Program-made: the position numbers and the translations under genes
NCBI RefSeq assembly: GCF_018881605.1
Contig: NZ_JACVPZ010000001.1
Span: forward strand, 620,001 to 684,000
Direction: 5' to 3'
DNA length: 64,000 bases
Source of the DNA: Polynucleobacter sp. UB-Tiil-W10
Lineage (GTDB): Bacteria; Pseudomonadota; Gammaproteobacteria; Burkholderiales; Burkholderiaceae
The notes under the pieces: generated by a model
The model's input: only the letters and a program-made list of their open reading frames with translations
Databases searched by the model: none
What the model was told of the DNA's origin: nothing
Shown here: positions 1-64,000 of the stretch, one piece after another
How positions within the stretch are numbered: position 1 is the first letter of the stretch
Layout: every line of letters starts with the position of its first letter

Positions 1-886
1 TGGCTTTCAACAAAGCAGCCATTTCTGATGGATTCTTTGTTACTTTGAAGCCACACTCTTCCATCACGGCAAGCTTGGCATCTGCCGTATCGGCACCACC
101 AGAAATTAAAGCACCTGCGTGACCCATACGCTTGCCTGGAGGCGCTGTTACGCCAGCAATAAAGCCAACTACCGGCTTCTTCATATTGTCTTTGCACCAG
201 CGGGCAGCTTCAGCCTCATCTGGACCACCAATTTCACCAATCATAATGACAGCGTCAGTCTCTGGATCTTCATTGAACATTCTCATGATGTCGATATGCT
301 TCAAGCCATTGATCGGGTCTCCACCAATACCAACTGCTGTGGACTGACCTAAGCCAATAGCTGTCAACTGACCAACCGCCTCATAAGTCAATGTACCGGA
401 ACGACTAACAACGCCGATGCGACCTTTCTTATGAATATGACCAGGCATGATGCCGATCTTGATTTCATCTGGAGTAATGATCCCTGGGCAGTTAGGACCA
501 AGCAATAGAGTTTTCTTGCCACCAGCAGCTTCTTTTGCATGCATCTTGTTTCGTACTTCCAGCATGTCCCGGACAGGGATGCCTTCCGTAATACAGATCA
601 CGAAGTCGAGGTCAGCTTCAACAGCCTCCCAAATTGCAGCAGCAGCGCCAGGAGGCGGAACATAAATTACAGAAGTAGTTGCGCCAGTTTGCTGGGCAGC
701 TTCTTTAACAGTTCCATAAATTGGAATGTTAAAAATGGACTCGCCAGCTTTTTTAGGATTTACACCCGCAACAAAACAATTTTTGCCGTTTGCGTATTCC
801 TGACATTTTTCTGTATGGAACTGACCGGTCTTACCAGTAATACCTTGTGTAATAACTTTGGTGTTTTTATTGATCAAAATAGACAT
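1..886 (-). CDS. sucD: Succinyl-CoA synthetase alpha subunit (3' end cut by window)
   Basis: Alpha subunit of succinate-CoA ligase, which with SucC makes succinate and ATP/GTP from succinyl-CoA in the TCA cycle. The reading frame on the minus strand begins [19 protein letters not shown], the N-terminal CoA-binding Rossmann start of the family. The segment with [10 protein letters not shown] near the C-terminal end contains the histidine that is phosphorylated during catalysis. 295 codons are visible and no stop is reached; the family is about 290-297 residues long, so only the last one or two codons are missing. The start lies 15 bases after the sucC stop, so the two genes are one sucCD transcript. 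Identification is secure. Confidence 0.96.
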
Positions 887-901
887 ATCGAAATTCCTGG
901 A

Positions 902-2071
902 TTATTTGTTTTTGGCAACAGCAGCAACTACCTTAGTAGCGGCTTCAGCCATTGAATCGGCGCTAATGATTGGCAAACCGGAGTCTGCAAGAATTTTCTT
1001 GCCCAACTCTTCGTTTGTGCCCTTCATACGCACAACCAAAGGTACCGTAAGGTTGACTGCTTTACATGCAGTAACAACCCCGTCAGCAATAACGTCACAA
1101 CGCATAATGCCACCGAAGATATTTACCAAAATCGCTTCAACACTCTTGTTCTTCAACATGATCTTGAATGCTTCAGTAACTTTTTCTGCTGTAGCACCAC
1201 CACCAACGTCCAAGAAGTTTGCTGGCTCACCGCCGAACAACTTAATCGTGTCCATAGTTGCCATTGCTAAGCCTGCACCGTTAACTAAACAGCCAATATT
1301 GCCGTCCAATGAGATGTAAGCAAGGTCAAATTTAGAGGCTTCGATTTCAGCAGCATCTTCTTCGTCGATATCGCGGTAAGCAACGATCTCTGGATGACGG
1401 TACAAAGCATTTGGATCAAAGTTGAACTTTGCATCCAAGGCCTTGATTTTGCCGTTACCTTCAAGAATCAAAGGATTGATTTCAACCAATGAAGCATCAG
1501 TATCCCAGTAAGTCTTGTACAAGTTCTTAAATACATCACGAGCCATTGGGATAGATGCTTCAGGAACTCCAATACCTTTAGCAACAATGTCGCAATCAGC
1601 ATCTGTCAAGCCGATCATTGGATCAACAAATACTTTGATAATTTTTTCTGGATGAGATTCAGCAACTTCCTCAATATCCATACCGCCTTCGCTTGAAGCC
1701 ATGATCACATTCTTTTGTGTGCCACGGTCTGTAACGATACTGAAGTAGTACTCTTTTTTAATATCAGCGCCATCTTCAACGAGGAGGCGATTTACTTTTT
1801 GACCTTCTGGTCCAGTTTGATGTGTCTTGAGCTGCATGCCCAAAATTTCAGAAGCATATTTCTTCACTTCGTCCATGCTCTTAGCCAATTTCACACCGCC
1901 GCCTTTGCCGCGACCACCGGCATGAATCTGCGCTTTCACAACCCATACTGGACCACCGAGTTTTTCAGCAGCTTTCACTGCCTCATCAACACTAAATGCA
2001 GGGATGCCGTTAGGAACTGGCACATTAAATTGGCGAAGAAGTTCTTTGCCTTGGTACTCGTGAATTTTCAT
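902..2071 (-). CDS. sucC: Succinyl-CoA synthetase beta subunit
   Basis: Beta subunit of the TCA-cycle succinate-CoA ligase; it carries the ATP-grasp nucleotide site and contacts succinate. The 389-residue length is standard. The N-terminal [12 protein letters not shown] and the glycine-rich GRGKGGG stretch at residues 54-60 are typical ATP-grasp features. An NPLIL segment near residue 200 supplies the Mg-binding Asn, and the carboxy-terminal [12 protein letters not shown] loop belongs to the ligase-CoA domain. A GGAG ribosome site lies five bases before the ATG. The gene is first in sucCD; its promoter should lie in the roughly 190 bases between it and recX. Confidence 0.98.
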
Positions 2072-2260
2072 AATTACTCCGAAACGGTATCTTTTTTAGT
2101 AAGCGATGAGGATTAGTAAAACCGATGTCGCCACAATCTCATACTTACTCTAAAAACTGGCTAAATTTGCCAAATTTGAATAAATGCGAACGGCTTGACC
2201 GACTTCATAAGTCTATCATGCTGCAACGCCGCAAATTGGGTCTGCTGATCCGTAATTGCC

Positions 2261-2782
2261 CTAATCAGGGCTCTGGCCACCAACCACCTTAGCAACCACT
2301 TCAGAGCTAAAACCCTTGGAAGCCAAAAATCGATACTGCCTAGCTCTCTCCTTTTGATCTTGGGCGCGTACACCGTATTTCCTGGTCCAAAGATCAAAAG
2401 CGCGCTGAAATTCCGTCTCTTTAAGGACTCCAAGGAGCTTAGCCGATTGTTTGGAATCCACGCCTGCTCTGTCAAGCTCATCGGCAATCTTTCTCATGCC
2501 ATAGCGCTCGCTCCGGCGACGCACTAAGGCTTCCGCAAAGCGCTCATCTGATAACCACCCGCGAGCCTCAAAGTCCTCCAAAACTGCCTCAATTTGAGAA
2601 ATCCTGGCTTCAGCCGATTGCTCAGCCTGCTCACCACCTAGCTTGCCCCATCTAGCCTCTGATTCGGCTAATTTTGCAGCCAAACCCTTCCGGCTATATT
2701 CCCGCTGCGACAAAAGGCGCAAAGCCCGAGCTTTGAGACTCGGGCTTTGTTTGACCTTCTTGTTGCTACCTAATTCTGACAT
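2261..2782 (-). CDS. recX: Recombination regulatory protein RecX
   Basis: RecX binds RecA filaments and limits their extension and ATPase activity. The protein is made of repeated three-helix modules, seen as ARALRLLSQREYSRKGLAAKL near the N-terminus and the later RRSERYGMRKIADEL and QFRAF-like helices. Length (173 residues) is within the 150-180 range for the family. It directly follows recA on the same strand, the usual arrangement. I chose the ATG at 2782; an in-frame TTG at 2794, four codons upstream and 5 bases after the recA stop, is also possible because neither has a clear Shine-Dalgarno sequence. Translation may depend on coupling to recA. Confidence 0.92.
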   Translation of the reverse strand: MSELGSNKKVKQSPSLKARALRLLSQREYSRKGLAAKLAESEARWGKLGGEQAEQSAEARISQIEAVLEDFEARGWLSDERFAEALVRRRSERYGMRKIADELDRAGVDSKQSAKLLGVLKETEFQRAFDLWTRKYGVRAQDQKERARQYRFLASKGFSSEVVAKVVGGQSPD

Positions 2783-2799
2783 TGAATTATTCAACGTGG

Positions 2800-3891
2800 T
2801 TATTCGACTTCCTCTTCCTCGCTCAACACATCAGTTACTACTGCTGAGCCAGATTTAACGCCTAACTTCGCGCGGATTTTTGCTTCGATATCTTTAGCAA
2901 TGGCTGGGTTCTCTTTTAAAAACTCACGCACATTATCTTTTCCCTGACCAATACGATCACCGTTGTAGCTATACCAAGAGCCTGACTTTTCAACAAGATC
3001 AGCCTCAACACCCATATCAATGATTTCGCCTTCTCTAGAAATACCGGCGCCGTACATGATGTCAAAGATCGCTTCGCGGAACGGAGGAGAAACTTTGTTC
3101 TTCACAACCTTCACACGGGTTTCATTACCCACAACCTCATCACCCTTTTTGATGCTACCGATACGACGGATGTCTAAACGCATAGAAGCGTAGAACTTCA
3201 AAGCATTACCACCAGTAGTAGTTTCTGGGGAGCCAAACATGACGCCGATCTTCATACGGATTTGGTTAATAAAGATCACAGTAGTGTTGGTACGCTTGAT
3301 CGCACCAGTCAACTTACGCAAAGCCTGACTCATCAAGCGAGCTTGCAAGCCCGGTAAAGAGTCGCCCATATCGCCTTCGATCTCTGCCCTTGGAACCAAA
3401 GCGGCAACTGAGTCGATCACGATCAAATCAATGGAGCCAGAGCGCACTAATGCGTCTGCGATTTCTAAAGCTTGCTCACCAGTGTCAGGCTGAGAAATTA
3501 AAAGATTATTTACATCCACACCCAAGCGTGATGCGTACTGCACATCCAAGGCGTGTTCCGCATCAATAAATGCGCAAGTCCCACCAAGCTTTTGCATTTC
3601 AGCAATCGCATGCAATGTCAAAGTCGTTTTGCCAGAAGATTCTGGGCCGTAGATTTCAATTACGCGACCACGCGCAAGACCACCAACTCCAAGGGCGATA
3701 TCTAAACCGAGTGAACCACTGGATACCACCTGAATATCTTGACTAATTTCAGCATCGCCCAATCGCATGATTGAACCTTTGCCAAACTGTTTCTCAATTT
3801 GTGCCAGCGCCGCTGTAAGCGCTTTTTGTTTGTCTCCGCTCATTCCTTCAAATTCTGAAGAGGCTGATTGCTTTTTGTTATCCAAGGCCAT
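2800..3891 (-). CDS. recA: Recombinase RecA
   Basis: Strand-exchange ATPase for homologous recombination and co-protease for LexA cleavage. The Walker A motif GPESSGKT is at residues 82-89 and the DNA-binding L1/L2 region with [22 protein letters not shown] follows. The C-terminus carries the short acidic tail (EEEEVE) seen in proteobacterial RecA. The 363-residue length is slightly above the E. coli protein. A GGGA ribosome site precedes the ATG. The upstream region holds a perfect 20-base LexA palindrome overlapping a sigma-70-like promoter, so SOS induction is expected. It is followed by recX in the same transcript. Confidence 0.99.
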
Positions 3892-3962
3892 TTTTTATTC
3901 CCTTTTCACTATGTACTGGGCTTTTTCCCGAAGTTTTATCTACTGTGTAACAACTTAGGAGT

Positions 3963-3992
3963 TACTGTATATAAAAACAGTAGTCTTTGCAA
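3963..3992 (-). promoter_or_regulatory. recA promoter with LexA (SOS) box
   Basis: Positions 3963-3982 read TACTGT-8-ACAGTA, a perfect palindrome matching the CTGT-N8-ACAG LexA consensus. On the minus strand a -35-like TTGCAA (3987-3992) is followed after 17 bases by TACAGT (3964-3969), a -10-like hexamer inside the LexA box. A LexA dimer would therefore sit on the spacer and -10. The site is about 70 bases before the recA ATG. The box match is direct; repression by LexA is inferred from the known family behaviour. Confidence 0.9.
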
Positions 3993-3999
3993 GCGACTT

Positions 4000-4542
4000 T
4001 TAAACTGAATTTACAGATTCTTTACTAGTCTGCCCTTGATTGGCTCGGTCCCAGTAGAAAAAGAGGGGTATGGCGACCGCCCAGGCCAATCCCACAAGGA
4101 TAAATCCAATCATTTCGCCGCCAGGAACCCAAGATCCAGCCCCCATCCGAATCCCAGCCTCGTAGGACATGGGTCCGGCAATACCCCCTAAAACGGCCCC
4201 TAAAACAGGTTTACCGCGTAACCAAGTCAAGGAACTATTAATAGTGGTGGCTACCAACACCCATAAGACCCACATCCAGAGTGGTGATAAAAATGGTGAG
4301 GGCCAATCGTCCCGAAAATCCAGATAGCCCAAATGCATGATGAGAGAATCAGCAACCAATCCAAAGGCAAAAGCTTTGAATAAAAGGCTTATTTCTGTTT
4401 TTGGTGAAGGTGAACGCCAGGCATGAAAAGCGATGTAGGCCAAAGTCCCAATTACCGCCCAAACCACATCTTTATTGGCCGCGCCCAATACACAGGCAAA
4501 CCAACCAAGCTGGAAAATAACAAAGTTCCAAAATTTAGCCAT
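4000..4542 (-). CDS. DUF2878-type inner membrane protein
   Basis: A 180-residue hydrophobic protein of unknown function resembling the DUF2878 family of proteobacterial inner-membrane proteins. About five membrane segments can be seen, beginning with NFVIFQLGWFACVLGAA at the N-terminus and ending with IGFILVGLAWAVAIPLFFYW. A glycine-rich turn PVLGAVLGGIAGPMSYEAG lies near residue 120. There is no catalytic motif that I recognise. It lies between recA's promoter region and a tRNA terminator on the same strand, so it probably has its own weak promoter or is read through. The family call is by resemblance only. Confidence 0.75.
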   Translation of the reverse strand: MAKFWNFVIFQLGWFACVLGAANKDVVWAVIGTLAYIAFHAWRSPSPKTEISLLFKAFAFGLVADSLIMHLGYLDFRDDWPSPFLSPLWMWVLWVLVATTINSSLTWLRGKPVLGAVLGGIAGPMSYEAGIRMGAGSWVPGGEMIGFILVGLAWAVAIPLFFYWDRANQGQTSKESVNSV

Positions 4543-4558
4543 ATACCTAGCAACCTAA

Positions 4559-4591
4559 GAAAAAGGCCACTGCCGAGGGGCAATGGCCTTT
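4559..4591 (-). terminator. Rho-independent terminator of the tRNA gene
   Basis: An inverted repeat AAAGGCCA...TGGCCTTT with an inner TGCC/GGCA pair and a GAGG-type loop is followed, on the minus strand, by a run of five T. It lies immediately downstream of the CAT-anticodon tRNA and just before the DUF2878 gene. Confidence 0.85.
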
Positions 4592-4596
4592 AGATT

Positions 4597-4673
4597 TGGT
4601 GGCGAATCAGGGATTTGAACCCCGGACCTGCGGATTATGATTCCGTCGCTCTAACCAGCTGAGCTAATTCGCC
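4597..4673 (-). tRNA. tRNA with CAT anticodon (tRNA-Met, possibly tRNA-Ile2)
   Basis: The minus strand folds as a 77-base cloverleaf. It has a 7-base acceptor stem GGCGAAT/ATTCGCC, a D arm with the AGCTGGTTA loop, an anticodon loop ATCATAA (anticodon CAT), a T arm with TTCAAAT, and an encoded CCA end. Stem position 27-43 is an A-C mismatch. There is no 1-72 mismatch and no three-GC anticodon stem, so it is not the initiator. Elongator Met is favoured; CAT can also be the lysidine-modified Ile2 tRNA, which sequence alone does not settle. Confidence 0.92.
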
Positions 4674-4855
4674 GAGTTCTATATTTTAGCGTAATTAAGT
4701 GCCATCGTCTAAATATAGTGAACTGTAAAGCCCATACACGCTTGCATGTATGAAAAGATAGCTTACAGGGCCCCACATTGCATTCAAGACGGTTATACCC
4801 ATAAACATAGAAAAAATGAGGTAGCCTAATAGGCCGGTCAAATATATTTATAAAT

Positions 4856-4870
4856 AAGGATTCACAATTG
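4856..4870 (+). promoter_or_regulatory. Ribosome binding site selecting a TTG start
   Basis: AAGGA at 4856-4860 lies 7 bases before TTG at 4868, but 16 bases before the next in-frame ATG at 4877. The spacing favours the TTG as the start of the glycosyltransferase gene. Confidence 0.6.
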
Positions 4871-6070
4871 TCTCGAATGAATTCAAATACAGAAAGGTAT
4901 TGGCTCAATAAAGAAAGACTCCGGATTTATCCAAGAATTATTTTGGCCATCCTCCTCTTATGCACCCTTGGAATTTATTTATTTATCAGGCTTAACGGGG
5001 ATTCCTTTTATTACGAGAATGATTACAGTATTTTTTGGACAGTTTCACGCCTGTCACTAGAAGGCAAAAGCATCCTTGCATATGACTATCTATTTTTATT
5101 AGATAAAGTGAGGGAAATTGCCCCCGTTGTCAAAAGTCGCTGGTTTTATTTTCCCACCTATGACTTATTTATTCTACCCATTGGCTTATTACCTTATGGC
5201 GCCTCCTACCTGCTTTTTATGGCGACCACCTATTGTGCTTATGCCACTGTTATTTGGCGTATCTTGCCTTACAAAGAAACAATGTGGTGGCTTGCTGTTT
5301 TTGGTGGGGCTTGGATCAACCTTCGGTTTGGTCAAAATGGTTTTATCACAGCAGCCTTAGTTGGCGCAGCATTAATGAACATTAATAAAAGACCTGCTAT
5401 ATCAGGTATCTTCATTGGACTGCTCACGATTAAACCGCAGCTGGTAATTTTGTTTCCGGTAGCGCTAATAGCATGCAAGGCCTGGCGCACCTTAATTTTT
5501 GCAGTAATTACTGCAGTCCTCTTTCTATCCATAAGTACATACCTTATCGGCATGGATAGTTTAATTGCCTCACTTGACAACATCGCTCAAGCGAGGGCGC
5601 TTATAGAGAGCGAAGGCTCAAATGGGTTTTGGCAAATCATGCCAACCTTTTTTGCTTTATGCAGGCTATCAGGTGCACCAGTTTTCACTTCTTATTTAGT
5701 ACATTATTTTTTTGCTGCCTTTGCGGTACTCTCTACCTGGATTATTTGGAAAAATACCCCTAATTCTGACCTACGTAATGCAACTTTAATCATATGTACA
5801 TTACTCGTCAGCCCTTATTTACATGTTTACGATCTAACATGGCTAGCACTTGCAATTGCCTGGTTTATAAGATATGGGATGCAGACTGGATGGCGAAACG
5901 GAGAAAGAGAGGTATTAATTGGCATATGGATTTTGCCATTTGTAGATGTACCAATCTCAAGATATTTTGATATTCAAATTGGGCCAATCATTGTTTTTTG
6001 TTTTTTACTTATTTTGATGAAAAGATATCAAATCAATTTGAGATGTAACTTATCCCCCAACAAATGTTAG
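4868..6070 (+). CDS. GT87/DUF2029-type membrane glycosyltransferase
   Basis: A 400-residue polytopic membrane protein resembling the DUF2029/GT87 family, whose characterised members are polyprenyl-phosphate-dependent mannosyltransferases. Around ten hydrophobic segments are visible. The family-like signature is the central loop and helix with RFGQNGFITAALVGAAL followed by RPAISGIFIGLLTIKPQ, and an early acidic DYSIFWTVSRL stretch after the first membrane helix would carry the catalytic Asp. The start is TTG, supported by the spacing of an AAGGA site. The region is AT-rich and the gene has no pathway partners nearby, so the acceptor (glycan, lipid or protein) is unknown. The gene looks accessory. 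Confidence 0.8.
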   Translation: MSRMNSNTERYWLNKERLRIYPRIILAILLLCTLGIYLFIRLNGDSFYYENDYSIFWTVSRLSLEGKSILAYDYLFLLDKVREIAPVVKSRWFYFPTYDLFILPIGLLPYGASYLLFMATTYCAYATVIWRILPYKETMWWLAVFGGAWINLRFGQNGFITAALVGAALMNINKRPAISGIFIGLLTIKPQLVILFPVALIACKAWRTLIFAVITAVLFLSISTYLIGMDSLIASLDNIAQARALIESEGSNGFWQIMPTFFALCRLSGAPVFTSYLVHYFFAAFAVLSTWIIWKNTPNSDLRNATLIICTLLVSPYLHVYDLTWLALAIAWFIRYGMQTGWRNGEREVLIGIWILPFVDVPISRYFDIQIGPIIVFCFLLILMKRYQINLRCNLSPNKC

Positions 6071-6097
6071 TAGGGGAAGCTTTGACTAGCTCAACCT

Positions 6098-6532
6098 TTA
6101 TTTAATCAAAAATATACTCACCGCTTCTTCTCGACCATAAAGCACATTAAACTCGATTTTCTTAGCTAAAAATAGTTTTTTTAGCATTTCATCCTTATTC
6201 TCAAACACAATCGCAGTTTGCTCGGGGTAATGCGAAAAGGGATCGCTGTTAACGTCTACCGAAACCCCATCAATCTTAATTTGCTTAATAGAACGCTTAT
6301 AAAGCTTGTCAGGACGTATAAAAATTAAGCGTTTTACATACTTATCTAACACCAACTTTTGATTCTGCTCATTAGTCTTGTAATAGTAAACTAGCTCTTC
6401 TTTGCCATTGGCTGTCATATCCCGCTCTTCATCCCACTTGGCGTGAACAATTTGACTCACCATTCCACAAAAAAATACCAAGGCCAATTGGCTAAGCGAA
6501 AAAATGGTTTTTGCTTGAAATGAATTTTTCAT
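6098..6532 (-). CDS. Hypothetical exported protein
   Basis: A 144-residue protein that I do not recognise. It starts with a clear signal peptide: MKNSFQAK, a hydrophobic core and a likely cleavage site after IVHA near residue 31. The mature part is charged and mixed alpha/beta in character, with several lysine-rich segments and no cysteines, so it is probably a soluble periplasmic protein of about 113 residues. It is convergent with the glycosyltransferase gene and divergent from the repeat protein at 6590. The AT-rich codon use is like its neighbours in this stretch. No function is proposed. Confidence 0.7.
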   Translation of the reverse strand: MKNSFQAKTIFSLSQLALVFFCGMVSQIVHAKWDEERDMTANGKEELVYYYKTNEQNQKLVLDKYVKRLIFIRPDKLYKRSIKQIKIDGVSVDVNSDPFSHYPEQTAIVFENKDEMLKKLFLAKKIEFNVLYGREEAVSIFLIK

Positions 6533-6589
6533 ATACTCATCTTAGCCCAAGCTACACATCTAAAGCAGAAGGCGTAATATTCTCAAATA

Positions 6590-6910
6590 ATGACTGATCT
6601 TCGCTCACTGTTTCTTGGTCTAATAATTTTGAGTAGTTGCATGCCCATTTGCGCTTCTGCAGCCCAAATCTTCATCACCAATTACCCATCAGAAGCTAAT
6701 GCAAAAGTCTTTGTCACCAAATATCCCTCTGAAGCAAACTGTATTGTGTATGACACCCAATACTCGAGCGATAACGAACCTGGCGTCTGGTTCTATACAA
6801 AATATAAAAGTGATGCACGTGCCGTGATTTACTACACCCAATATAAATCCGAGGCCGATCTCATTGTGTACTTCACCAAGTACAAGAGTGATGCACGCTG
6901 CCGTTACTAA
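6590..6910 (+). CDS. Exported 13-residue-repeat protein (DUF6150-like)
   Basis: A 106-residue protein with an N-terminal export signal followed by six tandem repeats of about 13 residues. The pattern is V/I-F/Y-x-T-x-Y-x-S-D/E-A followed by three variable residues; copies begin near residues 27, 40, 53, 67, 80 and 93, with one extra residue before the fourth. The signal could be cut after CASA at residue 24, or LSSC at 14-17 could serve as a lipobox, making it a lipoprotein. The repeat style resembles small proteins annotated as DUF6150. Alternating aromatic and polar residues suggest a repetitive beta structure. Function is unknown. Confidence 0.75.
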   Translation: MTDLRSLFLGLIILSSCMPICASAAQIFITNYPSEANAKVFVTKYPSEANCIVYDTQYSSDNEPGVWFYTKYKSDARAVIYYTQYKSEADLIVYFTKYKSDARCRY

Positions 6911-6928
6911 TAATTACTTATTTAATCC

Positions 6929-7540
6929 ATGAGACTTCTCTCCATTTCTGCAGGCAAAGTAGCCCCCTTATTTGGCAATCATCACCCTAATTACAAATCT
7001 GTTGCCTCTGCGATTCACAAGAAAGTGGTAAGTGATTTCGCAAATCCCACCCCAGTTGAAATCACTTCGCTTGGTGTTCAGGGTGATGAACAGGCAGACT
7101 TATCCGTGCATGGCGGAATGGAAAAAGCAATCTATGTTTATCCAGCGGAACACTACATCTTCTGGAATGAACTGCTCACCCGTGAAACCAAGCAACCTAC
7201 TGAATTGCAACATGGCGCTATTGGAGAAAATTTCACGATCGAAGGACTTTTAGAAACTGAAGTCTTTGTAGGAGATCGACTTCAAATAGGAGATCTAGAA
7301 TTCGCAGTGGTAAAACTCCGTGAACCTTGTTTTAAGTTCAATGCGAAGTTGGGCTATAAAGGCGCAGCCAAAGCGATGCTTCAAACCGGCTTTAGTGGCT
7401 GGTATTTGCGTGTATTAAAAACCGGGATCCTTGCTGGTGGCGCCGGAATTACTTTAATTCCCGGCCCAAGAGAAACCTCTATTGCGCAACAAAATCAAAA
7501 GCTCCTAAACAATCGCAACCAAAAGAATTTGTGGGAATAA
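6929..7540 (+). CDS. MOSC domain protein (YiiM-like)
   Basis: A 203-residue MOSC-domain protein. The core GVQGDEQADLSVHGG and EKAIYVYPAEHY closely match the E. coli YiiM pattern, and the cysteine in LREPCFKFN occupies the position of the conserved MOSC cysteine that can bind molybdenum cofactor sulfur or metal. YiiM-type proteins reduce N-hydroxylated substrates in some bacteria; the substrate here is not evident. No ferredoxin or FAD domain is fused, so an external electron donor would be needed. It starts 18 bases after the repeat protein and is closed by a strong terminator. Confidence 0.88.
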   Translation: MRLLSISAGKVAPLFGNHHPNYKSVASAIHKKVVSDFANPTPVEITSLGVQGDEQADLSVHGGMEKAIYVYPAEHYIFWNELLTRETKQPTELQHGAIGENFTIEGLLETEVFVGDRLQIGDLEFAVVKLREPCFKFNAKLGYKGAAKAMLQTGFSGWYLRVLKTGILAGGAGITLIPGPRETSIAQQNQKLLNNRNQKNLWE

Positions 7541-7542
7541 AA

Positions 7543-7568
7543 AAACCCGACCATTTCTGGTCGGGTTT
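7543..7568. terminator. Bidirectional Rho-independent terminator
   Basis: A perfect 10-base stem (AAACCCGACC/GGTCGGGTTT) with a 6-base ATTTCT loop is flanked by A-rich and T-rich sequence on both sides. It separates the convergent MOSC (plus) and transporter (minus) genes and can end both transcripts. Confidence 0.92.
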
Positions 7569-7606
7569 CTTATTTGATACAGACTAAAGAATCTTAGTAA
7601 ATCCGC

Positions 7607-9277
7607 TTAGTCACGTGCGTAGATATCTACATCTTTGGTTTCTTTAACAAACAGTGTACCGATTACCAATGTCATCGCAGCGATGATGATTGGGTACCAG
7701 AGACCGTAGTAAATATTACCGTTTTGCGCTACCAAGGCGAAGGAGATCGTTGGCAACAAGCCACCGAACCAACCGTTACCAATGTGGTATGGCAAGGACA
7801 TAGAGGTGTAACGAATGCGGGTTGGGAACATCTCAACCAACATCGCAGCGATTGGGCCATAAACCATGGTTACCAAGATCACCAAGTACACCAACAAGAG
7901 CAATACAGCAACGTAGTTAATGCCAGCTGGATCAGCTTTAACTGGATAACCCTCTTTATTTAAAGCATCGCGAATTGCCTTCTTGAACTCAGCATCCTTA
8001 GCTTTTGCTTCAGCAGGATCAATTCCCTTGGAGGTATAACCAGGGATTTCAACATCACCAATTTTCACAACTGCAGTAGTGCCAGCTGGAGCTGGAATAG
8101 TAGTGTAGCTAGCTGAGTTAGATGCCATCACTTGTTTTGCAATGTCGCAAGAACTAGTGAACTTCGCAGTTCCAGTTGGGTTAAATTGGAATGTACATTC
8201 AGCAGGATCAGCTGTAATTGTTGCTGGTGCTGTTGCCATTGCCTTTTCTAACGCAGGGTTAGCAAAGTGAGTTAAAGCATTAAATACGGAAACTGGTGTG
8301 TTAGGGATGTAAGTAATTACAGCCAACAACAAGCCTCCCATGATGATTACCTTACGGCCAATCTTGTCTGACAAGCTGCCGAACACTACGAAGAATGGTG
8401 TGCCGATTACTAATGAAGCAGCAATCAACAAGTTCGCAGTCTTAGCGTCTACCTTTAATACTTGAGTAAGGTAGAACAAAGCATAAAACTGACCCGTGTA
8501 CCAAACCACCGCTTGACCTGCAACCAGACCAAACAATGCCAAGATAACAATCTTCAAGTTTTTCCATTGACCGAATGACTCTGTCAAAGGTGCTTTAGAC
8601 AATTTGCCCTCTTCTTTCATCTTCTTGAAAGCTGGAGATTCATTCATGGACAAGCGAATCCATACAGAAACTGCCAACAAGCCAATAGAAACGATGAAAG
8701 GAACACGCCAGCCCCAAACGTCAAAGTCTGGACCAGTGAATTCACGTGTGAACAAAATCACGAGCAAGGAGAGGAACAAGCCCAAAGTAGCTGTTGTCTG
8801 AATCCAAGCTGTGTAAGCGCCACGACGGCCATGAGGAGCATGTTCTGCAACATACGTAGCAGCACCGCCGTACTCACCACCCAAAGCTAAACCTTGAAGC
8901 ATACGCAATGCGATCAAGATGACTGGTGCAGCAACACCGATAGTTGCATAGTTAGGCAGAATACCCACGATGAAAGTTGCGCCACCCATTAACAAGATGG
9001 TTACCAAGAAGGTGTATTTACGACCAATCAAATCGCCTAGACGACCAAACACCAACGCGCCAAATGGACGCACGATGAAACCAGCAGCAAACGCTAATAA
9101 AGCGAAAATGAAGGCAGAGCCTGCATCTAGGCCAGAGAAGAATTGCTTAGCAATAATTGCCGCAAGTGAACCGTAAAGATAAAAGTCGTACCACTCAAAA
9201 ACCGTACCTAAAGATGATGCAAAAATAACTTTGCGTTCTTCGGCGGTCATTGGGGCTGCTTTAGTTGATGTTGACAT
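7607..9277 (-). CDS. MHS-family MFS transporter with long extracytoplasmic loop
   Basis: A 556-residue proton-coupled transporter of the metabolite:H+ symporter group of the major facilitator superfamily. Family signs are GTVFEWYDFYLYG at residues 24-36, motif A GRLGDLIGRK at 78-87, its repeat GSLSDKIGRK at 300-309, and RMLQGLALGGEYGGA in the fourth helix. Usual members are 420-450 residues. Here an insert of about 130 residues (326-454) lies between the ninth and tenth membrane helices, with two cysteines (361 and 377) and many Ala, Thr and Lys. AGGAG precedes the ATG by six bases. Substrate (an organic acid, betaine or proline type) cannot be told. Confidence 0.9.
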   Translation of the reverse strand: MSTSTKAAPMTAEERKVIFASSLGTVFEWYDFYLYGSLAAIIAKQFFSGLDAGSAFIFALLAFAAGFIVRPFGALVFGRLGDLIGRKYTFLVTILLMGGATFIVGILPNYATIGVAAPVILIALRMLQGLALGGEYGGAATYVAEHAPHGRRGAYTAWIQTTATLGLFLSLLVILFTREFTGPDFDVWGWRVPFIVSIGLLAVSVWIRLSMNESPAFKKMKEEGKLSKAPLTESFGQWKNLKIVILALFGLVAGQAVVWYTGQFYALFYLTQVLKVDAKTANLLIAASLVIGTPFFVVFGSLSDKIGRKVIIMGGLLLAVITYIPNTPVSVFNALTHFANPALEKAMATAPATITADPAECTFQFNPTGTAKFTSSCDIAKQVMASNSASYTTIPAPAGTTAVVKIGDVEIPGYTSKGIDPAEAKAKDAEFKKAIRDALNKEGYPVKADPAGINYVAVLLLLVYLVILVTMVYGPIAAMLVEMFPTRIRYTSMSLPYHIGNGWFGGLLPTISFALVAQNGNIYYGLWYPIIIAAMTLVIGTLFVKETKDVDIYARD

Positions 9278-9463
9278 CAGTAGCTCCTAACTATTTTTAT
9301 TAAATAAAAAACAACGGGTCGATTATGCTTTGAAAAAATTCAAAGAAATCCACTAGTTAGGGTAATTCCCCATCAAATAGGATCGGGGTTTTCCCGAGAA
9401 ATAGCGAAACTGGAGGCAATTACGCAACATGCACTAGCCCAACCTCTAATGCAAGATTGGTGC

Positions 9464-9486
9464 TTTTATATAGTGAGAATATAAAA
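9464..9486. repeat. AT-rich inverted repeat upstream of the transporter
   Basis: TTTTATAT and ATATAAAA form a perfect 8-base inverted repeat around a 7-base spacer. It lies about 190 bases before the transporter ATG and next to the TRIC terminator. It could be a regulator operator for the transporter or part of terminator structure; nothing else in the sequence decides this. Confidence 0.4.
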
Positions 9487-9505
9487 ACACGCCGTAAAAA
9501 TGGCG
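9483..9505 (-). terminator. Likely terminator of the TRIC channel gene
   Basis: On the minus strand a short GC stem CGCC/GGCG around an AT loop is followed by TGTTTTT just after the stop codon at 9509. A longer imperfect pairing with AAAACGCGC in the last codons is possible. The stem is short, so confidence is moderate. Confidence 0.5.
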
Positions 9506-9508
9506 AAG

Positions 9509-10138
9509 TTAGCGCGTTTTAGTGATAAACATTTTGGGTACGCGCAGATCCCAGAAAATCGCTGATGCACGTAATCCAAAAATTCCTAGCATGCAAATTA
9601 CAGAACCTTCGACCACATACTGAGGCAAGAAGTTCAATATCAGAACATATGCACAACATCCCAAAGTCACTGGAATGGCATAAAGCTCATGCGACATGAT
9701 GAGTGTTTTTCTACCCGCCAATACATCGCGTAATAGGCCGCCGCCAATTGCAGTAACAACACCTAAAATGACAGGCGCTACCGGCAGACCATAACCCATA
9801 CTCCAAGCCTTGTCAGCACCCTGTATACCAAAGAGTGCTGCACCAAAACCATCGATATAAAGCATCCAGCGATAAATTTGTGGTTGAGTAAAGAAAGATT
9901 CTGCGAAGAAGGTAATAACGCTAGCTCCTAGTGCAAGCCAGACATAAATCTGATTCTCGGACCAGAAAACAGGGGCCTCTAAAATGATGTCGCGAATAGT
10001 CCCTCCACCGATTGCGGTGATGAGCCCAAGCACCAAAACACCAAAGAGATCCACACCCCGATCTGCAATTGCCAAGACCCCTGTCACAGCAAAAGCCATG
10101 GTTGCGATGATGCCAATCCAGAAATTAATGTCTTTCAT
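9509..10138 (-). CDS. TRIC-type cation channel family protein (UPF0126)
   Basis: A 209-residue membrane protein of the bacterial TRIC/UPF0126 (YadS, YicG) family, trimeric cation channels. It has seven hydrophobic segments arranged as two similar halves. Each half has the family's glycine signature: LITAIGGGTIRD in the first and VVTAIGGGLLRDV in the second. The frame is open upstream to 10330, but the start at 10138 (MKDINFW) gives the normal length and keeps the gene from running deeply into the divergent maiA. No strong Shine-Dalgarno is visible. Family identification is secure; physiological role is not. Confidence 0.9.
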   Translation of the reverse strand: MKDINFWIGIIATMAFAVTGVLAIADRGVDLFGVLVLGLITAIGGGTIRDIILEAPVFWSENQIYVWLALGASVITFFAESFFTQPQIYRWMLYIDGFGAALFGIQGADKAWSMGYGLPVAPVILGVVTAIGGGLLRDVLAGRKTLIMSHELYAIPVTLGCCAYVLILNFLPQYVVEGSVICMLGIFGLRASAIFWDLRVPKMFITKTR

Positions 10139-10228
10139 ATCAATTAGTCTAATGCACTTTGTCTGAACGCAGTCTTGAATAACCATCCTGAATATACTGT
10201 TAGCTATGAGTGCAAATAAGAGGTTGAT

Positions 10229-10909
10229 ATGACCTACAAGCTTTATAGCTTTTGGCGCAGCTCCGCTGCTTTTCGTGTTCGCATTGCCCTTAATCTCAAA
10301 GGCATGGATTACGAAATCATTCCCGTACATCTCAGCAAAAATGGCGGGAATCAGTTGAGCGAGGAATACGGCAAGAAAAATCCCAACCGCTTAGTACCCG
10401 TTCTGGAAGATGGTGAAAAAAGTATTCATCAATCCTTAGCGATGATTGAATATCTTGAAGAGGTGAAGCCCGAACCTCCCCTCTTACCAACCTTGGCTAT
10501 TGATCGAGCATGGGTACGCGCACTTGCAATGGATATTGCCTGCGATATTCACCCCATCAACAATGTGCGGGTGTTACGTTACCTCATCAAAAAACTAGGC
10601 ATTAGTAGTGAGGCAAAGGATGAGTGGTATCAGCATTGGGTCAAGACTGGATTAGAAAGTTTAGAAAAGCAATTAAGCAGTGACGCTAGGGTCGGGAAAT
10701 TTGCCTATGGCGATCAACCAGGCTTAATTGATCTTTGCTTAGTTCCCCAACTATTTAACGCGCTCAGCGCAAAAGTAGATGTAAGCCCCTACCCAACCCT
10801 CATGCGAATCTTTCATGAGTGCATGAAATTACCTGCTTTTATAAACGCCTCTTGGGAAAGACAAATTGATGCAGAGGGCTTAAACCCCGTTGCTCCACCA
10901 CAGGAATAA
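10229..10909 (+). CDS. maiA: Maleylacetoacetate isomerase (zeta-class GST)
   Basis: Glutathione-dependent isomerase converting maleylacetoacetate or maleylpyruvate to the fumaryl form in tyrosine or gentisate breakdown. The 226-residue protein starts with the zeta GST motif LYSFWRSSAAFRVRIALNLKG, in which SSAxFR is the glutathione-activating loop, and contains QSLAMIEYLEE and the C-terminal helical domain with LIDLCLVPQLFNA. No other aromatic-degradation gene is adjacent, so it may act in another isomerisation. Its last 30 bases overlap the convergent AEC transporter gene. Confidence 0.9.
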   Translation: MTYKLYSFWRSSAAFRVRIALNLKGMDYEIIPVHLSKNGGNQLSEEYGKKNPNRLVPVLEDGEKSIHQSLAMIEYLEEVKPEPPLLPTLAIDRAWVRALAMDIACDIHPINNVRVLRYLIKKLGISSEAKDEWYQHWVKTGLESLEKQLSSDARVGKFAYGDQPGLIDLCLVPQLFNALSAKVDVSPYPTLMRIFHECMKLPAFINASWERQIDAEGLNPVAPPQE

Positions 10910-11809
10910 TGAGAGTGTGAGTAATGAGCTCACGGTTGTAATCAATACCACTCTAGAAATAACGCTACCGTCTGCTTTGTAATACTGCGCCAACATAAAA
11001 GGTCCAGTACCAGTAGGCAGTGCACTCAAAATCACAATTGCACTGACCCATAATCCAGGCAAATCTAAAATGGGTGATGCAATTACCCAGGCAATCAAGG
11101 GCTGAAGAAAGAGCTTTGCAAAACTAATACCCCAAGCTTGCGTTGGAGCTGCAGTGTTTTTTTGTATGAGAAATAAACCAATTGAAACCAGCGCACAAGG
11201 AGTCGATGCTGCCGCCAAGAATGCAATCACTTGTGCAATTGGATCATACAAAGTCAGGCCACTAGCGGCCCATGCCAAACCAGCAACTGGGGCAATTAAT
11301 AATGGATTAGTACAGAGAGATTTAATGACGCTCAGAACAATCTCATGTGACCTCTTATGCGACAAGATGCCGATCTCAATCAGAACTGTCGCTAAAGCGA
11401 ACATCACAAACACAATGAAGGTGGAAATAATCGCTGGTGCCAAACCATCTTGACCAAGGGCCAGTGCGCACAAAGGAATGCCCATATACCCTGTATTTGA
11501 ATAAGAGGCGCTAAGACCATCGAAGCTAGCTGATGCCAAATCTCGACTACGCATGAAGCTCATCAAGAGCACCAGAATAAAAACAATTAAACAGCTTAGA
11601 AAAAAAGCGGTAATAAAGCCAGGCTGCCAAAGCGTTTGCCAGCCGCTATTAGCGGCGAAATTAAAGAGTTGCGCAGGTAATGCTAACCAAACAACAAAGC
11701 GATTTAGCTCAATCGAAGCGTTTATACCCAGCTTACCCGTCCGCCCTCCAACATACCCAATCAGAATGAGTAAAAAGACTGGAAGAACTACATTAAATAC
11801 GTAGAGCAA
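10880..11809 (-). CDS. AEC family transporter
   Basis: A 309-residue membrane protein of the auxin efflux carrier family, secondary transporters for carboxylates and related small molecules. About ten hydrophobic helices are present. The family signatures are the early FLLILIGYVGG segment and SASYSNTGYMGIPLCALALG in the first half, and LPTGTGPFMLAQYY in the last helices. The gene ends inside the 3' end of maiA on the opposite strand, giving a 30-base antisense overlap. Substrate is unknown. Confidence 0.88.
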   Translation of the reverse strand: MLYVFNVVLPVFLLILIGYVGGRTGKLGINASIELNRFVVWLALPAQLFNFAANSGWQTLWQPGFITAFFLSCLIVFILVLLMSFMRSRDLASASFDGLSASYSNTGYMGIPLCALALGQDGLAPAIISTFIVFVMFALATVLIEIGILSHKRSHEIVLSVIKSLCTNPLLIAPVAGLAWAASGLTLYDPIAQVIAFLAAASTPCALVSIGLFLIQKNTAAPTQAWGISFAKLFLQPLIAWVIASPILDLPGLWVSAIVILSALPTGTGPFMLAQYYKADGSVISRVVLITTVSSLLTLSLFLWWSNGV

Positions 11810-11836
11810 AATATTTAATATGCAAAAGTTAGAGTG

Positions 11837-12361
11837 TTAGGAAATCTTTTTCAGCGTCTTTACGTAGCGCTGTGCATTTTTGACATAACGTCCGGCGATA
11901 TCATGAATTCCGGCAATTTGTTCTAGAGTTAGTTCTTTGACCGCTTTGGCAGGTGTTCCTAAAATCATGGAACCATCCGGAAATTCTTTTCCCTCTGTAA
12001 CGAGCGCGCCCGCACCAACCAAACAGTTTTTTCCAATCTTGGCACCATTCAAAATAACCGCACCAATTCCGATAAGACTACCGTCTCCAATATGGCAACC
12101 ATGCAACATCACTTGATGACCGACAGTGACATGCTTACCAATGATCAGCGGATAACCTGGGTCGGTATGCAGGACAGAAGCGTCTTGCACATTACTACCC
12201 TCTCCGATTTGAATGAGATCGTTATCGCCACGAATAACTACCTTTGGCCAAATGCTCGCATCTTGATGAAGTACAACTTTGCCGATCACTTCTGCGCTCT
12301 CGGCAACCCAAGCACCCTCAGCTAATTGTGGGGCGTTTCCGTCTAGTTCAAATATAGCCAT
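11837..12361 (-). CDS. Gamma carbonic anhydrase family protein
   Basis: A 174-residue left-handed beta-helix protein of the gamma carbonic anhydrase/YrdA type. Hexapeptide repeats run from about residue 22 to 125 (for example IGKVV, IGEGS, IGDGS, IGKNC). Histidines at 65, 82 and 87 form the expected zinc triad (LHTDPG and [11 protein letters not shown]). YrdA-type homologues often lack full catalytic activity, so carbonic anhydrase activity is not certain. The gene follows the AEC gene's start by 27 bases on the same strand. Confidence 0.92.
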
Positions 12362-12417
12362 GATTCATTATAGGTACGAATCTGGCTATAGATGAATGAC
12401 CTCACACCAAGAAAGCA

Positions 12418-13620
12418 CTACCAGTTAGGCTCGCGATCTGGGGTAGAGGAAATACGGTGCACACTTAAATCAGCGCCTTCGTATTCCTCTTCTTGTGACA
12501 TCCGAATACCCAAGAATGCTTTCAGGGCGCCATAAACAACAAAACCGCCGACCAGTGCGATACCCACTCCCAATGCACTGCCCATCAGTTGACCAGTAAA
12601 GGTAACGCCACCGATTCCGCCCAGAGCCTTGCTGCCGAAGATGCCTGCGGCCAATCCACCCCAAAGCCCGCATAAACCATGCAAAGGCCAAACACCGAGA
12701 ACATCATCAATCTTCCAGCGGTTTTGCACCAAAGTAAACATATAGACAAACAAAGCACCAGCGACCAAACCAACAAATAAAGCACCTAAAGGATGCATTA
12801 AATCTGAGCCTGCGCAAACCGCAACCAAACCAGCCAGCGGGCCGTTGTATGTAAAACCAGGATCATTGCGACCCACCACCCAAGCAGCCAATGTTCCACC
12901 AACCATCGCCATTAGTGAGTTCATCGCAACCAAGCCGCTGATCTTATCAATCGCTTGTGCGCTCATCACATTAAAACCAAACCAACCTACCGCCAAAATC
13001 CAGGCACCCAAAGCTAAGAAAGGAATGCTTGAAGGTGGATGAGCAGAGATTTGACCGTCTTTTGTGTAACGGCCACGACGTGCGCCCAGTAGAATGACCG
13101 CTGGCAAGGCGGTCCATCCGCCTACCGCATGAACCACTACTGACCCAGCAAAGTCATGAAACTCTTCACCAGTAAAACCTTTAATCCAAGCTTGAATGCC
13201 GTAATGTTGATTCCAGGCAATGCCTTCGAAGAAGGGGTAGACAAAACCTACCAATACAAAAGTAGCAATTAACTGAGGATTAAATTTGGCTCGCTCTGCA
13301 ATGCCGCCAGAAATAATTGCGGGAATTGCGGCAGCAAAAGTCAGCAAGAAGAAAAACTTCACTAACTCATAACCGTTCTTCTCTGCCAACAACTCCGCGC
13401 CAGAGAAAAAGTTCACTCCATAAGCAATGCTGTAACCGATAAAAAAATACGCAATAGTGGAAACCGCAAAGTCCACCAAGATTTTGACCAGAGCATTTAC
13501 TTGGTTTTTCTTGCGTACTGTTCCCAACTCCAAGAACGCAAAGCCGGCGTGCATGGCAAGAACCATAATGGCGCCGAGCAAGATAAATAAGGCATCGCTG
13601 CCTGACTTCAAAGTTTCCAT
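12418..13620 (-). CDS. amt: Ammonium transporter
   Basis: A 400-residue Amt/Mep/Rh family ammonium channel with about eleven membrane helices. The conserved twin-histidine pore is represented by DFAGSVVVHAVGGW and WPLHGLCGLWGG. The N-terminus begins METLKSGSDALFILLGAIMVLAMHAGFAFLE, containing the Amt FxxxG-type first helix. There is no glnK/PII gene adjacent, unlike the common glnK-amtB pairing. The upstream intergenic region contains alternating AGTGCA/TGCACT half-sites that could be an operator. Confidence 0.96.
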   Translation of the reverse strand: METLKSGSDALFILLGAIMVLAMHAGFAFLELGTVRKKNQVNALVKILVDFAVSTIAYFFIGYSIAYGVNFFSGAELLAEKNGYELVKFFFLLTFAAAIPAIISGGIAERAKFNPQLIATFVLVGFVYPFFEGIAWNQHYGIQAWIKGFTGEEFHDFAGSVVVHAVGGWTALPAVILLGARRGRYTKDGQISAHPPSSIPFLALGAWILAVGWFGFNVMSAQAIDKISGLVAMNSLMAMVGGTLAAWVVGRNDPGFTYNGPLAGLVAVCAGSDLMHPLGALFVGLVAGALFVYMFTLVQNRWKIDDVLGVWPLHGLCGLWGGLAAGIFGSKALGGIGGVTFTGQLMGSALGVGIALVGGFVVYGALKAFLGIRMSQEEEYEGADLSVHRISSTPDREPNW

Positions 13621-13674
13621 GAAATTTCCCCTCTTATTTTTTGCATCATTATGGGGAATTCAATAACCCAAATA

Positions 13675-13700
13675 AGTGCACAATGCACTTATTTAGTGCA
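13675..13700. promoter_or_regulatory. Three alternating AGTGCA/TGCACT half-sites
   Basis: AGTGCA (13675-13680), TGCACT (13684-13689) and AGTGCA (13695-13700) make two overlapping inverted repeats with spacers of 3 and 5 bases. They lie in the divergent region between amt and the Rap1a-like gene. The outer pair resembles the NtrC-type TGCAC...GTGCA layout, which would suit amt, but no sigma-54 -24/-12 element was found on either strand. The regulator is therefore unknown. Confidence 0.5.
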
Positions 13701-13757
13701 TTAATAGGGCTTATTTATGGTTTATCATATTTTTTACACACACCTAAGGGAGAACCC

Positions 13758-14120
13758 ATGAAAAAATTCCTCGTTGCATTAGCCACTTTGGCTGCATTTT
13801 CAGGCCTTGCTCAAGCACAAGAAACCATCAAAGTTTTGAGCACGCAAGAACTGGCCAATACCTGCAAACTCCCAGCAAGCCCAGAATCACGTAGCTTTTG
13901 TATTGGCTTTACGACTTCTGTTTATGAAACCTATCTAGCAACGCGTCACCCACAACGTGCAAAGCCATTTATTTGCGTTAAGCAACCAGCACCAGCACGC
14001 GACGAAGTTATTGCTGATTTCGTGAAATTTGCACAAAGCACTCCACAAGTTGCAGACAAGCCAGCAGCAGGCGTTTTCTTGGGCTTCTTAGGGTCACGCT
14101 TCCCTTGCGCTAGAAAATAA
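13758..14120 (+). CDS. Exported Rap1a/Tai-family protein
   Basis: A 120-residue secreted protein with a clean signal peptide (MKKFLVALATLAAFSGLAQA, cut before QE). The mature part has the Rap1a/Tai spacing: CKLPAS, then RSFCIGFTTSVYETYL, then FICVKQ, then LGSRFPC at the end. This family includes periplasmic immunity proteins against type VI amidase effectors such as Tae4, but many members are orphans. No effector or secretion gene is near. GGGAG sits five bases before the ATG, fixing this start against longer in-frame options. Confidence 0.8.
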   Translation: MKKFLVALATLAAFSGLAQAQETIKVLSTQELANTCKLPASPESRSFCIGFTTSVYETYLATRHPQRAKPFICVKQPAPARDEVIADFVKFAQSTPQVADKPAAGVFLGFLGSRFPCARK

Positions 14121-14167
14121 TCTAAACAACTTAGCCAAACTAATACACATTCAAAGGATCAATTGAG

Positions 14168-14455
14168 ATGAAAAAAATTATCGCAATTACTGCAGCAACT
14201 TTAGCAATCGCTGGTTGCTCAAACATGAGCAACACTGAGCAACGCACACTTTCAGGCGCAGGCATTGGCGCTGCAGCCGGAGCTGTTGGTACCGCAATCT
14301 TTCACGGCAATCCGATCTGGGGTGCGGTTGGTGGTGCAGCAGTTGGTGCAGCGTCTGGTTACGTCTACGATGCATACAAGAAAAATGAAGGCGCTAATTA
14401 CAATGCTGGTTATAACGCTGGCAAAAATAATCAGCCAGCTAACGCGCCTAACTAA
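14168..14455 (+). CDS. Glycine-zipper lipoprotein
   Basis: A 95-residue lipoprotein. The signal peptide ends in the lipobox LAIAGC with Cys16 as the lipidated residue. Residues about 30-65 form a glycine-zipper segment (GAGIGAAAGAVGTAIF, then GAVGGAAVGAASGYVYD) like that of SlyB and OsmB-type envelope proteins, followed by a polar Asn/Gly/Ala-rich tail with two NAGYNAGKN-like units. It probably anchors in the outer membrane. It follows the Rap1a-like gene by 47 bases and may be co-transcribed. Confidence 0.85.
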   Translation: MKKIIAITAATLAIAGCSNMSNTEQRTLSGAGIGAAAGAVGTAIFHGNPIWGAVGGAAVGAASGYVYDAYKKNEGANYNAGYNAGKNNQPANAPN

Positions 14456-14510
14456 GGCATCAAACTAAGCTCAAACATTCGACCTTCTCGGGCCGAAGTT
14501 TGACAACACG

Positions 14511-14542
14511 AACCCAGCTTGTATTAATTTACTAGCTGGGTT
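14511..14542. terminator. Terminator between the lipoprotein and OsmC genes
   Basis: AACCCAGCT (14511-14519) pairs with AGCTGGGTT (14534-14542), followed on the plus strand by TTTATTTG. The hairpin includes the stop codon and last bases of the convergent OsmC gene and probably ends the lipoprotein transcript. The 14-base loop is long. Confidence 0.7.
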
Positions 14543-14913
14543 TTTATTTGAATCTGTCCCGCCAAAGCCTTATGTATTGGGCACTTCTCTGCAATCTCTA
14601 GTAGGCGCTCTTTTTCTTCCTCGCTCAAATTACCTTGTAACTGAATTTCACGGGAGAATGTTTCAACGTCATCAGATCTCTCAATATCAACCGTCACAAT
14701 CGCATTTTCTAATTTCATTTCCTTACGCCCAGCGTACATCTTTAAAGTCATGGATGTACAGGCAGCTAAAGCTGCGCCAAGATACTCATGAGGACTTGGG
14801 CCAGTACCCGAGCCCCCTTTAGAAACTTCAGCATCAGATAAAAAATGTAAATCACCAGCAGTTAATTTCTGCTGAAGCGGGCCTTGGCCAAACTGCGAAA
14901 CAACTTTTCTCAT
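14524..14913 (-). CDS. OsmC family peroxidase-like protein
   Basis: A 129-residue OsmC/Ohr superfamily protein. The two redox cysteines typical of the family are present: Cys52 in AACTSMTLKMYA and Cys111 in EKCPIHKAL. The conserved early GPSPHEYLGAALAAC run also fits. Members reduce organic hydroperoxides or act in sulfur metabolism. The start at MRKVV has AGGAGC seven bases upstream. A second, distinct OsmC gene lies at 46514. Confidence 0.9.
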   Translation of the reverse strand: MRKVVSQFGQGPLQQKLTAGDLHFLSDAEVSKGGSGTGPSPHEYLGAALAACTSMTLKMYAGRKEMKLENAIVTVDIERSDDVETFSREIQLQGNLSEEEKERLLEIAEKCPIHKALAGQIQIKTQLVN

Positions 14914-14958
14914 AATGCTCCTAAAAAATATTCTGATAGTTTAAATTTCAGAATGACT

Positions 14959-15372
14959 TTAACCGGAATGGGATTTGCTTGCTTTTTCTACGATGGGCAA
15001 TTGCGCATTCTTCCACGCACTAAAGCCACCCGCCAAATGACAAATATTAGGGACACCCATTCTCTTTAAAGTTTGAGTTGCCAATGCTGAACGCCATGCA
15101 GAGGCGCAATACAACACCAAACGCTTTCCTTCACCAAATACTGACTTGTAATAAGGGCTATCAGGATCAACCCAAAACTCCAACATTCCTCTTGGGGCGT
15201 GTAGGGCATTCGGAATCATGCCTTCTCGCTCTAATTCTCTTATGTCGCGAATATCCACAAATATAGAATTTGGATCATCCAATAACAGCTTCGCTTTTTC
15301 CATGGGGAGCGTCTCTATTTCAGCCATTGCCCCCTCAATAAGCTCCTGATATCCAATCTTTAATTTCACCAA
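14959..15372 (-). CDS. Rhodanese-like domain protein
   Basis: A 137-residue single-domain rhodanese. The active-site loop is CASAWRS at residues 89-95, with Cys89 as the sulfur-carrying residue, and IFVDIRDIRELEREGMIPNALHAPRG gives the upstream CH2A-like motif. The C-terminal LAGGFSAWKNAQLP is also characteristic. It probably shuttles sulfane sulfur in the cytoplasm; no partner is evident. It lies next to an OsmC gene, an association seen in sulfur or persulfide handling, but this is only suggestive. Confidence 0.9.
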   Translation of the reverse strand: MVKLKIGYQELIEGAMAEIETLPMEKAKLLLDDPNSIFVDIRDIRELEREGMIPNALHAPRGMLEFWVDPDSPYYKSVFGEGKRLVLYCASAWRSALATQTLKRMGVPNICHLAGGFSAWKNAQLPIVEKASKSHSG

Positions 15373-15427
15373 AATCCCCTAAATTAACAATGTCATAAGC
15401 CCATTAAGCACCTGCTACCATTCTGCT

Positions 15428-16690
15428 ATGAACTTTACCCCTACAGAACTTGGCGCAAGCTTTATTTTTGCAGTTGCAGTGTTGCATACCTTTTGCACGG
15501 GATATTTTGAATCTATTGCCAAAAAATCACCACGTCATGCAGGCTTATGGCATCTCCTAGGCGAAGTTGAGATTGTTTTTGGATTTTGGGCAGCCATCTT
15601 AATTATTTTCATCTCCCTACAAGATGACTTAAATACTGCTAAAGACTTTTTAAATAAACGCAATTTCACAGAACCGCTCTTTGTCTTTGCCATCATGATT
15701 GTGGCTGGCACAAAACCTATTCTTCAAATTTCTACCCAAATTTTGCATGCGTTAGCCAAAGGACTGCAATATGTATTTCGCATCCGAAGCGCTCCCGCTT
15801 TATATTTTTTAACTCTCGGGGCTACGCCACTCTTAGGCTCTCTAATTACCGAGCCAGCAGCGATGACCTTGGCTGCTTTTTTATTACGTGATCTAGTCTA
15901 TCGCCACCAATGCACCAAAACACTGCTATTTGGAACTCTTGGTGTTCTATTTGTAAATATTTCTATTGGGGGTACGCTCACTAACTTTGCTGCTCCACCC
16001 GTTCTCATGGTGGCCTCTACTTGGGGGTGGAGCTCAGCTTTTATGTTTAGCAACTTTGGCCTAGAGTCTTGTATTGCAATTTTCATCAATGCCCTCGCTG
16101 CCACCCTTCTATTTCATCGCCAACTGATTGAGCCGAACGAAAATAAAAAGGAATCGAAGATTCCATTAGCAGTAATTTTGATGCACCTACTGTTCTTATT
16201 TGGAGTAGTTTTCTTTGCACACGATCCTATTATTTTTATGTGGATCCTGCTCTTTTTTATTGGTTACACGACAGCCTATCCAAAACATCAAAGCCCTCTC
16301 ATTCTAAAAGAAGCGCTTTTAGTGGGATTCTTCTTGGGCGGCTTAGTAGTATTGGGCGCTTTACAGGGATGGTGGCTACAACCCATTCTTGAAATGATGA
16401 GCCCCACTGCAGTCTTTTACGGCAGCCTGATACTGACAGCTTTCACAGACAATGCCGCGCTCACCTATTTAGGATCACTGGTGACTGGCACTTCCCCGGA
16501 GTTCAAGCTAGCCTTAGTGGGTGGGGCGGTGGCCGGTGGTGGCCTAACGGTTATTGCCAATGCGCCTAATCCAGCAGGTATTGCAATCTTGCGTAGCCAC
16601 TTCCCCGGAAATACGGTTTCAGCGCTATATCTATTGATTGCTGCCATCCCTCCCACAATCGTGGCAATCTTAGCCCTACGACTGATCTAA
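15428..16690 (+). CDS. Putative Na+/H+ antiporter (PF07399-like)
   Basis: A 420-residue membrane protein with about eleven helices, matching the putative Na+/H+ antiporter family once called DUF1504. Recognisable stretches are GEVEIVFGFWAAILI, GTLTNFAAPPVLMVA and, near the end, FTDNAALTYLGSLVTG followed by GGLTVIANAPNPAGI. The acidic D and polar N residues in the TDNAAL and ANAPNPAG helices resemble ion-binding sites of the ion transporter superfamily. Activity is inferred from family naming only. It is divergent from the rhodanese gene. Confidence 0.82.
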   Translation: MNFTPTELGASFIFAVAVLHTFCTGYFESIAKKSPRHAGLWHLLGEVEIVFGFWAAILIIFISLQDDLNTAKDFLNKRNFTEPLFVFAIMIVAGTKPILQISTQILHALAKGLQYVFRIRSAPALYFLTLGATPLLGSLITEPAAMTLAAFLLRDLVYRHQCTKTLLFGTLGVLFVNISIGGTLTNFAAPPVLMVASTWGWSSAFMFSNFGLESCIAIFINALAATLLFHRQLIEPNENKKESKIPLAVILMHLLFLFGVVFFAHDPIIFMWILLFFIGYTTAYPKHQSPLILKEALLVGFFLGGLVVLGALQGWWLQPILEMMSPTAVFYGSLILTAFTDNAALTYLGSLVTGTSPEFKLALVGGAVAGGGLTVIANAPNPAGIAILRSHFPGNTVSALYLLIAAIPPTIVAILALRLI

Positions 16691-16756
16691 GACCTAAATT
16701 GAGTTTGGGCAGTAAACTCTGAGCTTCGCCCCCAGCTATAAACCTGAGAACGGCAT

Positions 16757-18103
16757 ATGAAAAAGCTCTACATCAAAACCTTTGGCTGTCAAATGAACGA
16801 GTATGACTCGGGGAAAATGGCAGACCTCTTACATGCCGACGAAGGCATGGTCATGACAGATCGGCCTGAAGATGCCGACGTCGTCCTTCTCAACACTTGC
16901 TCCATTCGAGAAAAAGCAGAAGATAAAGTCTTTTCAGATTTAGGTCGACTACGCGAGCTGAAGAAAACAAAACCAAACTTACTGATTGGCGTTGGCGGTT
17001 GCGTGGCCAGCCAAGAAGGCCAACAAATTGTTAGCCGCGCTCCTTATGTTGACGTTGTCTTCGGGCCTCAAACACTCCATCGCTTATCCGACCTCCTTGC
17101 AGAGCGACGTAAAACCGGTGTTTCTCAAGTAGATATTTCTTTTCCAGAAATTGAGAAGTTTGATCACTTGCCTGCCTCACGCCAAACGCGGGGCTCCGCT
17201 TATGTCTCCATCATGGAAGGTTGCTCCAAATACTGCAGCTACTGTGTTGTGCCCTATACGCGCGGCGAAGAAGTCTCAAGACCATTTGACGATGTACTTA
17301 CTGAAGTGGCAGGCCTTGCTAGCAAAGGCGTGAAAGAAATTGTTCTCCTCGGTCAAAACGTCAATGCTTATCTGGGCAAAATGGGTGACACCGAAGAAAT
17401 CGCTGACTTTGCATTACTCATTGAATACATTGCTGAAATTCCTGGGGTTGAGCGTATTCGATTTACCACTAGCCACCCTAAAGAATTTACGCAACGTCTC
17501 ATCGACGTCTACGCAAAAGTGCCTAAACTTGTAAGTCACCTACATCTCCCCGTACAGCATGGATCGGATGTCATGCTGTCTGCGATGAAGCGTGGCTATA
17601 CAGCAGTAGAATTCAAAAGCATTATCCGTAAGATGCGTGCCGTTCGCCCTGACCTCACTTTATCGAGTGATTTCATTGTGGGCTTTCCAGGCGAAACAGA
17701 AGCTGACTTTGAAAAGCTTTTAAAGATGGTGAAAGAGTTGAACTTTGATAACAGCTTTTGCTTTATCTTTAGCCCACGTCCAGGCACACCAGCAGCCAAC
17801 CTCAGCGATGACACGCCATACGAAGTAAAACTTAAGCGCCTACAAACCCTATTAGCATTGGTTGAAGGGCAAGCGAATGCAATTAGCCAAAAAATGCTGG
17901 GCAATACAGAAAGAGTACTAATCGAGGGTCTTGCAAAAGATGGCATTAATTTACAAGGCCGCGCTGAAAATAATCGTGTGATCCATTTTGCGGCACCCGA
18001 TCAAGATATTGAGAATCTCATCGGCCAGATAGTGGATATTCGCATTACTGAAGTCCTCAATTACACCCTCAGAGGTGAGCTGGTAGAGGCACATGTCCAC
18101 TAA
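16757..18103 (+). CDS. miaB: tRNA-2-methylthio-N6-dimethylallyladenosine synthase
   Basis: Radical SAM methylthiotransferase that converts i6A37 to ms2i6A37 in tRNAs reading UNN codons. The N-terminal UPF0004 domain has cluster cysteines 11, 48 and 82; the radical-SAM CxxxCxxC is Cys156, Cys160 and Cys163 in [15 protein letters not shown] domain occupies about the last 65 residues. The 448-residue length is standard. Its 3' end overlaps ybeY by 11 bases, so the genes are translationally linked. Confidence 0.98.
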
Positions 18104-18566
18104 AAATAAAACAGCCTCTCTAAAACTGACAATTGATCTGCAATATGCCAGTCCTGCGATTGAGTCCAGCCTCAGCAAAATTGCCTCCCCTGCTCTATTA
18201 AAAAAATGGGTCAAGAGCGCCATCACTATTGGCGGTTTAGTTACCCTACGCTTCGTTAATACTGCAGAGGGTAAAAAGTTGAACTTGGCTTTTCGTCAGA
18301 AGGATTACGCCACCAATGTTTTAACCTTCCCTTATGAGTTATCCAAAAATACTTTAGTGGCTGACATTATTTTTTGCCTACCAGTGCTGCAAAAAGAGGC
18401 TAAGGAGCAAAGTAAGTCACTGAAAGCCCATTTGGCGCACTTAATTGTGCACGGCTGTCTTCATTCCCAAGGTCATGATCATGAATTAGTGCGTGATGCT
18501 AACAAAATGGAGGCATTAGAAATCCAAATTCTCCAGAAATTGGGCTTTACTAACCCCTATTCTTGA
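18093..18566 (+). CDS. ybeY: Endoribonuclease YbeY (rRNA maturation)
   Basis: Zinc-dependent RNase needed for 16S rRNA 3' end maturation and ribosome quality control. The metal motif H-x3-H-x5-H is His120, His124 and His130 in [11 protein letters not shown]. The preceding RFRQ-like strand with [11 protein letters not shown] is typical. The 157-residue protein begins inside the end of miaB. The usual ybeZ (PhoH-like ATPase) gene between miaB and ybeY is absent here. Confidence 0.95.
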
Positions 18567-18596
18567 TTTGCCATATTTCTAAGCTATTCTTGCTAT

Positions 18597-19436
18597 ATGC
18601 CTGACCCCAATAAATCCCTTTTAGACCGCTTGGCTCATTTTTTAAGTCCTGAACCAGCGGAACCTAGCGAACGCCGTCAAGAACTGATCGAAACCCTACG
18701 CGAAGCACAATCCGAAGGTTTAATAGATGCCGATGCCCTCTCGATGATTGAAGGTGTTTTTCAGGTAGGGCAATTGTGTGCCCGTGACATTCTTGTACCT
18801 CGCGCTCAAATTGACTGGATTGATATCAACCAAGCGCTTCCTGAAATTATCAAGAGCGTGATCGAAGCTGCACACTCCCGTTTTCCAGTATTTGAAGGTA
18901 GTCGAGATAATGTCATTGGCATTTTGTTGGCTAAAGATTTATTACGTCACGCCACTGAAAAAGACTTTCAAGTACGCGATTGGTTGCGCCCAGCCGTTTT
19001 CATCCCAGAATCCAAACGCCTCAGCGTCTTATTGCGAGACTTTAAAGATAATCGCAATCATTTAGCCGTAGTGGTCGATGAATACAGTGGTGTAGCCGGA
19101 ATCATTACTATCGAAGATGTGCTCGAGCAAATCGTTGGCGATATTGAAGATGAGCATGATGTTGATGAAGAGGCGGATAACCTTATTGCTTTAGATAATG
19201 GTGACATTCGCGTCAAGGGAATTACTGAGCTCGAACAATTTAATGAAATGCTTGGTACGCATTTTGAAGTTGAAGATATTGAAACAGTTGCAGGTTTAGT
19301 CATTCAACATTTAGGCCGCGTTCCCAAAATGGGCGAGCTCATTGAGATTGATGGCATTGAATTTGAAGTACAACGTGCCGACCCAAGACAAATTCATATT
19401 CTGCTTGCACGACAAATTAATAAAAAATCTGACTGA
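18597..19436 (+). CDS. ybeX: CorC/YbeX-type CBS domain protein
   Basis: A 279-residue cytoplasmic HlyC/CorC family protein, linked to Mg/Co efflux and ribosome metabolism in E. coli. Two CBS motifs (VPRAQIDWIDI to FPVFEGSRDNVIGIL, then VVVDEYSGVAGIITIEDVLEQIVGDIEDEHD) are followed by a C-terminal CorC_HlyC transporter-associated domain starting near residue 200. There is no membrane segment. It sits between ybeY and lnt in the conserved order. Confidence 0.93.
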   Translation: MPDPNKSLLDRLAHFLSPEPAEPSERRQELIETLREAQSEGLIDADALSMIEGVFQVGQLCARDILVPRAQIDWIDINQALPEIIKSVIEAAHSRFPVFEGSRDNVIGILLAKDLLRHATEKDFQVRDWLRPAVFIPESKRLSVLLRDFKDNRNHLAVVVDEYSGVAGIITIEDVLEQIVGDIEDEHDVDEEADNLIALDNGDIRVKGITELEQFNEMLGTHFEVEDIETVAGLVIQHLGRVPKMGELIEIDGIEFEVQRADPRQIHILLARQINKKSD

Positions 19437-19444
19437 AATTCACA

Positions 19445-20977
19445 TTGTTAGATTCGCGCCCTTATCAAGCCCGTATGAGCATTAGAATTTTCTTAGTCTT
19501 TAGTTTGTTTATATTAGGCGCAAGTCTTGCGGCTATTGCCGAGCTGCCTTACGGCGGATGGATTCAAATACCCGTTTTAAGTCTTCTCTGGTGGCGTCTT
19601 GATCATCAACAATCCACCTCCTTAATCAAAAAATTCGCCCTAGGCCTCTCATTTGGCATCGGCTATTTTGTTGTCGGTCTCTGGTGGCTTTACATTAGTC
19701 TGCACGATGTTGGCGGGATGAACGCGCTTCTTGCTTGCATGGGCGTGCTTCTACTCTCCGCTTATGTAGCCCTCTATTTTTCCTTAGCAACATTAGCAAT
19801 TCCGCTGTTAAAAACAAATCGCCTGTCTGGCCTATTTTTGGCATCTAGCTGGGTGCTTGCAGAATTTCTGCGTGGCTACATCTTTACCGGATTTCCTTGG
19901 ATGGGTTTTGCTGAAACTCAGTTCAATGGCCCATTTGCGCCCATCGCGCCTTTTTTTGGTGGTCTAGCCTGCACCTTCCTGGTGGTATGGACTTCCTGGG
20001 AAATTTACCAACTTCGCAAGCATGTACTTTCTAGTGCACTACTGATCGCATCTGTCATCGTTATCACGCAATTTGCCAGTTTCTTTACTTTCACAAAGCC
20101 AACTGGAGAACCTATCAGCGTTCGATTGATTCAAGGTAACTTTGAGCAAACTTTGAAATTCAACCCCCAAGCCATTGGCCGGCAAATTGATTTTTATGCA
20201 GGAGCAATTACTAAAGAAGCGGCTAATCTCATCATCATTCCTGAGACTGCGTTTCCATGGCCACTTCCCAATTTACCAATTGGCTTAGTCGAGTACTTAC
20301 AAAATTTTTCAAATAACAGTGGTAGCAATGTTTTACTTGGCTTGATCGGTGAAGTGCCGGGAGAGAGCGGGATGCAGTACTCGAATCGTGCAACCGGGCT
20401 CTCTCCAAATACCGCTCCCTATCAATACGATAAGGCCCATCTCGTGCCCTTCGGAGAATTTATTCCTCCAGGCTTTCAGTGGTTTGTCAAAGCCTTTCAT
20501 GTGCCAATGAGTGACTTCGCTAGAGGGCGACTGGATCAATCACCATTTACGATTGCGCGCAAAGGTCAAGAAGAGATTCATGCTGCCATTACGATTTGTT
20601 ATGAAGATGTATTTGGTGGCGAATTAGCCTCTCGCATTCAGCAAAGCGATAAGCCAGTAAACCTTCTCATCAATATGACTAATCTCGCTTGGTTTGGAGA
20701 GTCGCAAGCATCTACTCAACAGCTTAGACTTTCGCAACTGCGCTCTCTAGAAACTGGGCTTCCCGCCTTACGCGCTACTAATACAGGGATTACTGCGGTT
20801 CTCGGCTCTGATGGCAAAGTGCTCCAAGCACTCCCTGAATTTACCCAAGCCACGCTCAGCACCCAAGTCCAGGCCTATTCTGGCAAAACGCCTTATGTAA
20901 TTTGGGGAAATTTACCGATTTTGGGTATTTCTTGCCTACTGCTCCTCTGGGGTCTGATTCGTCATAGACGTTTTTAA
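19445..20977 (+). CDS. lnt: Apolipoprotein N-acyltransferase
   Basis: Inner-membrane enzyme adding the third acyl chain to lipoproteins. The N-terminal part has several membrane helices, followed by a nitrilase domain and a last C-terminal helix. The nitrilase triad is visible as Glu in IIPETAFPWP, Lys in YDKAHLVPFGEF and Cys in ITICYEDVFGGEL. The frame can start with TTG at 19445, 8 bases after ybeX, or ATG at 19475, ten codons later; no strong ribosome site decides this. Length (510 or 500) suits the family. Confidence 0.94.
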   Translation: MLDSRPYQARMSIRIFLVFSLFILGASLAAIAELPYGGWIQIPVLSLLWWRLDHQQSTSLIKKFALGLSFGIGYFVVGLWWLYISLHDVGGMNALLACMGVLLLSAYVALYFSLATLAIPLLKTNRLSGLFLASSWVLAEFLRGYIFTGFPWMGFAETQFNGPFAPIAPFFGGLACTFLVVWTSWEIYQLRKHVLSSALLIASVIVITQFASFFTFTKPTGEPISVRLIQGNFEQTLKFNPQAIGRQIDFYAGAITKEAANLIIIPETAFPWPLPNLPIGLVEYLQNFSNNSGSNVLLGLIGEVPGESGMQYSNRATGLSPNTAPYQYDKAHLVPFGEFIPPGFQWFVKAFHVPMSDFARGRLDQSPFTIARKGQEEIHAAITICYEDVFGGELASRIQQSDKPVNLLINMTNLAWFGESQASTQQLRLSQLRSLETGLPALRATNTGITAVLGSDGKVLQALPEFTQATLSTQVQAYSGKTPYVIWGNLPILGISCLLLLWGLIRHRRF

Positions 20978-21036
20978 GCATTTTTAACTCCCGAGCGCCC
21001 TAGCCATGTAAAATCAACGGCTTAGCCAGGTTAAAC

Positions 21037-21927
21037 ATGCTTACTTTTCAGCAAATCATTCTCAAACTTCAAGATTATTGGGACCAACAAGGTTGTGCCC
21101 TATTGCAACCCATTGACCTCGAGGTTGGTGCAGGTACATCCCATACTGCAACCTTCTTACGCGCCATTGGTCCTGAGCCGTGGAAGGCAGCTTACGTTCA
21201 GCCATCCCGCCGACCAAAAGATGGTCGCTATGGCGAGAACCCAAATCGTTTGCAACACTACTACCAATACCAAGTAGTACTTAAACCAGCCCCTGAAAAT
21301 ATTCTCGATCTCTATTTAGGCTCCCTCGCCGCTTTAGGCTTAGACCTTAAAGAGAATGATGTCCGCTTTGTAGAAGACGACTGGGAAAACCCAACTTTGG
21401 GCGCCTGGGGTCTTGGCTGGGAGGTTTGGTTGAACGGCATGGAAGTCACTCAATTTACGTACTTCCAGCAAGTGGGTGGTTTAGATTGCAAGCCTGTTCT
21501 TGGTGAGATCACCTATGGTATCGAACGTTTAGCAATGTACATCCAGAATTGCTCGAACGTATATGACTTAGTGTGGGCCGATGGCATCTCTTATGGTGAT
21601 GTATATCACCAGAATGAAGTTGAGCAATCTTGTTATAACTTTGAACACTCTAATGCCGATTTGCTCTTTGCTAATTTTACTAATTACGAAAGTGAAGCCA
21701 AGCGCTTGATGGAGGTTCCATTAGCACTACCTGCTTATGAAATGGTTCTGAAAGCTGCGCATACATTTAATCTGCTGGATGCTCGTGGCGCTATCTCGGT
21801 TACAGAGCGTGCAGCCTATATCGGCCGCATTCGCAATCTTTCTCGTGCAGTTGCTCAAGCCTACTTTGAGTCTAGAGAAAAACTGGGCTTCCCAATGTGT
21901 CAACGTCAAGCTAAAGCGCAGGCTTAA
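21037..21927 (+). CDS. glyQ: Glycyl-tRNA synthetase alpha subunit
   Basis: Catalytic alpha subunit of the bacterial alpha2beta2 glycyl-tRNA synthetase. The start [34 protein letters not shown] (residues 1-34 in part) and [25 protein letters not shown] region are characteristic. The 296-residue length is typical. It is followed by glyS 27 bases later, in the usual order. Confidence 0.99.
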
Positions 21928-21954
21928 GCACATCGAGATTTCTGCATTCCATTT

Positions 21955-24093
21955 ATGAGTACATCTAATTCAAAACCGCAATCAGCTACTTTATTGATTG
22001 AGGTATTTACTGAAGAACTTCCGCCAAAGTCATTGCGTCGCTTAGGTGATGCATTTAGCGAAGGTATCTTTGCAGCACTTAAAGCTGCCGGCTTAGCATC
22101 TGATTTATCCAAAGTCACTGGCTTTGCCACACCTCGCCGATTGGCCGTTCAAGTGACCGATGTTCTTGATCAAGCGCCAGACTTTCCAGTGCGTGAAAAA
22201 TTACTACCAACTAGCATTGCATTTGATGCTGAAGGCAAAGCCACTCCACCTTTACTCAAAAAATTAGGTGCTCTTGGGTATGCCGATATTGATTTGACCA
22301 CTTTAGAAAAAGCTGGCGAAGGTAAGAATGAGGCTCTCTACCTGAATGTCGTCGCTAAAGGTGCCGCACTTGCGCAAACAGCACAAGCTGCCCTTGAACA
22401 AACATTGAACAAGCTACCCATTGCCAAAATGATGCATTACCAAGTACTGCAGAAGGATGGCCAATTGGCTGATGTGCAATTTGCTCGTCCTGCTCACCGT
22501 ATTATTGCGCTTCATGGTGGCACCACTTTAAATATCAGCGCCCTGGGTATTGATGCAGCCAATCAAACTGAGGGGCATCGTTTTCTAGCTCCCGGTCTAG
22601 TTACCATAACCAGTGCAGACCAATACGAAGTAGATTTGCAATCCAAGGCGAAGATTATTCCTAGTTTTAATCAGCGTCGTGCGCAAATTGAAACTGCCCT
22701 TTTGAAAGCAGCTGGTGATGATTTAGTGTTGATGCCAGACAGCCTTCTAGATGAAGTAACAGCTCTCGTTGAGTGGCCAGCCATCTACGAATGCCATTTT
22801 GATCAAGAATTCTTGGAAGTCCCACAAGAGTGCTTGATTTTGACAATGCAAACTAATCAAAAGTACTTTGCATTAACAGACAAGCAAGGCAAATTACGTA
22901 ATCGCTTTTTGATTGTTTCAAATATCGAAACTAGTAAGCCCGATGCCATCATCTCAGGCAATGAGCGTGTTGTTCGCCCACGCCTTTCTGATGCCCGCTT
23001 TTTCTTCCAGCAAGATCAAAAGCGCCCATTAGCTTCCCGTGTGGCAGATCTTGGCAAGGTGGTCTATCACAATCAATTAGGCAATCAATTGGATCGCACC
23101 AAGCGTGTTCAAGGACTTGCTGTGGGTATCGCTAAAAAACTAGGTGCTGATGAACAACTAGCCTCCCGCGCTGCGGAAATTGCTAAAACAGACTTATTAA
23201 CCGATATGGTTGGTGAGTTTCCAGAATTGCAAGGAATCATGGGTCGCTATTATTCTACGCATGATGGTGAGAATGCAGAGGTCGCTAGCGCTTGTAGCGA
23301 ACACTATATGCCACGCTTTGCAGGCGATGCTCTTCCGCAAACCCAAACCGGTACGATCTTAGCAATTGCTGACAAACTAGAAACTCTGGTTGGTATTTGG
23401 GGTGTTGGACTTGCTCCTACTGGTGATAAAGACCCTTATGCCCTTCGTCGTCATGCCTTGGGTATTTGCCGTTTGCTCTTAGAAAAAAATCTTTCTCTTA
23501 ATTTGCCTGAATTAATTGAGCTGGCTCGCGCACAGTTTCCGCAAGCAGACGTACAAGAGAAAGCAAAAGCTGCTGATATTTACGCATTTATTATCGATCG
23601 CTTACGTGCCTATTTGCGTGACCAGTCGGTTGCCGGTAAAGCATTTACCAGCGCAGAGATTGATGCCGTCTTGAGTCAAGACCCCGCGCAAATTAATGAT
23701 TTGATCAAGCGCCTGACTGCCTTACGTGAATTTAATGCTCTCGTAGAAGCTGCTCAACTGGCTGCTGCTAATAAGCGTATTAGCAATATCCTCAAGAAAA
23801 CTACTACTGCGATTCCTGAAACTTGCTCAGTAACATTACTGCAAATTCCAGCTGAGGTAGCATTGCATCAGGCATTAGAAGCAGTCACCCCCGTACTCAA
23901 TGGGGCCTATGAACAACGTCAGTTTGTTGAACTCCTGAGATCTCTCGTAGCTTTAAGTGGGCCAATTGATCAATTCTTTGCCGATGTCATGGTAATGGAT
24001 CCTAATCCTGAACTACGTGACAACCGCCTAGCCCTCCTGCAACAACTTCACCAGAAAATGAATCTCGTTGCCGATCTCGGCAAATTAGCATGA
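21955..24093 (+). CDS. glyS: Glycyl-tRNA synthetase beta subunit
   Basis: Beta subunit of the tetrameric glycyl-tRNA synthetase, responsible for tRNA recognition. The 712-residue protein begins with the LLIEVFTEELPPKSLRRL pattern, has an HD-like domain with DLLTDMVGEFPELQGIMGRYY, and ends in an anticodon-binding DALR-like domain. The last bases overlap the next gene (gmhB) as ATGA. Confidence 0.99.
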   Translation: MSTSNSKPQSATLLIEVFTEELPPKSLRRLGDAFSEGIFAALKAAGLASDLSKVTGFATPRRLAVQVTDVLDQAPDFPVREKLLPTSIAFDAEGKATPPLLKKLGALGYADIDLTTLEKAGEGKNEALYLNVVAKGAALAQTAQAALEQTLNKLPIAKMMHYQVLQKDGQLADVQFARPAHRIIALHGGTTLNISALGIDAANQTEGHRFLAPGLVTITSADQYEVDLQSKAKIIPSFNQRRAQIETALLKAAGDDLVLMPDSLLDEVTALVEWPAIYECHFDQEFLEVPQECLILTMQTNQKYFALTDKQGKLRNRFLIVSNIETSKPDAIISGNERVVRPRLSDARFFFQQDQKRPLASRVADLGKVVYHNQLGNQLDRTKRVQGLAVGIAKKLGADEQLASRAAEIAKTDLLTDMVGEFPELQGIMGRYYSTHDGENAEVASACSEHYMPRFAGDALPQTQTGTILAIADKLETLVGIWGVGLAPTGDKDPYALRRHALGICRLLLEKNLSLNLPELIELARAQFPQADVQEKAKAADIYAFIIDRLRAYLRDQSVAGKAFTSAEIDAVLSQDPAQINDLIKRLTALREFNALVEAAQLAAANKRISNILKKTTTAIPETCSVTLLQIPAEVALHQALEAVTPVLNGAYEQRQFVELLRSLVALSGPIDQFFADVMVMDPNPELRDNRLALLQQLHQKMNLVADLGKLA

Positions 24094-24662
24094 GCACTAG
24101 CTCCCCTAAATTAATCATTCTTGATCGCGATGGTGTGATCAATGAAGATAGCGATGAGTATGTGAAGTCGGTAGATGAATGGATTCCCCTTCCAGGAAGT
24201 TTGGAAGCAATTGCTTTGTTAAATCAAGCAGGCTATCAAATTGCTATCGCAACCAATCAGTCTGGTCTCTCAAGAGGCTACTTCACAATCACTGATTTGC
24301 ATGCCATGCACAGCAAGATGGATGCCCTGCTAAAACCATTAGGTGGCCGTATCGACAGTATCTTTTTTTGCCCTCATCAGGACGCACATCAGTGTGATTG
24401 CCGTAAACCTGCACCAGGTATGATGAAGGAAATTGCGTTGCGCTACAAGAAGACGGATAGCATCAAGCCACTGACAGGAGTTCCGGTAGTAGGAGATTCA
24501 TTACGCGATCTTCAGGCTGGGGCTGTTTTGGGCGCTACGCCACATTTAGTTCTAACCGGCAAGGGTGAAACAACTCTTGCAAAAGGTAAGTTGCCAGAAG
24601 GGACGCAAATCCATGCTGATCTCCTGGCTTTTGCAAATGCACTTCTAGAGAATAAGGTTTAG
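24090..24662 (+). CDS. gmhB: D-glycero-beta-D-manno-heptose 1,7-bisphosphate 7-phosphatase
   Basis: HAD-family phosphatase that makes heptose 1-phosphate for the LPS inner core. The nucleophile motif DRDGVINED has Asp12 and Asp14, and the zinc-binding loop is CPHQDAHQCDCRKPAPGM. The 190-residue length fits. It overlaps glyS by 4 bases, so it is translationally coupled to it and co-transcribed with the acyltransferase gene that follows. Confidence 0.95.
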   Translation: MSTSSPKLIILDRDGVINEDSDEYVKSVDEWIPLPGSLEAIALLNQAGYQIAIATNQSGLSRGYFTITDLHAMHSKMDALLKPLGGRIDSIFFCPHQDAHQCDCRKPAPGMMKEIALRYKKTDSIKPLTGVPVVGDSLRDLQAGAVLGATPHLVLTGKGETTLAKGKLPEGTQIHADLLAFANALLENKV

Positions 24663-24669
24663 ACCAATC

Positions 24670-25404
24670 GTGAAATTGATTCGCTCCATCCTCTTCGCCT
24701 TATTTTTATTGGTGTTCACGCCAATCTGGTCAGTGTTGTGCATGATCGCCTTTCCATTTCTAAGCCCTGAAAACCGCTATACCTTTATTGGGCTCTGGAA
24801 CAAAGTTGTTATCGCTCTATTAAAACCACTATGCGGTATTCATTATGAAATTCGCGGAATGGAAAACATGCGGGCCGTTCTCAATGAACGCGTCATCATC
24901 CTGAGCAAACATCAGTCTGCTTACGAAACGATTGCTTACATCGCATTGCTACCAAAACAACTCTGCTTCGTCTTTAAGCGTGAATTACTCTGGATTCCAT
25001 TTTTTGGCTGGGCTTTAGCATTACTAAAGATGATCCACATTAATCGCTCAAATAAGCAGACGGCAGCGCATTCTGTGGCGACCCAAGGTCGCAAACGTTT
25101 GAGCGAGGGCAAATGGATTATGCTTTTTCCAGAGGGAACTAGGACGCCTACCGGCTCAAATAAGCCTTATCGCAAAGGCGGTACACGCCTCGCTAGCGCT
25201 ACTGATGCCTTAGTTATCCCGATTGCACACAATGCTGGCCGCTGCTGGCCAAAGAATAGTTTTATCAAGCAACCAGGTACCGTCATTTTTTCAATTGGAC
25301 CAGCCATTAGCTCAAAGAATAAATCCGCAGAGCAGCTCCAAAAGGAAGTGGAAGATTGGATTGAGACTGAAATGCGCGTAATCGACCCCAGCGCTTATCA
25401 ATAA
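24670..25404 (+). CDS. plsC: 1-acyl-glycerol-3-phosphate acyltransferase-type protein
   Basis: Membrane lysophospholipid acyltransferase making phosphatidic acid. The N-terminal membrane helix is followed by the catalytic motif at residues 81-86, HQSAYE, where the usual HX4D is HX4E, and by FPEGTRT at 153-159. The start is GTG, 7 bases after gmhB. Glu in place of Asp occurs in some bacterial members but is worth noting. Substrate (LPA versus other lysolipids) is inferred. It is the last gene of the plus-strand run from miaB. Confidence 0.88.
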   Translation: MKLIRSILFALFLLVFTPIWSVLCMIAFPFLSPENRYTFIGLWNKVVIALLKPLCGIHYEIRGMENMRAVLNERVIILSKHQSAYETIAYIALLPKQLCFVFKRELLWIPFFGWALALLKMIHINRSNKQTAAHSVATQGRKRLSEGKWIMLFPEGTRTPTGSNKPYRKGGTRLASATDALVIPIAHNAGRCWPKNSFIKQPGTVIFSIGPAISSKNKSAEQLQKEVEDWIETEMRVIDPSAYQ

Positions 25405-25442
25405 AACTATCAGAAGGTATTAAATCAGTATTGATTATTGAT

Positions 25443-26219
25443 TTATGAGGCGAGAACCTTAGCCCACTCAATATAGCGATCTACTGAAATATCCTGAGCC
25501 CTCGCTTTAAGCTCTGTCTCAGTCAAACGTAATCTATCAACAAAAGCACTCAGGTTGGTACGCAACATTTTTCTTCTTTGAGCAAAAGCTGAGGCAACTA
25601 CTTTCTCTAAAGAACTCCACTGCACATCTGTTAGAGCAAAATCCCTCCTAGGGATCATGCGCACTACAGCTGAGTTCACTTTAGGCTGAGGGTCAAACGC
25701 TTCAGGCGGAACCTCTAATACCAGCTCCATATCGTAGCGAGCCTGAAGCATGACAGATAACCTACTGAAATCAGAGCTCCCCGCCTTTGCAACCATTCGT
25801 TCCACCACCTCTGCTTGGAGCATAAAGACCTGCTCATCAATATGACGTGCAGCGGTCACCAAATGGAACAGCAGTGGCGATGAGATGTTGTATGGCAGAT
25901 TACCGACTACCTTACATAACCCCTTTTTAGTAGCGCAATCCTGAGCCCATGCCAAGAAATCAAACTTAAGGGCATCGCCTTCGATAACCTTTAGGCCTTT
26001 AAGATTTTTCTCATTCCAAAATGCCACTAAGTCTCGGTCAATTTCCAGAAGATCCAAGTGATCAAGATTACTGAGCAAAGGGAGTGTTAATGCGCCCAAG
26101 CCAGGCCCTATCTCAATAACGTGCATATCAACACTGGGATTGATGAGCGCAACAATCGAATAAATAATTCCGTTATCTTGTAGAAAATTCTGACCAAATC
26201 GTTTACGAGCGCGATGCAT
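25443..26219 (-). CDS. rsmA: 16S rRNA (A1518/A1519-N6)-dimethyltransferase
   Basis: KsgA/RsmA dimethylates two adenosines in the 3' hairpin of 16S rRNA. The AdoMet motif EIGPGLGALTLPL and the catalytic NLPYNISSPLLFHL are present; the protein starts with ARKRFGQNFLQD. 258 residues is standard. It is last in the lptD-surA-pdxA-rsmA operon, 9 bases after pdxA. Confidence 0.98.
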   Translation of the reverse strand: MHRARKRFGQNFLQDNGIIYSIVALINPSVDMHVIEIGPGLGALTLPLLSNLDHLDLLEIDRDLVAFWNEKNLKGLKVIEGDALKFDFLAWAQDCATKKGLCKVVGNLPYNISSPLLFHLVTAARHIDEQVFMLQAEVVERMVAKAGSSDFSRLSVMLQARYDMELVLEVPPEAFDPQPKVNSAVVRMIPRRDFALTDVQWSSLEKVVASAFAQRRKMLRTNLSAFVDRLRLTETELKARAQDISVDRYIEWAKVLAS

Positions 26220-26228
26220 GTTTTGGTC

Positions 26229-27233
26229 TTACTTTCTTTGATTAAGCACTAATTGGTAAGCTAAACGCAAAGCCTCAAGCATGCTGCCCGAGTCTGCCAC
26301 ACCTTTGCCAGCAATATCTAAAGCGGTTCCATGATCTACCGAGGTGCGGATGATAGGCAATCCTAAGGTGACATTTACACCATTTCCAAAAGTAACGAAT
26401 TTAAATGGCGCCAAACCTTGATCGTGATACATCGCAATGAACGCATCCACGTGCGCAATAGATTCAGAATCAAACATCGTATCGCCCGGATATGGGCCTG
26501 AAATATTGATTCCACTCCTTTGAGCTGCTTCAATTGCGGGCGAGATCACCTCTATTTCTTCGCGGCCTAAATAGCCTGACTCTCCCGCATGAGGATTTAA
26601 TCCCGCAATTCGAATATAGGGTTTTACGATGCCGAATTTTTTCTGCAAGTCTTGGTTGACGATTTCAATCGTTTGCAATATGAGCTCATAACTGAGCGCT
26701 TGTGGAACTTCTTTTAAAGGAAGGTGGGTAGTAACCAGGGCGACTCGTAGCTCCCTAGAAGTCTTCAATCCCAAGAATCCAACTGGCAAGGGTGCGCACA
26801 ACATCATCACTACATGAGAGATATGACAACGCTGCGCAAGATACTCGGTATGCCCTGTAAATGGAGTCCCAGCGTCATTAATAATACTTTTTTGAAGTGG
26901 TGCGGTCACCATTGCATCAAAGCGCCCTTGCTTACAACCATCAATTGCTTGATCCAAAAGATTGATCACATATTGAGCGTTTTGTGCATTCAAGCTCCCT
27001 GGAATTACAGTATCCCCCAGTGGGATGGATTGAATTTGCAATCGACTCGATAAATCTGAGTTCAAGTTATCAGGCAAGATCAATAGCTTGTCATTGCCTA
27101 ATAAAGTTATTCGAGCATCAGTATGCTCACTTAAAAACCCCAACGACGCAGCAAGAGAAACTTCTGGCCCAATACCGGCTGGCTCGCCAGTGCTTACAAC
27201 GAGATTAACGAGGGGCGCTGCTTGCGGCATCAT
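26229..27233 (-). CDS. pdxA: 4-hydroxythreonine-4-phosphate dehydrogenase
   Basis: NAD-dependent oxidation of 4-phosphohydroxy-threonine in pyridoxal phosphate synthesis. GEPAGIGPEVS near the N-terminus, TAPLQKSIINDAG with the substrate and metal histidine in GHTEYLA, and MYHDQGLAPFKFV are family hallmarks. The 334-residue gene begins 29 bases inside surA. The enzyme is part of the conserved outer-membrane assembly operon without obvious functional link. Confidence 0.97.
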   Translation of the reverse strand: MMPQAAPLVNLVVSTGEPAGIGPEVSLAASLGFLSEHTDARITLLGNDKLLILPDNLNSDLSSRLQIQSIPLGDTVIPGSLNAQNAQYVINLLDQAIDGCKQGRFDAMVTAPLQKSIINDAGTPFTGHTEYLAQRCHISHVVMMLCAPLPVGFLGLKTSRELRVALVTTHLPLKEVPQALSYELILQTIEIVNQDLQKKFGIVKPYIRIAGLNPHAGESGYLGREEIEVISPAIEAAQRSGINISGPYPGDTMFDSESIAHVDAFIAMYHDQGLAPFKFVTFGNGVNVTLGLPIIRTSVDHGTALDIAGKGVADSGSMLEALRLAYQLVLNQRK

Positions 27234-28662
27234 CCACGTTCAAAATTTTAACTGTTGCGTTATCACGTAACTCGCGCATCCATTCCTGATAAGCCTGTTC
27301 AAACTTTTTTTCACGGATTGCTGCACGTGCAAATTGACGCTGCTTCTCAACAGTAAGCTGACCTTCACGACGATCAATTACCTGAATTAAATGCCAACCA
27401 AATTCAGATTTCACTGGGTTACTTACCTCACCAATTTGCAAGCGGTTCATCGCCTGTTCATATTCTGGAACCAGATCTCCAGGCCCCATCCAGCCAAGCT
27501 CACCACCATTTGGTGCCGACCCATCTTCAGAGTATTTTTTTGCAAGCTCGGCAAAATCCGCCGTCTTGGCGCGTACCTGATCACGGTATCCCTGCAAACG
27601 ACGCTCGGCATCCTGATCACTTAAACCGGCACGGCTGCGCAACAAAATGTGACGAGATAAAGTTTGAGTAATTGGAATATTTTGTGGTGCAGCAGATCCA
27701 GCATCGGAAGCTGTAGCCTGCTGCGGTGGTGGGCTAGCGCCCGCTGCACGACGATCCAAAACCTTTAGGACATGGAACCCAGCCGGGCTCTTCACAACTG
27801 CATTCGCAACCTGACCGCTGCCAGTATTACGAACAGCTTCATAGAATAATTGCGGCAAACGATCGGGCGTACGGTAACCCAACTCTTGAAACTTAATCTT
27901 GGGATTTTCTTTGGCAGCCATAGCTCCCAACTGCAAGAAGTCAACATCACCACGAGCATCGCGCAAAAGAGCTTCAGCTTTCTTCTTAGCATCTGCTTGT
28001 GCGCCTGCACCAGCTCCAGCATCCACCGGAATAAAAATTTGGGCTACATCAATTTCTTCTAACTCACCCTTAGCGGCGGGTGCTGAACGTTGTGCCCCAC
28101 CCGAAGTCATCGCTCGAGTTCGGTCTGAAATATAGTTATCAACCTCAGCATCAGAGATCTTAATTTTTCCCTCAATCTCCCGCTCTCTATAGCGAGAAAC
28201 CAGAATCTCGTCGCGCAACATCTCCTTGTAGCGCTCAAATGAAGTTCCTGAGGTAGCTACCTTGGCTTTAAATTCTGCAAGACTTACCTTATTCTTGGCG
28301 GCTATATCGCTAATAATTTTATCCAACTCTTTGTTGGTGACTTTGATTCCCTCTTGATCTGCATTTTGCAGTTGAATTTTTTCTAAGATAAGTCGATCTA
28401 AGATCGCTTTTCTCTCTGATCCATCCTCGGGTAGCTTGACGCCCTGCTTTTTAAGTGCGGCAATACGATCGTCAATTTCTTTGCGTGTTACATAGCCTGT
28501 ATTTACTACCGCAGCCACACCATCAATATTACGAATCTTGCTTTCTGCAACAGTATTCGACTTTGCTGCATCTTGAGCAAATGAAGAAGTTACAAACAAC
28601 CCAAGCCCAATGAAGATGGCAAGGAGAGCGATTTGTTTAAAGCGATTCATACAAAGCATCAT
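27205..28662 (-). CDS. surA: Periplasmic chaperone/peptidyl-prolyl isomerase SurA
   Basis: Chaperone delivering unfolded outer-membrane proteins to the BAM complex. A signal peptide (core ALLAIFIGLGLFVTSSFAQ) precedes a SurA N-terminal domain and two parvulin PpiC domains, the second with HLIQVIDRREG. The frame may start at ATG 28662, overlapping the lptD stop as ATGA, or at ATG 28650 (MNRFKQIA), which gives a neater signal peptide. The final 29 bases overlap pdxA. Confidence 0.96.
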   Translation of the reverse strand: MMLCMNRFKQIALLAIFIGLGLFVTSSFAQDAAKSNTVAESKIRNIDGVAAVVNTGYVTRKEIDDRIAALKKQGVKLPEDGSERKAILDRLILEKIQLQNADQEGIKVTNKELDKIISDIAAKNKVSLAEFKAKVATSGTSFERYKEMLRDEILVSRYREREIEGKIKISDAEVDNYISDRTRAMTSGGAQRSAPAAKGELEEIDVAQIFIPVDAGAGAGAQADAKKKAEALLRDARGDVDFLQLGAMAAKENPKIKFQELGYRTPDRLPQLFYEAVRNTGSGQVANAVVKSPAGFHVLKVLDRRAAGASPPPQQATASDAGSAAPQNIPITQTLSRHILLRSRAGLSDQDAERRLQGYRDQVRAKTADFAELAKKYSEDGSAPNGGELGWMGPGDLVPEYEQAMNRLQIGEVSNPVKSEFGWHLIQVIDRREGQLTVEKQRQFARAAIREKKFEQAYQEWMRELRDNATVKILNVDDAASSAPR

Positions 28663-31181
28663 TGATAGTTCTCGTATGTTGAAGGTGGTATAGGCTTGGA
28701 GGTAGGCATATATCCAGGAACATTTAGCTTCATGATATCAACTGGATTGCTTCCAGCGCTAGCAAAGCCCCTAAATTCGATCTGGAAGAGCACCTGAGTG
28801 GTGGTTATTTGTGAAGTATTCAAGACTTGTGAATAGGCTCCGCGGAATGTCCAGCAATCCCTACTCCACTCCAGAGCTACCAAAGTGTTCAAGGTCTTAG
28901 TGGTTAAGGCATCGTAACCCCAGCGGCCTAAAACAGAAACTTCTCGGGTAATCGGCCATTGTCCAGAAATATTGTATTGATCTGTAGTGGTGGATGCAGG
29001 AACAAACGCTTGATTATTCTGAACCGAGGCCTGCACTGGAGGGGACCAAACATTGCGGTAGCCAAAATTCAAACTTCTACCTTGTGTTGGACGCCAACTA
29101 CCTCCAACCGTACTTTGTACAAATTTATTTAACTGGGTGTTGTATTGCCCAAATACATCTGCACTGAAATTACCTAGCAAACGAAGTGAGCCGGATCCCA
29201 AAGTGTCAGAATAAGTGGTGGGATTCAAAATCGTGCCGTTCAATCCAACGCGCTGTCCAGTGAACTGCTGCTTTTGAGCCACAGTTACGTTGGCACGCTC
29301 CGCTCCGGTATTCGCCTCAATCATGCGACTAGTAAGACCAAGAGTGGCAGCATTGTTATCCGCTATACGGTCGTTACCAATAAAAGTGTTTTCACTAAAG
29401 ATTTGGGAAACGCCAAAGCCAGCATCTGCCGTATCAAATAGAGGGGTCTGCGCCTGACTCTGATAAGGCGTGTAAACATAAAAAGCGCGAGGCTCCATAG
29501 TCAGCAACATATCGCGACCAAAGAAACCTTTTAATTCAGCAGCATCTCTTTCAAATGCCAATGCTGAATCCAAACTAAAGGTCGGTATAGTAAAACCTTG
29601 AACTACCGGCGCTCCAGTTGCCGCAAATGGCGTGGCGTTATATGTATTTGACTGAAAACTAACTTTAGGAGTGATGTAGTAGCCTGGGGTCACTTGCGGT
29701 AATGCCATTGCGCCTTTAATCACTGTTCTATCTGCTTGGCTATAGACGCCTGGAGCAGTGGCTGCCAAGTTTCCACCAATGTTGTATGAGAATCTTGTGT
29801 AATCAGCAGAAAAAGTGGTTGCCGGTCCTGTTGGCAAGGTAACGTACTTCCCACTGACATCAGCGACTGCTGGAGTCAGACGATTGTTATAAGCAGCCGT
29901 AACGTTTGGCAAAATGTTGTAAGGCGCTTGAACTATATTTGTTGGATCTGGTTGCAAGGTTTGAAATGTCAATGCTCTAGCCGACACATTCCAATTACTC
30001 AGACTTCCGGTCAAGCCCTTGGTGGTTCCTACCTCCTGACGAAACTGACTCGTTACAGCACCAGCAATACTCTGCGAGAAGTCTGTTGGATATAAGTTAT
30101 CTGAAACCCGCGCCATATTAGCGTAACCAGTCCAAGAGCCCGGCAGAGGAACCCCGCCAGGAGCAACGCCGCCACTAAATACTTGTCTCTGCTGCCAGTC
30201 ATAGCGCCAACGATCGGTGCCCGTCTTGTTGTCATGCGCCAGATAATCTCCGACTAAAGTACCGGTGTATTTGGTATCTAGAAAGCGGTAGTTCGCGCCT
30301 ATCTGCAAACCGCGTTCACTCATGTAGCGCGGAAGAATCAATAAATCCCTATTGGGCGCAATATTGACGTAATAAGGCTGCGTCACATCAAAGCCGTTAT
30401 TAGAGCTGTATCCAACAACGGGAGCCAAAATACCCGAACGGCGCTGATTTGAGGTTGGTGCAGTGAAATAAGGAACGTAAGCAATAGGTACATCAAAGAA
30501 ACGCATCACACCATGAGTACCCACCATCTCCTTTTGCTCATTGTCGATTTCTAAGGTGCTGGCCGAAAAATACCAATCCATATTTTGCGGTGTGCATGTG
30601 GTGTATGTTGCCTTGTCAAAAACAAAAATATCTGAGTTTTCAATCGTTAATTTTGTTGCAGATCCATTACCACGGGTATCGCGCAGTTCGTACGTAGGCG
30701 TCTCCATCTCGCCTTCACGGGCATCTACCTTAAATTTAGCAGTTGGTCCTTTAAAAGTAGTATTACCTTTAGTCAACTCAGCGTTACCCACGAGATCAGC
30801 AATGTCAGTATCTGGGTCATAAATAATCTCATCAGCTTTAATGACTCCGCCATTGCGCCGCATTTGAGCGCGACCCTTAAGCTTCATTTGCCGATTCACT
30901 ACACCCTCAATAGAATCGCTCGAAGTAAAAGTCAGCGCTTTGCTATCGTCTATCGGAATCCCAGTTCTTAGCTGATCATCCAACTTTAAAATGGTGACAT
31001 TACCGCGATCCGGCAATAAAACTGTATTGGCGTTAGCCTGTGCATTTGGGGGTAATGGAGCCGGTGCTTGAGCGCGTGCGTAGAAGGCAAATTGAAGCAA
31101 TGCCACCCCCATCATTACGCGCAGGGTTACATACAAAAAAAGAGGGGCGCAAAGGCCGGCGCGACGGCGATAATGACTCAT
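28659..31181 (-). CDS. lptD: LPS-assembly protein LptD
   Basis: Outer-membrane barrel inserting LPS into the outer leaflet together with LptE. A long N-terminal export signal ends near YARAQA (residue 39). It is followed by an OstA/LptA-like beta-jellyroll (about 60-200) and a large C-terminal barrel. The mature protein has only two cysteines, Cys196 and Cys776, compared with four in E. coli, so only one long-range disulfide is possible. The 840-residue length is normal. It is divergent from amgK with only 33 bases between the start codons. Confidence 0.97.
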   Translation of the reverse strand: MSHYRRRAGLCAPLFLYVTLRVMMGVALLQFAFYARAQAPAPLPPNAQANANTVLLPDRGNVTILKLDDQLRTGIPIDDSKALTFTSSDSIEGVVNRQMKLKGRAQMRRNGGVIKADEIIYDPDTDIADLVGNAELTKGNTTFKGPTAKFKVDAREGEMETPTYELRDTRGNGSATKLTIENSDIFVFDKATYTTCTPQNMDWYFSASTLEIDNEQKEMVGTHGVMRFFDVPIAYVPYFTAPTSNQRRSGILAPVVGYSSNNGFDVTQPYYVNIAPNRDLLILPRYMSERGLQIGANYRFLDTKYTGTLVGDYLAHDNKTGTDRWRYDWQQRQVFSGGVAPGGVPLPGSWTGYANMARVSDNLYPTDFSQSIAGAVTSQFRQEVGTTKGLTGSLSNWNVSARALTFQTLQPDPTNIVQAPYNILPNVTAAYNNRLTPAVADVSGKYVTLPTGPATTFSADYTRFSYNIGGNLAATAPGVYSQADRTVIKGAMALPQVTPGYYITPKVSFQSNTYNATPFAATGAPVVQGFTIPTFSLDSALAFERDAAELKGFFGRDMLLTMEPRAFYVYTPYQSQAQTPLFDTADAGFGVSQIFSENTFIGNDRIADNNAATLGLTSRMIEANTGAERANVTVAQKQQFTGQRVGLNGTILNPTTYSDTLGSGSLRLLGNFSADVFGQYNTQLNKFVQSTVGGSWRPTQGRSLNFGYRNVWSPPVQASVQNNQAFVPASTTTDQYNISGQWPITREVSVLGRWGYDALTTKTLNTLVALEWSRDCWTFRGAYSQVLNTSQITTTQVLFQIEFRGFASAGSNPVDIMKLNVPGYMPTSKPIPPSTYENYQ

Positions 31182-31214
31182 AGATCCAGACCCGCCTTAT
31201 TATACGAATCGACC

Positions 31215-32216
31215 ATGACTGACTCTCGCTTAAACACCCTCCGCAACTGGCTAAAAGCCCTGGAAGCTAGCTGGCAATTAGATCTCGACTCTTTGGCGCC
31301 AGCCTCAGCCGATGCCAGCTTTCGGCGCTATTTCCGAATTGTGTCCAAAAAGCCCAATTTTGGGACTTTGATCGTGATGGATGCCCCGCCCCAATATGAG
31401 CCCTTAGATGCCTTCATTCAAGTGGATTTATTGCTGTCAGAAGCAGGTTTAAATGTACCAAAAATCCTCGAGCAAAATCTTGTAGAAGGCTTCTTGCTGA
31501 TAAATGATTTGGGCACCAAAACCTATCTAACTGAACTCAATAACGAGACAGCTGATCATCTCTACAAAGATGCTACTCACGCATTGGTTTTAATGCAAAT
31601 GGCAAGCAAACCAGATGTTTTACCAAATTACGATGCAGCGCTATTACAAAGAGAGCTCGATTTATTTCCAGAGTGGTATTTAAGCAAGCACCTCAACGCT
31701 GAACTCAATGAGCAACAAACCGAGCAATTGAAAAAATCTTTTGCGCTCATTATTGAAAATAATTTAGCGCAGGCTAAAGTCTACGTTCATCGTGACTACC
31801 ATTCTCGCAACCTAATGGTCACGGAAAAGAATAATCCTGGAGTAATTGACTTTCAGGATGCTGTATACGGGCCAATTACTTATGATGCTTCTTCCTTATG
31901 GCGTGATGCTTATATTGCTTGGCCTGAAGAACGTGTAATTGACTGGGTGATTAAATTTTGGGAAGAAGGCCGCAAGGCAGGGCTGCCAATGCCAAATGAT
32001 TTTGGACAGTTCTATCGTGATTTTGAATGGATGGGTTTGCAACGCCACCTCAAGGTCTTAGGCATATTTGCAAGACTCTTTCATCGTGATGGCAAAGATG
32101 GCTACCTCAAAGATATTCCTCTCGTTTTGGAATACGCGATTGCTACTGCAAACCGTTACATTGAGTTAAAGCCATTGGCTCGTATTCTAGAATCCACTCG
32201 CCCAAATCAAGCGTAG
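31215..32216 (+). CDS. amgK: N-acetylmuramate/N-acetylglucosamine kinase AmgK
   Basis: Sugar kinase of the aminoglycoside phosphotransferase fold that phosphorylates MurNAc (and GlcNAc) at the anomeric carbon for cell-wall recycling. The catalytic HRDYHSRN is at residues 192-199 and the metal motif DFQDA at 212-216. The start is ATG 31215 giving 333 residues; the frame extends upstream but would run into divergent lptD. The adjacent murU and the position opposite lptD match the known Pseudomonas arrangement. Confidence 0.9.
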   Translation: MTDSRLNTLRNWLKALEASWQLDLDSLAPASADASFRRYFRIVSKKPNFGTLIVMDAPPQYEPLDAFIQVDLLLSEAGLNVPKILEQNLVEGFLLINDLGTKTYLTELNNETADHLYKDATHALVLMQMASKPDVLPNYDAALLQRELDLFPEWYLSKHLNAELNEQQTEQLKKSFALIIENNLAQAKVYVHRDYHSRNLMVTEKNNPGVIDFQDAVYGPITYDASSLWRDAYIAWPEERVIDWVIKFWEEGRKAGLPMPNDFGQFYRDFEWMGLQRHLKVLGIFARLFHRDGKDGYLKDIPLVLEYAIATANRYIELKPLARILESTRPNQA

Positions 32217-32226
32217 TTCACACACC

Positions 32227-32943
32227 ATGAGTCAGCTCAATCGCATACCTTGTTTTTTACTGGCGGCTGGACGTGGTGAGCGTATGCGCCCCCTCACGGA
32301 TGACTTACCAAAACCCTTGCTCACCATTCGGAACAAATCTTTGCTGAAATGGCATTTAGAGGCGCTAGCAAACGCAAAAGTTGAGGATGTCGTGATTAAT
32401 CATGCGTGGTTAGGCGAAAAAATTGAGGCAGCCCTGGGCGATGGAGGCCAATTTGGCCTGCATATTCAATACTCTCCCGAGGAAAGCGCTCTGGAAACAG
32501 CCGGAGGAATCTGTAAGGCACTTCCGATCATCGCTCCCGAGGACTACTTCTTGGTCATTAACGGCGATGTCTTTAGCCCAAATCTACCCATTACTCAGTT
32601 GTTGGAAATGGTGCCCAAAATGCGAATGGACGCCAGCAAGCCTTTGGCCCACTTATTGATGGTCCCCAACCCGGTTCAGCATCCCGAGGGTGATTTTTAC
32701 CTCCAGGGATCAACGGTTAGTACTGCTGAATCCATTGGCGCCGAGAAGCTCACTTTTTCTGGAATTGGGATTTATCACAAAGACCTCTTTAAAACCCTGG
32801 AATTCGGGGCACCAGCCAAGCTCGCGCCATTATTGAGAACTGCCATGGAGCAAAATCAAGTGTCTGGTGAAAAATATCTCGGTCCATGGCACGATGTAGG
32901 CACACCACAACGCTTACAAGAGCTCAATGCAGCATATGAATAA
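32227..32943 (+). CDS. murU: N-acetylmuramate alpha-1-phosphate uridylyltransferase
   Basis: Nucleotidyltransferase making UDP-MurNAc from MurNAc-1-P. The N-terminal motif LAAGRGERMRPLTDDLPKPLL is the sugar nucleotidylyltransferase signature, and INGDVFSP supplies the metal-binding Asp. The 238-residue length is that of MurU rather than the longer RmlA or GlmU proteins. It follows amgK by 10 bases; the pair bypasses de novo MurA/MurB steps and gives fosfomycin resistance in organisms where it was studied. Confidence 0.9.
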   Translation: MSQLNRIPCFLLAAGRGERMRPLTDDLPKPLLTIRNKSLLKWHLEALANAKVEDVVINHAWLGEKIEAALGDGGQFGLHIQYSPEESALETAGGICKALPIIAPEDYFLVINGDVFSPNLPITQLLEMVPKMRMDASKPLAHLLMVPNPVQHPEGDFYLQGSTVSTAESIGAEKLTFSGIGIYHKDLFKTLEFGAPAKLAPLLRTAMEQNQVSGEKYLGPWHDVGTPQRLQELNAAYE

Positions 32944-34303
32944 TTTGAATATTTATCAGCTTCGCAGAAATCAATTAGCAGAACTAATCTTTGCTAAGAC
33001 TGGTGGAGGGGTCGCCGTCATCTCTACAGCACCTGAGCTGACCCGTAACCGTGACAGCGAGTTTCCTTATCGCCACGATAGTGACTTTTATTACTTGACT
33101 GGTTTTGAAGAGCCAGGTGCCACACTAGTTATGAAGATTTTGGGTAATGGAAAAAACTTCCAACTTGAATCTCACTTATTTTGCAGACCCAAAGATTCTG
33201 AACGAGAGATTTGGGATGGCATTCGCCTTGGGCCTGAAGCAGCGCCTGAAGCTTTGGGTATTGAGTATGCTCACAGCAATCAAGAATTAGACCAAACACT
33301 GGGTAACTTATTAGCTGATGAGGATGCGGTGTACATACGCCTTGCTGAAAGCGCTGAAGCTGATAGACGCTTGCGTCATTGGATGAAACAAGTACGAGGT
33401 CAAGCACGATCCGGAATCAATCCACCATCAGAGCTTCATGATGTTGAGGCACTCATTCATGAAATGCGCTTATTTAAAGATGTTCATGAAATTGACATCA
33501 TGCGTCGCGCAGCGGCTATCTCTGCTCGCGCCCATGTTCGTGCCATGCAAGTCTGCATGCCAGGAATGCGTGAATATCAAATCGAAGCAGAATTACTACA
33601 TGAGTTCCGCAATAGCGGTGCACAAAGCGTTGCCTACAACAGCATCGTTGCTGGCGGTGCAAATTCTTGCATTCTTCACTATCGTGCAGGCTCAACTGAA
33701 TTGCGCAGCGGTGAGCTTTGTCTTATTGATGCTGGCTGTGAACTTGATGGCTACGCGTCAGATATCACACGGACATTTCCAGTCAATGGAAAATTTACTG
33801 GGCCACAACGCGCCTTGTATGACATTACATTAGCAGCTCAAGAAGCTGCAATTGCGATGACCAAGCCCGGCAATACATTTATGCAGCCACATGAAGCAGC
33901 ACTCAAAGTGCTTACCCAAGGCTTGTTAGATGAAAAACTACTAAAACTCTCCGACTTAGGCTCGCTTGATAACGCCATTGAGACTGCTGCCTATCGTCGC
34001 TTCTATATGCATCGCACTTCGCACTGGCTTGGTATGGACGTTCATGATGTCGGTTCATATCGTGAAGCCACCCAAGATTCTTCAACTGTAGAAAAGCCTT
34101 GGCGCATTCTCAAAAACGGTATGGTTATTACGGTGGAACCAGGCCTATATGTCAGACCAGCAGATGATGTAGATGAAAAATTTTGGAATATCGGTATCCG
34201 CATTGAGGATGATGCTGTCGTCAATGACTCTGGATGTGAATTAATTTCTCGTGGCGTGCCCGTCAATGCTGATGAGATTGAAGCGCTCATGAAAAACGCT
34301 TAA
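32927..34303 (+). CDS. pepP: Xaa-Pro aminopeptidase
   Basis: Metallopeptidase releasing N-terminal residues that precede proline. The N-terminal AMP_N domain (TRNRDSEFPYRHDSDFYYLTGF) is followed by the pita-bread M24 domain. Metal ligands are seen in LIDAGCELDGYASDITRTFP, in the His of MHRTSHWLGMDVHDVG and in the later Glu residues near VEPGLY and RIEDD. It starts at ATG 32927, 17 bases inside murU; an ATG three codons later (32936) is equally possible. Confidence 0.96.
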   Translation: MQHMNNLNIYQLRRNQLAELIFAKTGGGVAVISTAPELTRNRDSEFPYRHDSDFYYLTGFEEPGATLVMKILGNGKNFQLESHLFCRPKDSEREIWDGIRLGPEAAPEALGIEYAHSNQELDQTLGNLLADEDAVYIRLAESAEADRRLRHWMKQVRGQARSGINPPSELHDVEALIHEMRLFKDVHEIDIMRRAAAISARAHVRAMQVCMPGMREYQIEAELLHEFRNSGAQSVAYNSIVAGGANSCILHYRAGSTELRSGELCLIDAGCELDGYASDITRTFPVNGKFTGPQRALYDITLAAQEAAIAMTKPGNTFMQPHEAALKVLTQGLLDEKLLKLSDLGSLDNAIETAAYRRFYMHRTSHWLGMDVHDVGSYREATQDSSTVEKPWRILKNGMVITVEPGLYVRPADDVDEKFWNIGIRIEDDAVVNDSGCELISRGVPVNADEIEALMKNA

Positions 34304-34319
34304 GGCCATCCACATCAAA

Positions 34320-35477
34320 ATGAGTCTACCTAGTTGCGATATCTTGATTCAGGGTGGCGGTCCAGTCGGACTCGCTTGCGCTGCATGGACCTTGCAGAAA
34401 TTTCCTGATGCAAAAATTACATTACTTGATCGCAATCCCATCAATGACGAGGATTTAGCAGGCGCCGATAGTCGAGGAATTGCACTCTCCCACGGTAGCA
34501 AACTTTTACTCGATACGATTCATGCATGGCCAAAAGAGTCTGCCGCAATTCATTGCGTTCATGTTTCACAAGCTGGACGTTTTGGTCGCGCACTCATGAC
34601 GCGAGAAGAGCTCAATCAAGATGCGCTTGGACATATTATTCGCTATCGCGATATTCACATTACGCTACGCCAAGCCTTAAGGGCTATTCAAGGTAAGAGC
34701 CCTCATTTTATTTGGCAGCATATTCATCAAGATGCCAAAGACTTGAGTATTCAAGCCAAATGTATTGTGCATGCTGAGGGTGGTTTATTCAAGACACAAG
34801 ATTGGGTAGAGTCTGGTCGCGATTATGGGCAGTCTGCTTTGGTGGGTCTAGTTGAAGTAGAAAATGCAGAGCCTCATAAAGCTTGGGAACGCTTTACTGC
34901 TGAAGGTCCATTAGCCGTATTGCCGAGTCATTATGGTCACAACATTCTGAATCTTGTTTGGTGTGGTTCACCAGAATCATCGCAGCAGCGCTTGCATCTG
35001 AGCGATGCAGATTTCTTGAATGAACTACAAAAAGAATTTGGTTCGCGCATTGGAAAATATCTGAAAGTTCAAGATCGTCGTTTGTATGAACTGGGTTTGA
35101 ACTATCGCAAAGAAATTGCTAAAGACCATGAAGTATGGATTGGTAACGCCGCCCAAACTTTGCACCCTGTGGCAGGTCAGGGTTTGAATTTAGGGTTACG
35201 AGATGCCTTTTTGCTGTCAGAGAAGTTAGTTGGGGTATTTTCCGGATCCACAGAAGAGCAATCTCCAATAGACATTCAAGATGCGCTCCAGGGTTATGCG
35301 CAAAGTCGAAAAATCGATCGAGCAACCACCATTGGTCTTACAGACTTCATGGCCAGGGTATTTACATCTAATCTAGCCCCAATTGTGGTGGCTCGTGGAT
35401 TGGCTTTATCGGCCCTTCAGTGGCTCCCACCAGTCAAAACAGCCTTAGCTCGTCAGATGATGTTTGGCAAGCGCTAA
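34320..35477 (+). CDS. ubiH: UbiH-family FAD-dependent ubiquinone hydroxylase
   Basis: A 385-residue class A flavoprotein monooxygenase. The Rossmann dinucleotide motif GGGPVGLACA starts near residue 12, and the conserved GNAAQTLHPVAGQGLNLGLRDA segment, near residue 275, is typical of UbiH/UbiF/UbiI proteins. The symbol within this group (UbiH, UbiF, UbiI or UbiM) cannot be fixed from one sequence. The ubiE/ubiJ/ubiB genes in the same window support a ubiquinone role. It lies 16 bases after pepP and is co-oriented with it. Confidence 0.85.
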   Translation: MSLPSCDILIQGGGPVGLACAAWTLQKFPDAKITLLDRNPINDEDLAGADSRGIALSHGSKLLLDTIHAWPKESAAIHCVHVSQAGRFGRALMTREELNQDALGHIIRYRDIHITLRQALRAIQGKSPHFIWQHIHQDAKDLSIQAKCIVHAEGGLFKTQDWVESGRDYGQSALVGLVEVENAEPHKAWERFTAEGPLAVLPSHYGHNILNLVWCGSPESSQQRLHLSDADFLNELQKEFGSRIGKYLKVQDRRLYELGLNYRKEIAKDHEVWIGNAAQTLHPVAGQGLNLGLRDAFLLSEKLVGVFSGSTEEQSPIDIQDALQGYAQSRKIDRATTIGLTDFMARVFTSNLAPIVVARGLALSALQWLPPVKTALARQMMFGKR

Positions 35478-35606
35478 AGCGCTTTAATAGCTTCCAAAAT
35501 CAAAGTCTTCTCAATTTGATCTAGAGCAAGCATTCTGCCTAAAAAATAGGCAAAAAAGGGTGTGACTATGCTAAAGTGTCATGCTTTCCGCCTAAGCCCC
35601 TTTTAG

Positions 35607-36623
35607 ATGAATATTGGTCCTCACCTCCTCGCAAATAAGTTATTTGTGGCTCCTATGGCCGGGGTAACGGACCGCCCATTTAGGCAGCTTTGTAAGAAAT
35701 TAGGTGCTGGGTATGCCGTTTCTGAAATGGTGGCCTCAAATGCCCTGCTTTGGAAAAGTGAAAAGACGCAACGGCGCGCCAACCATGTTGGCGAATTCAA
35801 ACCCATTGCGGTCCAAATCGCAGGGGCTGATCCAGCGATGATGGCTGCGGCAGCAAAAATTAATGTAGATCACGGCGCCCAAATTATCGACATCAATATG
35901 GGCTGTCCCGCTAAGAAAGTTTGCAATGTTGCTGCTGGCTCTGCATTACTACGGGATGAGCCTTTAGTGCAGCAAATTCTAGAAGCAGTTGTAAATGCTG
36001 TTGGAGTCGGACCAGATGCCGTGCCTGTTACTTTGAAAATTCGTACGGGCTGGGATCGCGAACATAAGAATGCAATTGAGATTGCGCGTCTTGCTGAGAA
36101 ATCTGGCATCTCAATGCTGACTGTGCATGGCCGTACAAGAGCGGATCTTTACCATGGTGAAGCAGAGTATGAAACGATTACTGCGGTCAAAAATAGCGTA
36201 GGTATTCCTGTGGTGGCTAACGGTGATATCAACTGCCCAGAAAAGGCAGAGCAAGTTTTAAAGATTACTGGCGCCGATGCCATCATGATTGGTCGCGCCG
36301 CTCAAGGCCGCCCTTGGATTTTTCGCGAAATTAATCACTATCTCGAAACTGGTGGCATGCTTCCAACTCCTGAGATCAATGAGATTCAGTCCATCATGAA
36401 CGCCCATCTCTTGGACCACTATGAGTTCTATGGGGAACATATTGGCCTGCGTACCGCTCGCAAACATATTGGCTGGTACTGCAAAGGTTTGCGTGATTCG
36501 CATGCCTTCCGTCAGCGTATGAATACCGCTGACGACTGTAAAACTCAACTTCAAATGGTTAATGACTATTTTGACGAGATGAAATCCCACTCTGACCGCT
36601 TGTTATTTTTAGAGGCGGCGTAG
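35607..36623 (+). CDS. dusB: tRNA-dihydrouridine synthase B
   Basis: FMN-dependent enzyme reducing uridine 17 in the D loop of tRNA. It begins with the family motif VAPMAGVTDRPFR; the catalytic Cys100 is in NMGCPAKKVCN and FMN-binding residues are in NGDIN and GRAAQGRPW. The 338-residue length is normal. A 129-base gap before it likely carries its promoter. dusB-fis is a conserved pair in proteobacteria. Confidence 0.96.
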   Translation: MNIGPHLLANKLFVAPMAGVTDRPFRQLCKKLGAGYAVSEMVASNALLWKSEKTQRRANHVGEFKPIAVQIAGADPAMMAAAAKINVDHGAQIIDINMGCPAKKVCNVAAGSALLRDEPLVQQILEAVVNAVGVGPDAVPVTLKIRTGWDREHKNAIEIARLAEKSGISMLTVHGRTRADLYHGEAEYETITAVKNSVGIPVVANGDINCPEKAEQVLKITGADAIMIGRAAQGRPWIFREINHYLETGGMLPTPEINEIQSIMNAHLLDHYEFYGEHIGLRTARKHIGWYCKGLRDSHAFRQRMNTADDCKTQLQMVNDYFDEMKSHSDRLLFLEAA

Positions 36624-36673
36624 CTTTAAGCGTATTTAGTTTTCTTTATTTAATTTTGCATTGATAGATTGTT

Positions 36674-36913
36674 ATGACCAATAAGCACCCGATTACCGAA
36701 TGTATTGAAACCCAGTTACAGGGTTACTTGAATGATCTCAAGGGAACTGCGCCGACGGATATCTATCAAATGGTATTGGCAGTAGTTGAAAAGCCAATGT
36801 TGGAATTAGTAATGCAACATGCTAAACAAAACCAATCCTTAGCAGCCCAATATCTGGGCATTAACCGCAATACCCTACACAAAAAGTTAGTTGAACATCA
36901 ATTACTCAAGTAA
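36674..36913 (+). CDS. fis: DNA-binding protein Fis (short form)
   Basis: A 79-residue nucleoid-associated protein with the C-terminal Fis core: a dimerisation helix followed by a helix-turn-helix (AAQYLGINRNTLHKKL). Compared with the 98-residue E. coli Fis, about 20 N-terminal residues that form the beta-hairpin arms for Hin-type inversion are missing. DNA binding should be kept. It is in the dusB-fis-purH-ruvCAB run; the start is 51 bases after dusB. Confidence 0.93.
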   Translation: MTNKHPITECIETQLQGYLNDLKGTAPTDIYQMVLAVVEKPMLELVMQHAKQNQSLAAQYLGINRNTLHKKLVEHQLLK

Positions 36914-36960
36914 ATATTACATATAACAAAGCCATTTTTTAATTAAACCCTTCGAAAAAT

Positions 36961-38541
36961 ATGATCCGCACAGCCCTCCTTTCTGTATCCGATAAAAATG
37001 GCATTGTGCCTTTTGCTAAAGCCCTCCATGAGCAAGGCATTAAGCTCATCTCCACAGGTGGTACCGCCAAACTTTTGGCAGAAAATAATCTACCTGTCGT
37101 CGAGGTCTCTTCATTGACCAAGTTTCCAGAAATGCTGGATGGTCGTGTGAAAACTCTCCACCCAATGGTGCATGGCGGCTTATTGGCTCGCCGAGATTTC
37201 CCAGAACATATGGCAGCCTTAAAAGAGCATGGTATTGATACGATCGACATGCTGGTCATCAACCTTTACCCTTTTAATGAGACTGTTGCCAAGGAAAACT
37301 GTTCGTTCGAAGATGCGGTTGAGAACATTGACATTGGTGGACCAGCGATGTTGCGTGCGGCTGCAAAGAATCATCAGGACGTCACAGTGCTGATCTCACC
37401 GGAAGATTACGCTCCAGTCTTATCTGAAATGAAAGCTAATCAAAACGTTGTTTCTTACAAAACCAACTTAGCTTTAGCAAAAAAAGTATTTGCACACACA
37501 GCCCAATACGACGGCGCTATTGCTAACTATCTCTCAGCCTTAGGCGATGACTTGGATCACAAAGCACGCTCAGCTTATCCAGAAACATTGCACCTAGCGT
37601 TTGAAAAAGTTCAAGAGATGCGTTATGGCGAGAACCCACACCAATCTGCAGCATTCTATAAAGATATTTACCCCGTAGACGGCGCACTAGCTAATTACAA
37701 GCAGTTACAAGGAAAAGAGCTTTCTTATAACAACATTGCTGATGCAGATTCTGCTTGGGAATGCGTCAAGAGCTTTACCGGTAACTCTGGTGGTGCTGCT
37801 GCCTGCGTCATTATTAAGCACGCCAATCCCTGTGGCGTTGCCGTAGGAAGCAATGCACTCGAGGCTTATCAAAAAGCATTTAAGACTGACACAAGCTCAG
37901 CATTTGGCGGGATCATTGCCTTCAACGTGCCTTGTGATGCCGCTACTGCTGAAGCAGTCTCCAAGCAATTTGTAGAGGTCCTGATTGCCCCAAGCTTTAG
38001 CGAAGAAGCAAAAGCAATTTTTGCAGCCAAGCAAAACGTTCGTCTTCTAGAGATCCCATTGGGTACTGCATTTAATGCTTTTGATTTCAAACGTGTAGGC
38101 GGTGGTCTGCTCGTGCAATCTCCAGATGCTAAAAACGTTCTTGAAAATGAAATGCGCGTTGTCAGTAAGCGTCTACCAACTCCAACAGAAATGCACGACA
38201 TGATGTTTGCATGGCGTGTTGCTAAGTTTGTTAAATCCAATGCCATTGTGTATTGTGCCAACGGTATGACCTTGGGCATTGGCGCGGGTCAAATGAGCCG
38301 TGTAGATTCTGCACGCATGGCAAGCATTAAGGCTGAAAACGCTGGCTTAAGTCTTCAGGGCTCTGCTGTAGCTAGCGATGCTTTCTTCCCATTTCGCGAT
38401 GGCTTAGATGTTGTAGTAAATGGCGGTGCCAGCTGTGCAATTCAACCTGGCGGCAGTATGCGTGATGATGAAATCATTGCAGCAGCTAACGAACATGGCA
38501 TTGCCATGATCTTTACTGGCACACGCCACTTCCGCCACTAG
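36961..38541 (+). CDS. purH: Bifunctional AICAR formyltransferase/IMP cyclohydrolase
   Basis: Catalyses the last two steps of purine (IMP) synthesis. The N-terminal MGS-like cyclohydrolase domain covers about residues 1-140 ([18 protein letters not shown]), and the formyltransferase domain holds the catalytic Lys-His in KHANPCGVA. The 526-residue length is normal. The gene directly follows fis and precedes ruvC in the conserved order. Confidence 0.98.
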
Positions 38542-38572
38542 GCAATTAGCCAAACGGAAATCTAAAACGCAT

Positions 38573-39091
38573 ATGCGCTGGATAGGTATCGACCCAGGCT
38601 TAAGGGTCACCGGTTTTGGCATCATTGATGTCGATGGCCAAAAATTGACCTACGTAGCTTCTGGGACGATTGAAAGCGGAGATCCAGCGAAAGGTCTGCC
38701 TGAGCGCTTAGGCGCCCTCTATGCCGGCGTTAAAGAAGTTCTAGAGACCTACCGACCTGAATCTGCAGCAATCGAAGAGGTTTTCTTAAATGTAAATCCT
38801 CGTTCAACATTAATGCTGGGTCAAGCTCGAGGCGCAGTCATTGCAGCCCTCGTCTCTGAAAAACTCCCAGTGGCAGAGTACAGTGCCTTAAGAGTCAAGC
38901 AAGCCATCGTGGGTACAGGCCGTGCAGCCAAACCGCAGGTGCAGGAGATGGTTAAGCGCCTTCTAAGACTGAATCGTGCCCCAGGTACAGATGCTTCTGA
39001 TGCATTAGGTGTTGCTATCTGCGCCGCCCATCATGCACAAATGCCTAAAGCAATTACTGCGGCCTTGACCCCCAAGAAACGTAGCAAGTAA
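38573..39091 (+). CDS. ruvC: Holliday junction endonuclease RuvC
   Basis: Resolvase cutting Holliday junctions. The acidic catalytic set is Asp7 in GIDPGL, Glu68 in AAIEEV, and Asp140 and Asp143 in [10 protein letters not shown]. The 172-residue length is standard. It starts 31 bases after purH and is followed by ruvA and ruvB. Confidence 0.98.
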
Positions 39092-39120
39092 AAATACACA
39101 TCACAGGTTAAGATCTCTAC

Positions 39121-39702
39121 ATGATTGGTCGCATTCAAGGCATTCTCGTTTCAGTTCATCCTCCTCGCCTCTTGGTCGATTGCCAAGGTATTGGTTATGA
39201 GGTTGATGTACCAATGAGCACTCTGTATCAGTTGCCTCAGGCAGGTCAGAAAATCACTCTACTGACACACTTTCAAGTTCGAGAAGATGCGCAGCAACTC
39301 TTTGGTTTTGCCACTGAAACTGAGCGTGAGGCATTTAGACAGCTCATCAAAATTAGTGGTGTTGGTTCACGTACGGCACTAGCAGTACTTTCTGGCATGA
39401 GTGTCAATGAGTTAGCTCAGGCGATTGCCTTACAAGAGGCCGGGCGCCTAACTCAAGTTCCTGGCATCGGCAAGAAAACCGCTGAACGTCTTTGCTTGGA
39501 ACTCAAGGGTAAGCTTGCTCCTGATCTCGGTATTACAGGCGATAAACCTCAAGCTATTGAAGCTAGTAGCGAGGTATTACAAGCACTCCTTGCGCTGGGC
39601 TATTCTGAAAAAGAAGCACTCCTTGCGCTCAAGCAAATTCCACCTGATACCAGCATCTCGGACGGCATTCGAATGGGTCTGAAGTATCTATCTAAGCCCT
39701 AA
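39121..39702 (+). CDS. ruvA: Holliday junction branch-migration protein RuvA
   Basis: Tetrameric junction-binding protein that loads RuvB. It has an N-terminal OB fold ([10 protein letters not shown]), helix-hairpin-helix repeats ([19 protein letters not shown] and [22 protein letters not shown]) and a C-terminal domain that contacts RuvB. 193 residues is typical. Confidence 0.98.
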
Positions 39703-39728
39703 TAGATAAACACCACTACACTTGCAGC

Positions 39729-40799
39729 ATGGCAATTCATACAGACGACCTAAGCTCTATCCCCGAAGATTTACCAGAAGGTAATGACCGCATTGTGAGT
39801 GGCGCAGCAGGTAATGCTGAAGCAGTCTTTGAAAGAGCCCTTCGCCCTAAACAACTCGATGAGTATGTCGGCCAAACTAAAGCCAGGGCGCAATTAGAGA
39901 TTTTTATTAGCGCTACGAGAGCACGGCAAGAGGCTTTAGATCACGTTCTATTATTTGGACCTCCTGGGCTTGGTAAAACCACCCTTGCTCACATTATTGC
40001 CAGGGAGCTTGGCGTTAATCTACGTCAAACCAGTGGCCCCGTTTTAGATAGGCCAGGCGATCTAGCTGCCTTGCTAACCAATTTAGAAGAGAACGATGTT
40101 CTCTTTATTGACGAGATTCATCGTCTTTCTCCAGTTGTTGAAGAAATTCTCTACCCAGCGCTTGAGGACTACAGCCTAGATATCATGATTGGCGAAGGTC
40201 CTGCAGCACGTAGCGTGAAGATTGATCTCAAGCCATTCACTTTGATTGGTGCAACCACCCGCGCAGGAATGCTGACCAATCCATTGCGTGATCGCTTTGG
40301 CATTGTGGCCAGACTCGAGTTTTACACCACTGAAGAGCTCACCAAAATCATTACTCGCTCTGCGAGCCTCCTCAAAGCAAGTATTGATCCCGAAGGATCC
40401 ATTGAAATTGCAAAGCGTGCGCGTGGCACTCCTCGTATTGCTAACCGCCTACTACGTCGTGTACGAGACTATGCGGAGGTAAAAGGTACTGGCACGATTA
40501 CCAAGGCCATGGCTGATGCCGCGCTGAAAATGCTTGATGTGGATCCAAGCGGCTTTGATGTGATGGACAGAAAATTGCTGGAGGCGATCTTGCACAAGTT
40601 TGATGGCGGCCCAGTGGGTATTGATAACCTGGCAGCTGCTATTGGTGAAGAACGAGACACGATTGAGGATGTTCTGGAGCCTTACCTTATTCAGCAAGGC
40701 TACTTACAACGTACATCGCGTGGCAGAGTGGCAACCCGTCAGGCTTATGAGCATTTTGGACTAACGCCACCTAGTGGAAGCGTCAGCATCGATTTGTGA
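39729..40799 (+). CDS. ruvB: Holliday junction branch-migration ATPase RuvB
   Basis: Hexameric AAA+ motor of branch migration. Walker A GPPGLGKT is at residues 77-84, the Walker B DEIH at 128-131, sensor 1 in GATTRAG, the arginine finger in the LRDRFG region, and a C-terminal winged helix ([17 protein letters not shown]). 356 residues. It is the last gene of the plus-strand cluster and is convergent with the NTF2-like gene. Confidence 0.99.
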
Positions 40800-40808
40800 G
40801 GATGTGAA

Positions 40809-41195
40809 TTAGCTGGCAATCAGATCAGCATAAGCAATGCATTGCCACTGCCCATCTATTTTTTTCCAAACGCTTAGGCGTGGAGAGTATTCCAGCGAAA
40901 GCTCTTTGCCATCACGATATTCCAACGCAGCAATCCAGAAACTCACTATTAAATTATCCTGAACTTCAGTCACCTTAAAATCTTTAAACCGAACGGGGCC
41001 GAGATGCATCTCTTTCATTAGGCGCATTGCACTTTCTTTATCGCATGCGCCCTGGGAGCTTACAAATTGACATTCTGGAGCAAGTAATTTCTCTAGAGCT
41101 TCCCAGTTTTTGTCTTGAATCAACTTTACCGAAAGTCGCTCCAGATTTTCTGCTTCTACTTCAATACTTTTTTGATCACTCATATCTGCCATCAA
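40809..41195 (-). CDS. NTF2-like (DUF4440/SnoaL-type) protein
   Basis: A 128-residue cone-shaped NTF2-like fold protein, judged from the pattern LIQDKNWEALEKLLAPECQFVSSQGACDKESAM followed by alternating strands and a final SVWKKIDGQWQCIAYAD. DUF4440-type proteins of this size are enzymes or ligand binders of many kinds, and no catalytic residue is obvious. Its start is next to the tyrS stop, so the two are likely co-transcribed. Function is unknown. Confidence 0.75.
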   Translation of the reverse strand: MMADMSDQKSIEVEAENLERLSVKLIQDKNWEALEKLLAPECQFVSSQGACDKESAMRLMKEMHLGPVRFKDFKVTEVQDNLIVSFWIAALEYRDGKELSLEYSPRLSVWKKIDGQWQCIAYADLIAS

Positions 41196-42428
41196 TTAAG
41201 TGAGGGTTACTTTTGCAAACTTCCGTTTACCAACCTGCACGACATAAGTTCCGGCCTCAACTTTTAACTGTTTATCAGTAATCGTTGCGCCATCAATTTT
41301 TACACCGTTTTGCTCAATATTGCGATTCGCTTCTGATGTGGATGGAGCCAAACCAGCGGCCTTGAGAAGGTTAGCGATGCCCATTGACCCACCAGCAAGG
41401 ATCACCTCAGGAATGTCGTCTGGTACACCACCCTTAGCGCGATGATTAAAGTCTTCTAAGGCTTTTTCTGCGGCAGCTTGCGAATGAAAGCGGGCAACGA
41501 TCTCTTGGGCGAGTAGAACTTTGCAATCTTTTGGATTGCGTCCAGCAGCAACTTCTTGCTTCATGAGATCAATTTCAGACATTGGTCGGAATGACAACAA
41601 TGTGAAGTAATCCCACATTAAATCATCCGAGATACTTAAGAGCTTTCCAAACATGTCTCCAGCAGGCTCGCTGATACCAATGTAATTACCCTTAGACTTA
41701 CTCATCTTTTCAACGCCATCAAGACCTACCAATAAAGGCATTGTCAAAATACATTGCGGTTCTTGGCCATACTCACGCTGGAGTTCGCGCCCAACTAAAA
41801 GATTAAATTTTTGATCTGTACCACCAAGCTCTAAATCACTCTTTAGTGCAACTGAGTCATAACCTTGCATGAGTGGATACAAAAACTCATGGATCGAAAT
41901 TGGTACGCCATTGCGATAGCGCTTGGTAAAGTCATCGCGCTCTAGCATGCGAGCAACAGTATGCTTGGCTGCTAATTGAATCATGCCGCGTGCACCCAAT
42001 GGATCACACCATTCACTGTTGTAACGCACTTCAGTTTTAGAGGGGTCGAGCACCATGCTTGCTTGACGATAGTAGGTCTCCGCATTGATGGCGATATCTT
42101 CTGCTGTCAATGGAGGGCGGGTAGCGTTACGACCTGATGGATCGCCAATCATGCTGGTGAAATCACCGATCAAGAAAATAACGGTATGCCCCAAATCTTG
42201 CAGCTGACGCAATTTGTTTAAAACAACGGTGTGACCCAGATGAATATCAGGGGCAGTTGGATCTAAACCCAATTTAATCCGCAAAGGAGTCTTGGTAGCT
42301 TGGCTACGTGCTAGCTTCTGCACCCAGTCAGCCTCAACCAATAACTCATCGCAGCCACGCTTGGTGACTTCAAGTGCCGCAAAGACTTCAGGGGTCAAAG
42401 GATATTTTTGTTCTGGTTTAGCCGTCAT
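41196..42428 (-). CDS. tyrS: Tyrosyl-tRNA synthetase
   Basis: Class I aminoacyl-tRNA synthetase for tyrosine, 410 residues. The HIGH motif is HLGH at 63-66 and KMSKS is at 241-245 in [11 protein letters not shown], which with GGTDQKFN suggests the TyrZ-like branch. An S4 RNA-binding domain occupies about the last 65 residues. The start at 42428 (MTAKPEQ) is chosen because the frame extends upstream into the divergent anmK promoter region without similarity. anmK is divergent 76 bases away. Confidence 0.96.
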
Positions 42429-42504
42429 GCTGATTCGGATTGCTGATTCAGTTAAATTAGTAGTTAAATTGCTAAAGCATAATTGTCGCATTCCTGAGAG
42501 CCAC

Positions 42505-43632
42505 ATGAACAAACCATACCCCCTCTATATCGGCTTAATGTCTGGCACCAGCCTAGATGGGATAGATGCCGTTCTAGCTAAGATAGGACCGAATGGCGAA
42601 GCCAGTGCTCTAGAGGCTGTCAGCACCCCTTTTTTACCCGAGCTCCGTAAAGCCTTATTTGAGCTTCAAAGCCCCGGCCCAAATGAGCTCCACCGGGAAA
42701 AGCAAGCTGGTAATGCTCTAGCCTTGGCTTATGCAGTAGCTGTCGATCAGCTGCTCACAAAAGCCAAGCTCCACCCATCCGCCATCACTGCTATCGGTGC
42801 GCATGGACAGACCATTCGCCACCAGCCTCACCTTGGTGACATGGCTTATACGCATCAAACACTCAATCCGGCACTCTTAGCAGAAAAAACTGGCATTGAT
42901 GTCATCGCTGATTTTAGAAGTCGGGATTTAGCTGCTGGTGGACATGGTGCCCCTTTGGTGCCCGCTTTTCATGCACAGCAATTTTCATCGCTTGATGATT
43001 TGGCTATTCTGAATATTGGCGGCATCGCCAATCTCACGCTACTTCGCAAAAACGGTGAAGTGACCGGCTTTGATTGTGGCCCCGGAAATATGTTGATGGA
43101 TGCCTGGATATATGAACACCAAGGAAATGCATTTGATGAGAATGGCGCCTGGGCATTACAAGGCAAGGTAAATGAAGTGCTACTAGCAAAGATGTTGAAA
43201 GATTCCTTCTTTGCCAAGATGCCACCAAAAAGCACTGGCAGGGATGATTTTCATCTGACCTGGTTAAAAGAAAATTTAGGTAATGAGAACTATCTGTCTG
43301 AAGATGTACAGGCCACCTTACTTCATTTAACTGCGTACTCGGCCTTAGATGCTTTAGCGCGTCATGCCCCGCAAACCCAGAAGCTAATTGTCTGTGGAGG
43401 TGGCGCCAGAAATAATGCCCTGATGAATTTATTCAAAGTAAAGTCGCAGCAGCTCTTCAAACAGCCATTAGAAATTACTACAAGCGATACTGCTGGAATT
43501 GATCCGCAACTTGTTGAGGGTCTTGCTTTTGCCTGGCTTGCGTGGGCCCACAAAGAAAAACGGCCAGCAAATTTGCCAGCCGTTACAGGAGCGAAGGGTC
43601 CTAGAATTCTAGGCGCTTGCTACCCAGCGTAG
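42505..43632 (+). CDS. anmK: Anhydro-N-acetylmuramic acid kinase
   Basis: Kinase that opens 1,6-anhydro-MurNAc to MurNAc-6-phosphate in peptidoglycan recycling. The N-terminal [14 protein letters not shown] and later NIGGIANLT and GGGARN segments form the ATP-binding hexokinase-like fold. 375 residues from ATG 42505; the frame is open upstream into tyrS antisense. Its coding end contains a hairpin that acts as terminator for the convergent erpA. Confidence 0.96.
43552..43584 (-). terminator. erpA terminator embedded in the anmK coding end
   Basis: On the minus strand AACGGCTGGC (from 43584) pairs with GCTGGCCGTT through eight Watson-Crick pairs and two G-U wobbles, with a 6-base AAATTT loop and then TTTTTCTTT. 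On the plus strand the same two positions are C-A mismatches, so the stem is favourable only for erpA transcripts. It lies about 60 bases past the erpA stop, inside the last 25 codons of anmK. Confidence 0.75.
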
Positions 43633-43640
43633 TTCAATAT

Positions 43641-44015
43641 TTAAGCGGAGAAAGAAGATCCACAACCACACGTAGTTTGTGCATTTGGATTCTTAATAAC
43701 AAATTGTGAGCCGTTGATATCTTCTTTGTAATCAATCTCAGCACCCACTAAATATTGGAAGCTCATTGAATCCACCAACAAAGTAACGCCATTCTTTTCA
43801 AAGAGCGTGTCATCTTCATTCACAGCATCATCAAATGTGAAGCCATACTGAAATCCTGAGCAACCACCCCCTTGTACAAATACTCGGAGTTTCAATTCTG
43901 GATTACCTTCTTCCGCAATCAAGTCAGCCACTTTTGCAGCAGCGTTATCCGTGAACACCAATGGGATTGGTGGCTCAGCTAAATCTTGTGCGGGTTGGGT
44001 AGCTAATTCGGTCAT
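43641..44015 (-). CDS. erpA: Iron-sulfur cluster insertion protein ErpA
   Basis: A-type carrier that inserts Fe-S clusters into respiratory and isoprenoid enzymes. Cysteine ligands are Cys52 in [11 protein letters not shown] and Cys116 and Cys118 in the C-terminal CGCGSSFSA. The protein is 124 residues, with an N-terminal extension of about 15 residues. It lies between argC and anmK and is the last gene of the rplM-rpsI-argC-erpA direction. Confidence 0.96.
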
Positions 44016-44083
44016 GGTTCACTCCTAAATCAAATGGGTATGTCTTATTTTAGGCTTTTAATGCCCAGCTTGCTGAAGGGTCA

Positions 44084-45142
44084 TTATGGCGAAACAGCGA
44101 TCTGGGTAAGGCCCGTGGTCTCTGGGAAGCCAAACATCAGGTTCATACACTGCACGCCTTGGCCTGAAGCGCCCTTTACCAAGTTGTCCTCAACCACCAA
44201 AATTACTAAAGTATCACCGCCGCCTGGGCGATGGATCGCAATCCGAATGCCATTACTACCCCGTACAGAACGTGTTTCTGGATGGCTGCCTGCTGGCATC
44301 ACATCAACAAATGACTCATCTTTGTAGAAGTTTTCATAGAGCTTTTGGTAATCAACATCCTTACCAGCGTAAGTTAAACGCACATACAAAGTCGAATGAA
44401 TACCCCTAATCATCGGCGTTAAATGCGGCACGAAGGTCAAACCAATCTGATCATGGCCAGCAATTGCTTTTAGGCCTTGCACGATTTCAGGGAGATGACG
44501 ATGGCCTTTCACGCTATAGGCTTTGAAGTTATCAGCCGCCTCAGACAATAGCGTACCAATCTCCGCTTTACGTCCAGCACCAGAAGTGCCAGACTTCGAA
44601 TCCGAAATAATATGATTACCATCGATCAATTGCTTACCACCAGTCGATTTTGGCGAAAGCAATGGAGCTAGTCCAAGCTGCACAGACGTTGGGTAGCATC
44701 CAGCCAAACCAACGACGCGTGCCTTTTTAATGGCATCACGATTGATTTCTGGCAAACCATAAACTGCCTCAGCCAAAATTTCTGGGCAACCATGCTCCAT
44801 GCCGTACCACTTTGCAAATTCTTGAACATCCTTGAGACGAAAGTCCGCGGCAAGATCCAGAATCTTCACATTGTTGGCCAGCAATTCTTTAGCTTGCGCC
44901 ATGGCAACGCCATGGGGAGTTGCAAAGAATACTGCATCACATTCATTTAATTTAGCTTCGTCAGGCGTTGTAAATTTTAGGGCAACACGACCGCGTAAAG
45001 ATGGGAACATATCAGCTACCGACATGCCAGCTTCAGTGCGAGAAGTAATTGCGGTGAGCTCTACCTCAGGATGTTGCGCCAATAAACGCAACAGTTCGAC
45101 TCCGGTATATCCAGTGCCACCTACGATGCCAACTTTAATCAT
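44084..45142 (-). CDS. argC: N-acetyl-gamma-glutamyl-phosphate reductase
   Basis: Third enzyme of arginine synthesis, NADPH-dependent. The Rossmann [18 protein letters not shown] is at the N-terminus; the catalytic Cys149 is in [11 protein letters not shown] and the His motif is in [10 protein letters not shown]. The start is ATG 45142 because GGAG is six bases upstream; an in-frame TTG at 45154 is less likely. 352 residues. Confidence 0.97.
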
Positions 45143-45202
45143 GCCATTCTCCAAAATACCAACAGATGAATTTTATTTCTTTAATACCTAGATTGTAGAA
45201 AC

Positions 45203-45228
45203 AAAAAGGGCCGCTTGCGCGACCCTTT
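45203..45228 (-). terminator. Terminator of the rplM-rpsI transcript
   Basis: On the minus strand AAAGGGTCGC pairs with GCGGCCCTTT through a 10-base stem with one G-U wobble and a GCAA loop, followed by TTGTTT. It lies just after the rpsI stop and before argC, so argC and erpA probably have their own promoter between 45143 and 45202. Confidence 0.85.
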
Positions 45229-45255
45229 CGATAAAACTGAAGCGACTGAAAGAAA

Positions 45256-45657
45256 TTAGCGCTTGCTGAACTGCTTACGACGACGTGCGCCGTGCAGACC
45301 AACTTTTTTACGCTCAACTTCACGAGCATCGCGAGTTACCAAACCTGCTTTAGACAGGGTTGGCTTCAAAGCGTTGTCATAGTCGATCAATGCACGAGTA
45401 ACGCCGTGACGAACCGCACCAGCTTGGCCAGTTTCACCGCCACCAGAAACGTTTACTTTGATATCAAAGGTCGTTAAGTGGGCTGTGAGAGCCAAAGGCT
45501 GACGAGCGATCATGCGTGATGTTTCACGAGCAAAATAAGCATCGATAGGCTTGCCATTAACAATGATTTCGCCTTTGCCAGATTTAATGAATACGCGCGC
45601 AACAGAACTCTTGCGGCGACCAGTACCGTAATTCCAATTTCCGTAATTAATAGCCAT
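45256..45657 (-). CDS. rpsI: 30S ribosomal protein S9
   Basis: Ribosomal protein S9; the C-terminal tail (RKQFSKR) reaches the P-site tRNA. The 133-residue protein begins with an N-terminal extension and the [15 protein letters not shown] core, and ends with [12 protein letters not shown]. It follows rplM by 9 bases in the usual pair. Confidence 0.99.
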
Positions 45658-45666
45658 TTGGTTTCC

Positions 45667-46095
45667 TTAAATCTCTAACGCTTTTGGCTGTTGAGCCGCA
45701 TGCGGATGACTGGCGTCGCCATAGACTTTTAATTTCTTAATCATGGCATAACCTAGTGGGCCTTTTGGCAACATACCCTTCACAGCCTTCTCTAAAGCGC
45801 GACCTGGAAAACGGTCTTGCATTTTGTCGAAGTTAGTCGAGCTAATACCACCTGGGTATCCGCTGTGACGGTAATAAATTTTGTTCAAGCCTTTAGTGCC
45901 AGTGACACGGAGCTTAGATGAATTGATGACAACAATAAAGTCGCCAGTATCAACGTGTGGGGTGTATTCAGGCTTGTGCTTGCCGCGTAGACGGAGTGCC
46001 ACTTCACTGGCGACACGACCGAGGACTTTGTCCGTAGCGTCAATCACGAACCATTCATGCACTACCTCATGGGATTTTGCAGAAAAAGTTTTCAT
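45667..46095 (-). CDS. rplM: 50S ribosomal protein L13
   Basis: Ribosomal protein L13 of the large subunit. The 142-residue protein starts [27 protein letters not shown] and contains the family [12 protein letters not shown] stretch. It is the first gene of the rplM-rpsI transcript. About 110 bases upstream is a stable 8-base hairpin and, beyond it, a predicted small RNA gene. Confidence 0.99.
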
Positions 46096-46204
46096 GATTT
46101 CTCAAATTGTTATAGTCAAAAAAATTACCCCAACCAAACTACGTCCACCTTGGCCCTGCTTATGTTTGCAAGCTCGCAGATTCTGCAATTTAACTGGTAC
46201 AACA

Positions 46205-46230
46205 AATTACCGCTGACCGGCTCGGTAATT
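46205..46230 (-). promoter_or_regulatory. Inverted repeat in the rplM leader region
   Basis: AATTACCG and CGGTAATT form a perfect 8-base stem around a 10-base CTGACCGGCT spacer. It lies between the small RNA terminator and rplM. It could be a second terminator stop, an rplM leader structure or a regulator site; there is no T-run strong enough to call it a terminator. Confidence 0.5.
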
Positions 46231-46252
46231 CAGTAAAGCCTTGAATTGTAAC

Positions 46253-46357
46253 CTAAAAAAAACCCAGGAACGAGTCCTGGGTTGGAATCCACCTATGTTT
46301 GGGTGGAGGAGACACTGGGTGGTAAGTCGCAGTCTTATACAAGACTGACTACCAATG
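46253..46357 (-). ncRNA. Predicted small RNA with anti-Shine-Dalgarno segment
   Basis: A transcript of about 104 bases is predicted on the minus strand. A promoter lies just upstream (46363-46391). The 5' part (46353-46321) folds as a long hairpin with seven perfect pairs around a GTAT loop and additional outer pairs. An unpaired C-rich segment with CTCCTCC (46311-46305), complementary to ribosome binding sites, follows. A small CCACC/GGTGG stem comes next, and the RNA ends with a strong terminator. I do not recognise a named family. It could also be a leader with early termination before rplM. Confidence 0.6.
46255..46283 (-). terminator. Rho-independent terminator of the predicted small RNA
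   Basis: On the minus strand AACCCAGGA pairs perfectly with TCCTGGGTT around a 5-base loop and continues into a run of eight T. It is one of the strongest terminators in the window and is upstream of rplM, so it must end a transcript that starts above it. Confidence 0.9.
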
Positions 46358-46362
46358 TGGTT

Positions 46363-46391
46363 ATTGTATCCATATATATGGTGCGATGCAA
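46363..46391 (-). promoter_or_regulatory. Predicted sigma-70 promoter of the small RNA
   Basis: On the minus strand TTGCAT (46391-46386) and TACAAT (46368-46363) are separated by exactly 17 bases. The -10 matches the consensus at five of six positions and the -35 at three. Transcription would start near 46356, just before the first hairpin. Confidence 0.55.
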
Positions 46392-46460
46392 GAAAATTGA
46401 CCAAAATCAATTTTTTGCTACTTTTGAGCGATTTTCAGAGCCTAACTAAAGCTCATAAAT

Positions 46461-46486
46461 ATTGGTAAACTATTGATAATATTGAT
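46461..46486 (+). promoter_or_regulatory. Three ATTGRT repeats before the OsmC gene
   Basis: ATTGGT (46461), ATTGAT (46472) and ATTGAT (46481) occur about one helical turn apart, 28-53 bases before the OsmC ATG, in very AT-rich sequence. They could be a phased regulator site overlapping the promoter, or just low-complexity sequence. Confidence 0.3.
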
Positions 46487-46513
46487 TAATTTAGTAAGTT
46501 AGGGGTCACTACT

Positions 46514-46936
46514 ATGGAATGTCGAGTAAGCTGGTTGGGTAATGGTGGGATGGCCTTTTCTGCAGAAACTGGGAGCGGCCACCTCGTAAACATGGATGGC
46601 GCCCCTGAAGCTGGAGGCAAAAACCTGGCTCCAAGGCCCATGGAGCTACTTTTAGCTGGTGCTGGTGGTTGCTCAGCATTTGATGTGGTTTTAATCCTAC
46701 AAAGGGCTCGTCAGGCGATTAGCGGCTGCGAAGTCGCGCTGCAGGCTGAAAGGGCATCGGATGACCCCAAAGTCTTTACCAAGATCAATTTGCACTTTAC
46801 GGTGAAAGGAAAAGATCTAGACCAGGCAAAAGTAGATCGTGCAGTAAAACTTTCACATGAAAAATATTGCTCAGCTACCACCATGTTGGCTAAAACTGCG
46901 GAACTGACTTACAGCGTCGAAATCATTTCAGAATAA
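46514..46936 (+). CDS. OsmC family protein (YhfA-like)
   Basis: A 140-residue OsmC superfamily protein with cysteines at the usual redox positions: Cys53 in AGAGGCSAFDVVLILQ and Cys119 in HEKYCSATTML. The RPMELLLAGAGGC pattern resembles the YhfA branch. An AGGGG site lies about nine bases before the ATG. The 3' end abuts the RNase P RNA gene on the other strand (two bases apart). It is distinct from the OsmC gene at 14524. Confidence 0.9.
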   Translation: MECRVSWLGNGGMAFSAETGSGHLVNMDGAPEAGGKNLAPRPMELLLAGAGGCSAFDVVLILQRARQAISGCEVALQAERASDDPKVFTKINLHFTVKGKDLDQAKVDRAVKLSHEKYCSATTMLAKTAELTYSVEIISE

Positions 46937-46938
46937 GT

Positions 46939-47245
46939 GCAGAGTCAATCGATAAGCCGGATTCTGTCGCCCAGATTTGCATCTAGGGGCAATCATTCCT
47001 CTAGGCCGTCAGTTACCTGACGGCTCAAGCTCCCTACCCGCAGACTCAGCGGGACGCCTCATCGTCTGCTTACTTGGGATTGCTCCGGGTGGAGGTTACC
47101 GCGTTTCACCGTAACTAAATACGCTCGTCTCTGTGGCCCTATTCCTCACGTCGCCGTGGATGGCCGTTAGCCATCACCCTTCCCTATGGAGTCCGGACTT
47201 TCCTCCCCCTCAATAAAGAGGCGGCGATTGCCCAATTGACTCTGC
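46939..47245 (-). ncRNA. rnpB: RNase P RNA (class A)
   Basis: The minus strand gives a 307-base RNA with the conserved P4 motif start GAGGAAAGTCCGGACTCC and the distal ACAGAATCCGGCTTATCG. The ends GCAGAGTCAATTGG and CGATTGACTCTGC pair as the P1 helix. It is the catalytic RNA that cuts pre-tRNA 5' leaders. It is divergent in orientation from the OsmC gene and lies just after pyrC on the same strand. Confidence 0.97.
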
Positions 47246-47303
47246 GCCTGCAGTCTAACGCAGTCAGGGCAATTTGGCTAAGAAACTAATGAAGTTGAGT
47301 TTT

Positions 47304-48362
47304 TTAAACCAGCGACCAAGCTATCGTTTCACCAGCGCGAAGTGGAACGATCGTGGCATAACCTAATGGCAATTCAGATGGAATGTTTTGCGCTTGCTTT
47401 ACCAAGGTAATTTTTTTGCTATTCCGTGGCAATGAATAAAAATCTGGGCCAAAAAAACTAGCGAAGCCTTCCAACTGATCCAACTTGCCAACACTTTCAA
47501 ATGCCTCTGCGTACAAACCCAAAGCATTAAAGGCACTATAACAACCCGCACAACCACAAGCCGTCTCCTTAGCACCCTTAGCATGAGGCGCACTATCGGT
47601 ACCCAAAAAGAAGCTAGAGTTACCACTAGTGGCAGCCTCTAAAAGGGCAATGCGATGCTCTTCACGCTTGAGTACTGGCAAACAATAATTGTGTGGACGA
47701 ATACCGCCAGTAAAAATAGCATTACGATTCATAAGCAAATGCTGTGGAGTAATTGTTGCCGCAATAGTATTTTTTCCGCCTGTCATTGCATCTCGTACAT
47801 AGTGAGCTGCTTGTTTTGTGGTGATGTGCTCAAACACGATTTTGAGGTCAGGAAATTTTTTGCGCAGAGGCTCTAATACTGTATCGATAAATACCGCTTC
47901 GCGATCAAAGATATCGATTTCTGAGCTCGTGACTTCACCATGAACTAAGAGCGGCATACCAACAGCCTGCATTGCCTCCAATGCTGCATGGCAGCGCTTA
48001 AGATCACTAACACCAGCATCGCTATTGGTTGTTGCTCCCGCGGGATAAAACTTGAAACCAACTATTCCTTCAGCCATAGCCTTACGAACCTCATCCGCTG
48101 AAGTATTGTCAGTCAGATACAAAGTCATCAAAGGTGTAAAACTGTTAACGCCCAAGGCATTGAGGTTTGCTTGAATACGATCTTGATAAGCCTTAGCCAA
48201 ATCCACGGTAGTAATTGGTGGCTTGAGATTCGGCATGATGATGGCACGTGCAAATTGACGTGCAGTATCTGCCAAAACATCCTTCATCACATCACCATCA
48301 CGAATATGCAAGTGCCAATCGTCTGGCTGAGTCAGTTGAATTTGAGTAGGGCTATTGGACAT
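47304..48362 (-). CDS. pyrC: Dihydroorotase (class II, homodimeric type)
   Basis: Zinc enzyme closing carbamoyl aspartate to dihydroorotate in pyrimidine synthesis. The metal HxH is His17 and His19 in [10 protein letters not shown], the carboxylated lysine is in [14 protein letters not shown], and further ligands are in HGEVT and FEHIT. The 352-residue length and lack of an ATCase partner fit the E. coli PyrC type. It starts one base before the upstream kinase stop. Confidence 0.96.
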
Positions 48363-48363
48363 A

Positions 48364-49719
48364 TTATTTTTCTAGCAAGATGATGCGGAAATCATTCACA
48401 TTCGTAAGTGTAGGGCCAGTTTCCACTAAAGCGCCTAATTGCGCAAAGAAGCCATAGCAATCATGCGCTGATAAGAATTTCTCTGGCACCAGGCTTTCAG
48501 TCTGGCTAGCTTGACGCACGGCGCTATCAAACCAGGCTCCAGCATTCTTTTCGCTGCCATCAATTCCATCGGTATCGGCAGCCAAAGCAGCGAACGCAGG
48601 AAGGTCTTTAGAGGCAGCAAAAAGCGAGAGCAGGTATTCGCTACAGCGACCACCACGCCCCTTAATGCCCGCTGGAATGGTGACGGTACATTCGCCACCA
48701 GAGATCAAGGCAAGCGGTTTAGCGATTCCTCTTGCAAGATAGTCACGAACTAAACCAGCCTGTTCAATACCAACTTCTCGAGCCTCACCAGTAATTGTGT
48801 CGCCCAAAATGATTGGCTCATAGCCCTGTGCATGAACATACTCAGCAGCTGCCTCTAAGCTTTTATAGGCAGTAGCTATGACATGGTTGCTTACTTGGGC
48901 ATCTACTAAATCAGCGTCTTTTAAGGTCTCTGGTTTTTCTCCCGCCAAACCTTGCTGAAGATGATCTAGTACTGACTTTGGAATGGAGGACTCATCTAAA
49001 TCGTATTTTTCCAAAATACTGAGTGCATCCAAATAGGTCGAATAGTCAGCAGCACATGGACCGCTAGCAATATCCGCAGGTGAATCTCCAGTTACATCAG
49101 AAATTAATAAGGCCTCTACTCGGGCACCACGCGCTATTGCTACTCTAGCTAAGTTACCACCTAAGATTGCAGATAAATGCTTGCGCACCACATTCATTTC
49201 TTCGATAGGCGCACCACTCCGCAAAAGAGCTTCAGTAGTTTTGCGCATGTCATCAATAGATATGCCTTCTTGCGGCAAGGTCAGAAGGCTGGAGCCTCCA
49301 CCGGATACCAATGCAATTAATACATCGCCCTGCTTCAGTCGATTAGTTAATGCTAGAACTTCTTTCGCCCCATCCATGCCAGCCTGATCGGGTACTGGAT
49401 GTCCTGCCTCAATTATTTTGATATGAGAAGTTGGTGAATGATGGCCATAACGTGTGAGCACAATGCCCTCTAGCATCACTTGTGGCCAATGTACTTTTGC
49501 ATAAGCCTCTAATGCGCTAGCCATAGAAGCACTTGCTTTGCCAGCACCCACTACTAAACACCTACGCATTGGCTCTTGCCCGACCGGAAATATCTTGGCC
49601 AAAAATTTCGGGACAATCACTTGGGGGTCAGCAACGGCAACTGCTGCTGCAAAAGCGTTTTTAAGAACAGCTTCCTTGCTTTCTAGGATAGTAGATGAGG
49701 CAGTACTTTGAGTCATCAA
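48364..49719 (-). CDS. Glycerate 2-kinase (MOFRL family)
   Basis: A 451-residue kinase of the DUF4147/MOFRL type, which phosphorylates glycerate to 2-phosphoglycerate (GckA/TtuD). The [14 protein letters not shown] and [16 protein letters not shown] segments are family features, as is the C-terminal MOFRL domain with GGECTVTIP and [13 protein letters not shown]. No serine-cycle or tartrate gene is adjacent. It starts with two Met codons at 49719. Confidence 0.93.
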
Positions 49720-49725
49720 GCTATT

Positions 49726-51549
49726 CTAATCAAGAGTGGCACGTTCTTGCATTTGCCACATTTCAGCATACTTGCCCTGAAGAGTAAGAAGCTCCATATG
49801 GGTTCCTCGCTCCACAATCTGTCCGTGATCCATTACCAAAATTTGATCTGCATGAGTAATGGTTGAAAGACGATGGGCAATGATGAGGGTTGTTCTGTTC
49901 TTAGCCAAACTCAGAAGTTCTTCCTGAAAAGCGCGTTCTGTTTTGGAGTCTAGGGCCGAAGTAGCTTCATCAAAAATCAGCATGGCAGGTTTCTTGAGGA
50001 GTGTTCTAGCAATCGCCACGCGCTGTTTCTCACCCCCGGAAAGCTTTAAACCTCTCTCACCCACCTGCGTCTCATAGCCCTCGGGCAAGCGCTTAATAAA
50101 GCCATCAATTTGGGCAGCCCTAGCCGCCTCTTGTACTTCTTCAATTGTCGCGGAAGGATCGCCATAGGCAATGTTGTAGCCAATCGTGTCATTAAATAAA
50201 ACTGTATCTTGCGGAACAATACCAATTGCTTTGCGCAAACTGGCTTGAGTTACATCCTGAATATTTTGACTATCAATTAAGATTGCTCCTGACTGCACAT
50301 CATAAAATCGAAACAGCAATCGGGCTAAGGTGCTCTTACCTGCGCCACTTTGACCCACCACTGCCGTAATGGTTCCCGCAGGAATATTGAAACTCACATC
50401 GCGCAATATTTCACGCTTAGCCTCATAGTGAAACGAGACATGTTCAAATCGCACATCTGGTCCGTGACTATGATTTTGAACTTGTAGTGTTTTTGCATTT
50501 GGGGAATCAGCAATTTCTTTATCAGTATTGAGCAAAGAAAACATTCGATCCATATCGGTCAATGACTGTTTAATCTCTCTATAAATCACACCCAAGAAAT
50601 TCAGTGGAATATAAAGCTGAATCATTAAGGTGTTCACCAAAACCAGATCGCCCAAAGTCATAGTGCCATTAACGACACCCACAGTGGCGCGCCATAAGAT
50701 GAGCATCAAACCAATTGCAATAATGAATTGCTGTCCAAGATTTAGGAATGCTAAGGTCTTTTGCGACTTCACTGCAGCAGCTTGATAGCGCAACAAATTC
50801 TCATCGTAACGACCAGCCTCAAAAGCTTCGTTACCGAAATACTTCACCGTCTCAAAATTCAACAAAGAGTCGATAGCCTTTTGATTGGCCTTTGAATCCA
50901 TATCATTCATGGTGCGACGGTAATGGGTACGCCACTCTGTAACCACTATCGTGAAGGCAATATAGAGTACCAATGCTAGTAATGTTATTGCGGCAAACCA
51001 AATGTCATATGAATAAGCAAGGTAGCCCAGCACTAAACAGAACTCAATTAATGTTGGCAGGATGCTGTACAAAGAATAAGAAATCAGCGATTGAATACCA
51101 CGCGTACCACGCTCAATATCTCGGCTCACACCACCAGTCTGACGTGCCAGATGAAAGCTCAGTGCTAAGGAATGCAAATGCTCAAATACTTGGAGCGCTA
51201 CTTTACGGACGGCATTCTGCGTAACCTTAGCAAATAAGGCTTCACGTAATTCTGTAAATAAAGATGCAGAAATTCTTAATAACCCATAGGCAAGAATAAT
51301 GCCCAAAGGTACCGCTAGAAGTGCCTGTGGAGAGCTAGCCTTAATGTCCAAAGAGTCAATTAACTCTTTCATGACAATTGGAATGCCTAGGTTGGCAACC
51401 TTAGCTGCAACAAGGCAGCTAAGGGCAATCAATACCCGAAAGCGATACTCTAGAAGATAGGGAAGAAGATCGCGAATAACACGCCAATCACCGCGTTGAG
51501 GTGTCTTTGATTCTGTGCTACCGTGATGATGCCCCGATGAATGTCTCAT
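49726..51549 (-). CDS. Atm1-type ABC transporter (glutathione-conjugate/metal exporter)
   Basis: A half-transporter of 607 residues that would act as a homodimer in the inner membrane. It has six membrane helices (about 35-325) and a C-terminal ATPase domain with Walker A GQSGAGKST at 399-407 and the signature LSGGEKQR at 503-510. NFETVKYFGNE at 231-241 is the hallmark glutathione-pocket region of the mitochondrial Atm1/ABCB7 type. It probably exports glutathione-linked sulfur or metal species. The N-terminus is His-rich (SSGHHHGS), which is unusual but short. Confidence 0.93.
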   Translation of the reverse strand: MRHSSGHHHGSTESKTPQRGDWRVIRDLLPYLLEYRFRVLIALSCLVAAKVANLGIPIVMKELIDSLDIKASSPQALLAVPLGIILAYGLLRISASLFTELREALFAKVTQNAVRKVALQVFEHLHSLALSFHLARQTGGVSRDIERGTRGIQSLISYSLYSILPTLIEFCLVLGYLAYSYDIWFAAITLLALVLYIAFTIVVTEWRTHYRRTMNDMDSKANQKAIDSLLNFETVKYFGNEAFEAGRYDENLLRYQAAAVKSQKTLAFLNLGQQFIIAIGLMLILWRATVGVVNGTMTLGDLVLVNTLMIQLYIPLNFLGVIYREIKQSLTDMDRMFSLLNTDKEIADSPNAKTLQVQNHSHGPDVRFEHVSFHYEAKREILRDVSFNIPAGTITAVVGQSGAGKSTLARLLFRFYDVQSGAILIDSQNIQDVTQASLRKAIGIVPQDTVLFNDTIGYNIAYGDPSATIEEVQEAARAAQIDGFIKRLPEGYETQVGERGLKLSGGEKQRVAIARTLLKKPAMLIFDEATSALDSKTERAFQEELLSLAKNRTTLIIAHRLSTITHADQILVMDHGQIVERGTHMELLTLQGKYAEMWQMQERATLD

Positions 51550-51586
51550 CGCTCTATCTTATTCCTAATTCATTATTTGACTTGGC

Positions 51587-52030
51587 TTAGTTCGTAAAAA
51601 ATAATCTCAGAATAGCCTCGCCGTTACTGGGAGAAAAACATTTCTGTATAGCCTTTTGATAAGGCAACCACTCATAAGCTACATGCTCTCTTGGGGAAAG
51701 CGTGATTGGAGTGTTATCTGGAACCGCCAGTGAAAACCAGTGTTCAATATTTTTAGTGACGCCAGGAGCGTAACGAAAACGCCAATCTGGATAGATTTCA
51801 TATTCGATCTGATGGTGCATGCTCTGCAATGCATCTTTTGGTAAGCGATCAACGGCAATACCCGTTTCCTCAAAAACCTCGCGAGCGGCCGCAAAAGCCA
51901 AATCTTCATTGGGGGCATCAAGACTGCCTGTCACCGATTGCCAAAAGCCCGCACGATCAGCGCGTTCAATTAACAAAACATCCCTATTCGATTTGTAGAT
52001 TACAACCAAAACCGAAATAGGGATTTTCAA
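51587..52030 (-). CDS. nudB: Dihydroneopterin triphosphate diphosphatase
   Basis: Nudix hydrolase, 147 residues, releasing pyrophosphate in folate synthesis. The Nudix box is GSLDAPNEDLAFAAAREVFE with EETGI; the first spacer has one residue more than the textbook pattern, as also in relatives. It follows aspS on the same strand, the usual E. coli-like aspS-nudB link. Substrate is inferred from context. Confidence 0.88.
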   Translation of the reverse strand: MKIPISVLVVIYKSNRDVLLIERADRAGFWQSVTGSLDAPNEDLAFAAAREVFEETGIAVDRLPKDALQSMHHQIEYEIYPDWRFRYAPGVTKNIEHWFSLAVPDNTPITLSPREHVAYEWLPYQKAIQKCFSPSNGEAILRLFFTN

Positions 52031-52060
52031 GATGGGGCTAAAAATGCTAATTAAATTGTT

Positions 52061-53860
52061 TTATGCGGGGGGCGCTGCTTGACGCAAACGGATGTGCAAC
52101 TCACGCAACTGACGCTCATCAACCGGACTTGGAGCCTGTGTTAACAAACATTGTGCACGTTGTGTTTTAGGGAATGCAATCACATCACGGATCGACTCAG
52201 CACCAGTCATCATGGTCACGATGCGATCAAGTCCAAAAGCAATACCACCATGTGGAGGTGCGCCATATTGGAGAGCATCCAACAAGAAACCAAATTTTGC
52301 TTGCGCTTCTTCTGCATTAATCTTCAAAGCGCGGAATACCTGGCTTTGAACCGCTTCTTGGTGAATACGTACTGAACCACCGCCAATTTCACTACCGTTC
52401 AACACCATGTCGTAAGCTTTAGCCAAGCACTTACCCGGATCAGACTCCAGATACTTCATGTGCTCATCTTTAGGGCTGGTAAACGGATGATGGCAAGCAA
52501 CCCAACGTGCCTCGCCTTCATCGTAGTCAAACATTGGGAAATCGACTACCCACAATGGCTTCCAGCCTTCAGTAAAGAGACCATGCTCTTTACCCCAAGC
52601 AGATTGGCCAATCCGTAAGCGCAAATTACCAATCGCATCGTTTACGACTTTTTCTTTATCAGCACCAAAGAAAATAATGTCGCCATCTTTTGCACCAGTG
52701 CGCGTCAGGATGCCTTCAATGGCTGCATCGTGCAAATTCTTCACGATTGGTGACTGCAAGCCATTACGGCCTTCCGCAACCGAATTCACCTTAATCCAGG
52801 CCAAGCCTTTAGCACCATAGATACTCACAAATTGCGTGTAGTCATCGATTTCGCTACGACTGATTCCAGCGCCACCAGGAACACATAAGCCGACAACACG
52901 TCCACCAACCTGGTTTGCAGCGCCTGAGAAGACCTTGAAATCAACGTCTTTCATCAGATCCGTTAATTCGGTAAATTCAAAGTTCACACGTAAATCTGGC
53001 TTATCAGAGCCAAAACGCGCCATACCTTCTGAATATGGCATGGTTGGGAATGGATTAGGAAGCTCAACATTCATAGTCTTCTTGAAAATATGACGAATCA
53101 TGTTTTCAAACAAATCACGAATTTCTAATTCACTTAAGAAAGCTGTTTCACAGTCAATCTGTGTAAATTCAGGCTGACGATCTGCGCGCAAATCTTCATC
53201 GCGGAAACATTTGGTAATTTGGTAGTAACGATCAAAGCCGGCAACCATTAACAATTGCTTAAATAATTGGGGGGATTGTGGCAATGCAAAGAACTGACCG
53301 TCATGTACACGGGATGGAACTAAATAGTCGCGCGCACCCTCTGGAGTGCTCTTAGTCAGCATTGGCGTTTCAATATCGATAAAGCCTGCATCATCCAAGT
53401 AACGACGACACTCCATCGCTACGTTGTAACGCAAACGCAAATTCTTTTGCATTTGTGGGCGACGTAAATCTAATACGCGATGAGTCAATCGAGTTGTTTC
53501 AGATAAATTCTCATCATCGATTTGAAATGGTGGGGTTACAGAAGCATTCAGTATCACTAGGCTATGGCAGAGAATCTCTACTTTTCCACTGACTAAATCG
53601 GCGTTCTCAGTACCAGCAGGGCGGGCACGAACAAGACCTTTGATCTGAATACAAAACTCGCTTCGAACTTGCTCAGCAAGAGCAAACATTTCTGGGCGAT
53701 CAGGATCGCAAACAACCTGTACAAAACCTTCGCGGTCACGCAAGTCAATAAAGATCACGCCTCCGTGGTCACGACGGCGATTAACCCATCCAGCAAGAGT
53801 GACTTCTTGACCAATCAGTGAATCGGTTACCTGGCCGCAGGTATGGCTTCGCATTGACAT
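52061..53860 (-). CDS. aspS: Aspartyl-tRNA synthetase
   Basis: Class IIb synthetase of 599 residues. It has an N-terminal OB anticodon domain ([20 protein letters not shown]), the motif 2 [18 protein letters not shown], a bacterial GAD insertion and motif 3 [13 protein letters not shown]. Whether it also charges tRNA-Asn (non-discriminating type) cannot be settled without gatCAB and asnS context. It lies between DUF502 and nudB. Confidence 0.98.
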
Positions 53861-53876
53861 AACAATTTCCTATAAA

Positions 53877-54530
53877 TCAAAAATGGCGTGGCAACTGGGA
53901 TGCAGTTAAACCACTAGAACTATTGGGAGGAACAGAGCCCATTGAAACAATATGTTTCAAAGCCTCTTCCACACTCATCTCTAATTCAATCGTTTGTGCA
54001 CGCGGCACGATCATGAAAAAACCAGAGGTAGGATTTGGGGTTGTTGGCAAAAATACGTTGACGTAGTCTTCACCCAATTTGGCGGTGACTTCTCTAGCGG
54101 GCGTACCCGTTTGAAAAGCAATCACCCAAGAATCTGCGTGAGGATAACGAATCAATAAAGCCTTACTAAAGGCCTGACCACTACCAGAAAATAAAGTGGA
54201 TGAAACTTGCTGCACGCTGGAATAAATGGAGCGCACAACCGGAATACGATTAATCTGCTTGTTCCACATCCGAATCCACCACTGGCCAGCAAAACTAATT
54301 GCCACTAAACCGGTCAACATAATGACTGCAATCACAATCAAGATACCAACTCCGGGAAGATCGCGGAAATGCTGAACATCTACTGCAGCATCGTGAGGAA
54401 GAACTATGATGATGGCGTGCATCACCGATCCAAAAACGCCGTCGAGCAAACCCAAGCCCCAGGCAATCACCCAAACGGTAATCGACAATGGTGCCCAAAC
54501 GAGGATGCCAGCAATAAAGTATTTTTTCAT
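53877..54530 (-). CDS. DUF502 membrane protein
   Basis: A 217-residue inner-membrane protein with two N-terminal hydrophobic helices (IAGILVWAPLSITVWVIAWGLG and VGILIVIAVIMLTGLVAISFAG in part) and a soluble C-terminal domain with IPVVRSIYSSVQQV and VFLPTTPNPTSGFFMIVPR, typical of DUF502. Function unknown. It is 16 bases before aspS and follows ubiB, the conserved betaproteobacterial order. Confidence 0.9.
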   Translation of the reverse strand: MKKYFIAGILVWAPLSITVWVIAWGLGLLDGVFGSVMHAIIIVLPHDAAVDVQHFRDLPGVGILIVIAVIMLTGLVAISFAGQWWIRMWNKQINRIPVVRSIYSSVQQVSSTLFSGSGQAFSKALLIRYPHADSWVIAFQTGTPAREVTAKLGEDYVNVFLPTTPNPTSGFFMIVPRAQTIELEMSVEEALKHIVSMGSVPPNSSSGLTASQLPRHF

Positions 54531-54540
54531 GTGTTCTGCC

Positions 54541-54563
54541 TAACCCGCTATTTTAGCGGTTTA
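54541..54563 (-). repeat. Hairpin between ubiB and DUF502
   Basis: CCGCTA and TAGCGG form a stem around TTT, extended by TAA/TTA with one mismatch. It sits in the 52-base gap between two co-oriented genes and has no T-run on the minus strand. It may slow RNA decay or be a processing site. Confidence 0.4.
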
Positions 54564-54582
54564 GCAGCCAATCAGCGAGAGA

Positions 54583-56169
54583 CTAATAAATGCCTAGGCT
54601 GATGATCAAAATTCCAGCCAAAAACCCGCCAGCAAACAGTAAAGCCCCCATTAATAGGCGATCTGTACGCCTTTCCTGGAATAAAAGGGCTTTTAAGGCC
54701 TCTAATTCGCTGGTTTGGTCTTTTATTTGATGCTTTCCTTGGGCCAGACTATCTGCAATTAAGCGTGGCAATGTAGGCAGAATTTTGGCCCAAGTCGGCG
54801 CCTCTTCCTTTAGACCATCAATTAATCCGCGCCAACCCAATTGCTTGCTTACCCATTTTTCTAGAATCGGCTTGGCCGTTTTCCACAGATCTAGATCTGG
54901 ATCCAGCTGTCGGGCCAGCCCCTCAACATTGAGGAGAGTTTTTTGCAATAAAGTCAGTTGCGGCTGAATTTCTACTTTAAAGCGGCGTGACGTTTGGAAT
55001 AAGCGCATGAGCACGATACCCAAAGAGATCTCCTTGAGGGGGCGATCAAAATAAGGCTCGCAAACTGAACGTACCGCACCCTCTAATTCTTCAACACGGG
55101 TATTGGCCGGAACCCAGCCTGACTCTATATGCAATTCTGCAACGCGACGGTAATCGCGATTAAAGAATGCCAAAAAGTTCAAAGCTAAATAATTTTTATC
55201 CGACTCACTTAATGCGCCAACAATTCCGAAGTCTAGCGAAATGAAACGGCCGAATGTTTCTGGCTCCAAGCTAATCATGATATTTCCAGGATGCATATCT
55301 GCGTGGAAGAAACCATACTCAAACACTTGGGTAAAAAATATTTCTACGCCATCCGAAGCTAGCTTTTTAAAGTCAACGCCAGCATCTCGTAATGCTGCAG
55401 TTTTACCAATCGAGATGCCATACATTCTTTCCATGACAATCACATTGGTGCGACAAAGATCCCAATACATCTCTGGAATCATTAACTTCTGAGAATCTGC
55501 AAATTGTCTGCGCAACTGACTTGCATTAGCGGCTTCGCGCATAAGATCTAATTCATCATGCAAGTGTCTATCAAATTCTGCCACGTTCTCTCGCGGCTTT
55601 AATCGACGACCATCCTCAGAAATCTTTTCTATGACTTTAGCCAAGTCATACATCAATGCAATATCACCATCAATTACTGGAAGAATGCCTGGGCGTAGAA
55701 CTTTAATAGCTACAGCACGACCTTCCCACTCAGGGCGTTTGTCTGTGCCACGAAGTACGCCAAAGTGGACTTGCGCAACAGATGCGCTGGCGACAGGAGT
55801 TGCATCAAAGCTAATGAAGACTTCCTCGATCGGCTGCCCTAAATCCTTTTCAATTAAGCGACGTGATTCTTCGTTTGAGAATGGTGGTACCTGGTCCTGT
55901 AATTTAGCCAACTCATTGGCAATATCTTCTGGCAATAGATCACGGCGTGTAGAAAGTACTTGGCCAAACTTCACAAAAATAGGGCCCAGTGCTTCTAGCG
56001 TTAATCGAATGCGGTCGCCTCTCGGTAAATGGCGCCCAGGAGAAACCCAGCACAATACAGTTAAGAAACCGCGACGAATGCCAGGCTTTAAAAGGTCACG
56101 CAGAAGCGGCAATAAACCATAACGCCATGCAGTAAAAAATATAAAAAAGAGACGAGCAATACGACGCAC
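54583..56169 (-). CDS. ubiB: Ubiquinone biosynthesis kinase-like ATPase UbiB
   Basis: ABC1/UbiB family protein of 528 residues with atypical kinase fold needed for aerobic ubiquinone synthesis. Family signs are the N-terminal [19 protein letters not shown] and the catalytic HADMHPGN. Two C-terminal hydrophobic helices anchor it in the inner membrane. It follows ubiJ by 3 bases on the same strand. Confidence 0.96.
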
Positions 56170-56172
56170 GAT

Positions 56173-56793
56173 TTATTTAGCCTTTTGCTCTAAAAGTTGA
56201 ATACGTTTTTCCATGCGATCTACTGATTCGCGCAATTCACTTAACTCGGATTTACGAACCATAAAATCCCGTTTATTTAAAAGTACTTTCTTTTCTTCGC
56301 TGACATACTCCACCACATTGTCTAGCAAATCGCTAGCTGCAGAGCGAGTGGCCGACACAAACTTTTTGCTCTGTCTGACAGCAAAATTGGCTGGTGCATC
56401 ACCTACCAGACGAGCTAAATCCTCCTCGTACTCCCAGCGCAATTGTCCCGCTAGACGACCTAATAATTGGGCTAAGTCTGCATCACCAGTAATTTTGACG
56501 GCTTTAAATGCCTGCTCTCGCAAAGAGCCTGGGCTGCTGGCCAAGTCACTCAATGCCTTAGTGGAAACCTCCAAGGTGAGTGAAGGGGCTTCGATCTCTT
56601 TTAGGCTAGCTAAAAAACCATCGGGCTTTATCTCAAAGCAAAGATTTCCCAAGGGTAGCTGCAGCAAAATGGTTTTGCTTGCATGGCGAGCCAACTCAGC
56701 CAAAGCCCAAGGCTCACTACCCAAAACATGATTCAGCCCCCGGCAAGCTGCGCCAGAAGCAATCGTATGGGTAGTCGAAAATTGTGTGTTCAT
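56173..56793 (-). CDS. ubiJ: Ubiquinone biosynthesis accessory factor UbiJ
   Basis: A 206-residue SCP2-like lipid-binding protein that scaffolds the ubiquinone hydroxylase complex with UbiK. The N-terminal SCP2 domain (LPLGNLCFEIKPDGFLASL) is followed by a C-terminal coiled coil ending in RESVDRMEKRIQLLEQKAK. A terminator-like hairpin abuts its start codon, with no clear ribosome site, so how it is translated is uncertain. Confidence 0.85.
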   Translation of the reverse strand: MNTQFSTTHTIASGAACRGLNHVLGSEPWALAELARHASKTILLQLPLGNLCFEIKPDGFLASLKEIEAPSLTLEVSTKALSDLASSPGSLREQAFKAVKITGDADLAQLLGRLAGQLRWEYEEDLARLVGDAPANFAVRQSKKFVSATRSAASDLLDNVVEYVSEEKKVLLNKRDFMVRKSELSELRESVDRMEKRIQLLEQKAK

Positions 56794-56801
56794 GAGTGTA
56801 A

Positions 56802-56825
56802 AAAACCCGCACTAGTGCGGGTTTT
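56802..56825 (-). terminator. Perfect palindromic terminator just before ubiJ
   Basis: AAAACCCGCACT/AGTGCGGGTTTT is a perfect 24-base palindrome with a T-run on both strands. It follows the Tim44-like gene stop by 21 bases and ends only 8 bases before the ubiJ ATG. Confidence 0.85.
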
Positions 56826-56846
56826 CCGACGGAAAGTACCTTAAGC

Positions 56847-57755
56847 TTAAACCAACTGGGAGATACCCGCCAGTACCCAGCCGCCAGGACCTTCTACAGG
56901 CTTGCTCAAATTCCAGACTTCGGAGAAGTCACTAGCTGGAGCTCCTGGTTGTTCACGGATCATGCCGCTGAACTGAACACTGCAGAAATAATGACCATCG
57001 GCTGTTTCGATACCGAGGAGCTGAGCATTAATCGTGACTACATCAGTTTGATTGCTGCCATCAGTGCGGCCAGATAAATCTTGTTGAATCGTGGCAAACA
57101 TATCAGGCGTTGTAAATTCACGCAAAGACGCAAGATCACCTTGATCCCAAGCTTTTTGCAAAGACACAAAATATTGTTTTGCATTCTCCAAAAATGTTTG
57201 TTGATCAAATCCCGGCGGTAAGGTTGACTGAAATACCTCAGGCTCAGAACTCACACCACCGAATGCATTTGCAGCAGGGGTAAAAGCAGGCTCCTGCCTT
57301 GGAACATCAACATTACTACGTTGCATGCCTTGGGAAGGCACGTTGGAATTCTGAACAGCACCAGACAGTACTGGCAACATTTTGCGAATAATGAACATAA
57401 TGACAAAGCCTGCCAACATCGCGATGAGTAAGCCTGTAATTAAAGAAGACGCCGCCTCACCCAAACCGAAATGGGATAAGAGGTAACCAATTCCTAGGCC
57501 TGCAGCTAAGCCACCTAAAATACCGCCCATACCACCAAAACGACTAGGTGCAGGAGCCTGTGGAGTTGCAGCCGGTGTCGCAGGTTGAGCTTGCTGTGCT
57601 GGCTTCTGAACAGGCGCCGCTTGTTTTTGCATTGGTGCGCTTGGAGCTCGTCCAATACTTCTACCACCACCTAAGCGTGCTGCATCAGCATGACCTACCA
57701 TTGCAAAAATTAAAGTAAGACTTAAAAGCGTCGCTTTAAAAAAATGTTTATTCAT
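56847..57755 (-). CDS. Tim44-like domain protein
   Basis: A 302-residue exported or membrane protein of the bacterial Tim44-like type. A signal peptide (core TLLSLTLIFAMVGHADA) is followed by an Ala/Pro/Gln-rich linker (about 38-75), a glycine-rich membrane segment (GGILGGLAAGLGIGYLLSHFG), a second hydrophobic helix, and a C-terminal Tim44/MPPL45 domain (about 180-302). Its role is unknown; neighbours ubiE and ubiJ suggest only conserved gene order. The Tim44 name comes from the domain. Confidence 0.88.
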   Translation of the reverse strand: MNKHFFKATLLSLTLIFAMVGHADAARLGGGRSIGRAPSAPMQKQAAPVQKPAQQAQPATPAATPQAPAPSRFGGMGGILGGLAAGLGIGYLLSHFGLGEAASSLITGLLIAMLAGFVIMFIIRKMLPVLSGAVQNSNVPSQGMQRSNVDVPRQEPAFTPAANAFGGVSSEPEVFQSTLPPGFDQQTFLENAKQYFVSLQKAWDQGDLASLREFTTPDMFATIQQDLSGRTDGSNQTDVVTINAQLLGIETADGHYFCSVQFSGMIREQPGAPASDFSEVWNLSKPVEGPGGWVLAGISQLV

Positions 57756-57791
57756 GGTTCTTTACCCCTTCTTATAACTACTTAACTTCTT

Positions 57792-57815
57792 TAGTTTTTA
57801 AGACTTTAAAAACTA
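57792..57815 (-). repeat. AT-rich perfect hairpin before the Tim44-like gene
   Basis: TAGTTTTTAA and TTAAAAACTA form a perfect 10-base stem around GACT. It is located between the ubiE stop and the Tim44-like start on the minus strand. Its low GC makes a terminator weak; it may be an operator or weak stop. Confidence 0.5.
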
Positions 57816-57823
57816 TACAACTA

Positions 57824-58567
57824 TCAGTATTTAATACCAATATGTAAGGCGACGATACCCCCAGTCATCCTGTGGGTTTCGACTTCATCAAAACCTACTC
57901 CCAACATCATTTCCTTGAGGGTTTGCGCATCTGGGTGCATCCGAATGGATTCAGCTAAGTAGCGGTAACTTTCTGAATCCTGTGCAATCTTCTCACCCAA
58001 CCAAGGCAAAACCTTAAACGAATAAGTGTCATATACAGGCTGTAAAAAAGCATCTGGCTTAGAAAATTCCAAGACTAAGACTCTGCCGCCTGGCTTAATC
58101 ACGCGGCGCATTTCACCTAAAGCAATATCTTTGTGCGTCATGTTGCGCAAACCAAATGCAACCGTCACCACATCAAAATGATTATTAGGGAAAGGTATTT
58201 TTTCTGCATCGAACTGAACGCAAGGCAAAGCCATGCCGCGGTCTAACAAGCGATCACGCCCAACTCCCAGCATGGAGGCATTGATATCGCTTAACCAAAC
58301 TTGAGCATCAGGATTGCGTCCCCAGTCGGCAGCTTTTGCGAAAGCCGCAGCCAGATCACCAGTGCCACCAGCGATATCCAAGATCTTCTGACCAGGCCGT
58401 ACATTTGCTCTAGCAATCGTCACTTTTTTCCAAACACGATGCAAGCCGAAAGACATCAAGTCATTCATCACATCATATTTGCTGGCCACCGAATGAAACA
58501 CCTCGGCAACCTTTCCAGCCTTTTCAGCTTCGTCAACGCTTTGATAACCGAAGTGCGTTTTACTCAT
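57824..58567 (-). CDS. ubiE: Ubiquinone/menaquinone methyltransferase UbiE
   Basis: C-methyltransferase for ubiquinone (and menaquinone) precursors, 247 residues. The AdoMet motif [14 protein letters not shown] and the family segments [18 protein letters not shown] and VLEFSKPD are clear. ATG 58567 shares one base with the stop of the upstream DUF971 gene (TAATG); GGAAG lies upstream. A start five codons earlier is in frame but unlikely. Confidence 0.97.
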
Positions 58568-58965
58568 TAGTGACTTCCACAAGAATGGCCTGATGCACCG
58601 CCTGACTGAGTCATCGGTGTATCGCGATCTAAACCGGCAGCAGCCAATTTATCTAAATGCTCTTTCCATAATTGCTCCTGGTTCTCACACAGAAACAATA
58701 AATAATCCCAGGTATACAAACCCGAGTCATGCCCATCAGAAAAACTAGGCTTGAGTGCGTAATGGCCTACTGGCTCTAGATTAGCAATCAAAACATCGCG
58801 CTTACCAGTTTGTAATGTTTCTTGTCCAGGCCCGTGCCCTTGCACTTCGGCAGAAGGAGACAACACTCTTAACAACTCAAAAGGTAAGCGATAGGTATCT
58901 CCCTTTTCATAAGAAAGCTCCAAGACCTTAGACTGCTGATGCACAACAACATTGCTCGGAATCAT
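58567..58965 (-). CDS. DUF971 (GBBH-like N-terminal) domain protein
   Basis: A 132-residue protein of the DUF971/gamma-butyrobetaine hydroxylase-like N-terminal family. The core is [31 protein letters not shown] and later [24 protein letters not shown]. These small proteins often have a metal-binding role; here the C-terminal [10 protein letters not shown] has His and Cys. It overlaps both neighbours and is co-oriented with ubiE. Confidence 0.9.
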
Positions 58966-61900
58966 TAAACGAGAACCCTTTCAATACCACCTTGGTTTGC
59001 TTTGGTTACATAGTCTTGCATCCAATCCTTGCCCAATATCTTTTGAGCCATCTCCACTACGATGTAATCGGCTGTAGTGTCGCTATCAGCATCAAAGCGT
59101 GTAAGTCCTTGTAAGCAGGATGGACAGCTAGTCAGCACTTTGACCTCGCCAGTAAAATCACCTTTGCGTAAATCATCGGCGGCTTTTTCCATCTCAATTT
59201 GCTTGCGGAAACGCACTTGAGTAGAAATATCAGGACGGGTCACAGCCAATGTTCCAGACTCACCGCAACAGCGATCGTTCTTCAGAATAGCTTTGCCGTC
59301 TTCAAGCTGAATTAACTCGTTTACCGTCTTCAATGGATCTTGCAACTTCATTGGGGAGTGGCAAGGATCGTGATACATGTACTTCACGCCTGTGACACCA
59401 GAGAGCTTAACGCCCTTCTCCGCTAAAAATTCATGGATATCAATAATGCGGCAGCCAGGGAAAATTTGATCAAACTGATATCCCGCCAACTGGTCATAAC
59501 AAGTACCGCAGGAAACAACAACGGTCTTGATATCTAAGTAATTGAGAGTATTAGCAACGCGATGGAATAACACGCGGTTATCCGTAATCATCTTCTCAGC
59601 TTTATCAAAGTCACCATTACCGCGTTGTGGATAGCCACAGCAGAGATACCCAGGAGGTAGAACCGTTTGCACGCCGACATTCCACAACATAGCTTGAGTA
59701 GCTAAGCCAACCTGGGAGAACAAACGCTCAGATCCACAGCCCGGGAAATAAAACACCGCCTCAGTATCTGCAGAAGTTGTCTTAGGATCGCGGATGATTG
59801 GGACATAGTTTGCATCTTCAATATCCAATAAAGCACGCGCAGTTTTCTTAGGAAGATTGCCAGGCATCTTCTTATTTACAAAGAAGATGACCTGCTCTTT
59901 AACACTTGGCTTACCGACCGTTGCAGGGGGGTGTGCAGTTTGTTGTTTTGCAAATCTACGCAGCACATCATTACCCAAGCGTTGCAACTTATAACCCCAA
60001 CCAATCATCATCTTACGAGCTAGATGAATTGATTCTGGGCTAGTTGCATTCAAAAAGAACATGGATGCAGCAGTGCCCGGATTAAAGCGCTGCTGACCCA
60101 TCTTGCGCAGAAGATTACGCATGTTCATCGTTACATCACCAAAGTCAATTTTGACTGGGCAAGGCGTTAAACACTTATGACAAACTGTGCAGTGCGCAGC
60201 TACATCATCAAACATTTCCCAATGACGAATTGAAACGCCACGGCGAGTTTGCTCTTCATACAAGAAAGCTTCAATCAACAGGGAAGTTGCGAGAATCTTG
60301 TCGCGCGGACTATAGAGGAGGTTTGCACGTGGGACATGTGTTGAGCAAACAGGCTTACATTTACCGCAACGTAAACAATCCTTCACGCTATCGGCAATAG
60401 CGCCAATATCACTTTGCTGCATGATGATCGACTCATGACCCATCAAGCCAAAGCTTGGTGTGTAGGCCATGCTCAGATCAGCATGTGGCATCAACTTACC
60501 TTTGTTGAAGCGGCCTTCTGGATCAACTCGATTCTTGTAGCTACGGAAGTCTTTGAGTTCAGCTTCTGTTAAATACTCTAATTTGGTAATTCCAATACCA
60601 TGCTCACCAGAAATCACTCCATCTAAAGAACGGGCCAACTTCATGATGCGATCAACTGCGCGATGTGCGTCTTGCAACATCTCATAGTCATCGGAGTTCA
60701 CTGGAATATTCGTGTGCACATTACCATCGCCAGCATGCATGTGCAAAGCCACAAATACCCGCTTACGCAAAATATTTTTGTGGATTGCTTCAAGCTCAGC
60801 CAGAATCGGCTCAAACGCTAGGCCCCCAAAAATGATGCGCAATTCTGAACGCACTTCTTCTTTCCAAGAGGCGCGCAAGCTGTGATCCTGCAAACGTGGG
60901 AAATAAGAATCCATCTCAGTGAGCCACTCAGCCCAACGCCCTCGCACCTTGGCAATGAGTTCCAAGGCTTGCTGCACACGATCGCCCAAGATCTCTGCTG
61001 TAGGAATCTCATACTCAGCATCACTCTTGCCAAGGGGTAAAGCACTCTTTTTCAAGAAGGCATCAAGGCCATCAAGTACTTGGAGCTTATTTTTGAGAGA
61101 AAGCTCAATATTGATGCGATCGATACCGTCGGTGTATTCGCCCATACGGGGCAAAGGAATCACGACGTCTTCATTAATCTTAAAAGCATTGGTATGACGG
61201 GCAATCGCAGCTGTACGAGCGCGGTCTAGCCAGAACTTTTTTCGAGCCTCCGGACTGACCGCCACAAAACCTTCGCCAACGCGTAAGTTCGCCATACGCA
61301 CTACTTCACTAGTAGCGGCGGCAACAGCCTCTTCATTGTCACCAGCAATATCGCCCAGCAATACCATCTTCGGCAGGCTATTGCGCTTCGATTTAGTGGA
61401 GTAACCCACTGCTCTTAAATAGCGATCATCTAAATGTTCAAGGCCAGCCAAAATTGGGCCACCCTGCTTACTTAAACCATCTAAGTAAGCTTTGATCTCC
61501 ACAATACTTGGAATGGCTTCTCGTGCTTGACCAAAAAATTCTAAGCAAACGGTGCGCATGAATTTTGGCATACGATGCAAAACCCAAGTTGCACTTGTAA
61601 TCAAACCATCGCAACCTTCTTTTTGTACGCCAGGTAAACCTGATAAAAATTTATCAGTAACGTCTTTACCTAAACCTTCTTTGCGGAAACGCCTACCTTC
61701 AACCTCTAATAATTCTTTTTTGAGAATGCGCTCACCTGGTTCGCTATTTCCATCAGACCAAGTCAACTGAAAACGCACCGTAGCCACATCATGGATCTTG
61801 CCCATATTGTGTTCAAGTCGCTCCACATCCAACCAATTGCCTTCAGGATCCACCATGCGCCAGCTAGCAAGATTATCTAAAGCCGTTCCCCAAAGAACAG

Positions 61901-62804
61901 CCTTCTTACCACCAGCATTCATTGCAATATTACCGCCAATACAGCTTGCATCAGCAGAAGTAGGGTCGACCGCAAACACAAGCCCAGCAAGCTCTGCAGC
62001 ATCAGATACACGGCGGGTAACAACACCTGCGCCAGTAAAGATTGTTGAAACTTCGCGATCTAAGCCTGGTAGTTTCTTCGCTTTTACACCGCCAATATCT
62101 TGCAACTTCTCAGTATTAATTACTGCCGACATTGCGTAAAGTGGAATAGCGCCACCGGTATAACCAGTACCACCTCCACGAGGGATGATGGTCAAACCTA
62201 ATGCAATGCAAGCTTTCACCAAGCCAGGAATCTCAGATTCGTAATCAGGCTTTAAAACAACTAGTGGAAACTCCACACGCCAGTCGGTTGCATCAGTAAC
62301 GTGCGCAGCACGAGACACGCCATCAAAACAAATATTGTCTGAAGCTGTGTGACGGCCCAACTCCTTGCGAGCGCGTTTACGAATTTGCTCAACTTCCTTA
62401 AAGCCATTTTCGAAATTTTCGATGGCGCGATAGGCAGCGCTTAATAGGATATCTACTTGATCTGCAGAATCGCCACTATTGCGCTTCTTCACTTCGCCCA
62501 AGCGATGCCATAGTGCATCGATTAATTGTTTGCGACGGTTTGGGCTATCGAGCAAGTCATCTTGCAAGAAAGGGTTGCGCTGAACTACCCAAATATCACC
62601 CAAAATTTCAAACAACATCCGTGCCGAACGTCCAGTACGGCGAACGCCGCGCAAGTTATTGAGAACGCGCCATGACTCCTCGCCCAATAAGCGAATAACA
62701 ATCTCTCGATCTGAAAAAGAGGTGTAGTTGTAGGGGATTTCGCGAAGACGGGGGGAGCCCGCCTCAGCATCCAACAACTGGTTCAAAGCTAATGGTGCGT
62801 TCAT
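58965..62804 (-). CDS. Large FAD/4Fe-4S oxidoreductase (DUF3683, FAD-linked oxidase, CCG)
   Basis: A 1279-residue fusion protein. The N-terminal part (about 1-110) is DUF3683-like; a FAD-binding PCMH/VAO domain follows (about 170-350, with [14 protein letters not shown] and [10 protein letters not shown]) and a C-terminal FAD-oxidase cap to about 780. Two 4Fe-4S motifs are [11 protein letters not shown] (near 808) and [11 protein letters not shown] (near 870). Two CCG cysteine-rich domains follow ([25 protein letters not shown]). It looks like an electron-transfer dehydrogenase for a 2-hydroxyacid such as lactate or glycolate; the substrate is not known. Confidence 0.9.
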
Positions 62805-62938
62805 AGCGACATATTCGATAAATAAGCATTTTAATTGAGTGAACCTGATAGTGGCAGGATTCCGAGAAAGTTGCTCCCTGAAGGGATAAACCCTTGCAAA
62901 TCTAAGGGCTTAGGAGCCATCCGTGGTACGCTCATTGG

Positions 62939-64000
62939 ATGGCAACGAACTATTTAAAGAAAATTTTATCGGCTCGCGTCTATGACGTAGCCAGAGAAAC
63001 CGAACTTCAGCCCGCCCCAGAACTGACTAAGCGTTTGGGCAACCAGGTACTTCTCAAAAGGGAGGATAACCAGCCGGTTTTCTCCTTCAAACTCCGTGGC
63101 GCCTATAACAAAATGGCCCATTTACCCCCTGAAGCCTTAAAACGCGGGGTAATAGCTGCTTCGGCGGGTAATCATGCCCAAGGAGTAGCTCTTTCAGCAG
63201 CCAAAATGAAGTGCAAAGCCGTCATCGTGATGCCAGTAACCACTCCAAGCGTCAAAATTGACGCAGTGAAGGCTCGAGGCGGACCTTGGGTAGAAATCAT
63301 TCTTCATGGCGAATCCTATAGTGATGCTTTCAAGTATTCCGAGGTTCTTGGCAAAAAACGGGGCTTAACCTTTGTTCACCCCTTTGACGATCCTGATGTC
63401 ATTGCGGGCCAAGGAACGATCGCCCACGAAATCTTTACTCAATATGAAAAACCCATCGATGCTGTTTTTGTAGCGATTGGTGGTGGTGGTTTGATTGCCG
63501 GTATTGGTGAATACATCAAAGCAATTAGCCCAAAAACAAAAGTCATCGGCGTTCAAGCTTCTGACTCTGACGCCATGAACCAATCACTCAAAGCGAATAA
63601 ACGCATTGAAATGAAAGACGTAGGTTTGTTCTCGGACGGCACTGCGGTGAAATTGGTTGGCAAAGAAACATTCCGAATCTGTAAAAAAGTTGTAGACGAA
63701 ATTGTTACCGTCGACACAGATGAAATCTGTGCGGCCATTAACGATGTCTTTACCGACACTCGCAGCATTCTTGAGCCCGCAGGTGCGCTCGCCATTGCTG
63801 GCATGAAGAAGTATGTAGAGAAGAAACGCATCAAGAAGAAAACCTTGGTGGCTGTGGCTTGCGGGGCCAATATGAACTTTAGCCGCCTACGCTTTGTAGC
63901 TGAACGTGCTGACGTTGGTGAGTTCCGTGAAGCAGTATTTGCCGTAACGATTCCTGAAGAGCGTGGCTCTTTCAAGCGCTTCTGTGAATTACTCGGCAAA
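62939..64000 (+). CDS. ilvA: Threonine ammonia-lyase (biosynthetic; 3' end beyond window)
   Basis: PLP-dependent deaminase making 2-oxobutanoate for isoleucine synthesis. The start MATNYLKKILSARVYDVARE leads to the PLP lysine Lys51 in FSFKLRGAYNK; the SAGNHAQGVALSA and IGGGGLIAGIG loops are clear. The visible 354 codons include the catalytic domain and the start of the C-terminal regulatory ACT-like region (FAVTIPEERGSF); typical full length is about 500 residues. No stop is present. It is divergent from the large oxidoreductase with 134 bases between. Confidence 0.95.
   Translation, partial: MATNYLKKILSARVYDVARETELQPAPELTKRLGNQVLLKREDNQPVFSFKLRGAYNKMAHLPPEALKRGVIAASAGNHAQGVALSAAKMKCKAVIVMPVTTPSVKIDAVKARGGPWVEIILHGESYSDAFKYSEVLGKKRGLTFVHPFDDPDVIAGQGTIAHEIFTQYEKPIDAVFVAIGGGGLIAGIGEYIKAISPKTKVIGVQASDSDAMNQSLKANKRIEMKDVGLFSDGTAVKLVGKETFRICKKVVDEIVTVDTDEICAAINDVFTDTRSILEPAGALAIAGMKKYVEKKRIKKKTLVAVACGANMNFSRLRFVAERADVGEFREAVFAVTIPEERGSFKRFCELLGK

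Follow-up and report, generated by a model that had tools for sequence, protein, structure and literature searches.

On the minus strand of the 64,000-nucleotide stretch of Polynucleobacter DNA analyzed here (the window), a transcription unit without a protein lies ahead of a gene taken, as in a first-pass annotation, to be rplM, encoding ribosomal protein L13. A divergent gene, presumed to be OsmC-like, bounds the unit on its other side. The first-pass annotation, made from the letters alone, recognized no named family in the unit and left two roles side by side, a trans-acting small RNA (sRNA) or an attenuated rplM leader. We therefore asked which RNA this is, whether it belongs to rplM, and which mRNAs it may pair with.

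A catalogued sRNA with a conserved fold

The unit encodes a member of a catalogued sRNA family. Under the covariance model of Rfam RF02278 (Betaproteobacteria toxic small RNA) it scores 52.8 bits (E = 9.4e-08), where the gathering score is 50; it does belong to a named family, which the first-pass annotation had not recognized. The alignment spans model positions 1-64 of 64, and the structural features of the family are present: an unpaired UGUCUCC, hairpin 1, and a terminator hairpin followed by a T run. This is the sole match above the cutoff in the whole genome, where six others reach at most 22.9 bits, and 0 of 14 control genomes has a match above the cutoff. The score of the window copy barely exceeds that cutoff, which we count against our best explanation. 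Membership in two other families was rejected by score, namely ar14 (RF02344; score 19, gathering cutoff 58.8), an alphaproteobacterial family that has the CUCCUCC element and terminator in common with the window sRNA in alignment, and anti-hemB (RF02837; 23.4 against 49.5). Promoter-like boxes, 5' hairpin, C-rich stretch, and terminator all lie on the minus strand where the first-pass annotation had placed them (Table 1).

Table 1. Positions of the sRNA unit, its parts, and its neighbors in the window
Feature	Position	Strand	Basis
-35-like box TTGCAT	46391-46386	-	Sequence
-10-like box TACAAT, 17-base spacer to TTGCAT	46368-46363	-	Sequence
Sigma-70-type promoter-like boxes, TTGCAT-17-TACAAT	46363..46391	-	Sequence and genus loci
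Likely transcription start, A	46356	-	Sequence
5' hairpin, leading module of the long transcript	46321..46353	-	Fold, covariation
CTCCTCC anti-Shine-Dalgarno (anti-SD) core	46311-46305	-	Sequence
Free seed UGUCUCC (complement GGAGACA), opening the RF02278 match	46308..46314	-	RF02278 alignment and fold
Hairpin 1: UCCACC, loop CAAACAUA, GGUGGA	46288..46307	-	Alignment, fold
Intrinsic terminator with T8	46255..46283	-	Terminator scan; stem 46283-46261, T run ends at 46255
RF02278 match; expected short processed form of ~60 nt	46254..46314	-	Covariance model; processing predicted from published relatives
rplM (L13), presumed; downstream neighbor, outside the sRNA unit	45667..46095	-	Open reading frame
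OsmC-like gene, presumed; divergent neighbor, synteny marker	46514..46936	+	Open reading frame

The two ends of the unit differ in how readily they are detected. A consensus promoter scan did not flag TTGCAT-17-TACAAT because the -35 box is weak, TTGCAT matching TTGACA at only 3 of 6 positions; the boxes themselves are where they had been reported and are promoter-like, and in the genus 85 of 96 loci have a TTG-N18..24-TANNAT pair ahead of the core (a raw count without a shuffled control). We infer that the sRNA uses this promoter as its own. The terminator with its eight T was found by the consensus scan. All 96 genus loci that have the core carry a T run of at least six, and two-sided changes between clades are visible in the terminator stem in the genus alignment.

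The stretch from 46356 to 46254 folds with -36.4 kcal/mol (z -4.78), a value equaled by 0 of 200 shuffles. For covariation, which the first-pass annotation had proposed as a check, we aligned 48 of the 82 distinct genus sequences, those of the main clade, leaving out clades with another 5' part and one locus with an insertion (L080). The long 5' hairpin that had been described is borne out by fold and covariation alike: in this alignment 90.6% of its cells are paired and 7 of its 13 pairs have changed on both sides. The set shows next to no variation in hairpin 1 and the terminator. Of 500 shuffles, 0 attain the values observed for the structure as a whole, and slid controls have 29-50% of cells paired versus 95.5% observed. 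A broader survey of the 5' part covered 81 of the 82 distinct genus sequences (identical sequences, L127 at a contig edge, and L088 with a short 5' part were dropped) and gave a median z of -2.15, with 45 sequences below -2 and 73 below -1; some, including basal ones, have little or no 5' hairpin. Across the family, folding covered the 17 loci that begin with TTGG and are long enough; their median z was -2.79, and 15 of the 17 fell below -1.

The anti-SD segment had been described as free, and here the fold and the RF02278 alignment agree on a smaller element. The segment is present, but only UGUCUCC is unpaired, the last UCC of CUCCUCC being taken up as the opening of hairpin 1. The loop of hairpin 1 is CAAACATA in the window copy and lacks the second CU-rich site of the two-site form known from NcS27 and S17, whereas most other genera have CCTCCTCC-type loops carrying a second CCTCC. 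We count the absence of the relatives' second anti-SD site against our best explanation as well.

A lasting place beside rplM and orthology with NcS27

RF02278 is widespread among related genomes. Within the genus, 128 of 151 genomes have a match at E <= 0.001 (112 of 117 when only good genomes are counted), as do 237 of 249 genomes in the family and 191 of 299 in the order; 95, 231, and 119 of these, respectively, exceed the cutoff. To see whether the RNA keeps its place, we retrieved rplM loci of the family by means of the rplM protein, which is present in 60 of 60 family genomes. This gave 45 loci outside the genus, 40 of which were given a covariance-model scan. In 36 of the 40, RF02278 precedes rplM and shares its strand; two of these matches (L174 and L189) fall below the gathering score. 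The five left unscanned (L186, L188, L195, L196, and L197) have no complete core; four are without the motif, and L188 has it without a hairpin arm and far from rplM. Counted by genus, rplM-linked RF02278 occurs in 17 of 20 other genera and is missing from g18, g19, and g23; g4, g9, and g14, with very small or fragmented genomes, were not among the retrieved rplM loci. In most family loci the OsmC-like gene stands on the opposite side, and among loci that have the sRNA core the distance to rplM ranges from 213 to 985 bases.

Within the genus the spacing is tighter, CTCCTCC lying 200-233 bases before the rplM start codon in 96 of 98 rplM-linked loci; the exceptions are L127 (contig edge) and L132 (changed core). 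The C-rich segment is thus conserved in relatives, as the first-pass annotation had expected of a real sRNA. Since it was their RF02278 match that brought in the 98 loci (loci with no rplM, or with a truncated rplM start, excepted), this figure describes constancy of form and place and not an independent rate of presence; the independent figures are the genome tally of the genus and the loci retrieved via the rplM protein. A pattern search for Burkholderia-like copies yielded 31 named loci, which belong to Burkholderia, Paraburkholderia, and Trinickia. The next gene is rplM in 29 of these, and the remaining two are truncated where the locus or contig ends; an OsmC-like gene stands ahead in 27, and the remaining four lie at a locus edge.

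Several further elements were seen in these surveys. Short CTCCTCC-bearing relatives below the cutoff lie away from rplM in four genus genomes (L128, L129, L130, and L137), three of which also have an rplM-linked copy. Another sub-threshold RNA-like element, GTCTCCTCGGTACC...GTACC followed by a C-rich terminator, occurs away from rplM in several small-genome relatives (L131, L133-L136, and L143-L145). An RNase P RNA at 46937-47243 (minus strand) adjoins the OsmC-like gene, and an RNase P match was found in 27 of the 40 scanned family rplM loci.

A published relative of this RNA is NcS27 of Burkholderia cenocepacia J2315, a 92-nt sRNA encoded on the minus strand between BCAL3348a and BCAL3349. 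According to two papers (PMC5688073, PMC4603805), its homologues measure 57-67 nt, NcS27 and these homologues are independent short transcripts, and three of them lie elsewhere in the genome. In B. cenocepacia NCTC13227 four RF02278 matches exceed the cutoff. Among its five CTCCTCC copies, only the rplM-linked one (L224; 91 nt when counted from ATTGG through the final T) has a 5' hairpin and a promoter-like box well upstream; the other four, whose sequences we read by eye, have an AT-rich -10-like box close before the core. Since the rplM-linked copy of NCTC13227 fits NcS27 in length, strand, and surroundings, we conclude, by place and form in this strain (NcS27 itself having been published from J2315), that the window sRNA is to be read as the orthologue of NcS27. 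The two share RF02278 membership, strand, a 5' extension starting with ATTGG that gives a total length near 92 nt (102 nt in the window, 91 nt in NCTC13227), the free UGUCUCC, two 3' hairpins, and a neighborhood with rplM downstream and a divergent OsmC-like gene, the last as seen in NCTC13227. They differ in the second CCTCC that the B. cenocepacia copy has in its hairpin-1 loop, compared with a single site in the window copy, and in the three sister copies above the cutoff in B. cenocepacia, the window genome having no such sister.

Two further published relatives provide a wider frame. S17 of Bordetella pertussis has the conserved core, by that paper's own comparison (PMC11722255). The accessible text reports that RNase E cuts a long form of S17 to a 67-nt form whose 5' end is near the start of the CU-rich stretch, that S17 is Hfq dependent and represses genes by pairing near the ribosome binding site, and that 70 of 91 candidate genes have matches (PMC11722255). 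Its targets include 32 transporter-related genes or operons, and mmsB is named in connection with it. Compared by description, S17 departs from the window sRNA in its locus (BP3151/coq7), its precursor of ~190 nt, and its two pairing sites. Hsnc059, Hsnc063, Hsnc086, and Hsnc107 of Herbaspirillum seropedicae, 93-115 nt long, also belong to RF02278 (PMC7011215).

Predicted targets and proposed action

Because the free seed is UGUCUCC, we predicted ribosome binding sites of the type GGAGACA as targets and searched the whole genome for this word 2-9 bases before ATG. It occurs there 33 times, compared with 57 and 21 times for two permutations and 9 times for the reversed pattern; there is no clear excess over other SD-like words, and we rejected the number of sites as proof of targeting. 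The difference lies in the class of the genes behind the sites. Open reading frames (ORFs) of at least 60 amino acids begin at 23 of the 33 sites, including the ABC-protein frame of L257, compared with 33 of 70 control sites in which one base was changed (GGAGA[AGT]A; 70 of 90 such sites were retrieved) and 11 of 57 GGAGCAA sites. Eight of the 23 ORFs encode solute-binding proteins (four TctC, two Peripla_BP_6, one DctP, and one NMT1_3), versus at least 1 of 33 in the one-base-changed control, where the count covers the best 25 of 67 families and a weak match could be hidden. Against this control count of 1 in 33, with the same best 25 of 67 families, the Fisher p value is 0.0022; it is 0.0013 without two doubtful test ORFs (one inside a tgt-like gene and one without a family) and 0.007-0.008 when doubtful or short ORFs are left out and the control, too, shrinks to 25-26 frames, and it serves as a guide, the solute-binding class having been noticed before the control was chosen. 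No solute-binding protein was seen among the 11 ORFs of the GGAGCAA set, judged by eye. Other ORFs after GGAGACA include an ABC-transporter ATPase and a 3-hydroxyisobutyrate dehydrogenase-like protein. The predicted targets are thus skewed to solute-binding proteins, which would agree with the transporter genes among the targets of S17.

In the reading that we hold to be very probable as a whole, the window feature is an RF02278 sRNA orthologous to NcS27 that is made from its own promoter, is processed, and blocks the ribosome binding sites of uptake-protein mRNAs, damping nutrient uptake. Transcription would yield an RNA of ~102 nt. Processing right ahead of UGUCUCC, by analogy with the published cases of S17 and NcS27, would probably shorten it to ~60 nt and remove the 5' hairpin. 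The free UGUCUCC, extended by UCC once hairpin 1 opens, would then pair with GGAGACA-type sites and keep a set of mRNAs from being translated, mainly the predicted targets that encode solute-binding proteins of uptake systems. Hfq presumably takes part; in a rough motif search whose scope was the 64-kb window and not the genome, no credible match to Hfq was found. By analogy with published relatives, nutrient uptake and catabolism would be damped as growth slows. Overexpressed NcS27 is reported to slow planktonic growth and its silencing to speed growth (PMC5688073), and a review mentions effects on amino acid and sugar use (PMC10987360).

Alternative readings and significance

The older question of an rplM leader, with the terminator acting as a regulated stop before the ribosomal protein gene, can be addressed in relatives that have lost the sRNA. 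Shared strand and the constant spacing within the genus speak for such a leader, and PMC5688073 lists B. cenocepacia BCAL3348 with the ribosomal-protein genes whose 5'UTRs are short. However, among seven genus genomes inspected for having no or a weak RF02278 match, the three informative ones part the sRNA from the rplM leader region: G032 has no sRNA at rplM, that of G090 is decayed, and G103 has a changed core and terminator, yet a conserved leader block is kept in all three. (In the other four, rplM was cut off by a contig end in three and not found in one.) We reject the attenuator because the sRNA was lost or damaged independently of this block. The distances of up to 985 bases in other genera, and the publication of NcS27 and its homologues as transcripts in their own right, also stand against it, and we regard an attenuated leader as very unlikely. 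Of the two roles first proposed, the independent sRNA stands, probably acting in trans. A general translation inhibitor, titrating ribosome binding sites at large as the "toxic" in the family name implies, is decidedly unlikely, if somewhat less so. The retention of the anti-SD core in the RF02278-retrieved genus loci would suit it, as would the growth inhibition reported in the accessible text of PMC5688073 for overexpressed NcS27 in its own host and for the family in E. coli; against it, UGUCUCC alone is free, the genes that carry the full complement lean toward solute-binding proteins, and overexpressed S17S impaired E. coli BL21 only modestly, at stationary-phase entry (PMC11722255), a result that we also count against our best explanation. 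That promoter, hairpins, and terminator came together by chance, without function, has a practically negligible probability: the silence of the promoter scan fits it, but the match to a curated RNA family, conservation across genera, and covariation do not.

The leader block itself lies at 46140-46185 (minus strand), within the 5'UTR of rplM. It is strongly conserved and contains a short CUGC...GCAG stem of four pairs, each of them retained by 15 to 17 of the 17 relatives compared, two of which are without an intact sRNA. A search of 46080-46255 for an rplM leader family gave no Rfam match at E <= 1. We consider the block a candidate L13 leader of this group; known L13 leaders, in the accessible portion of PMC7247131, are those of E. 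coli, Firmicutes, and Bacteroidetes. Directly behind the sRNA terminator, a TACAAT at 46245-46250 (minus strand) is kept in a relative lacking the sRNA and is a candidate -10 box of rplM. Because this box sits just behind the T run and is kept where the sRNA is lost, sRNA transcription and termination could couple the repression of nutrient uptake to ribosomal protein synthesis. It is accordingly conceivable, though rather unlikely, that the rplM-linked copy is the anchored core copy of the family, with a functional place of this kind, and that in this genus it has been trimmed to a single anti-SD site directed chiefly at solute-binding proteins.

We found no paper on this locus among the matches listed in open-licence literature for Polynucleobacter small RNA or for rplM with the family names, and the available portion of PMC8632094, on structured RNAs, names Polynucleobacter and makes no mention of rplM or L13. 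The family was already catalogued and the sRNA is ordinary for its group; what is worked out here is its lasting linkage to rplM and its likely targets. An unnamed candidate is thereby settled as a catalogued RNA, and NcS27, published as an sRNA that slows growth, turns out to have its counterpart next to rplM in 17 of the 20 other family genera retrieved. The predicted uptake genes form a testable list in a small-genome bacterium whose one strong copy makes it a simpler case than multicopy Burkholderia.
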